A DNA stretch of 64,000 bases from NCBI GenBank assembly GCA_947475445.1, contig CANJLC010000001.1, positions 248,001 to 312,000 on the forward strand. The letters run 5' to 3'. A model generated the notes under the pieces. That model was not told where the DNA came from. It saw only the letters and a list, made by a program, of their open reading frames with translations, and did no database searches. Of the stretch, positions 1-64,000 are shown piece after piece. Source of the stretch: Alphaproteobacteria bacterium. GTDB taxonomy: Bacteria; Pseudomonadota; Alphaproteobacteria; Micropepsales; Micropepsaceae. Every line of letters starts with the position of its first letter. The stretch's first letter is position 1. Both the position numbers and the translations under genes were made by a program.

Positions 1-1301
1 CGCTGGATTTGCCGGTCGTCTATGTGGGAATGGGCAGTGAAGCCGATTACGTCAACCGGGATGTGCGCGGAAAAATCGCGTTCTACATCAAGGGGGATTC
101 CGTATCGACAAACAGCATCAGCGGCCTGAGTTATGGCGCCGGCGAATGGCGGCAGGCCGTGGCCCATGGGGCTGCCGCCATTCTTGTGTCGGATATGCGC
201 GGGGGTAACTTCCATGTTGAGGGCGGACAGGTCGACATTGATATTCCCGTCTTCCATCTCGGCACCGAGGATGCCGTGGCGATCCGCGACGCGATTGCCA
301 AAGGTGGCGCAAATAATGCGCCGCACATCAAGCTCAGGCTGGATTCCGCCTGGGAGTCCGGCCGCACGGAAAAAATCGCCCTGGGCATGCTGCCGGGCAT
401 GACGGACGAAAGGATTTACATAACCGCGCACCATGACGGCAAGTTCGATGGCGCGGGCGACGACGCCAGCGGCGTTGCCACCGAAATCGCGCTTGCCGAG
501 CATTTTGCCAAGATTCCCAAGGCACAGCGCAAACGGACCATGTACTTCATCAGCGAGGCTGGTCACCACAATTACATCGCGTCCAACAAGAAGGGTCCGG
601 ATTGGGGTGCGTTTGGCACCTGGTGGCTGTACCTGGACATGGAGCGCAAGAAGCTGTTCCCGAAGACGGCCTTGTTCATCAATGTCGAGCATCCCGCCGA
701 AATGATCGCCCACGCCGGCACGACCGGGCGGACAAATGCCGTGGAACCGCTGTGGTGGTATGCCGGCGGTTCGTCTCGGCCTAACCTGACGAAAATCGCG
801 ATCGATGCCTGGAATGAATTCGGCGTGCCCTTGTGGGTCGAGCCAACTTGTCCGGCGGGAAGCGAGAGCGGCAAGACCTATACCCACAAAACCTCTCTGA
901 CCGACCCTCATGGGGAAAGCGTTACCTACAAGTGCCGGGGCGTTTCAGGCGAGATCGCGGAGATCGGCGAATGGTGGAAGGTCGTGCCGGGCGTCGTCAT
1001 CCAGTCCAGCAACTTTGCCTTCATGCACACCAGCGAAGACACCCCGGCCATCGTTCCTTGGTCCGGCTTGCAGGCTGCAACCCAGGCCTATTCGAAGATC
1101 ATTGATGAGGTGAACAAGCTGCCCTTGTCGGCGGTGGCGCGGCCGCCGGAACTTGCGAATGTGCATGTGCCAAAAATCCCGATGTGCGAGGCCTGGCTGA
1201 AAGACTCGTCGCAGCGTTGCATGACGCCCGAGCAGGAATGCAAGGAGTTTGCGAAGCTCTATCCGCTGGAAACTTGCGGGCCTGCCACCGGAAAATTTTG
1301 A
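1..1301 (+). CDS. M28-family metallopeptidase-like protein, 5'-truncated by window edge
   Basis: The reading frame is open to the first base, so the N terminus and any signal peptide lie outside the window. About 430 residues are visible. The first ~110 look like a protease-associated (PA) domain. A peptidase M28 core follows with an AHHDGKFDGAGDD segment (metal-ligand HxD and bridging Asp) and a YFISEAGHH segment where the catalytic Glu is expected. M28 enzymes usually carry adjacent Glu-Glu there; only one Glu is present. The C-terminal ~45 residues are Cys-rich (four Cys), which suits an exported protein. The family contains zinc aminopeptidases and carboxypeptidases; the substrate is unknown. 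A strong terminator follows directly. Confidence 0.8.
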   Translation, partial: LDLPVVYVGMGSEADYVNRDVRGKIAFYIKGDSVSTNSISGLSYGAGEWRQAVAHGAAAILVSDMRGGNFHVEGGQVDIDIPVFHLGTEDAVAIRDAIAKGGANNAPHIKLRLDSAWESGRTEKIALGMLPGMTDERIYITAHHDGKFDGAGDDASGVATEIALAEHFAKIPKAQRKRTMYFISEAGHHNYIASNKKGPDWGAFGTWWLYLDMERKKLFPKTALFINVEHPAEMIAHAGTTGRTNAVEPLWWYAGGSSRPNLTKIAIDAWNEFGVPLWVEPTCPAGSESGKTYTHKTSLTDPHGESVTYKCRGVSGEIAEIGEWWKVVPGVVIQSSNFAFMHTSEDTPAIVPWSGLQAATQAYSKIIDEVNKLPLSAVARPPELANVHVPKIPMCEAWLKDSSQRCMTPEQECKEFAKLYPLETCGPATGKF

Positions 1302-1311
1302 AGCATGGGAG

Positions 1312-1345
1312 CAGGGGGGCGTAGCAATACGCCCGCCTGTTTTTT
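1312..1345 (+). terminator. Rho-independent terminator after the M28 peptidase gene
   Basis: A 12-base arm (CAGGGGGGCGTA) pairs with TACGCCCGCCTG across a GCAA tetraloop with a single G-G mismatch, followed by six Ts. The T-run overlaps the stop codon of the convergent acyl ligase gene. Confidence 0.85.
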
Positions 1346-2915
1346 AAGCGCTTTTCGGATTTTCGAGGTCCGCCTGGGCCAGCTTCTGGACCGCGACATA
1401 GTCGGTCTTGCCGGTTCCCAGCACCGGAACGGCCGGGACAATGAGGATTTTGCGGGGCACCGCCAGTTCCGAGACCCCGTGATTTTGCGCCCAGGCGATC
1501 AGGTCCATGCGCCGGGCATCCGGGGCGTCCGTCACCAGCACAATCTGCTCGCCTTTTGGCGGGCAGGGCAGCGACACGGCGGCGTGATGGTGGTCGGGCC
1601 ACAGCGCGGCGGCGCAATTCTCCACCACGCTCAGCGAAACTGTTTCGCCGCCGATCTTGGCGAAGCGTTTCATGCGGCCGCGAATGGCGATGAAGCCTTC
1701 TTCGTCGATGCTCACCACATCGCCGGTATTGTACCAGCCATCCGGCAGGCTCTGGATCTCGCCCGGCTTGTCGGCATTGATGTAGCCCAGCATCACGTTG
1801 GGGCCCTTGATCCAGAGCAGCCCGGCATTGGCGATGCCTTCCACCGGCTCCAGCCTTGTCTGCATGCCGGCCATGAGCCGCCCCACCGTGCCGGAGCGGT
1901 TGGCCTCGATCTGGTTTGCCGCCACCACGGGGGAGGCTTCCGTCACGCCATAGCCTTCCAGTATGTCCATTTCAAACTTGCGCCGGAACAAGGCGCGGGT
2001 TTCGTCGCGCACGCGCTCGGCGCCGCACACGGCAAGGCGCAGCGACGCCAGGTCATCTTTTTCGCCCGTCCGCGCATATTGGGTGATGAAGGTATCTGTG
2101 GAAAGCAGGATGGTGGCGCCGTATTCGCCAATTCGCCGCACGATCTCGCGCGGCTGCAGCGGGGTGGGATGGCAGATCACTTTTACGCCGGCGATCAGCG
2201 GCAGGATGATGCCGACATTGAGTCCGAAACAGTGAAAGGCAGGCAGGGGATTGAACAGGACATCGTTGCCGTAGAGATCAATATGGGCGCAGACCTGCGC
2301 CACATTCACCAGCAGATTTTCATGGCTGAGGGCGACGCCCTTGGGCTGGCCTTCGGTGCCGGAGGTGAACAGGATCACGGCAGGCATTTTGTGCGAGGGG
2401 TTTGCCGCAACGGCGCGGGGGGCAAATTTTCCCGCCACCGCGGCCAGCTTGTCGCCCAGCGAAAGATTGGCGCGCACATCTTCCAGGTAAACCATCCGGC
2501 AGAGCGGCGTCAGCGCCGCTTCCAGTTCCCCGAACTTGCCCAGCTCGATAAAGTGGCGGGCCGTGACAATGGTTTTCACCTGCGCGGTCGCAAGCGCGCT
2601 TTTCAGCCCTGCTTCGCCGGACGTGAAATTGAGCATGGTGGGAACGCGGCCATAGGCCGACAGCGCGAACAGGGCGATGGCAGCGCCAACGCCGGTGGGC
2701 AGCAGCACGCCCACATTCTCGCCGGCGCGCGTACCCTTTTTCAGGGCTGCGCCCAATGCGAAGCAGGCGCGCAGGATTTCATCATATGTGAGGATACGGC
2801 CGTCGCCGTCCACCAGCGCCTGTGTGCTGCCGCCGAAACTGTCTCGCGCTTCCAGCAGGGCATGGAAAATCGGCTTGCGGGCCGAGGCAGGATCGAACGG
2901 GATGCGGCTTTGCAT
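1344..2915 (-). CDS. AMP-binding acyl-ACP/acyl-CoA synthetase (Aas ligase-domain-like)
   Basis: A 523-residue ANL-superfamily adenylating enzyme. The phosphate-binding loop FTSGTEGQPKG lies near residues 183-193, the GYGVTEASP motif and the YNTGD motif follow, and a C-terminal catalytic Lys region reads GTGKTDY. The P-loop wording and overall length match the acyl-ACP synthetase half of E. coli Aas, which re-acylates lysophospholipids, but the acyltransferase half is absent. It probably activates a fatty acid with ATP for transfer to ACP or CoA. A small membrane-protein gene lies 57 bases upstream on the same strand and may share its transcript. General long-chain acyl-CoA ligase is the alternative. 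Confidence 0.82.
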   Translation of the reverse strand: MQSRIPFDPASARKPIFHALLEARDSFGGSTQALVDGDGRILTYDEILRACFALGAALKKGTRAGENVGVLLPTGVGAAIALFALSAYGRVPTMLNFTSGEAGLKSALATAQVKTIVTARHFIELGKFGELEAALTPLCRMVYLEDVRANLSLGDKLAAVAGKFAPRAVAANPSHKMPAVILFTSGTEGQPKGVALSHENLLVNVAQVCAHIDLYGNDVLFNPLPAFHCFGLNVGIILPLIAGVKVICHPTPLQPREIVRRIGEYGATILLSTDTFITQYARTGEKDDLASLRLAVCGAERVRDETRALFRRKFEMDILEGYGVTEASPVVAANQIEANRSGTVGRLMAGMQTRLEPVEGIANAGLLWIKGPNVMLGYINADKPGEIQSLPDGWYNTGDVVSIDEEGFIAIRGRMKRFAKIGGETVSLSVVENCAAALWPDHHHAAVSLPCPPKGEQIVLVTDAPDARRMDLIAWAQNHGVSELAVPRKILIVPAVPVLGTGKTDYVAVQKLAQADLENPKSA

Positions 2916-2972
2916 GGGCTCTCCTGCCGGACGCTTTAACAGCGCCGGGGGATCACCGCTACCGCAGACTGA

Positions 2973-3338
2973 TCAGGTGGCCTTGAAATGCCCAACCCAG
3001 GACTGCAGACCGCGCGCCAGCTTTTCGCGGCTGGCCTGGTTCTGGGCGCGCTCGAACAGCTTGCCGATCTGGTCGCGGATGGAGCGCGAATCGGCCCAGA
3101 GCTGCGACGCGTGATCACCCACCGCATTCTGGGCCGGCTTGAGGATTTCGTTCTGGAAGCGCTTGGGCCCGAAAATGGCAATGGCCAGGGCGGACAGGCC
3201 AATGGTGCCGACCACGGCATAAACGGTCTTGGCGCTTGTGCCGGTGGCAGCCCGGACCAGTTGGCGTTTCAGGTTGGTCCTGGCGGGCAGGTTGGCATGA
3301 TGGGCAGAACGCGGGGCGCGGCGGCGGGTCGTGGCCAT
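2973..3338 (-). CDS. Small basic membrane protein, unknown function
   Basis: 121 residues. The first ~33 are strongly basic and rich in Arg and Ala ([10 protein letters not shown]). One hydrophobic segment at about residues 38-58 ([19 protein letters not shown]) is a probable membrane anchor. The remainder is amphipathic and helical ([29 protein letters not shown]). No family is recognised. It sits just upstream of the acyl ligase on the same strand. The start codon is the first Met after the gap with lipA, and the basic start is consistent with an inside-facing N terminus. Confidence 0.6.
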
Positions 3339-3485
3339 GGTCAGAGCCTTTCCATAAAAAGGGGTTCATTGCGGCAACGTGCCTTGGCCCAAAAAGTTCG
3401 ATTTCCGGGCGGAAAAAGCCGTGCGCATGGCTGCCCGCCCCAAAGCAGGCGTGCTTTTCGCGGGGCTCCACACTATATCTCGGGC

Positions 3486-4430
3486 ATGACCGTGGTGATT
3501 GATCATCTCAAGGGGCCTCGCCACCCCGAAAAGGCCAACCGTCCAGACCAGGAAATCCAGCGCAAGCCCGACTGGATCCGGGTCAAGGCGCCGGTCTCCC
3601 GGGAGTATGCCGCCACCCGCGAGGTTGTGCGGGCACATAACCTGAAGACGGTGTGCGAGGAAGCGGCTTGTCCCAATATTGGAGAGTGCTGGACCAAGGC
3701 GCACGCCACCATGATGATCATGGGCGACACCTGCACCCGCGCCTGCGCCTTCTGCAACGTCAAGACCGGCTTGCCGGGACCGCTGGACGCAGCCGAGCCC
3801 GGCAATGTCGCGGCGGCCGTCAAGACGCTGGGCCTCAAGCATGTGGTCATTACCTCGGTGGACCGCGATGACCTGGACGATGGCGGCGCGGATCATTTCG
3901 CCCGCGTCATCCGCGCCATTCATGCCGCCAGCCCCGGCACCTCGGTCGAAGTGCTGACGCCCGATTTCCTGCGCAAGGACGGGGCCATCGAACAGGTGAT
4001 GGCGGCGCAGCCGGAAGTGTTCAACCACAATCTGGAAACCGTGCCGCGCCTGTACCTGACGGTGCGGCCGGGCGCGCGCTATTACGCGTCTCTGCGCCTG
4101 CTGGAGCGGGCCAAGGAATTGATGCCGTCCGGCTTCACCAAATCGGGATTGATGGTGGGCCTAGGTGAAAGCCGCGAGGAAATCATGCAGGTGATGGATG
4201 ATTTGCGCGCCGCCAAGGTGGATTTCCTGACCATTGGCCAATACCTGCAGCCGACAAAAAAACATGCCGCACTGGCGCGGTTCTGGACACCGGAGGAATT
4301 CGCCGGGCTGGAAAGCATTGCGCGGGCGAAAGGCTTTTTGATGGTGTCGGCCACGCCGCTGACGCGTTCCTCCTACCATGCCGACAGCGACTTCGCGCAG
4401 TTGAAGGCGGCGCGTTCCGCCCAGAAATGA
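3486..4430 (+). CDS. lipA: Lipoyl synthase
   Basis: Radical-SAM enzyme that inserts two sulfurs into octanoyl groups on E2 and GcvH proteins, the last step of lipoate synthesis. The 314-residue product has both cluster motifs: the auxiliary cluster Cys57, Cys62, Cys68 ([12 protein letters not shown]) and the radical-SAM CxxxCxxC at Cys83, Cys87, Cys90 (CTRACAFC). The family-typical RSSYHAD serine motif is at the C terminus. The ATG at 3486 is chosen because it begins the region that looks like LipA; the frame is open further upstream but that part resembles nothing. Its stop overlaps the next gene by four bases (ATGA), so translation is probably coupled. Confidence 0.97.
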
Positions 4431-4858
4431 CGGCCCATAACGAAAGCCGCATCGTTCCCTATTCGGCGGAGCTGATGTACCGGGTGGTCAGCGATATCGA
4501 GCAATACCCGAAATTCCTGCCCTGGGTTACGGCGCTGCGCATCGTGTCGCGCGAGGAAAGCGGACTGATCGCGGAAATGGCTGTCGGCTATGCCGCTTTC
4601 CGCGAGCGTTATACCAGCCGCGTCACCTTTGATCCGCTGTTGCACAGCATTGACGTGGTGGCCATCAAGGGGCCGTTCAAGCAACTGGAAAATCACTGGC
4701 GCTTTACACCCCAGGATAGCGGCTGCCGGATCGATTTTTCCATCGCCTTTGAATTCCGAAATCCGCTGCTGCAGGTGGCCGCTTCGCACGCCTTTGAAAA
4801 AGTGCTGCTGAAAATGACGGACGCTTTCGTCGCCCGCGCGGCGGAACTGAGCGCATGA
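4427..4858 (+). CDS. RatA/COQ10-like START-domain protein (polyketide cyclase superfamily)
   Basis: 143 residues spanning a single START-like domain: [19 protein letters not shown] at the start, the YPKFLPWV loop, and a C-terminal helix [17 protein letters not shown]. This is the bacterial COQ10/RatA group. Mitochondrial Coq10 binds ubiquinone and supports respiration; E. coli RatA was described as a ribosome-association toxin. In alphaproteobacteria the gene commonly follows lipA, which favours a respiratory lipid-binding role. It overlaps lipA by four bases and the HAD gene by four bases, forming a three-gene unit. Confidence 0.85.
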
Positions 4859-5550
4859 TCAAGGCCATCCTGTTCGATGTCTTCGGAACAGTGGTGGATT
4901 GGCGCAGCAGCCTGATTGCGGATTTGGCGGGATGGGGCAGGGCGCAGGGCGTTGCCGCGGACTGGGCAGGATTGGTGGATGCCTGGCGCGCCGCTTACAT
5001 ACCCAGCATGGACAGCGTGCGCGGCGGCGTGTGGGTGAATTTCGACGCGCTGCACCTGGTATCGCTGAAGCGGCTGGCGCCGCGCTTCGGCCTGTCGGAT
5101 TTGAGCGCAGCGCAATGGGATCACATCAACAAGGGGTGGCGGCGGCTGAAGCCCTGGCCGGATTCTGTGCCGGGGCTGCAGCAGCTCAAGGCGCACGGGA
5201 TCGTGGCACCGCTCTCCAACGGCAATGTCGCGATGCTGGAAGACATGGCGCAGTTCGGCCGCCTGCCATGGGACAGGATTTTCGGCGCCGACCTGTTCCA
5301 ACATTACAAGCCAGACAGGGAAGTTTATCTGGGCGCCTGCGAATTGCTGGGGCTGGCGCCGGGGCAGGTGATGATGGTGGCGGCGCACAATTACGACCTG
5401 CAAGGCGCACGGGCCTGCGGCCTGAGAACCGCGTTCATCGCGCGCCCGACCGAATATGGGCCCGGCCAGACCAGCGATCTTGTGCCCGAGTCGGACTGGG
5501 ACCGTGTCGCACCCGATATCCTGGCGCTGGCAAGCCAATTGTCCATCTGA
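4855..5550 (+). CDS. HAD-superfamily hydrolase, 2-haloacid dehalogenase type II-like
   Basis: 231 residues with the HAD motif I nucleophile Asp8 in FDVFGTVVDWR, motif II Ser in PLSNGN, the conserved Lys in HYKPDREVY and motif III in VAAHNYDLQGA. This arrangement matches the L-2-haloacid dehalogenase subfamily (nucleophilic hydrolysis at C2), although many such proteins act on unknown phosphorylated or halogenated metabolites. It is the last gene of the lipA unit, overlapping the previous stop by four bases. Confidence 0.85.
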   Translation: MIKAILFDVFGTVVDWRSSLIADLAGWGRAQGVAADWAGLVDAWRAAYIPSMDSVRGGVWVNFDALHLVSLKRLAPRFGLSDLSAAQWDHINKGWRRLKPWPDSVPGLQQLKAHGIVAPLSNGNVAMLEDMAQFGRLPWDRIFGADLFQHYKPDREVYLGACELLGLAPGQVMMVAAHNYDLQGARACGLRTAFIARPTEYGPGQTSDLVPESDWDRVAPDILALASQLSI

Positions 5551-5637
5551 GGGGCAGTAATGCGCCTGTTATGCCTGCCGGCTTGCGCCTATAGTGCGGC
5601 CCGATATCCGCTTGAGATATGTCCTGGGAGGGAACCA

Positions 5638-6546
5638 ATGAAAAAACTGCTTCTGGCCACCGCGGCCTTGTGCCTGGTCGCCGCACCGGCTTTTGCCGCC
5701 ACCAAGGTCCTGTTCATCGGCAACAGCTTTACCTTCGGCGCGCATTCTTCCGCGCAGCGCTACCAGTCCGGCACGGTGCATGACCTCAATCCGCCGGACA
5801 AGCTGGGCCGAACCGTTGGAGGCGTGCCGTCGCTGTTCAAGGAATTCACCAAGGAAGCCGGCGTCGACGTTTATGATGTCAGCCTGGAGACCGTTGGCGG
5901 CAAGGGCTTTGACTATCACCTGGCCGACAAGCGCAAGGAGATTGACCAGGCCTGGGACATCGTGGTCGGCCATGGCTATTCCACCCTGGATGAAGCCCAT
6001 CCCGGCGATCCGGCGCTGCTGATTTCCTCGACCAAGCAGATGGCCGACATGCTGAAGGCGAAGAATCCGAATGTGAAATTCTACACCGTCGCCACCTGGA
6101 CCCGCGCCGACAAGGTATTCCCCGCCAATGCGCCTGCGCCCTGGAAGGGCACGCCGGTCACGCAAATGGCCAAGGATGTGCAGGCCGGCTATATCAAGGC
6201 TGCCAAGGAATCTGGCGGCGGGGTCACCGATGTCATTCCGCTGGGACTGGCCTGGAATGCGGCGATCGACCAGGGCCTGGCCGACGACAATCCCTATGAC
6301 GATGCCGGCGCCAGCAAGATGAACCTGTGGGCCTATGACAGCTATCATGCCAGCGCTTTCGGCTATTACCTCGAAGCCCTGATGGATTTCGGCAAGGTGA
6401 CGGGCATTGATCCCATGTCGCTGGAAGGCAAGGACCATGTCGCCGAAGACCTTGCCATTTCACCGACGCAGGCCAAGGCGCTCATGAAGCTGGCGCATGA
6501 TGGCCTGGCGGCGCAGGGCCAGAGCTTCAAGACGGCGATGAAGTAA
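5638..6546 (+). CDS. Secreted SGNH-hydrolase-like protein (DUF4886-like)
   Basis: 302 residues beginning with a clear signal peptide (MKKLLLATAALCLVAAPAFA, cleavage after AFA). The mature part opens with KVLFIGNSFTFG, the Ser-containing block I of SGNH/GDSL esterases, and a late DSYHASAFGYY segment carries the candidate catalytic Asp-His pair. This layout resembles DUF4886 proteins, periplasmic hydrolases of unknown substrate. The ATG at 5638 is preferred because the signal peptide starts there and GGGAGG stands seven bases upstream. Its stop codon abuts that of convergent pncC with no base in between. Confidence 0.75.
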   Translation: MKKLLLATAALCLVAAPAFAATKVLFIGNSFTFGAHSSAQRYQSGTVHDLNPPDKLGRTVGGVPSLFKEFTKEAGVDVYDVSLETVGGKGFDYHLADKRKEIDQAWDIVVGHGYSTLDEAHPGDPALLISSTKQMADMLKAKNPNVKFYTVATWTRADKVFPANAPAPWKGTPVTQMAKDVQAGYIKAAKESGGGVTDVIPLGLAWNAAIDQGLADDNPYDDAGASKMNLWAYDSYHASAFGYYLEALMDFGKVTGIDPMSLEGKDHVAEDLAISPTQAKALMKLAHDGLAAQGQSFKTAMK

Positions 6547-7035
6547 TCAGATGAGATCACGCAGCAGGGCCAGGGCTTCGCCTGCGGTCCTGCTGCGGAT
6601 TTCAGTGCGCCCGAGTGAGCCGAAGTTGAACGCCTTCAGCATGACCTCGCCGCCCTGTTTCAGCGCCGCGACATAGACCAGCCCTACCGGCTTTTGCGCC
6701 GTGCCGCCGCCGGGGCCGGCGATCCCCGTCACCGCTACCGCCAGATGCGCCAGCGAATGCTGCAGGGCGCCTTGCACCATCGCCTGGGCCACCGGCGCGG
6801 ACACGGCGCCATATTGGCGGATCAGGTCCGTGGGCACGCCCAGAAGATCTTCCTTGGATTCGTTGGAGTAAGTGACAAAGCCGCGTTCCACCACGTCTGA
6901 GGAGCCCGGGATTTCCGTCAACAGTGCTGCGATCAGCCCGCCGGTGCAGCTTTCCGCGATGGCGATGCGCAGGCCTTTGGCGCGCGCTTCGTCCAGCAAT
7001 TGTTGTGCTTGCCGGATTTGGGCTGCTTCGAACAT
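6547..7035 (-). CDS. pncC: Nicotinamide-nucleotide amidohydrolase (CinA C-terminal domain)
   Basis: 162 residues, stand-alone CinA-C domain. It deamidates NMN to NaMN in the pyridine-nucleotide cycle. Visible family motifs are IAESCTGGLIAALLTEIPGSS, GFVTYSNESK and AVTGIAGPGGGT. The ATG at 7033-7035 overlaps the pgpA stop by one base (TGATG), so it is translated from the ispDF-pgpA-pncC transcript. No CinA N-terminal MoeA-like domain is fused. Confidence 0.93.
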   Translation of the reverse strand: MFEAAQIRQAQQLLDEARAKGLRIAIAESCTGGLIAALLTEIPGSSDVVERGFVTYSNESKEDLLGVPTDLIRQYGAVSAPVAQAMVQGALQHSLAHLAVAVTGIAGPGGGTAQKPVGLVYVAALKQGGEVMLKAFNFGSLGRTEIRSRTAGEALALLRDLI

Positions 7036-7499
7036 CACAGCCACTGATAGTGATGGAGTGCCAGAGCGAGGATGCCCGCCATCACGCCCGCCAAAATGTC
7101 GTCCATCATCACGCCAAATCCGCCCGGCAGGCTGTTGTCGGCCCAGGACACCGGCCAGGGCTTCCAGATGTCGAAAATGCGGAACAGGATGAATGCGCTG
7201 GCGAAAGCCGGCAACGACAGCGGCGATGACGCGACGAAAGCGCAGGTCAGCCATTGCCCCGCCAGTTCGTCAATCACGCATTCGGAAGGGTCTTCCTTGC
7301 CGGTCTGCCGCACATAGGCTTCGCAGGAGAAGGTGCCGATCACCAGCGTGATCATCGCGGCGCCGGCCAGCAGTTCCGGTCCGCCCCATTTGGCCAAAAA
7401 ATAAGCGAAGGGCATCGCCACCGCGCTCATGATGGTGCCTTGCGCCTTGGGGAAATAGCCAATGCCCAAAACGGTCGAGACGAGGGCGGTGGCGTTCAC
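7035..7499 (-). CDS. pgpA: Phosphatidylglycerophosphatase A
   Basis: 154 residues, mostly membrane-embedded. It dephosphorylates phosphatidylglycerol phosphate in phospholipid synthesis. Recognisable motifs are GIGYFPKAQGT, the ECVIDELAGQW acidic site and FDIWKPWP followed by GGFGVMMDDILAG. The start is taken as GTG at 7497-7499, because it overlaps the ispDF stop as GTGA and immediately precedes the conserved sequence; there is no nearby ATG. Confidence 0.92.
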   Translation of the reverse strand: MNATALVSTVLGIGYFPKAQGTIMSAVAMPFAYFLAKWGGPELLAGAAMITLVIGTFSCEAYVRQTGKEDPSECVIDELAGQWLTCAFVASSPLSLPAFASAFILFRIFDIWKPWPVSWADNSLPGGFGVMMDDILAGVMAGILALALHHYQWL

Positions 7500-8617
7500 A
7501 GCCTGACCGTGGCCACGGCCTGGGCCGCCAGGCCTTCGCGGCGGCCGGCAAAGCCCATGCCTTCGGTGGTGGTGGCCTTGACGCTGACACGCGCCATGTC
7601 CATCCCGAGAATTTCCGCGATGCGGACGCGCATGGCTTCGCGGTAAGGGCCGATCTTGGGGCGCTCGCAGATCAGCGTGACATCGCAATGGACGATGCGT
7701 CCGCCTTTTTCCGCCACCAGCCTGGCGGCATGGTCGAGGAATTTCCAGCTCGGCGCGCCGCGCCAGCGCTCGTCGCTGGGCGGGAAGTGCTGGCCGATAT
7801 CACCGGCCCCGATGCAGCCCAGCACGGCGTCGGTCAGGGCATGCAAACCTGCGTCGGCGTCGGAATGGCCCAGGAGGCCCTGGTCATGCGGCACCTTAAC
7901 GCCGCACAGCCAGACATGGTCGCCTTCGCTGAAGCGGTGCGCGTCATAGCCCATGGCAGTCACGCTTTCGCCCCCAAGGAGCTTTTCGGCCAGCGCGAAG
8001 TCACTTTCAGTTGTCACTTTCAAGTTTGTTTCTCCGCCCGCAACGCTTTCGACTTTCAGGCCCGCCAGCGCCGCGATCTCGACATCATCGGTGACATCGC
8101 TTGCGGCATGCTGGCGATGCGCCGACAGGATATCGGCAAAGGCAAAGCCCTGGGGAGTCTGGGCGCGATAAAGATTGTCACGCGGAACCGTCACCCAGCC
8201 CGCGCCATCGCGGCGGCGCAGGGTATCGGCTACCGCCATCATGGGCACGGCGCCCTTGGCGCCGGCTTCCAGCGCCGCCACGACATTGCCAATCACTTGC
8301 GGCGAAGCGAGGGGGCGGGCGGCATCGTGGATCAGGACGAAATCGGGTGCGTCTTTTGCCAGGGCTTCCAGTCCCAGCCGCACCGAATCCTGCCGCCGGG
8401 CGCCGCCGATGATCGGGGGCCCGAAGCCGGGCAGGGCGGCCGCGTAAAGATCCTCCTGTCCCGGGCCGATCACGACTCGCATGGGCCGGTCGCCAAAAGC
8501 GTCCACGCTCCAGCGCAGCATGGGTTTGCCCTGCAGCGACTCATATTGCTTGGGCTTGGCGCGGCCGGAGCGTTCGCCCTTTCCGGCGGCAACGATCAGT
8601 ACGGCAATACGGGACAT
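7496..8617 (-). CDS. ispDF: Bifunctional IspD-IspF (MEP isoprenoid pathway)
   Basis: 373 residues. The N-terminal ~215 are IspD (2-C-methyl-D-erythritol 4-phosphate cytidylyltransferase; VAAGKGERSG nucleotide loop, IHDAARPL, RAQTPQGF). The C-terminal ~155 are IspF (2,4-cyclodiphosphate synthase; GYDAHRF, GHSDADAGLHALTDA zinc site, ATTTEGMGF). The fusion is typical of alphaproteobacteria; IspE, which acts between them, is not in the window. The ATG at 8615-8617 begins the IspD consensus. It heads a coupled operon with pgpA and pncC and is divergent from ntrB. Confidence 0.97.
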   Translation of the reverse strand: MSRIAVLIVAAGKGERSGRAKPKQYESLQGKPMLRWSVDAFGDRPMRVVIGPGQEDLYAAALPGFGPPIIGGARRQDSVRLGLEALAKDAPDFVLIHDAARPLASPQVIGNVVAALEAGAKGAVPMMAVADTLRRRDGAGWVTVPRDNLYRAQTPQGFAFADILSAHRQHAASDVTDDVEIAALAGLKVESVAGGETNLKVTTESDFALAEKLLGGESVTAMGYDAHRFSEGDHVWLCGVKVPHDQGLLGHSDADAGLHALTDAVLGCIGAGDIGQHFPPSDERWRGAPSWKFLDHAARLVAEKGGRIVHCDVTLICERPKIGPYREAMRVRIAEILGMDMARVSVKATTTEGMGFAGRREGLAAQAVATVRL

Positions 8618-8730
8618 GTCAGCCTTCAGGGACGAAGCGGCAGGGCTTTTTACAGGGTCCGCTGCTGTTAGCCATGGACAACATTTGTCTTGCTGCGCCG
8701 CAATATTCCTTTGACGTCTTCTAAAATGCC

Positions 8731-8736
8731 TATAAT
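8731..8736 (+). promoter_or_regulatory. Consensus -10 box immediately before ntrB
   Basis: A perfect TATAAT ends six bases before the ATG at 8743. An upstream TTGACG at 8711-8716 would be a -35 but the spacer is only 14 bases. Initiation seven or eight bases past the -10 box would fall on the start codon itself. Confidence 0.55.
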
Positions 8737-8742
8737 ATCGAC

Positions 8743-9879
8743 ATGACAGTTCGTTGCCCAAACAATAGGCATATCATGGTGGGGGTATTATCGAGGTTAA
8801 AGGCGGGCGAAGTTCCGCCCCTGGGCGCTATCGCCAATGCTTTGCCCATGCCGATCCTGCTGCTGGGGCCGCAGGGAGAGATCCTCTACGTCAATCCGGC
8901 AGCCGAACAGTTCTTCGACACCGGCTCCGGCATCCTGCTCAAGCAATTCATCAACGACTTGCTGCCGTTCGACAGCCCCCTGTTTCAGCTCATCAACCAG
9001 GCGCGCGAACGCAATTCGTCCGCTGCCGAACGCGATGTGGACCTGTCCACCGCCCGCAATGGCGAACGCATTGCCGATGTCAGCGTGACGCCGTTGCCCG
9101 AGCCCGAAGGCGCCCTGGTGCTGACGTTGCAGGAACGCAGCCTGGCCCAGCGCATGGATCGCCAGCTGATGTCGCGCGGTGCCGTGCGTTCCATGCATGG
9201 CATGGCGGCGGTGCTGGCGCATGAAATCAAGAATCCGCTGGCCGGCATCCGGGGCGCAGCGCAACTGATCGAGGAATCCCTGGCGCCCGAAGAACGCGAG
9301 ATGACGCAGCTGATCGTGGCCGAGGCAGACCGCATCCGCGGGTTGATCGACCGCATGGAAAGCTTTGGCGACACGCGCAGCTTTCCGCGCCATCCGGTCA
9401 ATATCCACGAAGTGCTGGACCGGGTGCGCAAGGTGGCTGAGACCAGCTTCGCAAAAGGCGTGACCATCTCGGAGATATTCGATCCCTCCTTGCCCCCGGT
9501 GGCCGGTGACCGCGACCAGCTGATCCAGGTCTTTCTCAATCTCGTGCGCAATGCGGCGGACGCCTTGCCCGAAAGCGGCGGCGAGATCGTCCTGACGACC
9601 GGCTATCGTCCCGGCGTGAAATTTGGCTCCGGCGCGGCGGGCCAGCGCATATCGCTGCCGCTGGAAGTGACGGTGCGCGACAATGGTTCGGGCGTGCCCA
9701 CGGACCTGCTGCCGCATATTTTTGATCCCTTCGTCACCACCAAGGTGCGCGGCTCGGGCCTGGGCCTGGCGCTGGTGGCCAAGATCGTGGGCGATCACGG
9801 CGGCGTTATCGAGTGCGATTCCGTTCCCCGCCGCACAGTGTTCCGCGTATTGCTTCCCAAATCGACGAGTGAGACATGA
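8743..9879 (+). CDS. ntrB: Nitrogen-regulation sensor histidine kinase NtrB
   Basis: 378 residues without membrane segments. A PAS domain (about 28-130; [20 protein letters not shown]) is followed by a HisKA domain with phospho-acceptor His160 in [12 protein letters not shown] and a HATPase domain ([31 protein letters not shown]). In the family it is controlled by PII proteins and phosphorylates NtrC under nitrogen limitation. The ATG at 8743 is the first available; a second ATG at 8776 lies closer to the PAS domain, and neither has a clear ribosome-binding site. The stop overlaps ntrC by four bases. Confidence 0.93.
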
Positions 9880-11327
9880 TCGGCAACGCAACTATCCTGA
9901 TCGCCGATGACGACAGCGCCATTCGCACGGTGCTGAACCAGGCGCTGGGTCGCGCCGGTTACGAAGTGCGCACCACCGGCACTGCGGCCGGCCTGTGGCG
10001 CTGGATTGCGGCGGGCGACGGCAACCTGGTCATCACCGATGTGGTGCTGCCGGATGAAAGCGGATTTGACCTTATTCCGCGCATCAAGCGGATACGTCCG
10101 GATTTGCCCATCCTGGTGATGAGCGCCCAGAACACGCTTTTGACGGCCATTACGGCGGCGGAGCGCGGCGCATTTGAATACCTGCCCAAGCCGTTCGACC
10201 TCAAGGAACTGACCAGCGTTGTGCAGCGGGCCTTGTCCAGCCCCGGCAACAAGCGCGAGCCGGCGACCGTCGCCGCCAGCGAAGACCGCCTGCCGCTGAT
10301 CGGGCGCAGCCCGGCGATGCAGGAAATCTACCGCGTCATTGCGCGCCTGACGCAGACGGACCTGACCGTGATGATCATGGGCGAAAGCGGCACCGGCAAG
10401 GAATTGGTGGCCCGCGCCCTGCACGATTACGGCAAGCGCCGACACGGCAATTTCGTCGCCGTGAACATGGCGGCGATTCCCAAGGAACTGGTGGAAAGCG
10501 AATTGTTCGGCCATGAGCGCGGCGCCTTCACCGGCGCCACCAATCGCGGCGTGGGCCGGTTCGAGCAGGCCGAAGGCGGCACCCTGTTCCTGGACGAAAT
10601 CGGCGACATGCCGCTGGAAGCCCAGACGCGGCTGCTGCGCGTTTTGCAGCAGGGCGAATACACCACCGTGGGCGGGCGCACCCCGATCAAGACCGATGTG
10701 CGCATCATCGCGGCCACCAATCGCGACCTTCGCCAGCTCATTACCCAGGGCCTGTTCCGCGAGGATCTGTATTACCGCCTGAATGTCGTGCCGCTGCGCC
10801 TGCCGCCTTTGCGCGAGCGCATCGAGGATATTCCCGACCTGGTGCGGCATTTCCTGCGCAAGGCGGAAGACGAGGGCCTGCCGGTCAAGACACTGGATAC
10901 GGAAAGCCTGGAGACTCTCCGGCGGCATCGCTGGCCCGGTAACGTGCGCGAACTGGAAAACCTGATCCGGCGGCTGGCGGTGCTGCATTCGGGCGACGCC
11001 ATCCCGTCATCGGTGATCCAGTCGGAATTGAAGGAGCCTGTTCGCTCTTTCAGCGCCGATGAAGGCGAGGGCGCCGTGTCGCTGTCCAGTTCGGTGGAGC
11101 GTTACCTGACGCAATATTTCCTGGCCCAGGGAGACCGGCTGCCGCCGCCGGGCGTCTATGACCGGATCCTGGCGGAAGTGGAACGGCCGCTGATTTCCAT
11201 CTGTCTTGCCGCGACCAAGGGCAACCAGATCCGCGCCGCCCAGTTGCTGGGCCTGAACCGCAATACGCTGCGCAAGAAGATTCGAGACTTGGGCCTCGAG
11301 GTCATTAAGGGGCTTCGAAGTGAATAG
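9876..11327 (+). CDS. ntrC: Sigma-54-dependent response regulator NtrC
   Basis: 483 residues in three domains: receiver with phospho-acceptor Asp55 ([12 protein letters not shown]), AAA+ sigma-54 activator domain with Walker A at about 169 (GESGTGKE) and the sigma-54 contact loop GAFTGA at 216-221, and a C-terminal Fis-type helix-turn-helix ([21 protein letters not shown]). It activates nitrogen-scavenging genes with RpoN. It is coupled to ntrB by ATGA. Its TAG stop lies inside the left arm of a perfect 17-bp inverted repeat. Confidence 0.97.
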
Positions 11328-11352
11328 CCGTTAGGGGCTATTCACTTCGAAG
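11313..11352. repeat. 17-bp perfect inverted repeat spanning the ntrC stop codon
   Basis: CTTCGAAGTGAATAGCC (11313-11329) is repeated in reverse complement at 11336-11352 with a six-base loop GTTAGG. The arm itself contains the palindrome CTTCGAAG. No T-run follows, so it is not a classic terminator; it may stabilise the mRNA end or be a protein site. Confidence 0.8.
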
Positions 11353-11684
11353 CGGCGCAGCGCCCGCGCGACAGCGCAGTGAGGGCCCGAGCCCGGGCCT
11401 GCCCGGCTCAAGCACAGCAAGCATCTCTGACGCCCGGGCCCGGACGGGCACAGCGAGTAGCGTTTTTGTCGGGCCGTTCCGGGCACGGGTCGCTTTAGCC
11501 CCCTGACGGGGCGCGACCCTGCGCCGTTACGGATGACGAAAACTCAAGGTTTTCGCCATCCGTAACCCTGTTGTACAATTGCATCGCAGCATTCTTGCAA
11601 CAGGCTGTGTTGTGGCTAAACTGTCGCAAAGCCAGACAGCCTTAACCCGGCAGCGTTAATACGCAGGATCGCCACATCAGCAAT
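11353..11684. other. Structured GC-rich spacer between ntrBC and ntrYX
   Basis: No credible reading frame was seen on either strand. The first half is extremely GC-rich with overlapping self-complementary runs (GGGCCCGAGCCCGGGC, GCCCGGGCCCGGACGGGC, GCCCCCTGACGGGGC). The second half turns AT-richer toward ntrY and presumably holds its promoter. No known RNA family is recognised. Confidence 0.6.
11526..11566. repeat. 18-bp near-perfect inverted repeat in the ntrC-ntrY gap
   Basis: GTTACGGATGACGAAAAC (11526-11543) pairs with GTTTTCGCCATCCGTAAC (11549-11566) with one mismatch and a TCAAG loop. It has no following T-run. It could be a factor-independent transcript end, a protein-binding site or part of a small RNA. 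Confidence 0.75.
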
Positions 11685-13931
11685 TTGCCTACGATACGCC
11701 CCAGGCGGGAATGGACTCGGTCGGTTTCAACGCCGTCCTGGTTGGCGATGGGCGTTGGCGTGCTGGCAGTGGCTTCGGGCACGGTCACCTACGCCATTCT
11801 GTCAGGCCTGACGCCTTACACGCCGGGCCGCACCGGACTGGTGACGCTGCTGCTGGTCAATCTGGGCCTGGGGCTGACATTGGCGGCGCTGATCGCCTGG
11901 CGGCTGGTGCGGCTGTGGGCCGAGCGCAAATCCGGCCGCGCCGGCGCGCGGCTGCATGTGCGGCTGGTCAGCTGGTTCAGCACCATCGCGGTGGTGCCCG
12001 CAATCCTGGTGGCGATCTTCGCCGCCGTGACTCTCAACCTTGGCCTGGAGGCCTGGTTCTCCGCACGCGTCAAGGACGCGCTGGATAACGCGGTCAATGT
12101 CGCACAGGTCTATGTCAAGGAACATGAAAGCGGCATTTCCAATGACGTGCGTGAAATCGCCAGCAGCATCGAGCGCGATCCGCAACTGTTCGACGAGAAC
12201 CGCCACGTCAATGCCAGGCTGCTGTTCGCCAAGCTCGGCACGGTGACGCGCAACCGCGGCCTGCAGGCGTCCTATATCCTGGATGGCAAGGGCAACATCC
12301 TGGGCAGCACCAAGCAGCAATTCCTCAAGGACCCCAAGCCGCCATCGCCCGCCGATTTTGCCGAGGCGCGCCAGAATATCCTGATCGATACGCCGGAAAA
12401 CGGCACGGTGACGGCGCTGGTGCAGATGCAGTCGCTGAACGACGCCTACCTGATGGTGGTGCGTGTCGTGGATCCGCAAGTGTTCGGCTATTATTTGCGC
12501 ACCCGCGCGGCGGTGTCCGAGTATAACCGGCTCAACGACAATCGCACGGAAGTGCAGCTGGTGTTCGCCGCGCTCTACGCGGTTGTGTCGCTGGTAATCC
12601 TGCTGGCAGCCATCTGGTCCGGCCTGTGGGCTGCCAACCGGCTGGCGCGGCCCATCTCCGGCCTGATTGATGCGGCCGAGCGTGTCTCGGAAGGCGATCT
12701 TTCGGCACAGGTTGATGTCGAGGATGATGGCGACGAAATCGGCAGGTTGGGGCTGGCCTTCAACCGCATGACGGGACAGCTGGGTGCGCAGCGCGACGAC
12801 CTGGTCAGCGCCAACAGCCAGATTGATGAACGCCGCCGCTTCACCGAAACTGTGCTGTCCGGCGTCAGCGCCGGTGTTATCGGCATTTCCACTGACGGCA
12901 ACCTGACCATCGTCAACCGCGCTGCGGCCCGCCTGCTCAACGCCGCGCCCGAAGAAATGGAAGGCCGGCATTATTCCGAATGCGTGCCCGAACTGGCGGC
13001 CCTGATCCGCAGGGCACTCTCCGAACCGGTGGGCCGCGCCAGCGGCGAGGTGACGATCAAGCGCACCGGCAGCCCGCGCGCCCTGAGCGTGCAGGTGACC
13101 AGCGAGCGCGGCGCGCATGGCTTTGTCGCCACCTTTGACGACATTACGGATCTTGTTTCGGCCCAGCGTACCGCCGCCTGGGCAGACGTCGCCCGCCGCA
13201 TTGCCCATGAAATCAAGAATCCCCTGACGCCCATCCAGCTGTCGGCGGAGCGCCTGAAGCGCAAATACATGGACGAAATATCCACTGATCCCGATATTTT
13301 CCGCCAATGCATCGACACCATCGTGCGCCAGGTGGGCGATATCGGCCGCATGGTCGATGAATTCTCCTCCTTTGCCCGCATGCCGGCACCGGTGATGCGG
13401 CGCGAAAATGCGCAGGAGCTGTTGCAGCAGGCGGTGTTCCTGCAGCGCGTCGGTCATCCCGACATCGCGTTCGACACCCAGGCGCCCCGCGAGCCGGTGC
13501 ATTTCGAGGGTGACGGGCGGCTGATCACCCAGGCGCTGACCAATGTGCTGAAAAATGCGGGCGAGGGCATCGCCGCGCGCCTGGCCGTGGGCAGCAATAC
13601 CGCCGGCAAAATCCGCGTCGCGCTGGAGACCGCCACGAATTCAAATGGGGGCACGACTCTGGCCTTCCGCGTCACCGACAACGGCATCGGCCTGCCGCCG
13701 GAACACCGGCACCGGCTGACAGAACCTTACGTGACCACCCGTGCCAAGGGCACCGGGCTGGGTTTGGCAATCGTGCGCAAGATCATGGAAGACCATGGCG
13801 GCGAAATAACCCTGGGCGATGCGAGTGACGGGGAGGGCGCGGAAGTGACCCTTACATTCCCGTTCTCGCAAAAGGCCCAGCGGCAAAAGGGAAGTGAAGA
13901 TGAGCAAAAACGAATCGTTGATCGCGTCTGA
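11685..13931 (+). CDS. ntrY: Sensor histidine kinase NtrY
   Basis: 748 residues. The N terminus holds three hydrophobic segments (about 20-40, 53-72 and 96-120), then a periplasmic loop and a fourth membrane segment near 290-312, HAMP (RLARPISGLIDAAERVSEGD), PAS, HisKA with His508 ([15 protein letters not shown]) and HATPase (GIGLPPEHRHRLTEPYVTTRAKGTGLGLAIV). The membrane-bound architecture distinguishes NtrY from NtrB. It phosphorylates NtrX in nitrogen and redox/envelope responses. The start is TTG at 11685; no ATG precedes the first membrane segment, so the true start is uncertain. It overlaps ntrX by 32 bases. Confidence 0.93.
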   Translation: MPTIRPRREWTRSVSTPSWLAMGVGVLAVASGTVTYAILSGLTPYTPGRTGLVTLLLVNLGLGLTLAALIAWRLVRLWAERKSGRAGARLHVRLVSWFSTIAVVPAILVAIFAAVTLNLGLEAWFSARVKDALDNAVNVAQVYVKEHESGISNDVREIASSIERDPQLFDENRHVNARLLFAKLGTVTRNRGLQASYILDGKGNILGSTKQQFLKDPKPPSPADFAEARQNILIDTPENGTVTALVQMQSLNDAYLMVVRVVDPQVFGYYLRTRAAVSEYNRLNDNRTEVQLVFAALYAVVSLVILLAAIWSGLWAANRLARPISGLIDAAERVSEGDLSAQVDVEDDGDEIGRLGLAFNRMTGQLGAQRDDLVSANSQIDERRRFTETVLSGVSAGVIGISTDGNLTIVNRAAARLLNAAPEEMEGRHYSECVPELAALIRRALSEPVGRASGEVTIKRTGSPRALSVQVTSERGAHGFVATFDDITDLVSAQRTAAWADVARRIAHEIKNPLTPIQLSAERLKRKYMDEISTDPDIFRQCIDTIVRQVGDIGRMVDEFSSFARMPAPVMRRENAQELLQQAVFLQRVGHPDIAFDTQAPREPVHFEGDGRLITQALTNVLKNAGEGIAARLAVGSNTAGKIRVALETATNSNGGTTLAFRVTDNGIGLPPEHRHRLTEPYVTTRAKGTGLGLAIVRKIMEDHGGEITLGDASDGEGAEVTLTFPFSQKAQRQKGSEDEQKRIVDRV

Positions 13932-15303
13932 AATCCTGGTCGTGGATGACGAGGTGGATATCCGGGACCTGATCTCGGGCATCCTCACCGACGAGGGCTA
14001 TGAAACGCGTGTCGCCGGCGACAGCGAGTCGGCGCTTGCCGCGGTGCGCGCCCGGCGTCCGCAGCTCATCATCCTGGATATCTGGCTGCAGGGCTCCAAG
14101 CTGGACGGCATCCAGGTGCTGGACGTGCTCAAGCGCGAGCAGCCAGACCTGCCGGTGGTGATGATCTCGGGCCATGGCACCATCGAGACCGCCGTCGCCT
14201 CGATCAAGAAGGGCGCCTATGATTTCGTGGAAAAGCCGTTCAAGGCCGACCGTCTGCTGCATGTGGTGGAACGGGCGCTGGAATCTGCCCGCCTCAAGCG
14301 CGAAGTTCAGGAATTGAAACTCAAGGCCGGGGATGACGGCGAACTGGTGGGCCAATCACCCAGCATCGCCCAGCTGCGCGCCCTGATCGACAAGATTGCC
14401 CCCACCAATAGCCGTGTCCTGATTTCGGGTCCGGCCGGATCGGGCAAGGAAGTGGCGGCGCGCCTGACGCATGCGCGTTCCCGCCGTGCCGGCAACGCCT
14501 TTGTCGCCATCAATTGCGCCACCATGGCGCCCGACCGCATCGAGGCCGAACTGTTCGGGGTGGAAAATGGCGACGGCCCGCGCAAGACCGGACTGTTTGA
14601 GCTGGCGCATAACGGCACGCTGTACCTGGACGAAGTCTCCGACATGCCACTGGAGACACAGGGCAAGATCCTGCGCGTGCTGATTGACCAGACCTTCACG
14701 CGCATCGGCGGCACCCAGCGGGTGCAGGTGGATGCGCGCGTGATCTGCTCCACCACCCGCGACCTGCGGGCCGAGACGGAGGCCGGGCGTTTCCGCGAAG
14801 ATCTTTATCATCGCCTGAACGTGGTGCCGGTGCGGGTGCCGTCGCTCGCCGAACGCCGCGACGACATTCCCCAGCTGATCAGCCATTTCATGAAGCGGCT
14901 GTCGGCGGCGGGCGGGCTGCCCATGCGCGATATCGGCGACGACGCCATGGCGGTGCTGCAGGCCCATAGCTGGCCGGGCAATGTGCGCCAGCTGCGCAAT
15001 ATCGTGGAACGGCTCCTGATCCTGGCCAGTGACGACGTCACCGAGGCGGTGAGCGCGGACCTGCTGCCGACCGACCTTGGCAACAATGGCAGCTGGAACG
15101 GCGGCAAGGGCGGCGATCTGGTGATTTCCCTGCCGCTGCGCGAAGCGCGGGAAATCTTCGAGCGCGATTATCTGGTGGCGCAGATCAACCGCTTCGGCGG
15201 CAATATCTCGCGCACCGCGGCCTTTATCGGCATGGAACGCTCGGCCCTGCATCGCAAGCTGAAATCGCTGGGCGTGGGATCGGCGCAGAGCTTCAATGCC
15301 TGA
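13900..15303 (+). CDS. ntrX: Response regulator NtrX
   Basis: 467 residues from the ATG at 13900, chosen for the AAGGGAAG upstream; a GTG six bases earlier is possible. Receiver with Asp60 (LIILDIWLQGSKLDG), AAA+ domain with Walker A GPAGSGKE, and a C-terminal Fis-type helix-turn-helix (GNISRTAAFIGMERSALHRKL). The loop where NtrC has GAFTGA instead reads GVENGDGPRKTGLFEL, so the sigma-54 contact is missing, as is usual for alphaproteobacterial NtrX, which acts with other sigma factors. It overlaps both ntrY and the downstream aminotransferase gene. Confidence 0.95.
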   Translation: MSKNESLIASEILVVDDEVDIRDLISGILTDEGYETRVAGDSESALAAVRARRPQLIILDIWLQGSKLDGIQVLDVLKREQPDLPVVMISGHGTIETAVASIKKGAYDFVEKPFKADRLLHVVERALESARLKREVQELKLKAGDDGELVGQSPSIAQLRALIDKIAPTNSRVLISGPAGSGKEVAARLTHARSRRAGNAFVAINCATMAPDRIEAELFGVENGDGPRKTGLFELAHNGTLYLDEVSDMPLETQGKILRVLIDQTFTRIGGTQRVQVDARVICSTTRDLRAETEAGRFREDLYHRLNVVPVRVPSLAERRDDIPQLISHFMKRLSAAGGLPMRDIGDDAMAVLQAHSWPGNVRQLRNIVERLLILASDDVTEAVSADLLPTDLGNNGSWNGGKGGDLVISLPLREAREIFERDYLVAQINRFGGNISRTAAFIGMERSALHRKLKSLGVGSAQSFNA

Positions 15304-16195
15304 GCCCAAAAAGTGGGGCGCAGTTCCCGCGCCTGCCGGCCGCATCGCCTATGTCAATGGACGATACCTGCCGCATGGGCAGGCGGGCGTGCATATCGAG
15401 GATCGCGGGCTGCAGCTTGGCGATTCCATCTATGAAGTGACCAATGTGCTGGGCGGTGTGCCAATTGACGAGGAGGCGCACCTGGATCGCATGGAGCGCT
15501 CGCTGGCCGAAATCGGCATGGCGATGCCGATGGGACGGGCGGCCCTGAAGCAGGTGATGCGCGAAGTCATTGCCCGCAACAAGATCGCGTATGGATTGCT
15601 GTACCTGCAGGTGACGCGCGGCGCTTCGAAGCGCGATCATGTGCCGCCGAAGAATGGCCCGCGCCCCACGCTCATTCTGACCATGCGGGCGCAGGACATG
15701 GAAGCGCTCAAGGCGCGCATGGAAAAAGGCATCGCGGTGGCCAGCGAACCGGACCAGCGCTGGGGCCGTTGCGATATCAAGACGGTGCAGCTCCTGCCCA
15801 ACTTGCTGGCCAAGCAGTCTGCAAAGGCCAAGGGCGCCTTCGAAGCCTGGCTGGTGGATGACGACGGTTTTGTTACCGAAGGGGCCTCGACCAATGCCTG
15901 GATCGTGGATGCCAAGGGCGATGTTGTGACCCGCAACCTCAGCAAGGCCATCCTGCCGGGCGTGACACGGCGGATCATCCTGGAGGCGATATCGGAGGCC
16001 GGGGTCAAGTTTGTGGAGCGCAAATTTACCATCGCCGAGGCCAAGGCGGCGCGCGAGGCCTTCATTTCCTCCGCCACCGGGGCGGCGGTGCCGGTCGTAA
16101 CAATTGATAATGTTACAATTGGCGAGGGCATACCGGGTCCGCTGACACGCCGCATTCATGGGCTTTATGCGCGCAAAGCGGGCATCAAAAGCTAG
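15296..16195 (+). CDS. dat: D-amino-acid aminotransferase (class IV PLP enzyme)
   Basis: 299 residues, fold-type IV aminotransferase. The early block AYVNGRYLPHGQAGVHIEDRG and the PLP-lysine region RCDIKTVQLLPN, then GASTNAWIVD and ISSATGAAVPV, match D-alanine aminotransferase rather than branched-chain aminotransferase. It interconverts D-alanine and 2-oxoglutarate with D-glutamate and pyruvate, relevant to peptidoglycan precursors. The start overlaps ntrX by eight bases, placing it in the ntrYX transcript; this order (ntrYX, dat, hfq, hflX) is common in alphaproteobacteria. Confidence 0.9.
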   Translation: MPEPKKWGAVPAPAGRIAYVNGRYLPHGQAGVHIEDRGLQLGDSIYEVTNVLGGVPIDEEAHLDRMERSLAEIGMAMPMGRAALKQVMREVIARNKIAYGLLYLQVTRGASKRDHVPPKNGPRPTLILTMRAQDMEALKARMEKGIAVASEPDQRWGRCDIKTVQLLPNLLAKQSAKAKGAFEAWLVDDDGFVTEGASTNAWIVDAKGDVVTRNLSKAILPGVTRRIILEAISEAGVKFVERKFTIAEAKAAREAFISSATGAAVPVVTIDNVTIGEGIPGPLTRRIHGLYARKAGIKS

Positions 16196-16291
16196 TTTTC
16201 CAGCGGTTTTACCTCTTTCGCAATTGCAGCAATCGGCTATGCTGGGCGGGTCGTGACATCCCCGCGCGACGCAAAAAGAATGGGAAAACCC

Positions 16292-16537
16292 ATGAGTGAA
16301 AAACAACAAAACCTGCAGGATACGTTCCTCAACGCTGTCCGTAAAAGCAAGGCATCTGTCACCATCTTCCTGGTCAATGGCGTAAAGCTTCAGGGCAATA
16401 TCACCTGGTTCGACAATTTCTGCGTGCTCCTGCGCCGCGACGGCCAGGCGCAGCTTGTTTACAAGCATGCGATTTCGACCGTGATGCCCATGGGCCCGAT
16501 CCAGCTCCAGGAAGAAGCGGTGCACGAGTCCGCCTGA
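16292..16537 (+). CDS. hfq: RNA chaperone Hfq
   Basis: 81 residues. The Sm1 motif ([21 protein letters not shown] with [10 protein letters not shown]) and Sm2 motif ([12 protein letters not shown]) are intact, with the Phe and Lys-His residues used for RNA binding. It forms a hexameric ring that pairs small RNAs with mRNAs. The ATG at 16292 gives the usual MSEKQQN start; an in-frame ATG at 16280 and a GTG at 16253 are alternatives. hflX begins six bases after the stop. Confidence 0.97.
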
Positions 16538-16543
16538 TCCCAA

Positions 16544-17848
16544 TTGGGCAACGGCGCTTTCGTCATTCATGTGGAACCACGCACGCGTGCGGAGAAATAC
16601 CCGCGCGACGCGCAGGAGCGGCTTGCCGAAGCGGTCGGCCTGACCCTGGCCATCGGCATGCCGGTGACCCGTGCCATCGTCGCGCCGCTGGCCCGGCCCG
16701 TTCCCGCAACCCTGCTGGGGTCCGGCAAGGTGGCCGAGATCGGCATCGAGGCCAGGGACGCCCAGCCGGAAATCATCATCGTCAACGCCCAGCTCAGCCC
16801 GGTGCAGCAGCGCAATTTGGAAAAGGAATGGTCGGCCAAGGTGCTGGACCGCACGGCGCTGATCCTGGAAATCTTCGGCCAGCGCGCCGCCACGCGGGAA
16901 GGGCGGTTGCAGGTCGAGCTGGCGCATCTGACCTGGCAGCGCTCGCGGCTGGTGCGAAGCTGGACCCATCTGGAACGCCAGCGCGGCGGCTTCGGCTTTC
17001 TTGGCGGTCCGGGCGAAACCCAGATCGAAAGTGACCGCCGCCTGATCGGCGAGCGCATCGTCAAGATCAAGAAGGAACTGGAAGGGGTAAAGCGCACGCG
17101 CGCCCTGGGGCGCCAGGCGCGGCGGCGGGTGCCGTACCCGATCATCGCGCTGGTGGGCTACACCAATGCCGGCAAGTCCACCTTGTTCAACCTGCTGACG
17201 GATGCACAGGTGGTGGCCAAGGACCTGCTGTTTGCCACCCTGGATCCCACCATGCGCGGTCTCAAGCTGCCGCACGGCACAAGGGTGATCCTGTCGGACA
17301 CGGTGGGGTTCATCGCCGACCTGCCCACCGAGCTGGTGGCGGCCTTCCGCGCCACCTTGGAAGAGGTGCTGGAGGCCGATTTGATTGCCCATGTGCGCGA
17401 CGCCGCCCATGACGAGACCGAGGCGCAGAAGGGCGACGTGCTGAAGGTGCTGGCGGCCCTGGGCGTTCCGGCGGACCGGCCAGTGATCGAGGTGTTCAAC
17501 AAGATCGACCTGCTGCCGAAGGACGTGGCGGCGGAGCTTCTGGCCGGTGACCACCTGGACCAGGACGCCGTGGCGGTGTCAGCCCTGACCGGCGCGGGGA
17601 TCGGGGAGCTCCTGGCCCGCTTCGAGTCAAAGATGACACGTGACAACATTGAGCTCAGCCTGTCGCTGGATGTCAGCGACGGCGCCGGACTGGCCTGGGT
17701 CTATCGCCACGCCGAGGTCACGGGGCGGCGGGAACGGGCGGGAAAGATCGCCCTGAAACTCAGAATCCGTCCACAGGACATGGCCCGGATGGAGAGTCAG
17801 TTTCCAGGGAAAATAAAACAAAAACAGAAGGCTGTAGAGCAGGGCTAA
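16544..17848 (+). CDS. hflX: GTPase HflX
   Basis: 434 residues. An N-terminal HflX domain (about 20-125, with LLGSGKVAEI and LSPVQQRNLE), a linker with FGFLGGPGETQIESDRR, then the G domain with G1 GYTNAGKST, G3 DTVGF and G4 NKID. HflX splits stalled or stressed 70S ribosomes. The start is read as TTG at 16544, six bases after hfq; a GTG at 16571 in the same frame would also keep the whole conserved part. The hfq-hflX pairing is conserved across proteobacteria. Confidence 0.95.
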   Translation: MGNGAFVIHVEPRTRAEKYPRDAQERLAEAVGLTLAIGMPVTRAIVAPLARPVPATLLGSGKVAEIGIEARDAQPEIIIVNAQLSPVQQRNLEKEWSAKVLDRTALILEIFGQRAATREGRLQVELAHLTWQRSRLVRSWTHLERQRGGFGFLGGPGETQIESDRRLIGERIVKIKKELEGVKRTRALGRQARRRVPYPIIALVGYTNAGKSTLFNLLTDAQVVAKDLLFATLDPTMRGLKLPHGTRVILSDTVGFIADLPTELVAAFRATLEEVLEADLIAHVRDAAHDETEAQKGDVLKVLAALGVPADRPVIEVFNKIDLLPKDVAAELLAGDHLDQDAVAVSALTGAGIGELLARFESKMTRDNIELSLSLDVSDGAGLAWVYRHAEVTGRRERAGKIALKLRIRPQDMARMESQFPGKIKQKQKAVEQG

Positions 17849-17885
17849 TGTGAGTTGTTAAAGGGCAGGGGCTGTGGGGAAGAGG

Positions 17886-18677
17886 CTAGAGTCCACGCTT
17901 CTTTGCCTCCTGCCACAGCGCTTCCATCTCATCCAGGCTGGCGGCGTCCATGGCGCGGCCCTGGGCCTGCACCTGGTCCTCGATGAATTTGAAGCGCCGG
18001 GTGAACTTGGCGTTGGCGGCGCGCAGGGCTGCTTCCGGATCGACTTTCAGGTGCCGGGCCAGGTTGGCCACCACGAACAGCAGGTCGCCGATTTCTTCCT
18101 CGCGCTTGGCCTGGTCCAGGCCGGCGTCCACCACTTCGCGGGCTTCCTCGGCGATTTTCTCGACCACCTTGGCGGCGTCGTCCCAGTCGAAACCCACGCT
18201 GGAGGCCCGGCGCTGCAGCTTTTCGGCCCTGAGAAGGGCGGGAAGGGCCATGGGAACGTCCGCCAGGATGCTGGTCTGGCTTTTTTGGGCCCGTTCCTGG
18301 GCCTTCAACGCTTCCCAGGCGAGCTTTTGTCCGTGCGGGTCCCCGGCGGCGTCTTCATCGCCAAAGACATGCGGATGGCGGCGGACCATCTTGGCGGTGA
18401 CGGCTTCGACCACGTCGCCGAAATCAAACAGGCCTTGTTCTTCCGCCATCCGGGAATGGAATACGACCTGGAACAGCAGGTCGCCCAGTTCGTCCGGCAG
18501 GGCTTTCCAGTCCTTGTCCTCAATGACGGATGCGACCTCATAGGCTTCTTCGACGGTGTATGGCGCGATGGTGGCGAAGCTCTGCTGCCGGTCCCAGGGG
18601 CAGCCATCAGGGCCGCGCAGCCGGCGCATGATCTCCAGCAGGACTTCCATATCGCGTGAGGCCGAAGGATTCGTCAT
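17886..18677 (-). CDS. mazG: Nucleoside triphosphate pyrophosphohydrolase MazG
   Basis: 263 residues from the ATG at 18675-18677. Two MazG domains are visible: the first around GCPWDRQQSF with the EEAYEV/DELGDLLFQVVFH metal site, the second around KIAEEAREVVDA with EEEIGDLLFVVANLARHL. It hydrolyses NTPs to NMP and pyrophosphate and lowers ppGpp-linked stress signalling. This is the long housekeeping form, not the short phage type. Transcribed toward hflX. Confidence 0.95.
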   Translation of the reverse strand: MTNPSASRDMEVLLEIMRRLRGPDGCPWDRQQSFATIAPYTVEEAYEVASVIEDKDWKALPDELGDLLFQVVFHSRMAEEQGLFDFGDVVEAVTAKMVRRHPHVFGDEDAAGDPHGQKLAWEALKAQERAQKSQTSILADVPMALPALLRAEKLQRRASSVGFDWDDAAKVVEKIAEEAREVVDAGLDQAKREEEIGDLLFVVANLARHLKVDPEAALRAANAKFTRRFKFIEDQVQAQGRAMDAASLDEMEALWQEAKKRGL

Positions 18678-18824
18678 GGCGTGATTGGAGAGGGCCGGGC
18701 TCCAGGCCGCAAGCCAGCATCTGCGCACACAATCAAATTATCGTATAAGTAATATTATGTAAAATCATATCAGCGAGGCTGGCACAACTAGGACAAAAGC
18801 CTGTCGGCATGGCATGGAACGCCC

Positions 18825-19343
18825 ATGGCCCGCCCAGCAATCCTGTTCGACCGTGACGGCACCCTGATCGAGGATCCGGGCTATCTGTCACGTCCCGAGC
18901 AAGTGACCTGGATGGATGGCACCTTTGACGCGCTTCGCCAGTTTGCAGCCGCGGGCTATCGCCTGCTCATCATCACCAACCAGTCCGGCATCGGCCGCGG
19001 GCTGTACAGCGAGGACGACATGGCACGGGTCCATGCCCGGCTGCGAGATGACCTGACAAAGGCCGGCGTCACGCTGGACGGCATCTATCATTGCCCGCAC
19101 ACGCCCGAGGATGGCTGCGCCTGCCGCAAGCCGGACATCGCGCTGATCGCCCAAGCCGCTGCGGAACATGACCTGGACCTGGGCAGAAGCTGGATGATCG
19201 GTGACAAATGTTCCGACATTGCCGCGGGCCAAGCCGCGGGCCTGCGTACGGTGCAGGTCTATGGCCAGGCCAATTGCACGCCTGCTCCGGATTTGCGCTC
19301 CGCGAGTTTGACGGACGCCGCGACCCTGATCCTCAAAGCCTAG
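18825..19343 (+). CDS. HAD-IIIA phosphatase, GmhB/HisB-N-like
   Basis: 172 residues. Motif I DRDGTL (Asp9, Asp11), motif II ITNQSGIGRG, a Cys-rich zinc loop (CPHTPEDGCACRKP) and motif III IGDKCSDIAAG match D-glycero-D-manno-heptose 1,7-bisphosphate 7-phosphatase, an LPS inner-core heptose enzyme. No other heptose gene is nearby, so a different histidinol-phosphate-like substrate cannot be excluded. Its TAG stop shares the palindromic CTAG with the stop of the next, convergent gene. Confidence 0.85.
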   Translation: MARPAILFDRDGTLIEDPGYLSRPEQVTWMDGTFDALRQFAAAGYRLLIITNQSGIGRGLYSEDDMARVHARLRDDLTKAGVTLDGIYHCPHTPEDGCACRKPDIALIAQAAAEHDLDLGRSWMIGDKCSDIAAGQAAGLRTVQVYGQANCTPAPDLRSASLTDAATLILKA

Positions 19344-19585
19344 CGGATCGGCGCCATGGCCGGCGGTGGCACGGGCGGCAGCGGTGCGTTGGGATTGTAG
19401 CTCACCACGCCAACGGTCTGGGCGGGATTGGCGGCGCTGTCATAGGTGCTGCCGGCTTCGCCTAGATAGGGGTTCCTGTTCGGGTTGCCGGAGGATTTCA
19501 CGATGAAGGCGCCATAGGGAACCCACAGCGGCATGGCCAGCGCCAGGCCCTGTGTCAATCCCAGCAGCGTCAATCCCGGTTTCAT
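19340..19585 (-). CDS. Small proline-rich exported protein, unknown
   Basis: 81 residues beginning MKPGLTLLGLTQGLALAMP, a short hydrophobic stretch that could be a signal or anchor. The mature part is Gly/Asn/Pro-rich (SSGNPNRNPYLGEAGSTY) and ends in a proline run PLPPVPPPAMAPIR. No family is recognised. The ATG has an AGAAAAAC leader but no strong ribosome-binding site. It lies 70 bases downstream of the dioxygenase gene on the same strand. Confidence 0.5.
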   Translation of the reverse strand: MKPGLTLLGLTQGLALAMPLWVPYGAFIVKSSGNPNRNPYLGEAGSTYDSAANPAQTVGVVSYNPNAPLPPVPPPAMAPIR

Positions 19586-19655
19586 GTTTTTCTCCCGCCA
19601 AAAGATAGTGCGGCGAACATTGGCACGGCCCTGCCCGTGTTGCCAGTGCCGGGTC

Positions 19656-20240
19656 TCAGCGCGGATAGCCCGGATTGTTCTTGTCGCCCGGGGGATACCA
19701 CAAATAGGAATGCAGGATATATTTTGCCCGGTCGCGCGGCGGCAATCCGGCATGGGGAAAGGTCCATAGCGGCGGGAATATCAGCATGCGGCCCGGCGCC
19801 GGCGATACGGAAATATTGAGGTCCGGGAAGATCGTCTCGCCACCGCCCGGCGCGTTGAGGTAGATGATGGCTGTGATGAAGCGCTGGCTGTCGCCATGGT
19901 CCATCACATCCACATGCGGCGGGAAACTGTCCCGGCCATCGGGCAGGTAACGCTTGATGCGGATTTCCTCGCCGCCCGGCGCAGCGGGCCAATAAGTTCC
20001 GATCTGCAAATCCTGCCAATATTGCCTGAGGCACCCCATCAGGATGGGCGCGACCTGGCTTTGCACATCGGGCCAATGCCGGCTGACGCTGAGCTGGTCG
20101 AAGCTGTAGGAGCCTTCCGCCTGCTTGCGTTCCTGCTGGGAGGGCGACGCTTCGAAGCGGTCAATCAGGGTTTGGCATTGTTCGGGAGAAAGCGTTCGCT
20201 CATAAGCCCGTATGTAATCTGCCAGGAGTGTCTTGCCCAC
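19656..20240 (-). CDS. 2-oxoglutarate/Fe(II) dioxygenase, prolyl-4-hydroxylase-like
   Basis: 194 residues. The double-stranded beta-helix fold shows the facial triad His109-x-Asp111 (PPHVDV) and His163 (FPHAGLPP) with a 2-oxoglutarate-binding Arg171. The sequence IIYLNAPGGGETIFPDL is typical of the P4Hc group. It uses O2 and 2-oxoglutarate to hydroxylate an unknown target. It lies next to a proline-rich exported protein and a TPR protein on the same strand; the proline-rich neighbour is a tempting substrate but that is only inference. Confidence 0.85.
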   Translation of the reverse strand: MGKTLLADYIRAYERTLSPEQCQTLIDRFEASPSQQERKQAEGSYSFDQLSVSRHWPDVQSQVAPILMGCLRQYWQDLQIGTYWPAAPGGEEIRIKRYLPDGRDSFPPHVDVMDHGDSQRFITAIIYLNAPGGGETIFPDLNISVSPAPGRMLIFPPLWTFPHAGLPPRDRAKYILHSYLWYPPGDKNNPGYPR

Positions 20241-20268
20241 GCGGTGCTCAATCTATGGAGGTGATAAT

Positions 20269-20850
20269 TCAGGGCGCGTTGGCGGCAGGTTTGCGCACGA
20301 CAACGAAATCCTTGAGCCGCTCGGCGGCGGGTTCAAAGCGCGACTCCAGCTCCAGGGTCTTTTTATAATCGAGATAGGCTTCCTTGTATTTGCCCATGCG
20401 CTGGTAAGTCACGGCGCGGTTGTAATAGCCGGCAAAGGGCTGCGACGGGCCCAGTTCGATGCCGCGATTGATGTCAATCATGGCTTCGTCGAACTTGTCC
20501 TTCATGGTCAAGGCCCCGCCCCGGTCAACATAGGCATCGCCCAACAGCGGAAAGATCGCAATGCCGGTGTTGTAATCGAGAATGGCATCGTCAACCTGTT
20601 TCTGTTCCATTTTCAAGGCGCCGCGATTGACATAGGTGCCGGCACGGTCATGCGGCGACAGCGCTTCATTTTCCAGCGCGGAATTGCAGGTTCGGATGCC
20701 TATGGTGGCCTGGCCCCCGGCCCGGGCGAGCAAGTAGCAGTCATGCGCCAGCTTGTTGCCCAGCACCATGGTCACCGCCCGCGCGGGCATGTTCAGGGAC
20801 ATCAGGGCGGCGCAGGCCGCGGACAACAGGATGGCGTTTGCTGTTTTCAT
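20269..20850 (-). CDS. Exported TPR-repeat protein
   Basis: 193 residues starting with a signal peptide (MKTANAILLSAACAALM..., ending ARA). Three to four tetratricopeptide repeats follow: AGTYVNRGALKMEQKQVDDA, GDAYVDRGGALTMKDKFDEA and FAGYYNRAVTYQRMGKYKEA. TPR domains mediate protein-protein contacts; the partner is unknown. The ATG at 20848-20850 has GGAGGAGA upstream. The gene is 28 bases ahead of the dioxygenase gene, suggesting a shared transcript. Confidence 0.8.
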   Translation of the reverse strand: MKTANAILLSAACAALMSLNMPARAVTMVLGNKLAHDCYLLARAGGQATIGIRTCNSALENEALSPHDRAGTYVNRGALKMEQKQVDDAILDYNTGIAIFPLLGDAYVDRGGALTMKDKFDEAMIDINRGIELGPSQPFAGYYNRAVTYQRMGKYKEAYLDYKKTLELESRFEPAAERLKDFVVVRKPAANAP

Positions 20851-20958
20851 CCCGGTCTCCTCCCAGAGATCCAAGTGTTAGGGCAAGTTTACACCGTTTC
20901 GAGGCGCGCACAAAGGGCCGCAAGTACCCCAGTTACATTGTAAAAAGTGTTTGGGCCG

Positions 20959-21771
20959 TCAGGGAAAGGCGATGGTCAGTCCGTCGTGCGCCGGTTCAAT
21001 TCCGCGCGGCAATTCGCGCCGCAATGTCTCGTAATCCATATCCACATGCATGTTGGTCAGGATGGCGCGCCGGGGTTTTACGCGCGCGATCCATTCCAGG
21101 GTGCGATCCAGATGGGCATGGCTGGGATGGGGCGTGCGGCGCAGGGCATCGACGATCCAGCATTCCACGCCTGCCAGCGCCGCGAAGGCTTCCTCGTCCA
21201 GCCCGTCCACATCGGGCGAATAGGCGACGGGGCCAAAACGAAAGCCCAGCGAGCGGATGCGGCCGTGGTTCTGGCCGAAGGCGCGCACCGGCAGGCTTCC
21301 TCCCGGACCGGAAATATCGAAATGCGCAAAGGGCTGTGGCAGTTCATGTGCGTTCAGGATGGGCGGATAGTCGCGTTGTGGCGGCGTCCGGAAGCAATAG
21401 CTGAATTTTTTCTGGAGGGATTCCAGCGCAAAGTGATCGGACCACAAATCCAGCCGCTTGCCTGTGTTCAGCACCGTGACGCGCAATTCGTCCAGGCCAT
21501 GCGTCTGGTCGGCATGGTCATGGGTGATGAGAACGCCATCGAGCCGCCCCACCTGCGCCGCCAGCAATTGCTGGCGGATGTCCGGCGAGGTGTCCACCAG
21601 CACGCGTGTTTCGCCGCTTTCGGATTTGCGGCGCACGAGCAAGGAGCAGCGGGTGCGGCGGTTTTTCGGATTGGCGGGATCGCAGTCGCCCCAGAAGCCC
21701 GTCTCGCCCTCGCCGCCCAGGCGCGGCACGCCGCCCGATGACCCGCAGCCCAGAATGCGGACTTCAAGCAT
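20959..21771 (-). CDS. Metallo-beta-lactamase-fold hydrolase (PhnP-like)
   Basis: 270 residues. The N-terminal GCGSSGGVPR motif and the metal site THDHADQTHG, with further ligands near SPDVDGLDE and HPSHAHLD, place it with PhnP-type phosphodiesterases and related MBL proteins that follow tatD in alphaproteobacteria. Its natural substrate is not established; cyclic phosphodiester cleavage is plausible. It overlaps the end of tatD by eight bases and ends the rlpA operon. Confidence 0.87.
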   Translation of the reverse strand: MLEVRILGCGSSGGVPRLGGEGETGFWGDCDPANPKNRRTRCSLLVRRKSESGETRVLVDTSPDIRQQLLAAQVGRLDGVLITHDHADQTHGLDELRVTVLNTGKRLDLWSDHFALESLQKKFSYCFRTPPQRDYPPILNAHELPQPFAHFDISGPGGSLPVRAFGQNHGRIRSLGFRFGPVAYSPDVDGLDEEAFAALAGVECWIVDALRRTPHPSHAHLDRTLEWIARVKPRRAILTNMHVDMDYETLRRELPRGIEPAHDGLTIAFP

Positions 21772-22549
21772 GGGGACGCGTCACCTTGGTGAAAAGCCGG
21801 AAAAAATTCTCCGTGGTGGCGGTGGCGATTTCGCTTTCGCTGACGCCTTTCAATTCCGCCAGCATGCGCGCGGTATGGACGACAAAGGCCGGTTCGTTGG
21901 TCTTGCCCCGGTGCGGCATGGGCGCCAGGAACGGGGCATCGGTCTCCACCAGCAGCCGGTCCAGCGGCACGGTCCTGATAACGTCGCGCAGCGCGCTGGA
22001 ATTCTTGAAGGTGGCGATGCCGGACACGGAAATGTAAAGCCCAAGCGCCAGCGCGGCGTCCGCCAGCTTCTGGGTGCCGGTGAAGCAATGGATCAGGCCG
22101 GTGAAAGCGCCCTTCCCCATCTCCTCCTGCAGGATGGCGATGGTGTCATCATCGGCGTCGCGGGTATGCACGATCACCGGCAATTTGGCCTGGCGTCCCG
22201 CAGCGATATGGGCGCGGAAATTGCCGGCTTGTTCCTGCCGGGGCGAATGTTCATAAAAATAATCCAGGCCGGTTTCGCCGATACCCACCACCTTGGGATG
22301 GCCAGTTTCGGCCAGCAGCAGCGCCGGATCGGACAGCAATTCCTTCTGGGCTTCGTGCGGATGCACGCCCACGCTGCACCAGACATTGTCGAAGCGTTCC
22401 GCCACGTCGCGCACGCCGGGAAAGCGGCTGAGTTCGGTGCCGATGCTGAGGCAGACGCCCACCCCGGCGGCGCGCGCCCGCGCCACCACGCCGTCCACCT
22501 CCCCGGCATAGTCCGGAAAGTCCAGGTGGCAGTGACTGTCCACCAGCAT
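21764..22549 (-). CDS. tatD: TatD-family metal-dependent hydrolase/DNase
   Basis: 261 residues, amidohydrolase fold. Metal ligands are seen in VDSHCHLDF, GIGETGLDYFY, PVIVHTRDA, GLIHCFTG and LVETDAPFLAP. TatD proteins are 3'-5' nucleases linked to DNA quality control. Its ATG overlaps the holB stop as TGATG. The holB-tatD-MBL order is widely conserved. Confidence 0.93.
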   Translation of the reverse strand: MLVDSHCHLDFPDYAGEVDGVVARARAAGVGVCLSIGTELSRFPGVRDVAERFDNVWCSVGVHPHEAQKELLSDPALLLAETGHPKVVGIGETGLDYFYEHSPRQEQAGNFRAHIAAGRQAKLPVIVHTRDADDDTIAILQEEMGKGAFTGLIHCFTGTQKLADAALALGLYISVSGIATFKNSSALRDVIRTVPLDRLLVETDAPFLAPMPHRGKTNEPAFVVHTARMLAELKGVSESEIATATTENFFRLFTKVTRPHA

Positions 22550-23595
22550 CAGATCGCCCCGGCGCGGCGCGCGGTATGGGAAATATCGCGCGCCATGGTG
22601 AGCAGGGTCTGGCGCGGTTCCAGGTGCAGGCCCTCGGCGCGGACAAAGGAATCCTTGAGGCGCGACAGCGCGGCAGTCCAGCGATCCAGGTTGGCGGCCC
22701 CTTCATGGGCTTTTGCACGGATGCGGGCGGACAGGGTTTCAACAAGAAAGCCGCCCAGCCGTTCAAGCCCGTCGCTGACGCGATACAGCCGGTCGCCCAG
22801 CGCCAGCAGGGCAACAAGATCAGGATCACCGGCATTCTCGATCAGCCGGTCGGCCTCGGCGGCCAATTCGCTGCCTTCGCTGCTGGCCAGTTGCAGCGCC
22901 GCGCCAATCGAGCCGCCCGACAGCCGGGCAAGTTGCAGCCGCTCGCCGGCGCTCATGTCCGGAAGATAGGTTTCCAGCGAACCAGCCAGCGTTTTTTCGT
23001 CCAGGGATCGCAGCACCAGGCGCTGGCAGCGCGAACGGATGGTGGGCAGCAAGCGACCCGGCGTGTTGGACAGCAGCAGCACCATGGCGCGGCCGGGCGG
23101 TTCCTCCAGCAATTTCAGCAGGGCATTGGCGGCGTTGTCATTCATGTCATCGGCATTGTCGACGATGGCGACGCGCCAGCCGCCGGCCCCCGAGGTCATG
23201 CCGAAGAAGCCGGAGAGCTTTCGCACCTCGTCGACATTAAGCACGGTCATCATCTTGCCGGTCTTTTCATTTTCGCGGCGCTGGAGCAGCAACAGGCCCG
23301 GATGCGAACCGGCCGCGACCTGCATCGCGGCGGGATCGTTTGCGGGCACCGACAGGTCCGCCGCGCCGCTGTCCTTGGCGCCATAGGCAAGCAGGTAACG
23401 CGCGATGCGATAGGCCATGGTGGCCTTGCCCACGCCGGGCGGGCCGGAGATCAACCAGCCCTGGGGCGGCTTGCCGCTGCGGATGGCGCGCGAGGCCTGG
23501 GACAAGGCGATGTCCTGCCCCAGCAGCGTCGTGCTGCGCCGGGGATGGGGGAATTCCGGTTCGTCAGGCTCGGCGGTGCGGCTGCGTTTTGCCAT
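22549..23595 (-). CDS. holB: DNA polymerase III subunit delta prime
   Basis: 348 residues. AAA+ clamp-loader subunit with Walker A GPPGVGKAT, sensor region around VRKLSGFF and the LLKLLEEPP plus SNTPGRLLPTIRSRCQRL block that marks delta-prime/gamma. The Cys zinc site of DnaX is absent, as expected. The ATG at 23593-23595 is used, eight bases after tmk; the frame extends further upstream but into tmk. It sits between tmk and tatD in a replication-linked operon. Confidence 0.95.
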   Translation of the reverse strand: MAKRSRTAEPDEPEFPHPRRSTTLLGQDIALSQASRAIRSGKPPQGWLISGPPGVGKATMAYRIARYLLAYGAKDSGAADLSVPANDPAAMQVAAGSHPGLLLLQRRENEKTGKMMTVLNVDEVRKLSGFFGMTSGAGGWRVAIVDNADDMNDNAANALLKLLEEPPGRAMVLLLSNTPGRLLPTIRSRCQRLVLRSLDEKTLAGSLETYLPDMSAGERLQLARLSGGSIGAALQLASSEGSELAAEADRLIENAGDPDLVALLALGDRLYRVSDGLERLGGFLVETLSARIRAKAHEGAANLDRWTAALSRLKDSFVRAEGLHLEPRQTLLTMARDISHTARRAGAI

Positions 23596-23602
23596 GAGCG
23601 AT

Positions 23603-24229
23603 TTATAGACCGAAACGCCGCGCCACGGCTGCCCAAATTGCCGTCGCGACATCCTCTTCCGCCTGCGCCGCGTCAATCACGATGCAGCGGTCGGGATTGC
23701 GCCGGGCGGTTTCCAGGAAGGCCTGGCGCAGCCTTTCATGGAAATCGCGGTCGAAATTCTCGAATCGCGATTCCGCCGCGCCCCGGTTACCGGCGCGCGC
23801 CAGTCCCGTACCGACATCCAGGTCCAATATCAGGGTGAGGTCAGGCTTGAAGTCGTCCAGCACCACAGCGTCGACGCGGCGGATGGTTTCGCGCGCCAGT
23901 CCGCGTCCGGCACCCTGGTAGGCATAAGTGGAATCGGTGAAGCGATCGCACAGCACCCATTTGTCCGCCAGCAGGGCGGGTCCGATGGTGCGCCCGACAT
24001 GATCGGCGCGGGCGGCATAAACCAGGAGCGTTTCGGTCAGGGCATCCCAGCGTCCCGGCGCGCCATTGACCAGCAATGCGCGAATTTTCTCGGCGCCCGG
24101 CGAGCCGCCAGGCTCTCGGGTGGTAACAACGGCAATGCCCTTTGCCTGCAAGGCGGCAGCAAGGCGCTTGACCTGGGTGGATTTCCCGGCGCCCTCTCCG
24201 CCTTCAAAGGTAATGAAGCTGCCGGTCAT
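23603..24229 (-). CDS. tmk: Thymidylate kinase
   Basis: 208 residues. P-loop FEGGEGAGKST, the DR motif CDRFTDSTYAYQGAGRG with the LID region, and LDLDVGTGLARA. It phosphorylates dTMP to dTDP. The start overlaps the upstream dacF stop by four bases (ATGA), so it is coupled. Confidence 0.97.
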   Translation of the reverse strand: MTGSFITFEGGEGAGKSTQVKRLAAALQAKGIAVVTTREPGGSPGAEKIRALLVNGAPGRWDALTETLLVYAARADHVGRTIGPALLADKWVLCDRFTDSTYAYQGAGRGLARETIRRVDAVVLDDFKPDLTLILDLDVGTGLARAGNRGAAESRFENFDRDFHERLRQAFLETARRNPDRCIVIDAAQAEEDVATAIWAAVARRFGL

Positions 24230-25371
24230 TTCTTTTTGATCAGGCCCATCAGGCGCTGGAAAATGCTTTCCCGCGCCACCGCCTGCGCAGCAAACACGGG
24301 CACCGTCATGGCGGGGAATTCCGGCGCGGAGATGGTGACTGTGCCGACGCGCTGGCCCGCGGCGATGGGGGCTGTCAGGCCCGGCAGGGGTTTGACCAAG
24401 GTGGTATTGAGGCCCTTGTGCGAATCCACCTGCATGGTGATGGACAGCTGTTTCTGTAGTGCGACAGGCACCGTGGGTTCGGCGCCATCATTGACCGCCG
24501 CCTGCCCGATCACCTGCCCCGCATTGAAAATGACATAGGAGCGGAATTCGCGGAACGCCATGTCCATCACCCGGCTGGCTTCCTCGGCGCGGCGGATATT
24601 TGGGAAATAATCATTCTTGTATTGCGGATAGCGCAGGCCATTCAGCACCAGGATCAGGCGCTGGTTGCCGCGCTTGGCGGAAATGGTGATGCCATAGCCC
24701 GCTTCATCGGTATGACCGGTCTTGAGGCCGTCGGCGCCCGGCAAGGTCGAGATTACCAGGTCGCGGTTGGGCTGGCGGATATTATTCCAGGTAAATTCCC
24801 GCTCGCTGAAATAATGATAATATTGCGGAAAATTGTTGATCAGGTGACGCGACAATTTCGCTAGGTCCAGCGCGCTCATCAGCTGGCCGGGCGGGTCGGG
24901 CATGCCATCGGGATTGACGAAATACGACTGGTCCAATCCCAGCTCCTTCGCCCGCTTGTTCATCATGCCGGCAAAGCCTTCGACGGTGCCGCCAATGCTT
25001 TCGGCAACCACGACACAGGCGTCATTGCCGGACTGTATGATGATGCCGCGGATCAGGTCCTCCACAGACACCTGGGTATTCACCTTCAGGAACATGCGCG
25101 AGCCACCAGTGCGCCAGGCGCGCTCAGACACTGTCAGCATGTCGGTCAATTTCATGCGGCCATCCGCCAGCCGCTGGAACAACAGGTCCAACGTCATCAG
25201 CTTGGACATGGAGGCCGGCGGCATGGCCGACAGCCCGTCTTTTTGCCACAGCATCTGGCCAGTGCCGGCATCCATCAGCAGGGCATGCTCCGCGCTTGTG
25301 TCCATGGCAGCGGAAGCGGGCATGACGCCGAGCGCGAGAAGGCAAACCAGAAGAGGAAGAATGCGGCGCAT
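24226..25371 (-). CDS. dacF: D-alanyl-D-alanine carboxypeptidase (PBP5/DacF type)
   Basis: 381 residues with a signal peptide (MRRILPLLVCLLALGVMPASA). The three penicillin-binding motifs are present: SxxK in PPASMSKLMT, SxN in IQSGNDAC and KTG in LKTGHTDEAGYG. A C-terminal PBP5-C beta domain and a basic tail (LMGLIKKK) complete it. It trims the terminal D-Ala of peptidoglycan peptides in the periplasm. It lies downstream of rlpA, another wall enzyme, and upstream of tmk. Confidence 0.95.
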   Translation of the reverse strand: MRRILPLLVCLLALGVMPASAAMDTSAEHALLMDAGTGQMLWQKDGLSAMPPASMSKLMTLDLLFQRLADGRMKLTDMLTVSERAWRTGGSRMFLKVNTQVSVEDLIRGIIIQSGNDACVVVAESIGGTVEGFAGMMNKRAKELGLDQSYFVNPDGMPDPPGQLMSALDLAKLSRHLINNFPQYYHYFSEREFTWNNIRQPNRDLVISTLPGADGLKTGHTDEAGYGITISAKRGNQRLILVLNGLRYPQYKNDYFPNIRRAEEASRVMDMAFREFRSYVIFNAGQVIGQAAVNDGAEPTVPVALQKQLSITMQVDSHKGLNTTLVKPLPGLTAPIAAGQRVGTVTISAPEFPAMTVPVFAAQAVARESIFQRLMGLIKKK

Positions 25372-25400
25372 GAAGGCTCCGTTGCTGTGACTGGCGAGGC

Positions 25401-26342
25401 TTATTGATCCACGACGATCTGGGCGTCGCTGCTGCCCGTACCCGTGATCCGCGCCAGGGCGGCGTCCGCGTCCTGGACCGAGGAAAGCGGGCCGGTCCGC
25501 ACTCTATAGAGGGTCTGGCCGCCCCGTTGAAGGGTCGAGACATGGACATCCCCGCCGATGCTGTTCACCAGCCGCTGGGCGTTCTCCAGTTTGCTGAACG
25601 CGCCCACCTGGACATAAAAATGGGTAACGCCCGGGACGGGAACCTTGTCCACCTGCCCTGTCGGCTCGCTGGAAGCCGTGGTTGCCGGCAGGTCGGGAAC
25701 CGGCGCGGGCAGGATGCTGATGGGCGGCGGCGGTGCGACGGGGGCGCCAGGCACGATGCCCAGGCCGGAACGGTCGACCAGCGGCGTAGGCACGGCGGGC
25801 AGCGCATTGGCGATTTCCGGCGAGGTTTCGGACGGCGGCGGCGCGCCGTTCATGTCTGCCCGGCCAAGATAGGTGACGCGCACTGGGGCTGTGCCGTTCT
25901 TGACCACATCCAGCAATTCGGCCGCCCGGCGAGACAGGTCAATGATGCGGCCGCGCGCATAAGGGCCGCGGTCATTGATCCGCACAATGGCGGACTTACC
26001 GTTCTGTAGGTTTGTCACGCGCACATTAACCGGCAAGGGCAAGGTCTTGTGAGCGGCGGTCATCTGGTTGCCATCATAAATTTCACCGTTGGCGGTGGAC
26101 TTGCCGTAGAAATCCGGCCCATACCAGGATGCAATGCCGGTCTCATCGTAATCCGGCTGTTCTTGCGGGTAATACCAGACATTTCCGATCTGGTAAGGTT
26201 TGCCGACCTTGTAGACCCCGGCATTTGCCGGCACGCGGACGGTGTGACCCTCCGACTGCGGCGGGCGCGATCCAGCACAGCCCGCCAGCAGAAAGGTGCC
26301 GAAGACCGCAACACCCCTGAAAAAATGCCTGGATAAAAGCAT
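25401..26342 (-). CDS. rlpA: Septal ring lytic transglycosylase RlpA-like lipoprotein
   Basis: 313 residues if started at the ATG 26340-26342, which gives a compact lipoprotein signal with lipobox FLLAGC; an in-frame ATG at 26355-26357 is also possible. The double-psi beta-barrel catalytic domain follows (ASWYGPDFYGKSTANGE, RINDRGPYARGRIIDLS), then a long Pro-rich linker and a C-terminal SPOR domain (HFYVQVGAFSKLENAQRL) that binds denuded septal glycan. It is first in the rlpA-dacF-tmk-holB-tatD-MBL operon. Confidence 0.93.
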   Translation of the reverse strand: MLLSRHFFRGVAVFGTFLLAGCAGSRPPQSEGHTVRVPANAGVYKVGKPYQIGNVWYYPQEQPDYDETGIASWYGPDFYGKSTANGEIYDGNQMTAAHKTLPLPVNVRVTNLQNGKSAIVRINDRGPYARGRIIDLSRRAAELLDVVKNGTAPVRVTYLGRADMNGAPPPSETSPEIANALPAVPTPLVDRSGLGIVPGAPVAPPPPISILPAPVPDLPATTASSEPTGQVDKVPVPGVTHFYVQVGAFSKLENAQRLVNSIGGDVHVSTLQRGGQTLYRVRTGPLSSVQDADAALARITGTGSSDAQIVVDQ

Positions 26343-26475
26343 CGCGTCCCGAATCATGATCGTGCAGGCGCCCAACGCTAAAGCACGGAAGCAAAAGCGC
26401 AAAGCGCCCTGCTTGCCCTCCCGCGGGTACCGGGCCTAGACTTGTCCCATACCAAAACATCCTGGGGAGGTTTTC

Positions 26476-27468
26476 ATGAATTTGCGTTTGTTGATGTCCG
26501 GATTTTGCGCGGCAGCAATGTCGCTTGGCGGCCTGTCGGGGGCCACGGCACAGGAAGGCGGTGGCGGTGGTGCATCCGCCGGGCCAGCCATTCCGCAATT
26601 GGGCTTCCACCTGGTGGAGAATTTCTTTCACTATCCCGCCCATTTCACCATCGGCCGGCTTAGCGGAATCGCTGTTGGTCCCAAGGGCAATATCGTGACT
26701 CTCAATCGCGGTTATCACCCGGTGATGGAATTCAAGGCTGATGGAACCTTCACCGGATCCTGGGGCGAAGGCTCGGGAATGTTCGAAGGTGCCCACGTCA
26801 TCCGCTTCAATCCGCAAGGCAATCTGTCTTACGTGGACGCGGCGGATGACATCATTTTCCATTTTGATTCCGAGGGCCGCACCATCGGCACCCTGGGCAC
26901 CAACCCGGAGCCCTGGACCTGGACCACGCATGTGATCGAACATGCTGCGCGCGGCAAGGCGGGCTTCTACCAGGAAACCGACATTGGCTGGGGCAAGGAT
27001 GGCAGCCAGTATGTCGCCGACGGCTATGGCAATTCGCGTGTCGCCAAGTTCGACAAAGACGGCAATTTCGTGAAGGCCTGGGGTGAGCGTGGCGGCGCCA
27101 GGGGGCAATTCAACACACCCCACAGCCTGGTGGTGGACAATAACGACATTGTCTATGTCGCGGATCGCGGCAACAGCCGCATCCAGACCTTCGACAGCGA
27201 AGGAAACTTGAAGCAGGTTTGGAACCTGCCCACTGCGCCCTGGGCGCTGTGCCTGACCAATGGTCCCAATCCCGTGCTGTTCGCGGGAAGCGTCGGCAAG
27301 GTCTACAAGATCGACATCGCCACCGGAAAAATCCTGGGCCAGTTCGGGCGCCCAGGCCGCATGCCCGGCAGCATCGACTCGATCCACCAAATCGCCTGCC
27401 CGGACGAAAAGACGGTGTTCATCGCCAACCTTTATGCTTCGCGCGCCGACAAGTGGGTCGCGGACTAG
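26476..27468 (+). CDS. Exported NHL-repeat protein, peptidyl-hydroxyglycine lyase-like
   Basis: 330 residues with a signal peptide (cleavage near GATAQ) and a Gly-rich linker. At least five NHL beta-propeller blades are seen, for example GIAVGPKGNIVTLNRG, YVADGYGNSRVAKFDKDGNF and YVADRGNSRIQTFDSEGNL. The pattern resembles the lyase half of peptidylglycine alpha-amidating enzymes, a label often given to bacterial NHL proteins without proof of that activity. TGGGGAGG precedes the ATG. A strong terminator follows. Confidence 0.8.
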   Translation: MNLRLLMSGFCAAAMSLGGLSGATAQEGGGGGASAGPAIPQLGFHLVENFFHYPAHFTIGRLSGIAVGPKGNIVTLNRGYHPVMEFKADGTFTGSWGEGSGMFEGAHVIRFNPQGNLSYVDAADDIIFHFDSEGRTIGTLGTNPEPWTWTTHVIEHAARGKAGFYQETDIGWGKDGSQYVADGYGNSRVAKFDKDGNFVKAWGERGGARGQFNTPHSLVVDNNDIVYVADRGNSRIQTFDSEGNLKQVWNLPTAPWALCLTNGPNPVLFAGSVGKVYKIDIATGKILGQFGRPGRMPGSIDSIHQIACPDEKTVFIANLYASRADKWVAD

Positions 27469-27491
27469 GCGCGGGACCCTTTTGCAACGGG

Positions 27492-27520
27492 AAAAGGCAG
27501 GCTGCGAGGCCTGCCTTTTT
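27492..27520 (+). terminator. Rho-independent terminator after the NHL protein gene
   Basis: AAAAGGCAGGC pairs with GCCTGCCTTTT around a TGCGAG loop and runs into Ts; it sits 24 bases past the stop codon. Confidence 0.9.
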
Positions 27521-27576
27521 CGCTTTTGAAGCAAGACTATTGCAGCCCTCCCAGCGCTTCAGTATTGCCTAGGCAG

Positions 27577-27666
27577 GGACAGGTGGCCGAGTGGTTTAAG
27601 GCAGCGGTCTTGAAAACCGCCGTGGGTGAAAGCTCACCGTGAGTTCGAATCTCACCCTGTCCGCCA
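27577..27666 (+). tRNA. tRNA-Ser (anticodon TGA)
   Basis: 90 nt. The acceptor stem GGACAGG pairs with CCTGTCC, followed by discriminator G and an encoded CCA. The D arm (GGCCGAGTGGTTTAAGGC), anticodon loop CTTGAAA giving TGA, a long variable arm (GGGTGAAAGCTCACC type) and the T arm GAGTTCGAATCTC are all visible. The long variable arm is diagnostic of serine tRNA. Confidence 0.97.
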
Positions 27667-27948
27667 ACACAGATTCAAAAACAATGGGTTAGAATGGTTT
27701 TTGGTTTCTACCCACTAATGTACCCCCCAATAGATTCCCGATGGCGACGAGCCTAACCAGCGCCTTCAAGGCACCATCCAGCTAGCACCCAGCTTCCTTC
27801 CAAGGCCTGCCCAACAGGCCCCATAGGCCCTCTAAAATCCCCTTAGGTCAGACCCCACTCATCGCTGGGATATCGGCCACCTGCGCCACAGACTTTTATG
27901 CCCGCGCCACCCCATCTGGATGGAACGCCAGCTATGCAGTAGTCTCAC
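27667..27948. other. Non-coding, AT-richer stretch downstream of tRNA-Ser
   Basis: No open frame or known element was recognised. Base composition is lower in GC than the flanks and there are scattered stops in all frames. The position next to a tRNA 3' end and an IS fragment suggests leftover DNA from an integrated element, but no repeat of the tRNA 3' end was found within it. Confidence 0.5.
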
Positions 27949-28140
27949 TCACGCTGGTAAAAAATATCCGGCAGGCCAATCGGTCTTCAGACCGCCATAT
28001 TCCTTGCGCCAGCGATAGTAGGTCTGCTCGGTGACCGCGATCCGACGACACGCATCCCCCGTCGTCCCGCCTTGCGCCAGAATAATCTCGGCCTCGCGCA
28101 GCTTACCGATAATCTCCTCAGGCCCGTGTCTCTTGCCCAT
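27949..28140 (-). pseudogene. Truncated IS3-family transposase orfA
   Basis: 63 codons. Residues 1-53 carry the Tnp_1/HTH segment (EEIIGKLREAEIILAQGG, CRRIAVTEQTYYRWRKEYGG) that recognises IS ends. After GLKTD the sequence leaves the family pattern and stops with a short unrelated tail (WPAGYFLPA). Full-length orfA is around 90-100 residues and needs orfB, so this copy cannot transpose. Confidence 0.85.
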
Positions 28141-28203
28141 TTTCCTTCTCCTTCAGCGTCCAGACTAAAATAGTCGATGGACCACTCTGAAGGAGGCAGA
28201 TCA
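27949..28203 (-). mobile_element. IS3-family insertion sequence remnant (one end plus start of orfA)
   Basis: The outer end on the minus strand begins TGATCTGCCTCCTTCAGAGT at 28203, resembling an IS3-family terminal repeat that starts with TGA. About 60 bases inside it orfA starts. The element stops after roughly 50 codons of orfA; orfB and the other end are absent. It sits about 125 bases upstream of cckA. Confidence 0.75.
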
Positions 28204-28327
28204 CGACGAATTAACGAATCACTTCAAGCCGCCTTTTTTTGCCTTAATTGGGCACGAAATTCCTCAACAAATTCAATATCTTGTGGCTGGAAAGGATTGG
28301 TTAACCTAATCTTGTATTGTGACGTTA

Positions 28328-30454
28328 ATGAACGCTACTCCCACCCTTTCGAGCCTGCCGCTGGGCGTTTCCGCGGGCGCCTGGCGCTGGGCCGCTTTGG
28401 GCTTTGTCGCCCTGGCGCTTGGCGCGGCCGGCGTGGCCGTGGCCGTGCCCACGGCCGCGGGCTGGACCGGCTATGCCCTGCTGGGCGGCGTTGGCGCTGT
28501 CGCCTGCCTACTTATCTATGCCGTGTGGCCGCGCCAGAGCGCCGGCGTCGCCGATGCCCGCCGTGTCGCCGAAGCCGCCAGCGCCGCCAATGTCGCCTGG
28601 GCCATCACCGGCAGCGATGGCGCAGTGCTGGACTGCAATCCCGTCTATCGCCGCATGTCCGGCGCCAAGGATGGCGAAAGCGCGCCGCCGCCGGAACTGG
28701 CGCTGGCGGGCGAACCGTCTTCCGCCGTTCTCTATCGCCTGTCGCGCGACGCCGCCGACGGCAAGGCGCGCGAAGAAACCTTTGCCGTGGTGCCGGGACT
28801 TGAAATTGTCGCCGCCGTGCGTCCCCTGGCCGACCGCCAGACCGCCTGGTGGTTCACGCCGCGCCTGGCGGCATCGACCTCGCCACAACCCAGCCTCACG
28901 CCCAGGGCGGCGGAGCCCGTTGCTGTGGCCGCGCCGCCCGCCCCTGCCATTGCGGCGGCGCCCACCGATTTCGCCGGCCTGTTCCGCGATGCGCCCATGG
29001 GCGTTGCGCTGGCAGATGCCAGCGGCGTCATTACCGAAGCCAATGCCGCCTTCGCGCAATTCTTCGGGCTTGAGAATGGCCTGGCGGGCCGCGCCTGCGC
29101 TGAACTTGTCGATACCCATGACCAGCAGGGCGTTCGCGCTTTGATCGCTGCCGCTGCTGCCGGCAAGCCCGGCAAGCAGGCAATTGAATTGCGCAGCCCG
29201 TCCGAACGCATGGCCGAGCTTTTCGCGTCCCCGCAGGCGGGTGGCGCGGTGCTGTACCTGGTGGATGTTTCCGAGCAGAAGGCGCTGGAAACCAAATTCG
29301 CCCAGTCGCAGAAAATGCAGGCGGTTGGACAACTGGCCGGCGGCGTGGCGCATGACTTCAACAACCTGCTCACCGTCATTATCGGCAATTGCGAATTTCT
29401 TTTGATGCGCCATCCGGCGGGCGATCCGTCCTTCAAGGAAATCAACGAGGTCCACCAGAACGCACTGCGCGCCGCCGCTTTGGTCAGCCAGTTGCTCGCC
29501 TTCAGCCGCAAGCAGACCATGCAGCCCAAGACGCTGGCGCTGGGCGACGTGATCGGTGAACTGGCCCAGATGCTGCGCCGCCTGGTGGGTGAAGGCATCA
29601 CGCTCAATGTGGAGCGCGAATCCGACCTGTGGGCCGTGCATGCCGACGAGGCGCAGCTTGGCAACGCCATCATCAACCTTGTGGTCAATGCGAGGGACGC
29701 CATGCCGTCCGGCGGCACCGTCACCATCCGCACCGCCAACCAGAGCGTCGCCGGCTCCAGCGCGCTGGGCACCGCCATCATGTCGGCGGGCGATTATGTG
29801 CGCATCGAAGTCACCGACACCGGCGTTGGCATGTCGAAGGAAATCCAGAGCAAGATTTTCGATCCCTTCTTTACGACCAAGCCGGTGGGGCAGGGTACGG
29901 GCCTTGGCCTTGCCACCGTCTATGGCATCGTCAAGCAGTCGGGCGGTTTCATCACCGTGGATTCCGAACCGGGCCATGGCACCGCCTTCAAGATCTACCT
30001 GCCGCGCCAGCGCGTGGACGCCAGCGCGCCGGTGGAAGTGGCTGCGCCCGCCGCGCCGCGAGACGTCACCGGCCAGGACACGATCCTGCTGGTGGAAGAC
30101 GAAGAAGCGGTGCGCAGTTTTGCGGCGCGGGCGCTGCGCATGCGCGGTTACAATGTGCTGGAAGCCAGCGGTGGCGAGGAAGCGCTCGAGATCGTCAAGG
30201 CCGGCGAACACGAAATCCATCTCATCATCACGGACGTGGTGATGCCCAACATGGACGGCCCCACCATGGTGCGCCATGTCAAGGAACTCAAACCCGACCT
30301 GGCCGTGATCTTCATGTCCGGCTATGCCGAAGAAGCCTTCCGCCGCAACGACCAGAGTTCGGAAGACATCCACTTCCTGCCCAAGCCCTTCGGCCTCAAG
30401 CAGCTTGCCGCCAAGGTCAAGGAAGTCATCTCCAGCGCGCCGCGCAGCAACTAG
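28328..30454 (+). CDS. cckA: Hybrid sensor histidine kinase CckA
   Basis: 708 residues from the ATG at 28328 (a GTG nine bases upstream is possible). Two membrane helices near residues 20-40 and 47-65, two PAS-like regions, HisKA with His342 ([11 protein letters not shown]), HATPase ([29 protein letters not shown]) and a C-terminal receiver with Asp636 ([13 protein letters not shown]). This is the CckA layout. In the family it feeds phosphate through ChpT to CtrA and CpdR, and switches to phosphatase with c-di-GMP. The upstream region contains a GAATC (GANTC) site at 28216-28220 and an IS3 remnant. Confidence 0.96.
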
Positions 30455-30512
30455 CCTTTGCCAATCGGACCTCTTAAGGTCTCCAGGCTCTCTCCTCGTG
30501 AAAAGGCCTGTC

Positions 30513-30815
30513 ATGCGAATTCTTGCCCTTGTCGCTGTCCTTCCGCTGCTTGCCGGTTGCACCGATGGCGACTGGCGGCGCCTGACCAGTTTCGGCAGCA
30601 CGGACCGCCAGGACGTCGCCGCCGCGGCTGAGCCGATGGCCGTCCCGGCCCCCGCCCCGGCCGCGCCTGCCGGCCCCGGCCCCAATCCCTTCTGCCTGGG
30701 GGTCGCCAGGGGCGACACCAGCGGCCATGGCTTTGACCAGGCCACCGAAAGCCGCGTCGCCACCCGCTCCTACAGCCAGTGCGTGGCCCTGTTCGGCGCT
30801 GAAACGGGAAAATAG
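30513..30815 (+). CDS. Small lipoprotein, unknown function
   Basis: 100 residues. The N terminus MRILALVAVLPLLAGC ends in a clear lipobox (LAGC). The mature part has an Ala/Pro-rich linker (VPAPAPAAPAGPGPNP) and a short C-terminal region with two Cys (FCLGVARG and YSQCVALFG) that could pair. No family is recognised. It follows cckA by 58 bases and may share its transcript. Confidence 0.7.
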   Translation: MRILALVAVLPLLAGCTDGDWRRLTSFGSTDRQDVAAAAEPMAVPAPAPAAPAGPGPNPFCLGVARGDTSGHGFDQATESRVATRSYSQCVALFGAETGK

Positions 30816-30889
30816 CCCCCCAAAACGTGGCTCTTGCGCCCCAAGGCGCAGGCCCTATGGTGCGGCCCGTCGCCGCCCGGAGCCTTCCC

Positions 30890-31027
30890 ATGCCCAAAGT
30901 GCCTGACGATATGTCCAATGCCGCCATTCAAAAGCGGCTTGCCCTGACCAAGGCCCTGAAGGCCAGCGCCCCCAAGGAGCCGGCCACGCCGCCCCCGCCC
31001 AAGATCCGCATGGCGAAGTCGCGCTAA
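30890..31027 (+). CDS. Very small basic protein, hypothetical
   Basis: 45 codons starting MPKVPDDMSNAAIQKRLALTK and ending PPPPKIRMAKSR. Composition is Lys/Pro/Ala-rich with one predicted helix (AAIQKRLALTKALKA). The same frame is open back to 30827 with a GTG start. A GAGCC precedes the ATG but there is no strong ribosome-binding site. No family recognised, so this is a tentative call. Confidence 0.35.
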   Translation: MPKVPDDMSNAAIQKRLALTKALKASAPKEPATPPPPKIRMAKSR

Positions 31028-31031
31028 GCAA

Positions 31032-31046
31032 GAACGATAAAAGAAC
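31032..31046. promoter_or_regulatory. LexA/SOS box upstream of recA
   Basis: GAACGATAAAAGAAC is an exact GAAC-N7-GAAC, the alphaproteobacterial LexA operator (equivalently GTTC-N7-GTTC). It is 131 bases before the recA start. A weaker half-match, GAAC-N7-GTAC, lies at 31101-31115, nearer the gene. Confidence 0.85.
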
Positions 31047-31177
31047 AAGATATGGTATTTTCCTGATATTTCAGGACTGTAACCAGTATCTTGCAAATGA
31101 GAACAAACCATGTACTTTCTGGTTTCACACCGCCGCTTGGGATTCGGGGGGCGCTGTGAAATAACCGGGAGACAGCG

Positions 31178-32263
<1,086 letters not shown>

Positions 32264-32317
32264 AAGACCTGACCCAATAGCCACTCCCGTGTCGCAACCC
32301 GGGATCGGCTCCTCGGC

Positions 32318-32356
32318 AAAGAGCGCTCCAGCAATGGGGCGCTCTTTGTTGTTTTT
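32318..32356 (+). terminator. Rho-independent terminator after recA
   Basis: AAAGAGCGC pairs with GCGCTCTTT (loop about 12 bases), followed by GTTGTTTTT. It is 54 bases past the recA stop and separates recA from alaS. Confidence 0.85.
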
Positions 32357-32452
32357 GGCCTCTTTTGGGGGTCCTGGGGCGCCGTTTTTCGCGGGTCAGG
32401 CGCGGTTATTTGGCTGGATGACAAGTTTTTTTTGGCCCGCTACAACGGTTCC

Positions 32453-35110
32453 ATGAAAAGCCTTTCCGACCTGCGCTCCGGTTTCCTGGATTTCTTTGCC
32501 GGCAATGGCCACGCCATTGTGCCGTCCTCGCCGCTGGTGCCGCGCAACGACCCCACCTTGCTCTTCACCAATGCTGGCATGGTCCAGTTCAAGAATGTCT
32601 TCACGGGTGCGGAAAAGCGTCCCTACACCAGGGCCACCTCGGTGCAAAAATGCGTACGCGCCGGCGGCAAGCATAACGACCTGGACAATGTCGGCTACAC
32701 CGCCCGCCACCACACATTCTTCGAGATGCTGGGCAATTTTTCCTTCGGCGACTATTTCAAGGAAGAGGCCATCACGCTGGCCTGGGATTTTGTCTCCAAG
32801 AAAGTCGGCCTGCCCAAGGACAAGCTGCTGGTTACGGTCTATCCCACCGACGATGTGGCGCGAAATCTCTGGAAGAAGATCGCCGGCCTGTCTGACGACC
32901 GCATCATCGGCCACGAAAGCAATCTCTGGGCGATGGGCCCGGTGGGTCCTTGCGGCTATTGCTCGGAAATCTTCTACGACCAGGGCCCGAGCGTGGCCGG
33001 CGGCCCGCCCGGCAGCCCGGACGAAGATGGCGACCGCTATCTGGAATTCTGGAACCTGGTCTTCATGCAGTTCCAGCAGGTCGACGCCAACACCCGCCTC
33101 GAATTGCCCAAGCCGTCCATCGATACCGGCATGGGGCTGGAGCGCATCGCCGCCATCATGCAGGGCGTCACCAATAATTATGACGTGGACCTGTTCCGCC
33201 ACATCATCGCCGCCTCGGTGGATCACTCGGGTGTCGCTGCCCAGGGCGATGCCGTGTTCAGCCACCGCATCATCGCCGACCATCTGCGGGCCACCTCCTT
33301 CCTGATCGCCGACGGTGTGCTGCCCTCCAACGAAGGGCGCGGCTATGTCCTTCGCCGCATCATGCGCCGCGGCATGCGCCACGCCCACCTGCTGGGCACC
33401 AGGGACCCCTTGATGCACCGGCTGGTGCCGACCCTGGTGGCGGAAATGGGCGCGGCCTACCCCGAGCTCAAGCGCGCCGAAGCCATGATCGCGGAAACCC
33501 TCAAGCTTGAGGAAATCCGTTTCCGTGAAACCCTGGCGCGCGGCCTGAAGCTGCTCGATGAAACCACCGGCAACCTGAAGAAAGGCGACCAGCTTGCCGG
33601 CGATGTCGCCTTCAAGCTTTACGACACCTACGGCTTCCCGCTCGACCTCACCCAGGAATCCCTGCGCGCCCGCGGCATTGCCGTGGACCAGGAGGGCTTC
33701 ACGGCCGCCATGGCGAAACAGAAAGCTGAAGCCCGCGCCAGCTGGGCCGGCTCCGGCGAAGCCGCCAGCGAAGCGCAATGGTTCGCGGTCCTGGATGAAG
33801 TGGGCCGCACCGAATTCCTTGGCTATGACAGCGAGGAAGCCGAAGGCGAAATCGTCGCCATGCTCAAGGACGGCGTGCGGGTGACGGAAGCTGCGGCCGG
33901 CGAGACAGTCGAAATCCTCGCCAACCAGACGCCTTTCTATGCCGAATCCGGCGGCCAGGCCGGCGACCGCGGCGCCATGCTGTCCGCAAAGGCGCAAGGC
34001 GAAGTCACCGACACCCGCAAGAAGCTGGGCGCATTGCATGTCCATGTCGTCAAGATCATCAAGGGCAAGCTCAGCGTCGGCGATGCGGTGGATTTGAAGG
34101 TGGACAAGGAACGCCGCCGTGCCACCCGCGCCAATCACAGCGCCACGCATTTGCTGCACGCTGCCCTCAAGCGCATCTTGGGCAATCACGTCAGCCAGAA
34201 AGGCTCGCTGGTGGAAGCCGAGCGCCTGCGCTTTGACTTCTCCCATCCCAAGCCGATTGCTACGGAAGAACTTGAGCGCATCGAACAGCAGGTCAACCAG
34301 GTCATCCGCCAGAATTCCGACACCTCAACCCGCCTGATGCCGACAGACCAGGCCGTGGCGGCGGGCGCCGAGGCCCTGTTCGGCGAGAAATATGGCGATG
34401 AAGTGCGCGTTCTGACCATGGGCGACGATCCGGAAAACCCCAAGGCTTACAGCGTCGAATTGTGCGGCGGCACCCATGTCCATCGCCTGGGCGATATCGG
34501 CCTGTTCACCATCCTGTCGGAAAGCGCCGTGGCCGCCGGCGTGCGCCGTATCGAAGCGCTGACCTCCGAGCATGCCCGCCGTTATCTCTCCGGCCAGGCC
34601 GAAATCGCCCGCGACGCCGCCGCCGCCATCAAGACCCCCATCGGGGAATTGTCGGCCCGCGTGGCGTTGCTGTCCGATGAACGCCGCAAGCTGGAACGTG
34701 AACTGGCCGAAGCCAAAAAGCAGCTGGCGCTGGCGGGCCCTGCGCAATCAGGCGGCGACGACAGGGCTACGACCATTGCCGGCATCAAGACCGTGCTGCG
34801 GCTGGTGGAAGGCGTCGGCGCCAAGGACCTCAAGAGCCTTGCCGATGGCGCCAAGTCCCAGATCGGTTCGGGTGTGGTGGCTTTTGTCGCCACCGCGGAA
34901 GGCAAGGCCTCGGTTGTGGTCGGCGTTACCGACGATCTCACCTCGCGCATCAGCGCGGTGGACCTGGTGCGCGTGGCGGCGGAAGCCCTGGGCGGCAAGG
35001 GCGGCGGCGGACGGCCCGACATGGCCCAGGCCGGCGGACCTGACAATGGCAATGCCGGTGCTGCCTTGGCCGCGATCGAGAAACATCTCGGCGCGCTTAC
35101 ACCTGCCTAG
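32453..35110 (+). CDS. alaS: Alanyl-tRNA synthetase
   Basis: 885 residues. Class II catalytic core ([27 protein letters not shown]), editing domain with [11 protein letters not shown] near residue 562, the CGGTH zinc ligand motif near 670, and a C-terminal DHHA1 domain. It charges tRNA-Ala and edits Ser/Gly mischarging. The ATG at 32453 gives the usual [15 protein letters not shown] start; an upstream in-frame TTG is not needed. recA-alaS order is common in proteobacteria. Confidence 0.98.
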
Positions 35111-35126
35111 TGGGATGCCCGCCTAA

Positions 35127-35345
35127 TCAGGCAATAATATCCGGCAGCAGGGCGGTATTGATCTCGGCGATCTCGTCCTTCAGCTGCAGCTTGCGCTTTT
35201 TAAGCCGCGACAGCACCAGCTGGTTGGCGTTGCTGGCGTCCCCGAGCGCATCAATCGCCGCGTCCAGGTCGCGATGCTCCTGCACCAGGGTGGCAAGCCT
35301 GGCGCGCAACGCCACTTCATCGGGCTTGGTAACTTCGCTGCTCAT
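35127..35345 (-). CDS. YdcH-family protein (DUF465)
   Basis: 72 residues forming a helical hairpin: VALRARLATLVQEHRDLDAAI and LVLSRLKKRKLQLKDEIAEIN. The LKKRKLxLKDEI signature is characteristic of DUF465/YdcH, a short coiled-coil family of unknown role. Its start overlaps the ubiX stop by four bases, so it is co-translated with ubiX. A second family member lies at 36119-36289 on the other strand. Confidence 0.85.
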   Translation of the reverse strand: MSSEVTKPDEVALRARLATLVQEHRDLDAAIDALGDASNANQLVLSRLKKRKLQLKDEIAEINTALLPDIIA

Positions 35346-35998
35346 GGCTTTTCATTGCTCTTCTTGCTGCTTCGGCGCGCCCCGTTCGACAGGTCCTCGC
35401 CCCAGCGTTTCATGTCCGGCCAGCTATGCCCCAGCAGGTCCAGCGCCTTGCCCACCATCTGGTCCACCAGATCTTCCAGCGTCTTGGGCTCGGCATAGAA
35501 AGCGGGCATGGGCGGCAGGATAATCGCACCCATCTCTGCAAGCTGCACCAGGCTGCGCAAATGCCCCAGGTGCAGCGGCGTCTCGCGCACCATCAGGATC
35601 AATGGCCGGCGCTCCTTCAATGTCACATCGGCGGCGCGGGTCAGCAGCGATGTCGTCACCCCGGTGGCGATCTCGCTCATGGTGCGCACCGAGCAGGGCG
35701 CGATGATCATGCCCCCGGTCTTGAAACTGCCGCTGGCGATGGGCGCGCCGATATCGGCGATGCCATATTTATGATCTGCCTTGGCGGCGACCTGCCTGGG
35801 CGTCAATTTTGTCTCATAGCCGATGGTCATTTCAGCCGGCTTGCTCATGACCAGGTGCGATTCGATCCCAAGATCGCGCAGCGCTTCCAGCAGGCGGATG
35901 CCATAGGCAACGCCTGAGGCGCCGGAAACGCCCACCACCAGCCTGTTGCTGGTTGCTGCCGCCTTAACCACGGGTTTTTTGCTGTTCGCTACCGCCAT
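35342..35998 (-). CDS. ubiX: Flavin prenyltransferase UbiX
   Basis: 218 residues. Rossmann-like GVSGASGVAYGIRLL, then MIIAPCSVRTMSEIATG, KERRPLILMVRETPLHLGHL and PPMPAFYAEP match UbiX. It makes prenylated FMN, the cofactor of UbiD decarboxylase in ubiquinone synthesis. An extra N-terminal ~20 residues is Lys/Ala-rich. The ATG at 35996-35998 is chosen because AAGGAA stands eight bases upstream; an in-frame ATG at 36020-36022 also exists. Both start codons lie within arms of a 16-bp inverted repeat. Confidence 0.93.
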   Translation of the reverse strand: MAVANSKKPVVKAAATSNRLVVGVSGASGVAYGIRLLEALRDLGIESHLVMSKPAEMTIGYETKLTPRQVAAKADHKYGIADIGAPIASGSFKTGGMIIAPCSVRTMSEIATGVTTSLLTRAADVTLKERRPLILMVRETPLHLGHLRSLVQLAEMGAIILPPMPAFYAEPKTLEDLVDQMVGKALDLLGHSWPDMKRWGEDLSNGARRSSKKSNEKP

Positions 35999-36034
35999 GG
36001 AAGGTTCCTTAGCATCGCCCATGGCGGTAGCGAA
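35985..36034 (-). promoter_or_regulatory. Hairpin enclosing the ubiX translation start
   Basis: TTCGCTACCGCCATGG (35985-36000) and CCATGGCGGTAGCGAA (36019-36034) are perfect inverted 16-mers separated by 18 bases. In the minus-strand mRNA the ubiX AUG is in the 3' arm and the AAGGAA ribosome-binding site is in the loop. This could block or time translation, or the repeat could be an operator. Confidence 0.6.
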
Positions 36035-36118
36035 AGGGCTTTGGTTCCAATGTTTTTTGTCGTGACAGGGAGGGGTGATGGTGCTTTAATTTTCCAGCCC
36101 AACCGATGAGGTGAAAGC

Positions 36119-36289
36119 ATGACAGCACACGGACAGATAAACCATCTGACCAACCAGCATAAGAAGCTCGAAGAAATCATCGCCGCGGAGCTCTCCCACC
36201 ATGACTGGGATGAAGCCCGGGTTGCAGCCCTCAAGAAACAAAAACTCCGAATAAAAGACGAACTGGAACGCCTCAAAAGCGTCCATTAG
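36119..36289 (+). CDS. YdcH-like small protein (DUF465)
   Basis: 56 residues. Starts MTAHGQINHLTNQHKKLEEI, ends with the family signature VAALKKQKLRIKDELERLK. Two amphipathic helices suggest a coiled-coil hairpin. A good ribosome-binding site (GATGAGGTG) precedes the ATG by five bases. It is divergent from ubiX. Same family as the gene at 35127-35345 but a different size and sequence. Confidence 0.8.
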   Translation: MTAHGQINHLTNQHKKLEEIIAAELSHHDWDEARVAALKKQKLRIKDELERLKSVH

Positions 36290-36343
36290 GCATTCGTGCG
36301 CCAGCCCGCTCCGCCGAAGCGGCGGGCGGGGCGCCGCGCGGTG

Positions 36344-38161
36344 CTACACGCTTTTTGCCATCTCTCGTAACCGGAATTTTTGCACTTTCCCCGTCGACGT
36401 CTTGGGCAGTTCCAGGAACACGACATGCCTGGGCGCCTTGAACTTGGCCAAGCGCTCGCGCGCAAAGCCGATAATGTCCTCCGCGCTCACGCTTTCATAG
36501 CCGTTCTTCAGTTCGACAAAGGCGCAAGGTGTCTCGCCCCATTTCTCGTCGGGCCGGGCGACCACGGCGGCGAACATCACGCCGGGATGCCGGGTGAGGA
36601 CATTTTCCACCTCGATGGAGGAAATATTCTCGCCGCCGGAAATGATGATGTCCTTGCTGCGGTCCTTGAGCTGGACATAACCGTCCGCATCCATCACGCC
36701 CAGGTCGCCGGAATGAAACCAGCCGCCGGCAAAAGCCTGGCGCGTGGCGGCTTCGTTTTTCAGGTAACCCTTCATCACGATATTGCCGCGGAACATCACT
36801 TCGCCCAGCGTACCCGCCGGCACGGCCTCCATGGTTTGGGGGTCCAGCACGGCAAGGCCTTCCAGAGCGTGATAACGCACGCCCTGCAGCGCTTTCTTGG
36901 CGGCGCGCGCTGCGGGGTCCAGCGCATTCCATTCGTCATGCCATTCATTGACCACGGCCGGACCATAGGTTTCGGTCAGGCCATAGACATGCACGATTTC
37001 AAACCCGGCCTGGTCCATGGCGGCCAGCGCCGCTTCCGGCGGCGGCGCGGCGGCGACCAGAAATGTGACGCGCTGGGAAAATTTGCGCTTTTCTTCTTCC
37101 GACGCATTCAGCAGCGCCGACATCACAATCGGCGCGCCGCAAAGATGGGTGACATGATGCTGCGCCAGCGCCTCGTAGATCGCGCCCGCCCGCACCCAGC
37201 GCAGGCAAACATGGGTCCCTGCCACCACCGACAGCGACCAGGGAAAGCACCAGCCATTGCAATGGAACATGGGCAGCGTCCACAGCAGCACGGCATGGCG
37301 CGGCAACCCGCCCGCCAGCGCATTGGCATAGCCCATCAGGGCGGCGCCGCGATGATGGCAGACCACGCCCTTGGGATTGCCCGTGGTGCCGGAGGTGTAA
37401 TTCAGGGAAATCGCATCCCATTCATCGCCCGGCATCTGCCAGTTGAAACTGGCGTCGCCGCCCGCGATGAAGGATTCATAATCCTCGCCCAGCGCCGCGC
37501 CGCTCTGCGGAAATTCCGGATCGTCATAGTCAATCACCAAAGGCGGGTTTTTCACCAGCGCCAGCGCCTGGCTGACGGTATCGGAAAATTCCCGGTCGGT
37601 GATCAGGATCTTGGCGGCGCCATGCTCCAGCATATAGGCGATGGTCACGGCATCCAGCCGCGTGTTCATGGCGTTCAGCACGGCCCCGGCCATGGGCACG
37701 CCATAATGGGCTTCCAGCATGGCGGGCGCGTTGGACAGCATCACCGCCACCGTGTCGTTCTTTTTGATGCCGCGCGCCGCCAGCGCCGAGGCCAGCTTGC
37801 GGCAGCGGCCATAAAAGGTGGCGTAATCCATGCGCGCCCTGCCATGGATCACGGCGATGGTGGCGGGATAGGTTGCGGCGGCGCGTTCCAGATGCGTCAG
37901 CGGCGTCAGCGGCTGGTAATTGGCGCCATTGCGCTCCAGCCCTGCATCATAGGGGCTGGCGCCGGGCCGCAGCCTTGCCATCGGTGCGGGCAGGGCCCTG
38001 CGCACGGCGCGCTTGCGCGGATGCACAGTGGGGCTTTTGCGCAGCGCGGGCTTTTTTACGGCCTGTTTTTTGGCAGCAGGCTTTTTCGCAGGCGCCTTCG
38101 CGGGCGCGCGTTTTTTCACGCGCTTGGACTTTTTCCCGGTCTTTTTCTTTGCGGACGCCAT
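36344..38161 (-). CDS. Acyl-CoA synthetase with lysine-rich N-terminal extension
   Basis: 605 residues. From about residue 61 it is a complete ANL acyl-CoA ligase: P-loop NYTSGTTGNPKGVV, HVYGLTETYGP, HSGDLGVMDADGY, DIIISGGENISSIEVE and catalytic Lys in KTSTGKVQKF. This subgroup acts on medium-chain or methylmercapto-type acyl groups. Residues 1-60 are unlike the family: about half Lys/Arg and Ala with AKAPAKKPAAKK-type repeats, as in histone H1-like and AlgP-type proteins. An internal Met61 would give a normal-length enzyme, so the extension could be a separate start or a real DNA/RNA-binding tail. Confidence 0.88.
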   Translation of the reverse strand: MASAKKKTGKKSKRVKKRAPAKAPAKKPAAKKQAVKKPALRKSPTVHPRKRAVRRALPAPMARLRPGASPYDAGLERNGANYQPLTPLTHLERAAATYPATIAVIHGRARMDYATFYGRCRKLASALAARGIKKNDTVAVMLSNAPAMLEAHYGVPMAGAVLNAMNTRLDAVTIAYMLEHGAAKILITDREFSDTVSQALALVKNPPLVIDYDDPEFPQSGAALGEDYESFIAGGDASFNWQMPGDEWDAISLNYTSGTTGNPKGVVCHHRGAALMGYANALAGGLPRHAVLLWTLPMFHCNGWCFPWSLSVVAGTHVCLRWVRAGAIYEALAQHHVTHLCGAPIVMSALLNASEEEKRKFSQRVTFLVAAAPPPEAALAAMDQAGFEIVHVYGLTETYGPAVVNEWHDEWNALDPAARAAKKALQGVRYHALEGLAVLDPQTMEAVPAGTLGEVMFRGNIVMKGYLKNEAATRQAFAGGWFHSGDLGVMDADGYVQLKDRSKDIIISGGENISSIEVENVLTRHPGVMFAAVVARPDEKWGETPCAFVELKNGYESVSAEDIIGFARERLAKFKAPRHVVFLELPKTSTGKVQKFRLREMAKSV

Positions 38162-38240
38162 CTTTTCCGGAAGCTAGAGAAACTGCGGCTTTGCGGCAAG
38201 ATGAAGGACTGCTAGAAAGCGTCCTGTTTCGGAGAGCCCC

Positions 38241-38846
38241 ATGTCGCATACGCCCAAGCCGCGGGGCCTTCGCGCGCTTTATGACTGGATGATGAGGAAT
38301 GCGAGCGGCCGCAACGCCCGGGCCGCACTGGCGGCTTGCGCTTTCGCCGAAGCCTCTTTTTTCCCCATTCCCCCCGACCTGATGCTGGTGCCCATGGTGC
38401 TGGCCGACCGGCGTAACGCCTTCTGGCTGGCGTGTTGGTGCACCTTTTGGTCAGTGCTGGGCGGCATGCTGGGCTATGCCATCGGCGCGCTGCTTTATGA
38501 CACGCTGGGCCAATGGCTGATCAGCGCCTATGGCATGGCAAAGGGGCTCGATGATTTCCAGGCCTGGTACGACAAGTACGGCATGTGGGTGATCCTGATC
38601 AAAGGCGCTTCGCCGCTGCCCTACAAGCTGGTGACCATCGCCTCAGGCTTCGCGCATTATAACCTGGCGCTGTTCATCGGCCTGTCGGTGATCACCCGGG
38701 GCGCGCGCTTCGGCCTGGTGGCGGGCCTGCTCTACTGGAAAGGCGAAATCGCGCGACGCTTTATCGAGAAATATCTCGAATGGGTGTTGTTGGGCTTTTT
38801 GACAGTTGTTGTATTGGGCGTGCTGGCTGTGAAGTATCTCTTCTAG
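38241..38846 (+). CDS. DedA/VTT-domain membrane protein (YqaA-like)
   Basis: 201 residues with four or five hydrophobic segments. The block FAEASFFPIPPDLMLVPMVLA and the re-entrant ASPLPYKLVTIASGF motif identify the YqaA/VTT (SNARE-associated Golgi) family, relatives of DedA flippases thought to move undecaprenyl-phosphate or other lipids. The specific substrate is not known. Divergent from the acyl-CoA ligase, convergent with trcR. Confidence 0.85.
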   Translation: MSHTPKPRGLRALYDWMMRNASGRNARAALAACAFAEASFFPIPPDLMLVPMVLADRRNAFWLACWCTFWSVLGGMLGYAIGALLYDTLGQWLISAYGMAKGLDDFQAWYDKYGMWVILIKGASPLPYKLVTIASGFAHYNLALFIGLSVITRGARFGLVAGLLYWKGEIARRFIEKYLEWVLLGFLTVVVLGVLAVKYLF

Positions 38847-38855
38847 CCGCGAACT

Positions 38856-38878
38856 GGCGCGGGCCTGAGGCCCGCGCC
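38856..38878. terminator. GC-rich hairpin between convergent genes
   Basis: GGCGCGGGCC and GGCCCGCGCC form a perfect 10-bp stem with a TGA loop. It lies ten bases past the DedA-like stop and 13 bases before the trcR stop. There is no T-run, so any terminator role is uncertain. Confidence 0.5.
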
Positions 38879-38890
38879 GTCCCCATTGAA

Positions 38891-39586
38891 TCAATCTTGT
38901 TCCAATTCGCTCGACGGATTATAGGTGTCCGGGGCGGGTTCGCCGTGCGACGGCTCTTCCTCGCGGGGCGGCAATTCCGTCACCGGCGCCAAGGTCTCGC
39001 TCACCGGCTTCAGGCTGGCGCCTTTCTTGGCGGCGCGCTTCTGGGCGCGTTCATGCTTGGCACTGGCGCGGGTCACGGCCAGGTCCAGTTCCAGCTGCGA
39101 GCAAAGTCCCAGCGTCACCGGGTCCACCGCCTTGATGTTGGTGGCGTTCCAGTGCGAGCGCCCGCGGATTTTCTGGATGGTCGCCTTGGTCGTGCCGATC
39201 AGCTTGATGATGTCGGCATCGGCGAATTCGGGATGGTTGCGGATGATCCAGTAAACCGCATCGGGCTTGTCCTGGCGCTTGGACACCGGCGTATAGCGCG
39301 GCGCGCGCTTCAGGCGCACGCCCGGCATCTTGTGCTTGGGCGTCATCATCTTCAGGCGCTTCTTGGGATCCTTCTCGGCCTCTTCGATCAGTTCGCGGGT
39401 CAGCTGGCCGCTGGTCACCGGGTCCTGGCCCTTGATGCCCTTGGCGACGTCATCATCGGCGATGCCTTTGACCTCAAGCGGATGCAGGCCGCAGAATTCG
39501 GCGATCTGCTCAAAGGTCAGCCCGGTATTGTCCACCAGCCAGACGGCGGTGGCTTTGGGCATCAGCGGCTTTTGTTCGACGGCCAT
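38891..39586 (-). CDS. trcR: Cell-cycle transcriptional regulator TrcR (DUF1013)
   Basis: 231 residues. The N-terminal ~150 match DUF1013: PKATAVWLVDNTGLTFEQIAEFCGLHPLEV, VYWIIRNHPEFADADIIKLIGTT and the KIRGRSHWN helix. The first segment looks like a helix-turn-helix. The C-terminal ~60 are low-complexity and acidic. TrcR is reported as a conserved alphaproteobacterial factor associated with RNA polymerase and cell-cycle genes. It lies near rcdA and ctrA, which fits that role. Confidence 0.85.
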   Translation of the reverse strand: MAVEQKPLMPKATAVWLVDNTGLTFEQIAEFCGLHPLEVKGIADDDVAKGIKGQDPVTSGQLTRELIEEAEKDPKKRLKMMTPKHKMPGVRLKRAPRYTPVSKRQDKPDAVYWIIRNHPEFADADIIKLIGTTKATIQKIRGRSHWNATNIKAVDPVTLGLCSQLELDLAVTRASAKHERAQKRAAKKGASLKPVSETLAPVTELPPREEEPSHGEPAPDTYNPSSELEQD

Positions 39587-39698
39587 AGGCTTTTCCTTTC
39601 CCGGGCGAGGCTTTCAGACCCCGTCCCTTCGCTCGATTGTTGGATGTTCGAGGAAGGCCGGTCTTGTAGCCTTTTAGCCCCTGAAAGCAAAGGCTTTT

Positions 39699-40679
39699 CT
39701 AGTCCAAAGTGAGCAGGATTTTGCCGATATGGGCGGAACTGGCCATGATTTCATGGGCTTTTTGGGCCTGCCCCAGGGGCAGGCGGGCCTCCACCACCGG
39801 CTTGATCCGCCCTGCCGCCACCAGCGGCCAGGCCTCCCGGTCCAGGGCATCGCGGATAGCGGCCTTCTCGGCCACCGAACGGCCCCGCAAGGTGGTGGCC
39901 ATCAGCGTCAGGCGCTTCATGATCATGGGCGCGAAATTGATCTCAGCCGTCATGCCTTGCATATAGGCGATGTTGACGATGCGGCCCCACATCGCCGCCG
40001 CCGCCATGTTGCGCTGGACATAGTCGCCGCCGACCATGTCCAGGATCACATCCACGCCGCGGCCCCCCGTTTCTGCCTGGATCACGGCCACGAAATCTTC
40101 CGTTTTGTAATTGATGGCGCGCTTGGCGCCCAGCGCCACACAAGCCTGGCACTTGGCGTCATTGCCCGCCGTGGTGAATACGGTATGGCCGCGCGCCGCC
40201 AGAAGCTGGATCGCCGTGACGCCGATGCCGCTGGAACCGCCATGCACCAGAACGCTTTCCTTCGCCTTGAGCCGGCCGCTGTCCCAGATATTGGTCCAGA
40301 CGGTGAAAAGCGTTTCGGGAAATGCCGCTGCATCCACCAGCTCCAGCGAGTCCGGTACCGGCAAGCAGGATGACTGCGCCGCGGTGGCATATTGCGCATA
40401 GCCGCCGCCGGGGACCAGGGCGCAGACCCTATCGCCCGGCTTCCATTCCGTGACGCCCTGGCCCAGGGCCGCGACAGTGCCCGAGACTTCCATGCCCAGA
40501 ATGGTCGATGCGCCGGGCGGTGGTGGGTAGCCGCCCTTTGCCTGCATCAGGTCGGCGCGGTTCAGGCCCGCGGCGGCAACCTGGATGAGGATTTCGCCGG
40601 GCGCTGCTTGCGGCTTGGGCGCGTCCTGCAACACCAGGCGCGATGCCGGGCCGGGGTTTTCAATGCCGATGGCCTGCAT
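39699..40679 (-). CDS. NAD(P)H-quinone oxidoreductase, PIG3/QOR type
   Basis: 326 residues, medium-chain dehydrogenase/reductase without structural zinc. GroES-like N-terminal domain (AAGLNRADLMQAKGGYPPPPGAS) then a Rossmann fold with LVHGGSSGIGVTAIQL for NADPH. The PIG3 group reduces quinones one electron at a time; substrate is unassigned. It is divergent from the DUF1192 gene and convergent to no gene downstream; trcR stands 112 bases away on the same strand. Confidence 0.88.
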   Translation of the reverse strand: MQAIGIENPGPASRLVLQDAPKPQAAPGEILIQVAAAGLNRADLMQAKGGYPPPPGASTILGMEVSGTVAALGQGVTEWKPGDRVCALVPGGGYAQYATAAQSSCLPVPDSLELVDAAAFPETLFTVWTNIWDSGRLKAKESVLVHGGSSGIGVTAIQLLAARGHTVFTTAGNDAKCQACVALGAKRAINYKTEDFVAVIQAETGGRGVDVILDMVGGDYVQRNMAAAAMWGRIVNIAYMQGMTAEINFAPMIMKRLTLMATTLRGRSVAEKAAIRDALDREAWPLVAAGRIKPVVEARLPLGQAQKAHEIMASSAHIGKILLTLD

Positions 40680-40726
40680 GACAAGCTCCCTTGTTTTGCG
40701 ATATTCTTAAGCCAAAAGGCCAGCTC

Positions 40727-40918
40727 ATGGATAGCGACGATCCCAGCCCACGCAAGAAAGCGCCCGAAATCCACCTGGGCGAGGATATCTCCGCCCTTTC
40801 CGCCCATGAACTTGAAGCGCGCATCGCGCGGCTGGACGCGGAAATCGCACGCTGCCGCAGCGAAATTGCCGCCCGTCACGCCACCCGGTCCGCCGCCGAG
40901 AGTTTTTTCAAGCGCTGA
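40727..40918 (+). CDS. DUF1192 family small protein
   Basis: 63 residues starting at the ATG 40727. The pattern IHLGEDISALSAHELEARIARLDAEIARC is the DUF1192 core, a helical coiled-coil motif, ending AAESFFKR. Function is unknown, but the gene is commonly adjacent to the quinone oxidoreductase and rcdA in alphaproteobacteria, as here. Confidence 0.82.
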   Translation: MDSDDPSPRKKAPEIHLGEDISALSAHELEARIARLDAEIARCRSEIAARHATRSAAESFFKR

Positions 40919-41061
40919 TTGTGGTTGTTCATCAGCGTTAATATTCACAGCAGGAATCTGTCCCTGTTGTCCACGGCGCAATATTTACCAAGCAACAGGC
41001 TTTCGCCCTGCGCCGGCAATTGCTAGCGTGCCGCCAACAGTTCAAGAAACAAGGGGCATGC

Positions 41062-41565
41062 ATGCTGCGCGGCGAAGTCGAAAATCTCAACGGCCTGACG
41101 CAGCAGGGATTCACGGGCTCCGCCCTGTTTGAAAAAACTTTTGATGAAGGCATGGCGCTGGTAGAAGAAACCGCGCGCTATCTTGATGGCCGTGGCCGCG
41201 AGGAATCGCGCGGGCTGCCGCGCAAGGCGGCGATGCTCTATGCCGGTGAAAGCATGCGCGTCACCACGCGACTGATGCAGGCGGCCAGCTGGCTGCTGGT
41301 GCAGCGCGCCGTGCATGATGGCGACATGGAAGCCGAAATGGCGGCGGGCGAGCGCTATCGCCTAGGCTCGCGTGAAATCTGCCTGGGCAAATCCGCCGAT
41401 GGCGTGGAAAGCCTGCCGCCGGCGCTGCTCGACCTTCTGGAACGCAGCGACAATCTCTACCGCCGCATCGCCCGTCTCGATGATGTGCTGTTTGGCGATG
41501 CTGAACCCGCGGCTGGTGCGCGAGGCCAGCAGGACGCCCTGGCCCAGGCCTTCGGTTCAGAGTAG
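41062..41565 (+). CDS. rcdA: Protease adaptor RcdA (DUF1465)
   Basis: 167 residues from the ATG at 41062, which has AAGGGG upstream. DUF1465 features include FEKTFDEGMALVEETARYLDG, the YAGESMRVTTRLMQAASWLL helix and PPALLDLLERSDNLYRRIARLD. In Caulobacter RcdA binds CpdR-primed ClpXP and delivers CtrA with PopA. The C-terminal tail, which binds ClpX partners, is short and disordered here. ctrA lies 3.4 kb away. Confidence 0.88.
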   Translation: MLRGEVENLNGLTQQGFTGSALFEKTFDEGMALVEETARYLDGRGREESRGLPRKAAMLYAGESMRVTTRLMQAASWLLVQRAVHDGDMEAEMAAGERYRLGSREICLGKSADGVESLPPALLDLLERSDNLYRRIARLDDVLFGDAEPAAGARGQQDALAQAFGSE

Positions 41566-41640
41566 GGCGCGGTCCTTTTCGCCCCTAGCCAGGAACGAAA
41601 ATTCCTCGCGCCCAAGTTTGAAACATCGCGCTTGGCAATA

Positions 41641-41668
41641 AAAAGGCGGCCATTTCGGGCCGCCTTTT
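41641..41668. terminator. Bidirectional terminator between rcdA and rpmE
   Basis: AAAAGGCGGCC pairs with GGCCGCCTTTT around a six-base loop. Read on the plus strand it ends in Ts, and on the minus strand too, so it can serve both convergent genes. Confidence 0.8.
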
Positions 41669-41689
41669 CCAAATCTCTTGATTGCGCGA

Positions 41690-41923
41690 CTAGATGTCCG
41701 CGGGCTTCACAAAGCCGGCGAACTTCTTGTTGAAGCGCGTCAGGCGGCCGCCACGGTCCATCAGCTGCTGCTGACCGCCGGTCCAGGCCGGGTGGGTGGT
41801 CGGGTCGATATCCAGCGTGACCTTCTGGCCCGCCGTCCCATAGGTGGTGCGGGTCTTGTAGGTGGTGCCGTCGTTCAACTGAACTTCGACAAAGTGATAG
41901 GCGGGGTGAATGCCCTTTTTCAT
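41690..41923 (-). CDS. rpmE: 50S ribosomal protein L31
   Basis: 77 residues beginning [19 protein letters not shown], with [19 protein letters not shown] and FNKKFAGF. The zinc-binding Cys residues of some L31 proteins are absent, so this is the Cys-minus form. It is a large-subunit bridge protein. Confidence 0.95.
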
Positions 41924-42064
41924 GACTAGGCCCTTTGGCTGGCAGAAGGCGGGGCTTATACGGGAGGCATCCCCGCCTGACAAGCCTTTTGGCCGGGAAA
42001 TCAGCCCTTTGGCGGGGCCCCCAAGGCCCTATATAAGCCCCTGAACCCTTGGATAAGCCGCCCT

Positions 42065-43873
42065 TTGCCCCCCCATAACAGCATCGAAGAAGGACGCATC
42101 TCCGGACGGCCAAAATCCCGGTCGGTGGCGCCCCTGCGCCAGGTCCTGCCGTTCCTGCGCCCCTACCGCTGGCGGATCGTGGCCGGCTTGGTCGCGCTCG
42201 TCTGTTCTTCCACCGCCACGCTGATGCTGCCCTTTTTCGCCCGGGGCCTGCTCGATCATGGCTTTTCCGCCCGCGAGGCCGGCGAGGTGGGCCGTTATTT
42301 TCTGGCCTTTGTCGCCGCCGCCCTGGTGCTGGGCCTGTCTTCGGCGACGCGCTTTTATTTCGTCACCTGGCTGGGTGAGCGGGTGACGGCGGATATCCGA
42401 AAAGCCGTGTTCGGCAATGTCATGAACATGACTCCGGCCTTTTTCGAAGTCACACGCACCGGCGAAGTCCTCTCGCGCCTCACCGCCGATACCACCCTGG
42501 TGCAGACCGTGGTCGGCTCCTCCGCCTCGCTGGCGCTTCGCAATCTGGTCACGCTGATCGGCGGCCTGGCGCTGCTCTTCTTCACCAGCCTGAAACTCAC
42601 CTTGCTGATCGGCGGCGCCGTCATCGCCATCATGCTGCCGCTGATCCTGTTCGGGCGCTGGGTGCGCAGTCTCAGCCGCGTCAGCCAGGACCGCATCGCC
42701 GAAAGCAGCGCCCGCGCCAGCGAAACCATCAACGCGGTCCAGACCGTGCAGGCCTTCACCCGCGAGCGCGACGAACGCGCCGGCTTTGGCAGCACTGTGG
42801 AATTGTCCTTCGGCGCCGCCATCACCCGCACCCGCGCCCGCGCCGTGATGACGGCGGTGGTGATTTTCACTTTCTTCACCGCGCTGGCCTGTGTGCTTTA
42901 TGTCGGTGCCCAGGACGTCATTGCCGGGGAAATGACCGGCGGGTTGCTGTTGCAATTCATCCTGCTGGGCGTGCTGGTGGCGGGCGGAGTCGGCTCCCTG
43001 TCGGAAGTATGGGGCGACTTGCAGCGCGCCGCCGGCGCCTCGGAACGCTTGATGGAATTGCTGCACCAGAAACCGGCCATCGCGCCGCCCACCAATCCGC
43101 TTGTCCTGCCCAAACCGGCCCGCGGCGCCGTGGCGTTCAAGAATGTCACCTTCCATTATCCCTCGCGCCCCGACAGCGCCGCGCTGAAGGATTTTTCGCT
43201 GTCCATCGCGCCGGGTGAAGCGGTGGCGCTGGTTGGGCCCTCCGGCGCGGGCAAATCCACCGTGTTCCAGCTGTTGCTGCGTTTCTTCGCCGCCAGCCAG
43301 GGCAAGGTCCTGTTCGACGGCGTGGACATTGCCGAGCTGGATCCCGTGACCCTGCGCCAGCACATCGCCGTGGTGGCGCAGGACCCGGTGATTTTTTCCG
43401 GCACCATCGCCAGCAATATCGGCTATGGCCGCGAAAATGCTTCGCTTGATGACGTGCGCCGCGCCGCCGATGCCGCTGCCGCCACGGAATTCATCGACAA
43501 GCTGCCGGATGGTTTTGATACGCTGGTGGGCGAGCGCGGCGTCACGTTATCGGGCGGCCAGCGCCAGCGCATCGCCATTGCCCGGGCCATCCTGCGCGAT
43601 GCGCCGCTGCTGCTGCTGGACGAAGCCACCAGCGCGCTGGACGCGGAAAATGAGCAATTGGTCCAGAAAGGCCTGGCCAATCTGATGGTGGGGCGCACCA
43701 CCCTGGTGATTGCCCACCGCCTCGCCACCATCCAGAAACTGGCCCGCATCGTGGTGATGGATGAGGGCCGTGTGGTGGCGCAGGGCAGCCATGGCGAACT
43801 GGTGGGGCAGGGCGGGCTGTATGCGCGCCTGGCCCAGCTGCAATTCGCCGGCGGCTTGCTGGAAAAAGCATGA
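42065..43873 (+). CDS. MsbA-like ABC transporter, fused permease/ATPase
   Basis: 602 residues. Six transmembrane helices (about 35-310) followed by an ATPase with Walker A GPSGAGKST, signature LSGGQRQR, Walker B LLLLDEATSALD and H-loop AHRLATI. This half-size exporter dimerises; family members move lipid A or drugs across the inner membrane. The start is a TTG at 42065, as there is no ATG before the first helix. It overlaps the next gene by four bases (ATGA). Confidence 0.92.
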   Translation: MPPHNSIEEGRISGRPKSRSVAPLRQVLPFLRPYRWRIVAGLVALVCSSTATLMLPFFARGLLDHGFSAREAGEVGRYFLAFVAAALVLGLSSATRFYFVTWLGERVTADIRKAVFGNVMNMTPAFFEVTRTGEVLSRLTADTTLVQTVVGSSASLALRNLVTLIGGLALLFFTSLKLTLLIGGAVIAIMLPLILFGRWVRSLSRVSQDRIAESSARASETINAVQTVQAFTRERDERAGFGSTVELSFGAAITRTRARAVMTAVVIFTFFTALACVLYVGAQDVIAGEMTGGLLLQFILLGVLVAGGVGSLSEVWGDLQRAAGASERLMELLHQKPAIAPPTNPLVLPKPARGAVAFKNVTFHYPSRPDSAALKDFSLSIAPGEAVALVGPSGAGKSTVFQLLLRFFAASQGKVLFDGVDIAELDPVTLRQHIAVVAQDPVIFSGTIASNIGYGRENASLDDVRRAADAAAATEFIDKLPDGFDTLVGERGVTLSGGQRQRIAIARAILRDAPLLLLDEATSALDAENEQLVQKGLANLMVGRTTLVIAHRLATIQKLARIVVMDEGRVVAQGSHGELVGQGGLYARLAQLQFAGGLLEKA

Positions 43874-44907
43874 GGCCGCTGGCCAAGTCCGCCTTGACGC
43901 TGGCCAGCGTCCTGGCCGGCCTGGCCGTGTTCTTCGTCATTCGCCACGCCATGGTGCAAGGCTTTTTTACCGGCGTTTCGCCGCTGTCGCCGGGCGTCTG
44001 CACGGCGGTGGCCAATGGCCTTGCCGGCCCGGAAGACTTCGAGATTGACGCCGCCCACAACGCGATTTTTGTCTCCGCCAGCAACCGCACCGGCGCCACA
44101 CCCAATTCCGCTCCAAAAGACGGCCTCTATCTTCTGAAGCTCAATGCGCCTTCCGCGCCCCCGGTGAAACTGGCGGGCACGCCGGCGGACTTTCATCCCC
44201 ATGGCATTTCCCTCTACCGCGCCCCGGATGGCGCGCTGACCCTGATGGCGATCAATCACCGCGCCAATGGCGGCCAGAGCATCGAGATTTACGATGTCCT
44301 GTTCGATGGCGAAACGCCCCGCCTCAGCCAGCAGATCGCCACCCAGGGCGGCCTGCTGGTCAGCCCCAACGACCTGGCTGCGGTGGCGCCAGACAAATTC
44401 TACGCCACCAACGACCACGTCACGCGCACAAAATTGGGCCGCTTTGCCGAGGATTATCTGCTTTGGCCGCATGCCGATGTGGTGGTGTTCAATGGCATGA
44501 GCACGCGCATCGCGGTCCAGCGCATGGCGCTGCCCAACGGCATCCTGGCCCGGGGCAAGTATCTGTATGTCACGATCATGAATGAACGCAGGCTGATGGC
44601 CTTTTCACGCGAGGATTTCACCGGAAATTTGACCGAGATCGGCTCGCTGTCATTGCCGGCAAGACCGGACAATATCTCGGCAGATGCGCAGGGAAATCTC
44701 ATCATCGCCGGCCAGGCCAAGCCCGGCTCGGCGCAGGTGTTCCGCGTCAAGCTTGGCGCCGACGGCGTGCCACTAAGCTACGATATGCTGTTCAGCGATG
44801 ATGGCACGCGGCTGAACGGCGCCAGCGTGGCCGCCATCCAGGGCGGCCACCTGTTCATCGGCTCAGCCCGCGACAGCAAAATGCTCGACTGCCAGATACA
44901 GAAATAA
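43870..44907 (+). CDS. Paraoxonase/arylesterase-like beta-propeller protein
   Basis: 345 residues with an N-terminal membrane anchor (LTLASVLAGLAVFFVI, residues about 8-26). The rest is a six-bladed propeller of the PON/SMP-30 type, with the signature SPNDLAAVAPDKFYATNDHV (calcium-site Asn/Asp) and PDNISADAQGNLIIAG. PON relatives hydrolyse lactones and aryl esters. It is coupled to the ABC exporter by ATGA, so it probably works at the envelope. Confidence 0.85.
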   Translation: MRPLAKSALTLASVLAGLAVFFVIRHAMVQGFFTGVSPLSPGVCTAVANGLAGPEDFEIDAAHNAIFVSASNRTGATPNSAPKDGLYLLKLNAPSAPPVKLAGTPADFHPHGISLYRAPDGALTLMAINHRANGGQSIEIYDVLFDGETPRLSQQIATQGGLLVSPNDLAAVAPDKFYATNDHVTRTKLGRFAEDYLLWPHADVVVFNGMSTRIAVQRMALPNGILARGKYLYVTIMNERRLMAFSREDFTGNLTEIGSLSLPARPDNISADAQGNLIIAGQAKPGSAQVFRVKLGADGVPLSYDMLFSDDGTRLNGASVAAIQGGHLFIGSARDSKMLDCQIQK

Positions 44908-44932
44908 AAAAGGCACCCGAAGGTGCCTTTTT
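44907..44932 (+). terminator. Rho-independent terminator after the paraoxonase-like gene
   Basis: AAAAAGGCACC pairs with GGTGCCTTTTT around a CGAA tetraloop; the stem begins inside the stop codon. It also reads as A/T-flanked on the other strand and so can end ctrA transcripts. Confidence 0.9.
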
Positions 44933-44955
44933 CAGAGCGCCCCAAAGCGTTTTAT

Positions 44956-45654
44956 TTAAGCGGCAACGATCTCATTGCCTTCCGGATCGCGCAGCACATA
45001 GCCGCGGCCCCAGACCGTCTCGATGTAATTGTCGCCATCGGTGGCTGCCGCCAGTTTCTTGCGCAGCTTGCAGATGAAGACGTCGATGATCTTGAGCTCC
45101 GGCTCATCCATGCCGCCATAGAGATGGTTCAGGAACATCTCCTTGGTCAGGGTGGTGCCCTTGCGGAGCGAAAGCAGCTCCAGCATCTGGTATTCCTTGC
45201 CCGTCAAATGGACGCGGCTGCCATCCACTTCGACGGTCTTGGCGTCCAGGTTGACGGTGAGCTTGCCGGTGGTGATGACCGACTGGCTGTGGCCCTTGGA
45301 ACGGCGGACCACGGCCTGGATGCGGGCGACCAGTTCGTCCTTGTGGAAGGGCTTGGTCATGTAATCGTCGGCGCCGAAGCCCAACGCCTTGACCTTGGCC
45401 TCGACAATGGCGTTGCCGGACAGGATGAGGACGGGGGTCTGCACCTTGGCAACCCTAAGGGCCTTTAACACTTCAAAGCCGCTCATGTCGGGCAGCTGAA
45501 GGTCCAGCAAGATAATGTCGTAGTCATAGAGCTTACCGAGATCGATACCCTCTTCACCAAGATCGGTGGTGTAGACGTTAAGGCCTTCGCTGCGCAGCAT
45601 CAGCTCGATGCTTCGCGCCATGGCGCTGTCGTCTTCAATCAGCAATACGCGCAT
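44956..45654 (-). CDS. ctrA: Cell-cycle response regulator CtrA
   Basis: 232 residues. OmpR-type: receiver with Asp51 ([11 protein letters not shown]), Lys in [20 protein letters not shown] and a C-terminal winged helix ([41 protein letters not shown]). It matches CtrA very closely. The last residues are Val-Ala-Ala; an Ala-Ala end is what ClpX recognises, consistent with RcdA-dependent turnover. The master regulator is phosphorylated by the CckA-ChpT relay and controls replication, division and flagellar genes. Confidence 0.98.
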
Positions 45655-45735
45655 GTCAGGCCCCTCTTCGTCGTGTCGTGGGGGGCGAAGGCCCCTGCCA
45701 CGGTTAATCGGTTGCCAGACGGTAAGCGCAATTGG

Positions 45736-45832
45736 TTAACAGCAACTTTAACTTCTCGCCCTTTTTTTAAGGGCTTGGGAAGCCGGGATTAAGGAGCGGT
45801 TTCCGGCAAACCCGCCAATAATCCCTTGATTC
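45736..45832. promoter_or_regulatory. ctrA-fliI intergenic region with candidate CtrA and CcrM sites
   Basis: TTAA (45736-45739), then a second TTAA at 45748-45751 with an eight-base gap, a near match to the CtrA box TTAA-N7-TTAA. GATTC at 45828-45832 is a GANTC methylation site. Such sites are found in Caulobacter ctrA promoters. Binding has to be inferred. Confidence 0.45.
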
Positions 45833-45918
45833 GATTTGTTAAGTTTACCGCGGTTTAAATCCTTGGCCGCAAGATGGTGGTCAGACTCCCCGTGAAAAGG
45901 CGGCCAAAAAGGATGGCA

Positions 45919-47252
45919 ATGCGCGTTTTGCTCAAGGAAATAGAGGATATTCCGACCCTCACCCGGTTCGGCCGCGTGGCCCGGATCGAGGGTCTTGCCG
46001 TCGAAGTCACCGGCGCCCAGGGGGCTGTCAGCCTGGGGGGGGGCAGTGCCGCATAAGTATCAGAAATAACAGGAAAATTTCCTGCGAAGTGGTCGGCTTT
46101 CGCGATGGCCGCGCCCTGGTCATGCCGCTGGGCAGCCTGGATGGAATCACGCTGGGCGCCCGCGCCGATTTCGAAGACAAGCCTGCCGCCATTTATCCCT
46201 CAACCGGCTGGCTGGGCCGCGTCGTCAACGGCTTTGGCGAAGCCATGGATGGCAAGGGCGTGCTGGCGCAAGGCACGCAATCCTATGCGCTGAAGGCCTC
46301 ACCGCCGCCCGCGACAGCGCGCGGCCGCGTGGGCAAGAAACTGGATCTGGGCATTCGCGCCCTCAACACCTTCACCACATGCTGCGAAGGCCAGCGCATG
46401 GGTATTTTCTCGGGCAGCGGCGTGGGCAAGTCCACGCTGCTGGCCATGCTGGCGCGCAATTCCAATGCGGACGCCATCGTGATCGGCCTGATCGGCGAGA
46501 GCGGCCGCGAGGTCAAGGAATTCATTGAAGACGACCTGGGCGAAGAGGGCCTGAAACGCAGCGTCGTCATTGCCGCAACATCCGATGAAGCGCCGCTGGT
46601 GCGCCGCCAGGCCGCCTATGTTGCCATGGCGGTGGCCGAAAGCCTGCGTGATGCCGGCCTGAATGTGCTGCTGCTGATGGATAGCGTGACGCGCTTTGCC
46701 ATGGCCCAGCGCGAGATCGGCCTGTCGGCCGGCGAGCCTCCCGCTTCCAAGGGTTACACCCCCACCGTGTTTGCCGAACTGCCCCGCCTGCTGGAACGCG
46801 CAGGTCCTGGTCTGGCCGGCGCGCCGGGCTCCATCACCGGACTGTTTACCGTGTTGGTCGAGGGCGATGACCATAATGAGCCGATCTCGGACGCCGTGCG
46901 CGGCATCCTGGATGGCCATATCGTGATGGACCGTGCCATTGCGGAACGGGGCCGCTTCCCCGCCATTAACATTCTTCGCTCCGTCAGCCGCTCCATGCCC
47001 GGCTGCAACACGGAAGATGAGCAAAAGCTGGTGATTGCGGCTCGCAAGCCGCTGACCATTTACGAAGACATGGCCGAATTGATACGGCTTGGGGCCTATA
47101 AGGCTGGCACGAATCCTGAAGTGGACAGCGCGCCTATTTCCTCAGCCAGCTCAATCATGCCGGCGCGGCGCTGGACAAGACCAACCAGCAGATCGCCAGC
47201 AGCAAGATCGCCACCACCTATGCCGGCTTTGGCGACCAGACCCAGGTGCTGA
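45919..47252 (+). pseudogene. fliI: Flagellar export ATPase fliI, frameshifted and truncated
   Basis: The first part ([20 protein letters not shown]...) is FliI-like to about 46034, then a run of nine Gs (46035-46043) moves it out of frame to a stop at 46054. The same gene resumes in the -1 frame at [21 protein letters not shown] and continues through Walker [11 protein letters not shown] and the [12 protein letters not shown] block up to GTNPEVDS at about 47129. The final ~25 residues are missing, replaced by out-of-frame flgL sequence to a stop at 47252. FliI powers flagellar protein export; this copy is unlikely to be intact unless the G-run is misread. Confidence 0.88.
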
Positions 47253-48043
47253 CCGCCACCATGTACGCCAAGGCGCGCAACGACGCCTATTCGACCGCCA
47301 CTTCGCTGGCCACCACCCAGGCCGACATGCAGGACACCCAGCTGACCTCCCTGTCCGATCTTTCGGCGCAACTGAAAAAAGCCGTCACCGACGCAGTCGG
47401 CAACAATGACGCCGGCACGCTGATGAGCACCGTGCAGAACATTTTCGAACAGGTAACCTCGATCCTCAATTCCAAGGATGCCAGCGGCGACTATATCTAT
47501 GGCGGCGGCAAGACCGGCACCGCGCCCGTCACCGTCACCTCGCTCTCGGCCCTGGCGGCGCTTCCCGCCGTATCGGGCGCCTTCGTCAACGGGACGAACA
47601 AGAAATCGGTGCAGGTGGCCGATGGCCAGACGGTCGCCTATGGCGTCACCGCCTCGGATGTCGGCACCGGGCTGATGCAGTCGCTGAAGGACATCGCCGC
47701 ATTTGATGCCGGCGGCAGCGGCAATTTCTCCGCCACGCCCAATCTCACCCAGGCCCAGAACACGTTCCTCAGCGGCCAGATCACCACGCTGGGAAAGGTG
47801 AACAGCGCGCTCAACATCGCCACCGCCCAGAATGGCAACGCCTATAACCAGCTGAAAGCGGCCACCAGCCAGCAGAGCGCCATGTCCACCTTGTACTCGG
47901 GCTTTGTCTCGGGCCTGCAGGACACCAACCTGGCGGAAGCAGCCACCCAGCTGTCGCTGAACCAGACCGCGCTGCAGGTGGCGCTGCAGGTCACCGCCTC
48001 GCTTAACCAGTTGTCGCTGCTGAATTATCTGCCCATCAAGTAG
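47126..48043 (+). pseudogene. flgL: Flagellar hook-associated protein flgL, 5'-truncated
   Basis: A frame beginning [20 protein letters not shown] has the early flagellin/FlgL helix ([17 protein letters not shown]) and ends with the C-terminal FlgL helix LAEAATQLSLNQTALQVALQ and LLNYLPIK. It lacks its own start and the first residues, and abuts the fliI body in a different frame. The only in-frame start (GTG 47246) would drop the N-terminal coiled coil needed for filament contact. FlgL joins hook to filament. Other flagellar genes are absent. Confidence 0.8.
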
Positions 48044-48097
48044 CGCCGCAGCCCAAATTTAATTGCGGTTCCGCGCCCGCCCGCCTATAGCAGCGCC

Positions 48098-49198
48098 ATG
48101 AACGCGAATTCCAACATACGCATCGTGGCCGCCATGTCGGGCGGCGTGGATTCGTCCGTCACCGCGGCGCTGCTCAAGCGCCAGGGCTATGACGTGGTTG
48201 GCGTGACGCTGCAGCTTTATCCCGGCGAGATCGCGAAGAAGAAAGGCGCCTGCTGCGCCGGCCAGGACATCTATGACGCCAAGCGCGTCGCAGACAGCAT
48301 CGGCATTCCCCATTACGTGCTGGATTACGAAAGCCGCTTCAACCAGAACGTGATGCAGGATTTCGCGGATTCCTATGCCCGCGGCGAAACCCCCATCCCC
48401 TGCGTCCGCTGCAACGAAAAAGTGAAGTTCGCCGACTTGATGGAGATGGCGCGCGGCCTGGGCGCGAGCGCGATGGCCACCGGCCATTATGTCCGCCGCG
48501 TCGAAGGCGCGTCCGGCGCCGAGCTCCATGCCGCAAGCGATACCACGCGCGACCAGAGCTATTTTCTTTTCGCCACCACCCAGGCGCAGCTTGATTATCT
48601 GCGCTTCCCCTTGGGGGACATGGAAAAGACGCAGGTGCGCGCCATCGCCGCCGAGCTTGGCCTGGTCAATGCCGCCAAGCCCGACAGCCAGGATATCTGT
48701 TTCGTGCCCGAAGGCCGCTACACCGACATCGTCAAGAAGCTGCGCCCCGATGCGGCCCGGCCCGGCGATGTGGTGGACCAGGACGGCAAGGTGCTGGCCC
48801 GCCATGACGGCATCCTGCATTTCACCATCGGCCAGCGCAAAGGCCTTGGCCTGTCCGGCAACGAAGAGCCGCTCTTTGTCCTCAAGCTCGATGCCGTGAA
48901 TGCGCGCGTGGTGGTGGGCCCGCGCAGCGCGCTGGGGTCTTCCGCCTGCCTGCTCAAGGATGTGAACTGGCTTTCCCCGGCCAACGCGCCGTTCGATTGC
49001 AACGTGAAAGTGCGTTCCATGCGTCCGCCGGTGGCGGCGCGCGTCACGCCGCTGGATGGCGGCGGGGCGCGGGTGGAACTTGCCGCCAGCGAAGACGCCA
49101 TCGCGCCGGGCCAGGCCTGCGTCTTTTACCGCGATGGACGGGTGCTGGGCGGCGGCTGGATAACCCGCTCCGACAGCGCCCAGATCGCGGCAGAATAG
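48098..49198 (+). CDS. mnmA: tRNA-specific 2-thiouridylase MnmA
   Basis: 366 residues. PP-loop [11 protein letters not shown], catalytic Cys105 ([10 protein letters not shown]) and the persulfide Cys201 ([10 protein letters not shown]), plus [11 protein letters not shown] and a C-terminal beta domain. It thiolates U34 of tRNA-Lys, -Glu and -Gln using ATP and sulfur relay proteins. Confidence 0.97.
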
Positions 49199-49283
49199 CG
49201 GTTTTGGCCGGAAATCCGGGCCAAACTTGACAGGCCCCGCCCCCCAATTCTACATCCCCCGCCCGGGCCGCAAGGCTTGGTAT

Positions 49284-49358
49284 GGCACCGTAGCTCAGCG
49301 GTAGAGCAGGGGAATCATAATCCCTTGGTCGGCGGTTCAAATCCGTCCGGTGCTACCA
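49284..49358 (+). tRNA. tRNA-Met (anticodon CAT, elongator type)
   Basis: 75 nt. Acceptor GGCACCG with CGGTGCT (one G-T pair), discriminator A and encoded CCA. D arm TAGCTCAGCGGTAGAGCA, anticodon arm GGGGA-ATCATAA-TCCCT giving CAT, T arm GGCGGTTCAAATCCGTC. The form GGGAATCATAATCCC resembles elongator Met; an Ile-CAT (lysidine) tRNA is the alternative. Confidence 0.93.
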
Positions 49359-49389
49359 TTCATTCCATCGCCTTGCGATTGAATGAATG
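49357..49389. repeat. Hairpin directly after tRNA-Met
   Basis: CATTCATTC-C-ATCGC pairs with GCGAT-T-GAATGAATG with one mismatch and a CTT loop. Its 5' end uses the last two bases of the tRNA CCA. There is no T-run. Confidence 0.7.
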
Positions 49390-49710
49390 CCAAGCCGGCC
49401 CGCGCGCCGCCTCGACGCGGCGCTTTTCGGTATGGCCGGTGATCATGATGATGGGCACAAAGGGGTTGGGGCTGTTCTCGGCGGTGCGCACGATGCGGCT
49501 GAACTCCAGCCCGTCCATCGGTTTCATGGAAAGATCGCTGAGGATCAAGTCGCACTTCTTTTCGCGCAGCGCATCCAGCGCCGTGGTGCCGTTATTGGCT
49601 TCGATGATTTCGCGCACGCCAACGGAATTGAGCAGCGCGCGCAGCAGCGAACGCATGTGCTGGTTGTCTTCGACGATCAGGACTTTCAGGTGTTCCAGTG
49701 CGCCGGCCAT
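49360..49710 (-). pseudogene. Truncated CheY-like response regulator
   Basis: 116 residues from the ATG at 49708-49710. It has the acidic pocket VLIVEDNQHM, phospho-acceptor Asp in LILSDLSMKPMDG and the IIMITGHTE strand. The family then continues with an Ala-Arg-Asp-Ala-Gly turn and a conserved Lys-Pro; here the sequence diverges after RRVEAARG into an unrelated tail and stops two bases from the tRNA. The conserved Lys is lost, so signalling is probably impaired. Confidence 0.75.
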
Positions 49711-49897
49711 GCCGCCTCGAAATGCCTGTTGCCGCAATACCGGGCAGCAGGCGGAAATTTGCTACCTAAGGTTAGGGAAGGATGGTTAGTATTAGGTTAC
49801 AAATGGCCAGGGGAAACATTTCCGTGAGGTGGCGGCCCGGTCATTTTGGGCGGCAAACGCCTTGTTTTTCGCGTCCCGCCCCTGTACGGGGCGCCCC

Positions 49898-50449
49898 ATG
49901 AGCGCGCAGGAAGCCCCTCCCGGCTGGCATATCCGCCCCGAAACAGCGGCAGACGCCCCGTCTGTCGAGGCCTTGAACCAAAGCGCTTTTGGCCCCGGCC
50001 GCTTCGCCAAGTCGGCCTATCGCCTGCGCGAAGGCGTGGCGCCGGTGGCGGGCCTGTCCTTTGTCGCGGTGGAAAATAACATCCTGCGTGGCTCGGTGCG
50101 CTTCTGGCCCATCCGCGTCGGCGGCCATGAGGCGCTGCTGCTGGGACCGCTGGCGGTGGACAGTCCCCAGCGCGGCCGCGGCATCGGCATCGGGTTGATG
50201 CAGGCCGGCATCGCAAAGGCGCATGACGGTCCCTGGAGCGCCATCCTGCTGGTGGGCGACGAGCCTTATTATGCCAAGGTGGGCTTTGCCCGCCTGCCGC
50301 CGGGAAGGGTGAAATTTCCCGGTCCCGTGGATCAGGACCGCATCCTGGGATTGTCGCTGAAGGCGGGCGGGTTGCTGAATCTGTCAGGCCAGATCAGGCG
50401 GGCGCAGATTGATGAGCCTGTATGCGCTGACGGCGCTGGCCTCGGCTAA
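49898..50449 (+). CDS. GNAT-family N-acetyltransferase (YhbS-like)
   Basis: 183 residues. WHIRPETAADAPSVEALNQSAF at the N terminus, the acetyl-CoA pyrophosphate loop DSPQRGRGIGIGLM and YYAKVGFARLPPG place it in the YhbS branch of GNAT acyltransferases. The substrate is unknown. The ATG at 49898 precedes the domain; the frame is open further upstream. Confidence 0.85.
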   Translation: MSAQEAPPGWHIRPETAADAPSVEALNQSAFGPGRFAKSAYRLREGVAPVAGLSFVAVENNILRGSVRFWPIRVGGHEALLLGPLAVDSPQRGRGIGIGLMQAGIAKAHDGPWSAILLVGDEPYYAKVGFARLPPGRVKFPGPVDQDRILGLSLKAGGLLNLSGQIRRAQIDEPVCADGAGLG

Positions 50450-50493
50450 AAAAACTCACCATGGGCGGGCTCGCCCCGCCCATCCAGGTACTT

Positions 50494-50520
50494 GTCATTC
50501 CCGTGCAAGCGGGAATCCAG
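50494..50520. repeat. REP-like palindrome
   Basis: GTCATTCCCGTGCAAGCGGGAATCCAG contains the arms ATTCCCG and CGGGAAT around TGCAAG. A separate GGGCGGG/CCCGCCC hairpin lies at 50463-50481. Short palindromes of this wording recur in intergenic DNA of many proteobacteria. Confidence 0.6.
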
Positions 50521-50525
50521 TGGGT

Positions 50526-50765
50526 TTATTTTTCTCCGGGAAACTTACTTTTCTGCAGAAGTGCCTCTTCGACCTCAATGATGTCGCCGCCCTCGAATTC
50601 AATGCCATAGACAAATCCCTCGGGAAATTTTTTCAGATAATCTCCGCTACGATTTTCCAGCGGCGTAATGCTGACGACAGATGCAGGTTCCCCTGGGCGC
50701 ATCTGCACCGGAGTGCCGGGCTTTACGCAAACCGTGTCGTCATAATCGAAGATGGGTGACTTCAT
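50526..50765 (-). CDS. Small unknown protein, last gene of the MoxR/VWA operon
   Basis: 79 residues, MKSPIFDYDDTVCVKPGTPV... . Alternating hydrophobic strands around VCVKPGTPVQ, ASVVSITP, YGIEFEGGDIIEVEEALL suggest a small SH3-like beta barrel, loosely like NifZ or Imm31-type domains; that comparison is weak. Its ATG overlaps the preceding stop as ATGA, so it is translated with the upstream VWA gene. Unknown function. Confidence 0.6.
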   Translation of the reverse strand: MKSPIFDYDDTVCVKPGTPVQMRPGEPASVVSITPLENRSGDYLKKFPEGFVYGIEFEGGDIIEVEEALLQKSKFPGEK

Positions 50766-52831
50766 CTTCCCTCGAGTCTCCACGCCAGCAACAGCGACCC
50801 CACGATCAGCATCAAGGCCGCCCACACCGGCAGCAAAGGCTGCTGCGTCAGCGAGGTGACGCGATAGGCGCCGTTGCGGCGAAGCCCGATCCAGTCGCTG
50901 CCGCTGGCGTCCTGTCCCGGCACCACGCGGCGGATCGCCGGCACGCCGTCTTCCAGCCAGTGCACGCCGCCGCCATGAGCCTGCGCATCATCGCGCAGCA
51001 CCGCGTCGGTGGCGCGCATGTCGGCCACTTCTTTCGGGTTCAAGGGCCCCGCCGCCGTGACGGCGGACAATTTTCCGTCCGTCAGGCGATAAAGCCCCAG
51101 CTCATTCACTTTGGTGGCGGTGCGCCAGATGCCGGGCGACGCCTTTTGCGGCGCCAGCACCATCGTCTTGCCCGACGGCATGGTGAGCGTCACGGGGCTG
51201 GCGGTTTTTTCCATGGTGCGGCGGGTGATGACGATTTCACCATCCGAGACGGAAGCGGAAAGATTTTCTGCTTCCAGTTCCGGCTCCTTCATCAGCCAAT
51301 GCGCCAGGCGGCGCAGCAATTCGGCCTGCGGCCCGCCGCCTTCAAAGCCGCGCGCCCACAGCCAGGTCTGGTCTGACAGCATTTCGGCCACCCGGCCTTT
51401 TTGCATCTGGTCCAGCACCAGCAGCGGTTTGCCGCCCGGCCCGCTCATCACGGTCTGCCCGGCCACCGGCACCGCGCCGATCAGGCGGAACCAGCGTCCC
51501 CAGCTGGGCGCAACATTGTCGCCATTGCTGCCGGGCAGGTTGCGCGTGACGGGATGGCCCTGGCCCAGCGCCGTCACCATCGGGCGAAAGCCCTGGGTGA
51601 TGATCTCGCCGGTGGGCTGCGCCGGCAGCACTGCAGACAAAGGCGTGCGGTAGATGCTGATGTTGCCGGCGAATTCCGGGCCGGACGACAGCAGCAGCGC
51701 GCCGCCCTGTTCCACATATTGGGCGATATTCTCGAAATAGATCATGGGCAGGATGCCCTGCTCGCCATAGCGGTCGAATATCACCAGGTCAAAGCTGCGC
51801 AGTTTTTCGCTGAACAATTCGCGGGTAGGAAAGGCGATCAGCGAAAGCTCGTTGATCGGGGTGCCGTCCTGTTTTTCCGGCGGGCGCAGGATGGTGAAAT
51901 GCACCAAATCCACCGACGGATCGGCTTTCAGCAAATTGCGCCACACCCGCTCGCCGGCATGTGGCTCGCCCGAAATCAGCAGCACCCGCAGCCGGTCGCG
52001 CACGCCCGATACCGTCACCACGGCGCGATTGTTCTGCAACGTCAGTTCGGACGAGCCGGGTCCTGCGGCCAGCTCCACGATATTCTCGCCCTCATGGCTG
52101 ACCGGCACATTGATCTGGGTGTCGCGTCCCACCGGCACCGAGCGGGTGCCCAGATCTCGGCCATCCACCTTGATGCTGACATCGGCGGGCGCGCCGCCGC
52201 CTGCGCCTTCCCCTGAAAAGTCATCCACCCGCACCGTCATCTGCGCGGGCCTGCCGACAATGGAAAAGCGCGCCGCATTGACGACGCTGAGCTTGCGGTC
52301 GCGCTCGCCGCGCTTTCCCGCGATCAGCACCTGCAGCGGCGCTTTCAGGATCATCTGGTCGGGCGGCGGCGCGTCATGCACCTGTCCGTCGGTAATCAGG
52401 ATCACGCCCGCTATGCGTGCCGGCGGCACATCGGCCAGCACCGCATTCACGGCGGCGAAAGCCTGGGTGCCGTTATTCTCGCCGCTGGTGGTGGTGGTGA
52501 TCTGGGTCTGGCGGATGGTGAGGTCGGATTGGGCGGCCAGTTCTTTTTGGACCTGCGCCAGCGCCTTCTGGGCCTGGGCGCTGCGTTCGCCGATACTCAT
52601 GCTTTGCGACTGGTCCAGCACCACCGCCACCACATCGGGCAGGGCGGCATGCTGCTCCTTGACCAGGATCGGTCCCGCCAATGCGAAAATCAAAATCGCA
52701 AATGCCAGTCCACGCGCCCATGCCCCGCGCGCGCCGACATAAAAGCTGTAAGCCGTCAGCAGGGCCGCCACGATGGCCAGCGCGGTGATCAGCGCCAGCG
52801 GCAGATGCGGATCAAAGCCTAATCTTGTCAT
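50762..52831 (-). CDS. Membrane protein with VWA-like and glutamine-amidotransferase-like domains
   Basis: 689 residues from the ATG at 52829-52831. Two membrane helices at the N terminus (LPLALITALAIVAALLTAY, GLAFAILIFALAGPIL) and one at the C terminus. A von Willebrand A-like domain carries MIDAS DxSxS in VVLDQSQSMS. The middle (LRVLLISGEPHAGERVWRNLL, VIFDRYGEQ, YVEQGGALLLSSGPEF) resembles the GATase-1-like domain found in Bat-type proteins. Likely an inner-membrane component working with the MoxR ATPase. Confidence 0.8.
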   Translation of the reverse strand: MTRLGFDPHLPLALITALAIVAALLTAYSFYVGARGAWARGLAFAILIFALAGPILVKEQHAALPDVVAVVLDQSQSMSIGERSAQAQKALAQVQKELAAQSDLTIRQTQITTTTSGENNGTQAFAAVNAVLADVPPARIAGVILITDGQVHDAPPPDQMILKAPLQVLIAGKRGERDRKLSVVNAARFSIVGRPAQMTVRVDDFSGEGAGGGAPADVSIKVDGRDLGTRSVPVGRDTQINVPVSHEGENIVELAAGPGSSELTLQNNRAVVTVSGVRDRLRVLLISGEPHAGERVWRNLLKADPSVDLVHFTILRPPEKQDGTPINELSLIAFPTRELFSEKLRSFDLVIFDRYGEQGILPMIYFENIAQYVEQGGALLLSSGPEFAGNISIYRTPLSAVLPAQPTGEIITQGFRPMVTALGQGHPVTRNLPGSNGDNVAPSWGRWFRLIGAVPVAGQTVMSGPGGKPLLVLDQMQKGRVAEMLSDQTWLWARGFEGGGPQAELLRRLAHWLMKEPELEAENLSASVSDGEIVITRRTMEKTASPVTLTMPSGKTMVLAPQKASPGIWRTATKVNELGLYRLTDGKLSAVTAAGPLNPKEVADMRATDAVLRDDAQAHGGGVHWLEDGVPAIRRVVPGQDASGSDWIGLRRNGAYRVTSLTQQPLLPVWAALMLIVGSLLLAWRLEGR

Positions 52832-52844
52832 GGGACAAGCCGGG

Positions 52845-55577
52845 TCATTTGCCCAGCCTTTCCAGCAGTGCCGGCGCATGCACCTGGTCGGTCTTGTAGT
52901 TTCCGGTCAGGGCATACATCACCAGGTTGATGCCAAAGCGCAGCGCCATTTCGCGCTGGGAATCACCGCCCGGCACCGGATCGCTCATCGGCCTTCCGCT
53001 GGCATCCACCGCCCAGGCGGCGGCCCAGTCATTGCCGCCAATGATGACCGGCGACACGCCATCGCCGCCGCGCGCCGGCGCGCTCTGGCCATTCTTGTCG
53101 GCAGGCGGCAGCGCTTCGGCCCACAATTGCCCGCCATCCCAGCGGCCAGGAAAACTGCGCAGGATATAAAAGGCCTTGGTCAACACATGATCGGCGGAGA
53201 CCGGCTCCAGCGGCGGCAGGTCGAGCCCGGCGGTGATGCGGCGCAGCGTCTGGTCGCCGGGATTGCCGGCGCCGCGCACTGCGCCCAATGTCAGTTCGCG
53301 CGTATCGAACACGATGGTGCCGCCCAGCCGCATGTAATCGGCGATCCGGGACTGCGCCGCGGGAGAAAGATTTTTCTCCCGTGGATCCATCGGCCAATAG
53401 AGCATGGGGTAAAGCGACAGGTCGGTGCGCTCGACATCAACCCCGATGGGATCTTCCGGCTCATAGGATGTGCGCGCCTTCAGCGCATAGCCAAGTCCCG
53501 TCAAACCCGCGCGGCTGATGGCGTCCACATCCGGCAAGCCGGTAACGACATAGGCCAGCCGCGTGTCCAGCGCCGCCTGCATGCTGGTGGTGTCCTGGGC
53601 ATGAACGCCGCGCGGCATCAGCATAAGGACCAGGCCCGCCGCCGCGATGCTGCGCAGGCGCAGCGCCGGCAAATAACCGCGCAGCCACAGCGCCACCAAG
53701 GCATCCAGGCAGAGCAGTCCCGCGCCCAGCGCCAGCAGCCAGGGCTCCAGCGCGATGCTATGGACATCGCCATATTCGCGCGCGCCGCCCAGTTCCAGCG
53801 GCAACAGCGCATCTTGCGCCTTGAGGATATTGAGCGCGCTCTCCACGCCTTGCGCGCCATAAAGCCCCGGCGGATGCAAGGCGGACACTTCGGTACGGGC
53901 GAAATCCTTTGCCGCGATGGGCAGCAGTTCAGCGGATGCCGCCATGCTGTGGCCAAGACCATCCAGCACGCTGATCGGCGCCAGGCTGGACAATTGCGCC
54001 AGGTCGCCGGCCGCGGTGCCGGCGGACAAGGCCAGTATGCGCTTGAGCATGTCCACATAAAGTCCCGACAGGGGCAGCGACGACCAGGCCGGGCTGGCGG
54101 TGATGTGGAAAAGAATGACCCAGCCCTGGCCCATTTGCTGCGCCGTGACCAAAGGCGTGCCGTCGCTCAGCCGCGCCCAGGCGCGCTCCGACAATTGCGC
54201 GCCGGGCTCGGCCAATATCTGGCGCGTCACGGTGACTTCCGTGGGCGCCACCAATCCGTTGAACGGACTGGAGGCCGGAAACGCCGCCAGCTTCTGCGGC
54301 GCATTCCACGACATGGCGCTGCCGAGGTAACGGCCGCCCACCCGCAGCGGCACCGGCACCAGCTCGTCTGCGCCGCCTGTCATGCGCGGGCCCGCGAAAC
54401 GCACCAGCACGCCGCCGTCCGTGACGAATTTCTTCACCTTGTCGGCGTCGCTGCCGGCGACCCTGCCGATATCGGCCAGGAACAGCACGGAAACCTTGCG
54501 CGCGATGAGATTGCTGATGGTGCCCTTCTGGGCTTCGGCGAATGGCGCCAGCGCCCGCTCCAGGTAATAGACATCCGACAAAAGCGGCTGCTCACCTTCC
54601 GAGGTTGCCGCCGAAACAATCCCGGCGCGGCGCTCGACGCCGCCCGAATCCAGCAATTGCACCGCACCGGCGCTGTCCTCGCCGCGAATTTCCAGCCGCG
54701 CCGTCTGGTTGCGCACTTCCAGCGGCAAGGCGATATGCGCCCTGGCCCGCGCGTCGCCCGCCTTGAAGATCAAGGGCGCGTCGCTGAGAACTTCGCCATT
54801 GCGGCCGATGGCTGCGACATTGGTCTGGCGCGCGCCCTTGGCGCCGGGGCGCAAGGCGGTGAGCTGGAAGCCGGTGCCGTCGCGCACCGGCGGCAACAGG
54901 CCAAGCGCCGCCGCGCGGGGCGTGAAAATTGTCAGCGGCCCCAGCTTGGTGAGCGCTGTCTCGAACTTGCGTCCCACGCCATCCTCGACGCCGTCGCTCA
55001 GCCAGAAGATCTGCGGCGGCGAGGCAAAGCTGGCGCGCGCCAGCCGCGCCGCCGCCGCCATGCGGTCGCCCGCCCAGGGCATGGGCGCAAGCTCGCGCGC
55101 CGCCCGCACCGCAGCCCCCGCGTCCAGCAAACTCACGGGCGCATTGCCCGCCGTCGCCACGATGGCGACCGGACGATCCTGCGCCCCGCGCAGCAAATCG
55201 GCGATCACGCCCTGGCGTTCGTCCCAGCCCTTGGCGGCGCTCCAGCCATTGTCAATCACCAGCACCAGCGGTCCGCTGCCGGCAACCTGCGGCGCGCGGC
55301 CCAGCAGCGGCTCGGCCAAGGCGGAAATCAGCAGCGCCGCAGCTGCCAGGCGCAGCAGCAGCAGCCACCAGGGCGTATGCGCGGGGGTCTGCTCTTCATT
55401 CTTCAGCCCCAGCAGCAGGCGCAGCGGTGGAAAGGCAATGCGGCGCGGCTGCGGCGGCGTGACTTTCAGCAGCCACCACAGCAGCGGCAGCACCAGCAGT
55501 CCCGCCAGCACCCAGGGTGCGCCAAAACTCAATTGTGAGAACAGGCCCGCCAAGTCAGGTCCCGCCAATCGCGGCAT
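52845..55577 (-). CDS. DUF4159 membrane protein with BatA-like N terminus
   Basis: 910 residues from the ATG at 55575-55577, which overlaps the DUF58 gene. N-terminal helices (WVLAGLLVLPLLWWLLKV, WWLLLLRLAAAALLISAL) match the Aerotolerance/BatA start, then a degenerate VWA domain (LVLVIDNGWSAAKG). The last ~210 residues are DUF4159: RLAYVVTGLPDVDAISRAGLTG, LYPMLYWPMDP and YMRLGGTIVFDTRE. It is 13 bases before the next gene, in the MoxR operon. Confidence 0.85.
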   Translation of the reverse strand: MPRLAGPDLAGLFSQLSFGAPWVLAGLLVLPLLWWLLKVTPPQPRRIAFPPLRLLLGLKNEEQTPAHTPWWLLLLRLAAAALLISALAEPLLGRAPQVAGSGPLVLVIDNGWSAAKGWDERQGVIADLLRGAQDRPVAIVATAGNAPVSLLDAGAAVRAARELAPMPWAGDRMAAAARLARASFASPPQIFWLSDGVEDGVGRKFETALTKLGPLTIFTPRAAALGLLPPVRDGTGFQLTALRPGAKGARQTNVAAIGRNGEVLSDAPLIFKAGDARARAHIALPLEVRNQTARLEIRGEDSAGAVQLLDSGGVERRAGIVSAATSEGEQPLLSDVYYLERALAPFAEAQKGTISNLIARKVSVLFLADIGRVAGSDADKVKKFVTDGGVLVRFAGPRMTGGADELVPVPLRVGGRYLGSAMSWNAPQKLAAFPASSPFNGLVAPTEVTVTRQILAEPGAQLSERAWARLSDGTPLVTAQQMGQGWVILFHITASPAWSSLPLSGLYVDMLKRILALSAGTAAGDLAQLSSLAPISVLDGLGHSMAASAELLPIAAKDFARTEVSALHPPGLYGAQGVESALNILKAQDALLPLELGGAREYGDVHSIALEPWLLALGAGLLCLDALVALWLRGYLPALRLRSIAAAGLVLMLMPRGVHAQDTTSMQAALDTRLAYVVTGLPDVDAISRAGLTGLGYALKARTSYEPEDPIGVDVERTDLSLYPMLYWPMDPREKNLSPAAQSRIADYMRLGGTIVFDTRELTLGAVRGAGNPGDQTLRRITAGLDLPPLEPVSADHVLTKAFYILRSFPGRWDGGQLWAEALPPADKNGQSAPARGGDGVSPVIIGGNDWAAAWAVDASGRPMSDPVPGGDSQREMALRFGINLVMYALTGNYKTDQVHAPALLERLGK

Positions 55578-56409
55578 GCAGCGCGACCAGCGCGCTGAGC
55601 GGCGCATGGTCGGTGCGATGGCTTGTCACCGTCCAGCCCAGCTTCATGGCGGTCTGGACCACTTCTTCTCCATGGGCGCGAAAGCGGGCGCGATAGGAAT
55701 CGCCCACGCTTTCCGCCCGTCCGAACAGGGCTTCGTCCCGCCCCTGCGGCGATTCAAAGCGCGCCCGTCCGGTATAGGGAAAATCCTCTTCCGCCGGATC
55801 GACAATCCGCACCAGGTGACCGCTGATCCCGGCGCGCGCCAGCCCGCGCATGGTGTCCAGCGCCTGCGGCTCCAGGAAATCTCCCAGCCACACCAGCCCG
55901 GCGCCGCGCGCGATAGGGGTTTGCGGCGGCAGGCTGTGCGCCTGCATCTTTGTATCCAGCAAGGCATGGGCGATGCGCATCAAGGCCAGGCGTGATGCGG
56001 CAGGCCGTTCGCCGCCGCCCAGAAACCCCACGCGCTCGCCGCCGCGGATCAGCAGCGCCGCCAGCGCCAGCAGCAGCAATTCGGCGCGCTCGCGCTTGGA
56101 GACGCTGTGGCTGGAAAAATCCATGCCCGCGCCGCCGTCGCGCCACAGCCAGATGGTCTGGGCCGCTTCCCATTCGCGCTCGCGCACATAAAGATGTTGC
56201 GACTTGGCCGACTGGCGCCAGTCAATCCGCGCCGCGTCTTCATTCTGGTAGCGGCGAAATTGCCAGAAGCTTTCGCCAATACCGGCGCGCCGCCGGCCAT
56301 GCACGCCCAGGCTTACCGACGCCGCCAGCCTGTCGGCCGCCACCAGCAGCGGCGGCAATCCGGCGGAGAGGCCGTCCGCTTCGTGCTGCAGCGGTGAGAA
56401 CCCGGTCAC
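55555..56409 (-). CDS. DUF58 domain protein
   Basis: 284 residues. The DUF58 signature DAARIDWRQSAKSQHLYVREREWE, followed by a VWA-like fold (IWLWRDGGAGMDFSSHS). DUF58 proteins pair with MoxR ATPases as likely substrates or partners. It starts ten bases after the moxR stop. Confidence 0.9.
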   Translation of the reverse strand: MTGFSPLQHEADGLSAGLPPLLVAADRLAASVSLGVHGRRRAGIGESFWQFRRYQNEDAARIDWRQSAKSQHLYVREREWEAAQTIWLWRDGGAGMDFSSHSVSKRERAELLLLALAALLIRGGERVGFLGGGERPAASRLALMRIAHALLDTKMQAHSLPPQTPIARGAGLVWLGDFLEPQALDTMRGLARAGISGHLVRIVDPAEEDFPYTGRARFESPQGRDEALFGRAESVGDSYRARFRAHGEEVVQTAMKLGWTVTSHRTDHAPLSALVALHAAIGGT

Positions 56410-56419
56410 GCGCGCTCCT

Positions 56420-57439
56420 TTAAAGGAGAGTCTTGCAAAGCTTTTCGATCACGCCCGCCGTGGTGACGCCTTCGGCGCGGGCGGCGAAATTCAGCGCCAT
56501 GCGATGACGCAGCACCGGCCCCGCCAGCGCCGCGATGTCGTCGCTGGACGGCGCAAGGCGTCCATCCATCAAGGCGCGCGCGCGCACCGCCAGCATGAAA
56601 GCCTGTCCGGCACGCGGACCAGGACCCCAGGCGACCTGGCCGCGTGTTGCGTCATGGCCGGAATCCGGGCGCGCCGCGCGCACCAGCCTGAGAATCGAAT
56701 CCATCACCGTCTCGCCCACTGGCATGCGGCGCACCAGCGCCTGGGCTTCGGCCAAATCGTCCGGGCCGCAAACCTTGCTGGCCTTCTTTTCGTCTCCGAT
56801 GGTGGTGGCGGTCAGCATGCGCCGCTCGGATTCCAGATCGGGATAGCCGACATCGATCTGCAGCAGGAAACGGTCCAGCTGCGCTTCCGGCAGCGGATAG
56901 GTGCCTTCCTGCTCCAGCGGGTTTTGCGTCGCCAGCACATGAAAGAGCGGCGGCAGGTCATGCCGCGCCCCGGCCACCGTGACGTGTTTTTCCTGCATCG
57001 CCTGCAGCAGCGCCGACTGGGTACGCGGCGAGGCGCGGTTGATCTCGTCCGCCATCAGCAATTGGGTGAAGACCGGGCCGCGAATGAAACGAAAGCCGCG
57101 CGAGCCGGACGCGCTTTCCTCCATCACTTCGGACCCGGTGATGTCGGTGGGCATCAAATCGGGGGTGAACTGGATGCGGCTGGTGTCCAGCCCCAGCACG
57201 ATGGACAGGGTCTCCACCAGCTTGGTCTTGGCCAGGCCCGGCACGCCGATCAAAAGGCCATGGCCGCCCGCCATCAGCGTCACCAGCGTCTGCTCCACCA
57301 CGTCATCCTGGCCAAAGATCACTTCGGCGATGCGCTTGCGCACCTTGATGAAGGTCTCGGCGGTTTTTTCCAGCTTGGCGGGGGCTTTCCCGATGATTTC
57401 GGCGTCTTGTGACATTCTCGGGTCCATGGGGCGGGCCAT
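56420..57439 (-). CDS. MoxR-family AAA+ ATPase
   Basis: 339 residues. Walker A GVPGLAKTKL, Walker B LLMADEINRASPRTQSALLQ, sensor 1 ATQNPLEQEGTYPLPEAQLDRF. An in-frame ATG at 57413-57415 is an alternative start. MoxR chaperones remodel VWA-containing partners, exactly what follows here. It is divergent from the DUF1285 gene. Confidence 0.93.
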   Translation of the reverse strand: MARPMDPRMSQDAEIIGKAPAKLEKTAETFIKVRKRIAEVIFGQDDVVEQTLVTLMAGGHGLLIGVPGLAKTKLVETLSIVLGLDTSRIQFTPDLMPTDITGSEVMEESASGSRGFRFIRGPVFTQLLMADEINRASPRTQSALLQAMQEKHVTVAGARHDLPPLFHVLATQNPLEQEGTYPLPEAQLDRFLLQIDVGYPDLESERRMLTATTIGDEKKASKVCGPDDLAEAQALVRRMPVGETVMDSILRLVRAARPDSGHDATRGQVAWGPGPRAGQAFMLAVRARALMDGRLAPSSDDIAALAGPVLRHRMALNFAARAEGVTTAGVIEKLCKTLL

Positions 57440-57542
57440 CTTGATAGAGGTGACACTTATACTGCACCCTCAGCCAGTCCGTGCAAGCAAAAGCCGGGAA
57501 AACCCACATAAGTGGCGCTAACTATAAGGAAAAACGGGCGCA

Positions 57543-58079
57543 ATGACGGCAATCGCGCTGCCAGCGGGACTTGGGGGGTATCTGCGGCAGACGGCGCTGC
57601 CGCCGGTCGAGGACTGGCACCCCAGCCATTGCGGCGACAGCTTCATGCGCATCGCCCGCGACGGCGCCTGGTTTCACCAGGGCAGCCCCATCGGGCGCAA
57701 GGAACTGGTGCGGCTTTTCTCCACCATCCTGCGCAAGGATGCGGACGGCTTTGTGCTGGTCACCCCGGGTGAAAAACTTTCCATCCTCGTGGAAGACGCC
57801 CCCTTCATCGCCGTGCTGCTGGAGGTGGAAGGCGAGGGGCTGGGCCAGCGCCTGACCTTCACCACCAATGTCGGCGATGCCGTGCTGGCGGGAGCGGACC
57901 ATGCCCTGGCATTTCGCGTCACGGACGGCGCACCGGTTCCCTATCTCGATGTGCGGCGCGGCCTGCTGGCGCGCATCGCGCGCCCTGTCTATTACCAGCT
58001 GGCCGAACTGGCGGCGTCGCATGATGGCCGCATGGGCGTGTGGAGCGATGGCGTATTTTTCGCGTTTGATCCGTCATGA
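57543..58079 (+). CDS. DUF1285 family protein
   Basis: 178 residues with the DUF1285 landmarks WHPSHCGDSFMRIARDGAWFHQGSPIGRKELVRLFSTIL and LTFTTNVGDAVLAG, ending YYQLAELA. Two beta-rich domains of unknown function. It overlaps the Nudix gene by four bases (ATGA) and starts a four-gene coupled operon. Confidence 0.88.
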   Translation: MTAIALPAGLGGYLRQTALPPVEDWHPSHCGDSFMRIARDGAWFHQGSPIGRKELVRLFSTILRKDADGFVLVTPGEKLSILVEDAPFIAVLLEVEGEGLGQRLTFTTNVGDAVLAGADHALAFRVTDGAPVPYLDVRRGLLARIARPVYYQLAELAASHDGRMGVWSDGVFFAFDPS

Positions 58080-58708
58080 AGGCCCTTGTTGAAAATCCGC
58101 TGGCTGGCCTGCGGGCGGCGCTGCCGCAGACGCCGCAGGACAATGTGGGCCGCGACGATTACGCGCTCTATCCCGAAAAGCGCCAGGCCCGGTCCAGCCT
58201 TGTTCCCGCCTCGGTGCTGATCCCGGTGATCGCCCATCCCGAGCCCACCGTCCTTTTCACCCAGCGCACCGCGCATTTGTCGCATCACAGCGGCCAGGTC
58301 AGTTTCCCCGGCGGGCGGCGCGAGGCGCATGACCTTTCGCCGGTGCAAACCGCCTTGCGCGAAACCATGGAGGAAACCGGCATTGATCCGGCCCATGTCA
58401 GTCTGGCCGGATTCCTGCCGCGCTACTTGACCGGAACGGGCTTTGACATATCGCCGGTGGTGGGCGTGCTGGCGCCGGGCTTTGCCCTGAATCCCGATCC
58501 CCGGGAAGTGGCGGATGTTTTTGAAGTGCCACTATCCTTCTTTCTGGACCCCGCGAATGTGCAGCAGGCCAGCCGTGACAGGGACGGCTGGTTTCATACT
58601 TTCTATATATTCGAGCCTCCGGGCCGCCATATCTGGGGCATCACCGCGGCCATGCTGTTTGATTTGTCCGGGCGGCTGCGCACGGCGCGTGCTATTGAGG
58701 CGCCATGA
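58076..58708 (+). CDS. CoA pyrophosphatase (Nudix hydrolase, NudL-like)
   Basis: 210 residues. The Nudix box GGRREAHDLSPVQTALRETMEETG is preceded by the CoA-type motif LSHHSGQVSFPGG. It likely hydrolyses CoA or its derivatives to phosphopantetheine and ADP. Overlaps the cca start by four bases. Confidence 0.9.
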   Translation: MKALVENPLAGLRAALPQTPQDNVGRDDYALYPEKRQARSSLVPASVLIPVIAHPEPTVLFTQRTAHLSHHSGQVSFPGGRREAHDLSPVQTALRETMEETGIDPAHVSLAGFLPRYLTGTGFDISPVVGVLAPGFALNPDPREVADVFEVPLSFFLDPANVQQASRDRDGWFHTFYIFEPPGRHIWGITAAMLFDLSGRLRTARAIEAP

Positions 58709-59931
58709 GGATTGACCCCGCCAAACATGGCTGGCTGGAAGAGCCCGAAACGCGAGCCGTGATGCAGGCGCTGGGCAATGCCCGCTTTGTCGGCGGCGCG
58801 GTGCGCAATGCGCTGCTGGGGCTTGCCGTGGTCGACATTGACATCGCCGTGCCCCTGCCGCCGGAAGAAACCGTCCGGCTGCTGGAAGCGGCAAACATCA
58901 AGGCCATTCCCACCGGCTTTGAACATGGCACCGTCACCGCCATCAAGAATGGCAAGGTCTTTGAAGTCACCAGCCTGCGCCGCGATGTCGCCACCGATGG
59001 CCGCCGCGCCGTGGTGGCCTACACCAAGGCCTGGGACGAAGATGCCGCAAGGCGCGACTTCACCATGAACGCACTCTATGCCGCCGCAGATGGCGAGATT
59101 TTCGATTACCATGGCGGCATCCAGGATTTGATCGCCGGAAAGGTGCGCTTTGTCGGCGACGCCAGGGCCCGCATCGCGGAAGATTATTTGCGCATCCTGC
59201 GGCTGTTCCGCTTCCATGCCTGGTACGGCAAGGGCGAGATGGACGCCGAGGCCCTGCGTGCCGCGGCTGAAGGCAAGGCGGGCCTGGCGCAACTCTCGGG
59301 CGAGCGCATCGCCAAGGAAATATTGCGGCTTCTGGAATGCCCCAGTCCCGCGCCGGTTTTGCGCGTGATGGCGGCGTCCGGCATCCTGCCTGAAATCCTG
59401 CCCTTCGCGCTGCAGATGCCGCGGCTGGAACATCTGATCCAGATCGACGCCGAGAATGATTTTCCCCCCGATGCCATTTTGCGTCTGGCGGCGCTGCTGC
59501 CGGACGATCCGGTTGCCGCAAACGCCGTGGCAGGGCGGCTGAAACTGTCCAATGCCCAAACCGCGCGGCTGCTGGATCTGGCCGGAGCGACGGAAAAGAT
59601 CGTCTCTTATCTATCGGCCCAGGACGTGCGCCGCCTGCTTTATGAAATCACCGTGCCGCCTTTCAAGGACCGTGTACGGCTGGGCTGGGCCGCCAGTGCG
59701 CCCGGTGCGAACGCCATCGCGTGGCGCATGCTGCTGTCGGTGGCAGACGGCTGGGAAAGGCCGCGCTTTCCCCTTTCGGGCCATGATGTGATGCAGGCCG
59801 GCGTGCGCGAAGGCCAAAGCGTCGGCAAGGTGCTGGACGCGGTCGAGGCCTGGTGGATCGCCCAGGATTTTCCCGACGACGAAGCGGCGCTGGCGCAAAA
59901 GCTGAAAGATGCCGTGCGGGACCTGAAATGA
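58705..59931 (+). CDS. cca: CCA tRNA nucleotidyltransferase
   Basis: 408 residues, class II nucleotidyltransferase. RFVGGAVRNALLG, the catalytic Asp pair in DIDIAV, RRDFTMNALYAAADG and RFVGDARARIAEDYLRILRLFRFHA are clear. It adds or repairs CCA at tRNA 3' ends. Coupled to the Nudix and PP2C-like genes. Confidence 0.95.
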   Translation: MRIDPAKHGWLEEPETRAVMQALGNARFVGGAVRNALLGLAVVDIDIAVPLPPEETVRLLEAANIKAIPTGFEHGTVTAIKNGKVFEVTSLRRDVATDGRRAVVAYTKAWDEDAARRDFTMNALYAAADGEIFDYHGGIQDLIAGKVRFVGDARARIAEDYLRILRLFRFHAWYGKGEMDAEALRAAAEGKAGLAQLSGERIAKEILRLLECPSPAPVLRVMAASGILPEILPFALQMPRLEHLIQIDAENDFPPDAILRLAALLPDDPVAANAVAGRLKLSNAQTARLLDLAGATEKIVSYLSAQDVRRLLYEITVPPFKDRVRLGWAASAPGANAIAWRMLLSVADGWERPRFPLSGHDVMQAGVREGQSVGKVLDAVEAWWIAQDFPDDEAALAQKLKDAVRDLK

Positions 59932-60770
59932 GTTTTGTCCTGCTGGATTCGCTGTCCCTGCCCGGCGACGCCGCCAAGCCCAATGAAGACGCCTTCGCCC
60001 ATACGCACAGCGCCGCGCTGGTGATGGACGGCGCCACGCCGCTGGGTGAAAAGCTCATGCCGGGCCCCAGCGACGCGGCCTGGCTGGCCCAGTTCGGCAC
60101 GCGCCGCCTGATGGCGCATTTGCGTGACGGCAACGCGCCGCAGGATGCGCTGGCGCATGCGCTGGAAGACGCCAGGAAAAGTTTCGAGGCGCTGCGCCGC
60201 CGGCCCCTGCGCGAAAAATGGGAGACGCCCTGCGCCTCCATGATGCTGGTGGCCGAGACAAATTCGGGCACGGAATTTCTCTGGTATGGCGACTGCACCG
60301 CGCTGCTTTTGAAAAAGGACGGTTGCGAAATCATTGGCGACGGCTTCGACAGGCGCGGCCAGGAATCTGAGCGCGCCCGCCAGGTGGCGAAGGAAAAAAA
60401 CCTCAGCCCCGCGCCCGACCTCAACCGCCCGGAAATTCTTTCCCTGTTGCGCGCCTCGCGAAATAATATCAATCGCGGCAAGAACTGGCTGTTCTCGCCG
60501 GAGCCGCGCGCCGCAGCGCATGTCTCGCGCCACACCGCGCGCCCGGCGCAAGGCGACTTGTTGCTGATTGCCTCGGACGGTTTCCTGGCGCTGGCCACCG
60601 ATTATGGCCGCTATGACGCCATGGGCCTGGTGCAGGCGGCGCAAACCCAAACCCTCGCCGCACTGGGCGAGGAATTGCGCGCCGTGGAAAATGACGACGC
60701 CATGGGCGAAAAATTCGCCCGCTTCAAGAAATCCGATGATTCAACGGCGCTGCTGCTCGAGATTACGTAA
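59928..60770 (+). CDS. PP2C-family serine/threonine phosphatase-like protein
   Basis: 280 residues from the ATG at 59928, overlapping cca by four bases. PP2C-like motifs are KPNEDAFAHTHSAALVMDGA, FLWYGDCTALLL, LLLIASDGFLALAT and a terminal KSDDSTALLLEI with the metal-ligand Asp. The target protein is unknown. Confidence 0.8.
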   Translation: MSFVLLDSLSLPGDAAKPNEDAFAHTHSAALVMDGATPLGEKLMPGPSDAAWLAQFGTRRLMAHLRDGNAPQDALAHALEDARKSFEALRRRPLREKWETPCASMMLVAETNSGTEFLWYGDCTALLLKKDGCEIIGDGFDRRGQESERARQVAKEKNLSPAPDLNRPEILSLLRASRNNINRGKNWLFSPEPRAAAHVSRHTARPAQGDLLLIASDGFLALATDYGRYDAMGLVQAAQTQTLAALGEELRAVENDDAMGEKFARFKKSDDSTALLLEIT

Positions 60771-61368
60771 AGTGAGGCAGCGCCGCCATCACGTCCTGGC
60801 TGCCCTTGTAGATCATCTCCAGCGCGACATAGACGACGATTGCCAGGCCGACATACGAGATCCAGCGATATTTCTCCAGCAGCTTTGCGATGAAACTGGC
60901 GGCAAAACCCATCAGCGCCACCGACATCAAAAGCCCGATCACCAGCACATCCACGTGGCCGATGGCGGCGCCCGCCACCGCCAGCACATTGTCCAGCGAC
61001 ATGGACACATCGGCCAGCACGATTTGCGTGATGGCGCGCCGCAGCGAGGCGTTTGCATCCACCCCTGCATGCGCCTTGTCGTGCCCGCCGCGAATATCGC
61101 GCCAGAAGCGCCAGCTCACCCACAGCAGCAAGATGCCGCCCGCCAGCAGCAATCCGATGATCTGCAGCAAGGTCACGGCGGTCAGCGCCATGCCCACGCG
61201 CAGCACCACGGCGGCGACCAGGCCCCAGAACACGACTTTCTTGCGCATCGCGGCCGGCACGCGCGCGGCGGCCAGGCCGATGACCACGGCATTGTCGCCC
61301 GCCAGCACGATATCGATCATCAGCACCTGGAACAGCGCCGACAGTCCACCGGGATCGAACAGGGTCAT
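60763..61368 (-). CDS. TerC-family membrane protein (YjbE-like)
   Basis: 201 residues with about six helices. The conserved acidic motifs LMIDIVLAGDNAVVIGLA and IVLADVSMSLDNVLAVAG mark TerC/YjbE, proposed metal (Mn) exporters. The last bases overlap the end of the convergent PP2C gene. Confidence 0.88.
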   Translation of the reverse strand: MTLFDPGGLSALFQVLMIDIVLAGDNAVVIGLAAARVPAAMRKKVVFWGLVAAVVLRVGMALTAVTLLQIIGLLLAGGILLLWVSWRFWRDIRGGHDKAHAGVDANASLRRAITQIVLADVSMSLDNVLAVAGAAIGHVDVLVIGLLMSVALMGFAASFIAKLLEKYRWISYVGLAIVVYVALEMIYKGSQDVMAALPHFT

Positions 61369-61402
61369 GTGCACTTGGAAATACCTTTTGGTCTGCGGCT
61401 CT

Positions 61403-61882
61403 TTAGGTATCGCAACGGCCGCTTGGGGGAAACAACCCAGTCTGGCGCAGCGCCTCGCCCAGCACCATGGCGGCCGCCTGGGCGACATTGAGCGAGCGCA
61501 TCCCCGCCAGCATGGGAATCAGCAGCCGCGCGTCCGCCGCCGCATGCACGTCATCTGGCACCCCGGCGCTTTCCCGGCCCAAAAGCAGCGTATCAGTGGG
61601 GGCAAAGGTGAAATCGGCATAGGGCTGGGCCCCCTTGGTGGTCAGGAGCAGCAGCCTTTCTTGACCCTGGGCGGCCGGTTTGGCGCGATAGGCGGCCCAG
61701 GACTCATGCCGGGTCAGGTCCACCCCGGCCCGGTAATCCAGCCCGGACCTGCGGAAATTGCGGTCGCTGAGCAGAAATCCACAGGGCTCGATGATATCCA
61801 TCGCCACCCCCAGGCAGGCACAAAGCCGCATCAGGCTGCCCGCATTTTGGGGAATGTCGGGCTGATACAGGGCCAGGCGCAT
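61403..61882 (-). CDS. trmL: tRNA (cytidine/uridine-34 2'-O)-methyltransferase TrmL
   Basis: 159 residues, SPOUT fold. MRLALYQPDIPQNAGSLMRL, LLLGRESAGVPDDV and SLNVAQAAAMVLGEALRQTG form the trefoil knot and SAM site. It 2'-O-methylates the wobble base of leucine tRNAs. Divergent from petA. Confidence 0.94.
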   Translation of the reverse strand: MRLALYQPDIPQNAGSLMRLCACLGVAMDIIEPCGFLLSDRNFRRSGLDYRAGVDLTRHESWAAYRAKPAAQGQERLLLLTTKGAQPYADFTFAPTDTLLLGRESAGVPDDVHAAADARLLIPMLAGMRSLNVAQAAAMVLGEALRQTGLFPPSGRCDT

Positions 61883-62090
61883 CAGATTTGGTCCACTTTC
61901 GCCCAAGTTACGGTAGGAAAAGGCATTTTCTGCGTCATCGTGCCGCAAGACCCCCCAAATTCGACTCTCTATTTTACCGCGCGAACAGATCAAGTGTGCC
62001 GGATTCGCGGGGCCCGGCGCGTCACTGCGTCATTTCCAGTTCCGCAGCCGAATGTGGCAATAGTCTTTGGCTTATCAAAGGGTGGATGAC

Positions 62091-62660
62091 GTGGCAGCTA
62101 CGACTCATGACGCGGGCACGCGACGCGACTTTCTTTATGTGGCGTCCGGTGCAATGGGCGCCGTCGGCGTCGCCATGGTGGCCTGGCCCCTCATCGACCA
62201 GATGAACCCGTCCGCCGCCGCCCTGGCGCTGGCCTCCACCGAAATTGACATCGCGGCGATCCAGCCCGGCCAGCAGATTGTTTTCAAATGGCGCGGCCAG
62301 CCGCTTTTCGTGCGCCGCCGCACGCCGGCGGAAATCGCCTCCGCCAATGCGGTGGATGTCAGCACGCTGCCCGATCCCCTGGCGCGCAATGCCGGCAAGT
62401 CCGCCAGCGCGCCCGCCACCGATGCCGACCGCGTCGTCAAGCCGGAATGGCTGGTGCTGGTTGGCGTCTGCACCCATCTGGGCTGCACTCCCACTGTTTC
62501 CACGCCCGCCATGCCGGAAGGCGATTTCGGCGGCTGGCTCTGCCATTGCCATGGTTCGATGTACGACACGTCGGGCCGCATCAGGAAAGGGCCGGCGCCG
62601 CAGAACCTCGCCGTGCCGCCCTACGCGTTCCTGTCTGACACCCGCATCAAAGTCGGTTGA
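62091..62660 (+). CDS. petA: Ubiquinol-cytochrome c reductase iron-sulfur subunit (Rieske)
   Basis: 189 residues starting at the GTG 62091, which has AGGG eight bases upstream (TTG 62067 and GTG 62082 are alternatives). Twin-arginine signal-anchor ([20 protein letters not shown]), then Rieske boxes CTHLGC and CHCHGSMYD for the 2Fe-2S cluster. Heads the petABC operon of the bc1 complex. Confidence 0.95.
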
Positions 62661-62671
62661 GGAGAACAAAA

Positions 62672-63928
62672 ATGTCAGGCCCTTCAACCTACAATCCCAA
62701 ATCCGGTTTCGAGAAGTGGATCGACGCGCGCCTGCCGCTGCCGCGCCTGATGCACGACACGATGCAGACCTTCCCCACGCCGCGTAACCTGAATATCTGG
62801 TACACCTTCGGCGGCATCCTGACTTTCTGCCTTATGGTGCAGATCGTCACCGGCATCGTGCTGGCGATGCATTATGTCGCCAATGCCGGCCTGGCCTTCG
62901 ACTCCGTCGAAAAGATCATGCGCGATGTCAATTACGGCTGGCTGATGCGATTCGTGCATGCCAACGGCGCCTCCATGTTCTTCCTTGCCGTCTACATCCA
63001 CATGTTCCGCGGCCTCTATTACGGCTCCTACAAGGCGCCGCGTGAAATGATCTGGATCCTGGGCGTGCTGATCTACCTGCTGATGATGGCCACGGCCTTC
63101 TTCGGCTATGTGCTGCCCTGGGGCCAGATGTCCTTCTGGGGCGCCACCGTCATCACCAACCTGTTCAGCGCCATTCCCGTGGTCGGCGGCCATATCGCCA
63201 CCTGGCTGTGGGGCGACTTCGCGGTTGGCGACGCCACCCTGAACCGCTTCTTCTCGCTGCACTATCTGCTGCCCTTCATCATCGCCGGCGTTGTCGGCCT
63301 GCATATCTGGGCGCTGCATGTGCCGGGCAACAACAATCCCCTGGGGATCGACGTGAACAGCCCGCAGGACACGGTGCCCTTCCACCCCTATTACACGGTC
63401 AAGGACGCCTTCTATCTCTGCCTGTTCGTGATCCTGTTCGCCGGCTTCGTGTTCTACGCGCCGGACTTCTTCGGCAACCCGGACAATTACCAGCCCGCCA
63501 ATCCGCTGGTGACGCCGCCGGACATCGTGCCCGAATGGTACCTGCTGCCCTTCTACGCCATGCTGCGCTCCGTCCCGGACAAGCTGATGGGCGTGATCGT
63601 GATGGGCGGCGCCATCGTCACCCTGTTCCTGATCCCCTGGCTGGACACCAGCCCGGTGCGTTCCTGCCGCTTCCGTCCCCTGATGAAGCAGTTCTTCTGG
63701 GGCCTGGTCGTGGTCTGCGTGGTGCTGGGATATTGCGGCGCGCAGAGCGTGGATGCCGTCAAGTTCGGCATTCCCATGGTCTGGGTGGCGCGTATCGCCT
63801 CGCTCTACTATTACGGCTTCTTCTGGGTGATCATGCCGCTGGTCGGCTGGTTCGAAACGCCCAAGCCGCTTCCCGCCTCCATCGCCCAATCCGTGCTCGG
63901 CGATTCCGCCGCAGCCGCTGCCGAGTGA
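62672..63928 (+). CDS. petB: Cytochrome b subunit of the bc1 complex
   Basis: 418 residues from the ATG at 62672. Heme-binding His appear in [23 protein letters not shown] and the [24 protein letters not shown] helix; the Qo-site PEWY motif is in [18 protein letters not shown]. Eight membrane helices. GGAGAA precedes the start. Confidence 0.98.
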
Positions 63929-63936
63929 GAACAACG

Positions 63937-64000
63937 ATGCGCATAGCTCTTCCTCTCGCTCTGGGTGTGACTCTGGGCCTGCTCGCTTCGGTTCCGGCCT
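63937..64000 (+). CDS. petC: Start of cytochrome c1 (petC), cut by window edge
   Basis: The ATG at 63937 encodes a signal-peptide-like start (MRIALPLALGVTLGLLASVP). Only 64 bases are in the window. Position after petB in the bc1 operon supports petC; the heme motif is outside. Confidence 0.75.
   Translation, partial: MRIALPLALGVTLGLLASVPA

Follow-up and report, generated by a model that had tools for sequence, protein, structure and literature searches.

Beside ctrA, the genome examined here carries the flagellar gene fliI in a form that runs directly into flgL, which raises the question of whether a flagellar gene cluster has been deleted at this place from the chromosome or only from its assembly. 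The window, by which we mean the whole stretch of 64,000 nucleotides that was analysed (G000:C1:248001-312000), comes from a genome of 2,166,302 bases in 29 contigs that is 98.44% complete and 0.1% contaminated. By FliI, its nearest named records are the metagenome-assembled Alphaproteobacteria REEB149, REEB202, UBA1301 and CP_BM_RX_R9_30 (78-80% identity); a family UBA1301 has been called a novel alphaproteobacterial one (PMC7966762). Within the window, ctrA on the minus strand is followed by fliI on the opposite strand, which passes directly into flgL, and then by mnmA; the parts of the locus are as follows.

44956..45654, minus strand: ctrA, response regulator of the cell cycle, forming the intact outer flank and transcribed away from fliI (ORF of 232 aa)
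45919..46041, plus strand: 5' piece of fliI (~41 codons), in a frame other than that of the body (tblastn, residues 1-41 of FliI from the relative G009, 93% identity)
46035..46043, plus strand: run of nine Gs, site of the fliI frame loss (sequence; alignment with 11 other genomes)
46038..47132, plus strand: fliI body, residues 40 to ~403 of 443 (tblastn, G009 FliI, 90% identity)
47125..47132, no strand: fliI/flgL junction of the proposed deletion, ~6 bases common to both sides (alignments to G009 fliI and G009 flgL)
47126..48043, plus strand: flgL lacking its start codon and ~10 N-terminal residues, with an open frame from there to the stop (79% identity to G009 FlgL 11-312)
48098..49198, plus strand: mnmA (tRNA 2-thiouridylase family), intact outer flank (the homologue in G031 matches tRNA_Me_trans families)

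The first of these ORFs we take to be ctrA on the basis of its family and of the label given in an earlier sequence-only reading, not of a domain search. The fliI body matches ATP-synt_ab with 282.8 bits and flgL matches Flagellin_C with 25.7 bits (cut-off 23), and mnmA comes after flgL in the intact relatives that were fetched as well. In G026, G019, G073, G007, G033, G010, G067, G063, G078 and G079 the mnmA match has one stop codon in the aligned range, likely at the end of the gene. Amongst 80 named alphaproteobacterial loci fetched by FliI similarity, ctrA is found less than 1.5 kb from fliI and in divergent orientation in 60 of the 73 that could be judged, so that this neighbourhood extends well beyond the genus, and fliJ directly follows fliI in 40 of 75.

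The point at which one gene gives way to the other can be placed closely by comparison with G009. The match to fliI of this relative includes window positions 47087-47131 (44/45 bases) and the match to its flgL begins at 47126 and continues onward; the two thus overlap by ~6 bases, and the join must lie within about 47125-47132, without an insert. Relative to G009, FliI is retained to about residue 402-403 of 443, with ~40 C-terminal residues missing, FlgL is retained from about residue 11 of 319, with the first ~10 residues missing, and no FliJ lies between the two pieces. In the flgL frame, a stop codon (47117-47119) closely precedes the flgL piece and the earliest ATG, GTG or TTG is found at 47246, while the fliI frame continues past the junction, out of frame with flgL, to 47252. 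A functional fliI-flgL gene fusion was considered and is ruled out by the different frames of the two parts at the joint. The junction is real in the sequence as assembled, and the sequence-only reading, which had described a fliI body joined out of frame to a beheaded flgL and had listed the FliI C terminus, FliJ and the flgL start as missing, is borne out on each of these points.

A further break in fliI, absent from that reading and independent of the deletion, is located near the 5' end of the gene, where the first frame switches within the nine Gs at 46035-46043 and closes at the stop 46054-46056. In all 11 other genomes aligned, the G run is interrupted at this site. The frame break may be a real slip or a slip of sequencing or assembly, between which we cannot tell. 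Phase variation at this run was also considered, and is rejected in view of the lack of an uninterrupted run in the other 11 genomes and of the absence of the rest of the flagellum.

What formerly lay between the two stumps can be read from flagellated relatives. In G031 the order from ctrA onwards, according to Pfam matches, is FliI (ATP-synt_ab, T3SS_ATPase_C), FliJ, FlhA (FHIPEP), a sigma-54 activator, FliN, FliH (E 7.9e-4, below its cut-off), FliG, FliF, a hook protein with FlgE_D2, FlgD, FliK, FlgK, FlgL (Flagellin_C) and mnmA. The equivalents of the two break points are 16.0-16.3 kb apart, on the same strand and on single contigs, in six relatives (G014, G016, G031, G080, G087 and G091), and about 20-22.5 kb apart in G022, G028, G029 and G071. 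This intact layout is not universal, as ~270 kb separate fliI from flgL in G013 and the two genes occupy opposite strands in G035. Second, distant FlhA and FliI matches (FliI 37-40% identity), probably representing a second flagellar system, were seen in G013:C16, G028:C1:2922767-2935248 and G071:C1:4924496-4934932. The stumps in the window keep the ancestral order, orientation and flanks, namely ctrA and mnmA, of the flagellated relatives.

In all likelihood, therefore, the flagellar cluster was lost through a single chromosomal deletion of ~16 kb that left fliI and flgL behind as dead stumps, and the earlier suggestion that a deletion had collapsed a flagellar region beside ctrA is upheld by the comparisons with relatives. 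Such a deletion would have removed the DNA between codon ~403 of fliI and codon ~11 of flgL in a recent ancestor, and it probably arose by illegitimate recombination between the few matching bases at the joint. Its flanks would have been ctrA, together with the ctrA promoter, and mnmA, both of which the cell keeps, and the frame of fliI may have been lost additionally in the G run.

The rest of the genome was searched for the genes that such a deletion should have taken away. Over the whole genome there was not a single match to FlhA, FliG_C, Flg_bb_rod or YscJ_FliF, the families that include the flhA and fliF products proposed for this check, nor any match to FliJ at E <= 0.001. The searches with the first four families were each positive in four of 14 control genomes, i.e., in Escherichia coli, Bacillus subtilis, Caulobacter and Thermotoga, all of which are flagellated; the statement of absence covers these four families and FliJ. 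Intact copies of fliI and flgL elsewhere, likewise proposed as a check, were sought without success: neither gene has a second copy in the genome, the remaining ATP-synt_ab and FliI-query matches being distant paralogues. Since the rest of the flagellar set is missing from the genome, the cell very probably has no flagellum and would accordingly lack flagellar motility.

The collection of 69 genomes of the genus allows this locus to be seen amongst its relatives. FlhA is present in 48 of them and absent from 21; if only the 48 genomes of >=90% completeness and <=5% contamination are counted, it is present in 34. In ten of the 21 FlhA-less genomes, including the one studied here, a collapsed ctrA-fliI-(flgL)-mnmA locus lies on one contig, with ten different junctions:

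G000: FliI 1-403 / FlgL 11 on
G025: FliI complete with one stop, FliJ complete, FlgL 246 on
G006: FliI 1-87 / FlgL 229 on
G001: FliI 1-64 / a 62-base stretch matching the end of flgK, then complete FlgL
G015: FliI 1-42 / FlgL 290 on (FlgL piece weak, E 0.034)
G018: FliI 1-55 / no FlgL match (tblastn)
G066: FliI 1-268 with two stops / FlgL 279 on
G084: FliI 1-391 / FlgL 143 on (matches overlap, joint inexact)
G064: FliI 1-131 with a shift / FlgL 26 on
G069: FliI 1-96 with a stop / FlgL 200 on

Both ctrA and mnmA are retained in all ten, and ctrA of the window shares 95-99% identity with that of the other nine. The G025 locus (L056:9829-11582) has a full-length fliI with one in-frame stop together with an intact fliJ, and only the last part of flgL. 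At the G006 locus (L158, about 12992-13235), the fliI stump is separated from the flgL stump by ~245 bases without a match to either gene. Rod-family matches, two in each case, occur in the collapsed genomes G001, G064 and G084 and in none of the other seven, and loss of the cluster therefore does not always equal complete loss. Four more FlhA-less genomes are treated below, and to the remaining seven (G011, G019, G030, G032, G036, G088 and G092) no collapse was assigned; two of these, G036 and G092, have fliI cut off by a contig end, and because fliI, fliJ or genes of the rod family persist in some of the seven, these may be incomplete genomes of flagellated bacteria.

None of the ten collapsed loci retains fewer than the first ~42 codons of fliI. 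A role of this 5' stump as a control element of ctrA was considered and rejected, as synonymous codon identity amongst 22 intact copies of fliI, taken in windows, is 0.44-0.54 across the initial ~70 codons versus 0.516 overall, and as the start of fliI is wholly absent from four genomes of the G065 type.

Two other explanations of the locus have to be weighed against a deletion in the chromosome. The sequence-only reading had pointed out that a chimeric contig would look the same, and an artefact of assembly or binning might also have come about if the assembler had skipped a cluster that is present in most cells; the division of the genome into 29 contigs would fit this, and an overlap of a few bases is the sort of spot at which an assembler could join. 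However, the pieces on either side of the join lie in their ancestral order and orientation and both flanks are in position, FlhA, FliG, FliF, the rod family and FliJ are absent genome-wide even though rod genes are located outside this cluster in many relatives, and the same locus is collapsed in nine separate assemblies, so that an artefact is very unlikely. Alternatively, a stump might still be in use, either as a shortened FliI-type ATPase (ORF 46089-47252) or as a headless FlgL with another role, given that the FliI core is open and under ordinary constraint (dN/dS 0.145), and there is a parallel of a kind in the gammaproteobacterium Lysobacter enzymogenes. In that organism flhA, flhB, fliI and fliR affect twitching (PMC7277350). 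Yet in the window the frame shift has cost FliI its N-terminal part and the deletion has cost it the C terminus, flgL is without a start, and the other export components searched for are all absent. Moreover, the nine other loci cut fliI at other points or, in G025, keep it at full length with an internal stop, which argues that no common product has been kept, and a recent loss explains the constraint equally well; continued use of a stump is accordingly most improbable.

With respect to the number and age of the losses, a tree was built from proteins that we take to be Qor, a DUF1465-like protein, an ABC transporter, CtrA and MnmA. The collapsed genomes are placed amongst flagellated ones, and at least seven changes of state are needed on this quick tree of 38 rows, two of them unlabelled; the tree does not include G003, which had too few columns, and the change count disregards G036 and G092 on account of their contig ends. 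Closest to the genome studied here are the flagellated G009 and the collapsed G025, with which it forms one clade (supports 99-100). As G009 carries FlhA, FliG, rod genes, fliI, fliJ and flgL and is thus flagellated by gene content, the absence in G000 is derived. A single old loss common to G000 and G025 was tried as an explanation and rejected, the corresponding clade being excluded by the AU test (p-AU 0.0134). In quick trees of 38-39 rows G000 groups with G009 (84 and 86), whereas in a careful tree of 12 rows G009 groups with G025 (80/83), with a G000 plus G009 grouping not rejected (p 0.324). Under either branching order it follows that G000 and G025 represent two losses, unless G009 regained the cluster by transfer.

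The loss appears to be recent: dN/dS of the fliI body between G000 and G009 is 0.145, within the range of 0.109-0.171 for ten pairs amongst five flagellated genomes, and dN of FlgL to outgroups is higher from G000 than from G009 in six of six comparisons, by only 0.012-0.048. With FlgL evolving just slightly faster and both frames otherwise open, decay is barely visible. Elsewhere in the tree, G001 and G018 adjoin G061, a genome of only 58% completeness in which fliI and flgL are full-length and flhA is present in part. Compared with G061, the joints of G001 and G018 show overlaps of ~10 bases, as expected for illegitimate recombination, but these are only suggestive because G061 is not their parent.

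The same locus has collapsed independently in other members of the genus, and this goes along with smaller genomes, the median completeness-corrected size being 2.71 Mb in 14 FlhA-less and 3.93 Mb in 34 FlhA-positive genomes (p 1.9e-5; the 48 better genomes, rounded sizes, a test that ignores relatedness). A selective cause might lie behind these losses. Within the window itself the event is an ordinary one. Across the genus, the locus constitutes a natural deletion series, with ten or more collapsed versions that all differ in their break points and stand amongst flagellated relatives, in which independent losses can be counted and the formation of joints, as well as the genes that stay, can be viewed directly.

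One gene of the cluster behaves differently in the four FlhA-less genomes G003, G065, G070 and G075. These lack matches to fliI and flgL as well as to FlhA, FliG_C and the rod family, and carry a full-length FliJ (140-141 aligned residues) adjoining ctrA:

L171:4528-4947: full-length fliJ beside ctrA
L173:12604-13023, minus strand: full-length fliJ beside ctrA
L232:3042-3464: full-length fliJ beside ctrA
L233:3512-3931: full-length fliJ beside ctrA

A role for fliJ without FliI and the export gate is not known. Amongst the four genomes, dN/dS of fliJ is 0.09-0.28 at a dS of 1.4-2.0, i.e., near saturation, and in G025 FliJ has 96% identity to that of G009 with a dN/dS of 0.057, while fliI of the same genome carries a stop. 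In the FliJ tree G065, G070 and G075 form one group (99), with which G003 is not firmly placed. Three of the four branches measure 0.43-0.63 and that of G065 measures 0.14, compared to at most 0.22 in flagellated rows; constraint thus appears relaxed or changed in three of the four, which counts against a strong claim, and as all nine collapsed genomes other than G025 lack FliJ, it is not indispensable. We would therefore suggest only tentatively, and with more doubt than conviction, that FliJ might have a job outside the flagellum in this genus, perhaps one linked to ctrA. If so, repeated deletions beside ctrA would separate what is dispensable in the cluster from a single component that can be retained for a second function.

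A full-text literature search, mostly outside subscription journals, turned up no paper dealing with the locus or with the loss of flagella in the genus. Flagellar loss in separate alphaproteobacterial lineages is already known, and the locus in the window very probably represents an ordinary recent gene loss by deletion; less ordinary is the full-length fliJ beside ctrA in four flagellum-less relatives. For the Caulobacteraceae, convergent flagellar gene loss has been described, with separate losses in at least two alphaproteobacterial lineages nested amongst flagellated relatives, as in the genus considered here, but with missing genes that are described as spread over the chromosome and that those genomes lack completely (PMC12700997). 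In the window, by contrast, cut stumps survive at the joint and give the break points, and ctrA adjoins the scar. In the Rhodobacterales, sporadic losses of the fla1 flagellar gene cluster likewise leave scattered genomes of flagellated clades without the whole cluster, which its authors read as independent losses; there the cluster layout differs, too, and in the accessible text absence is given as counts and not as junctions (PMC12363192). Finally, Lysobacter enzymogenes is similar in being non-flagellated and retaining some flagellar genes including fliI, but different in having kept a working export apparatus (PMC7277350, PMC9927559), whereas in the genome of the window the genes for the export gate, the MS ring and the switch are gone.
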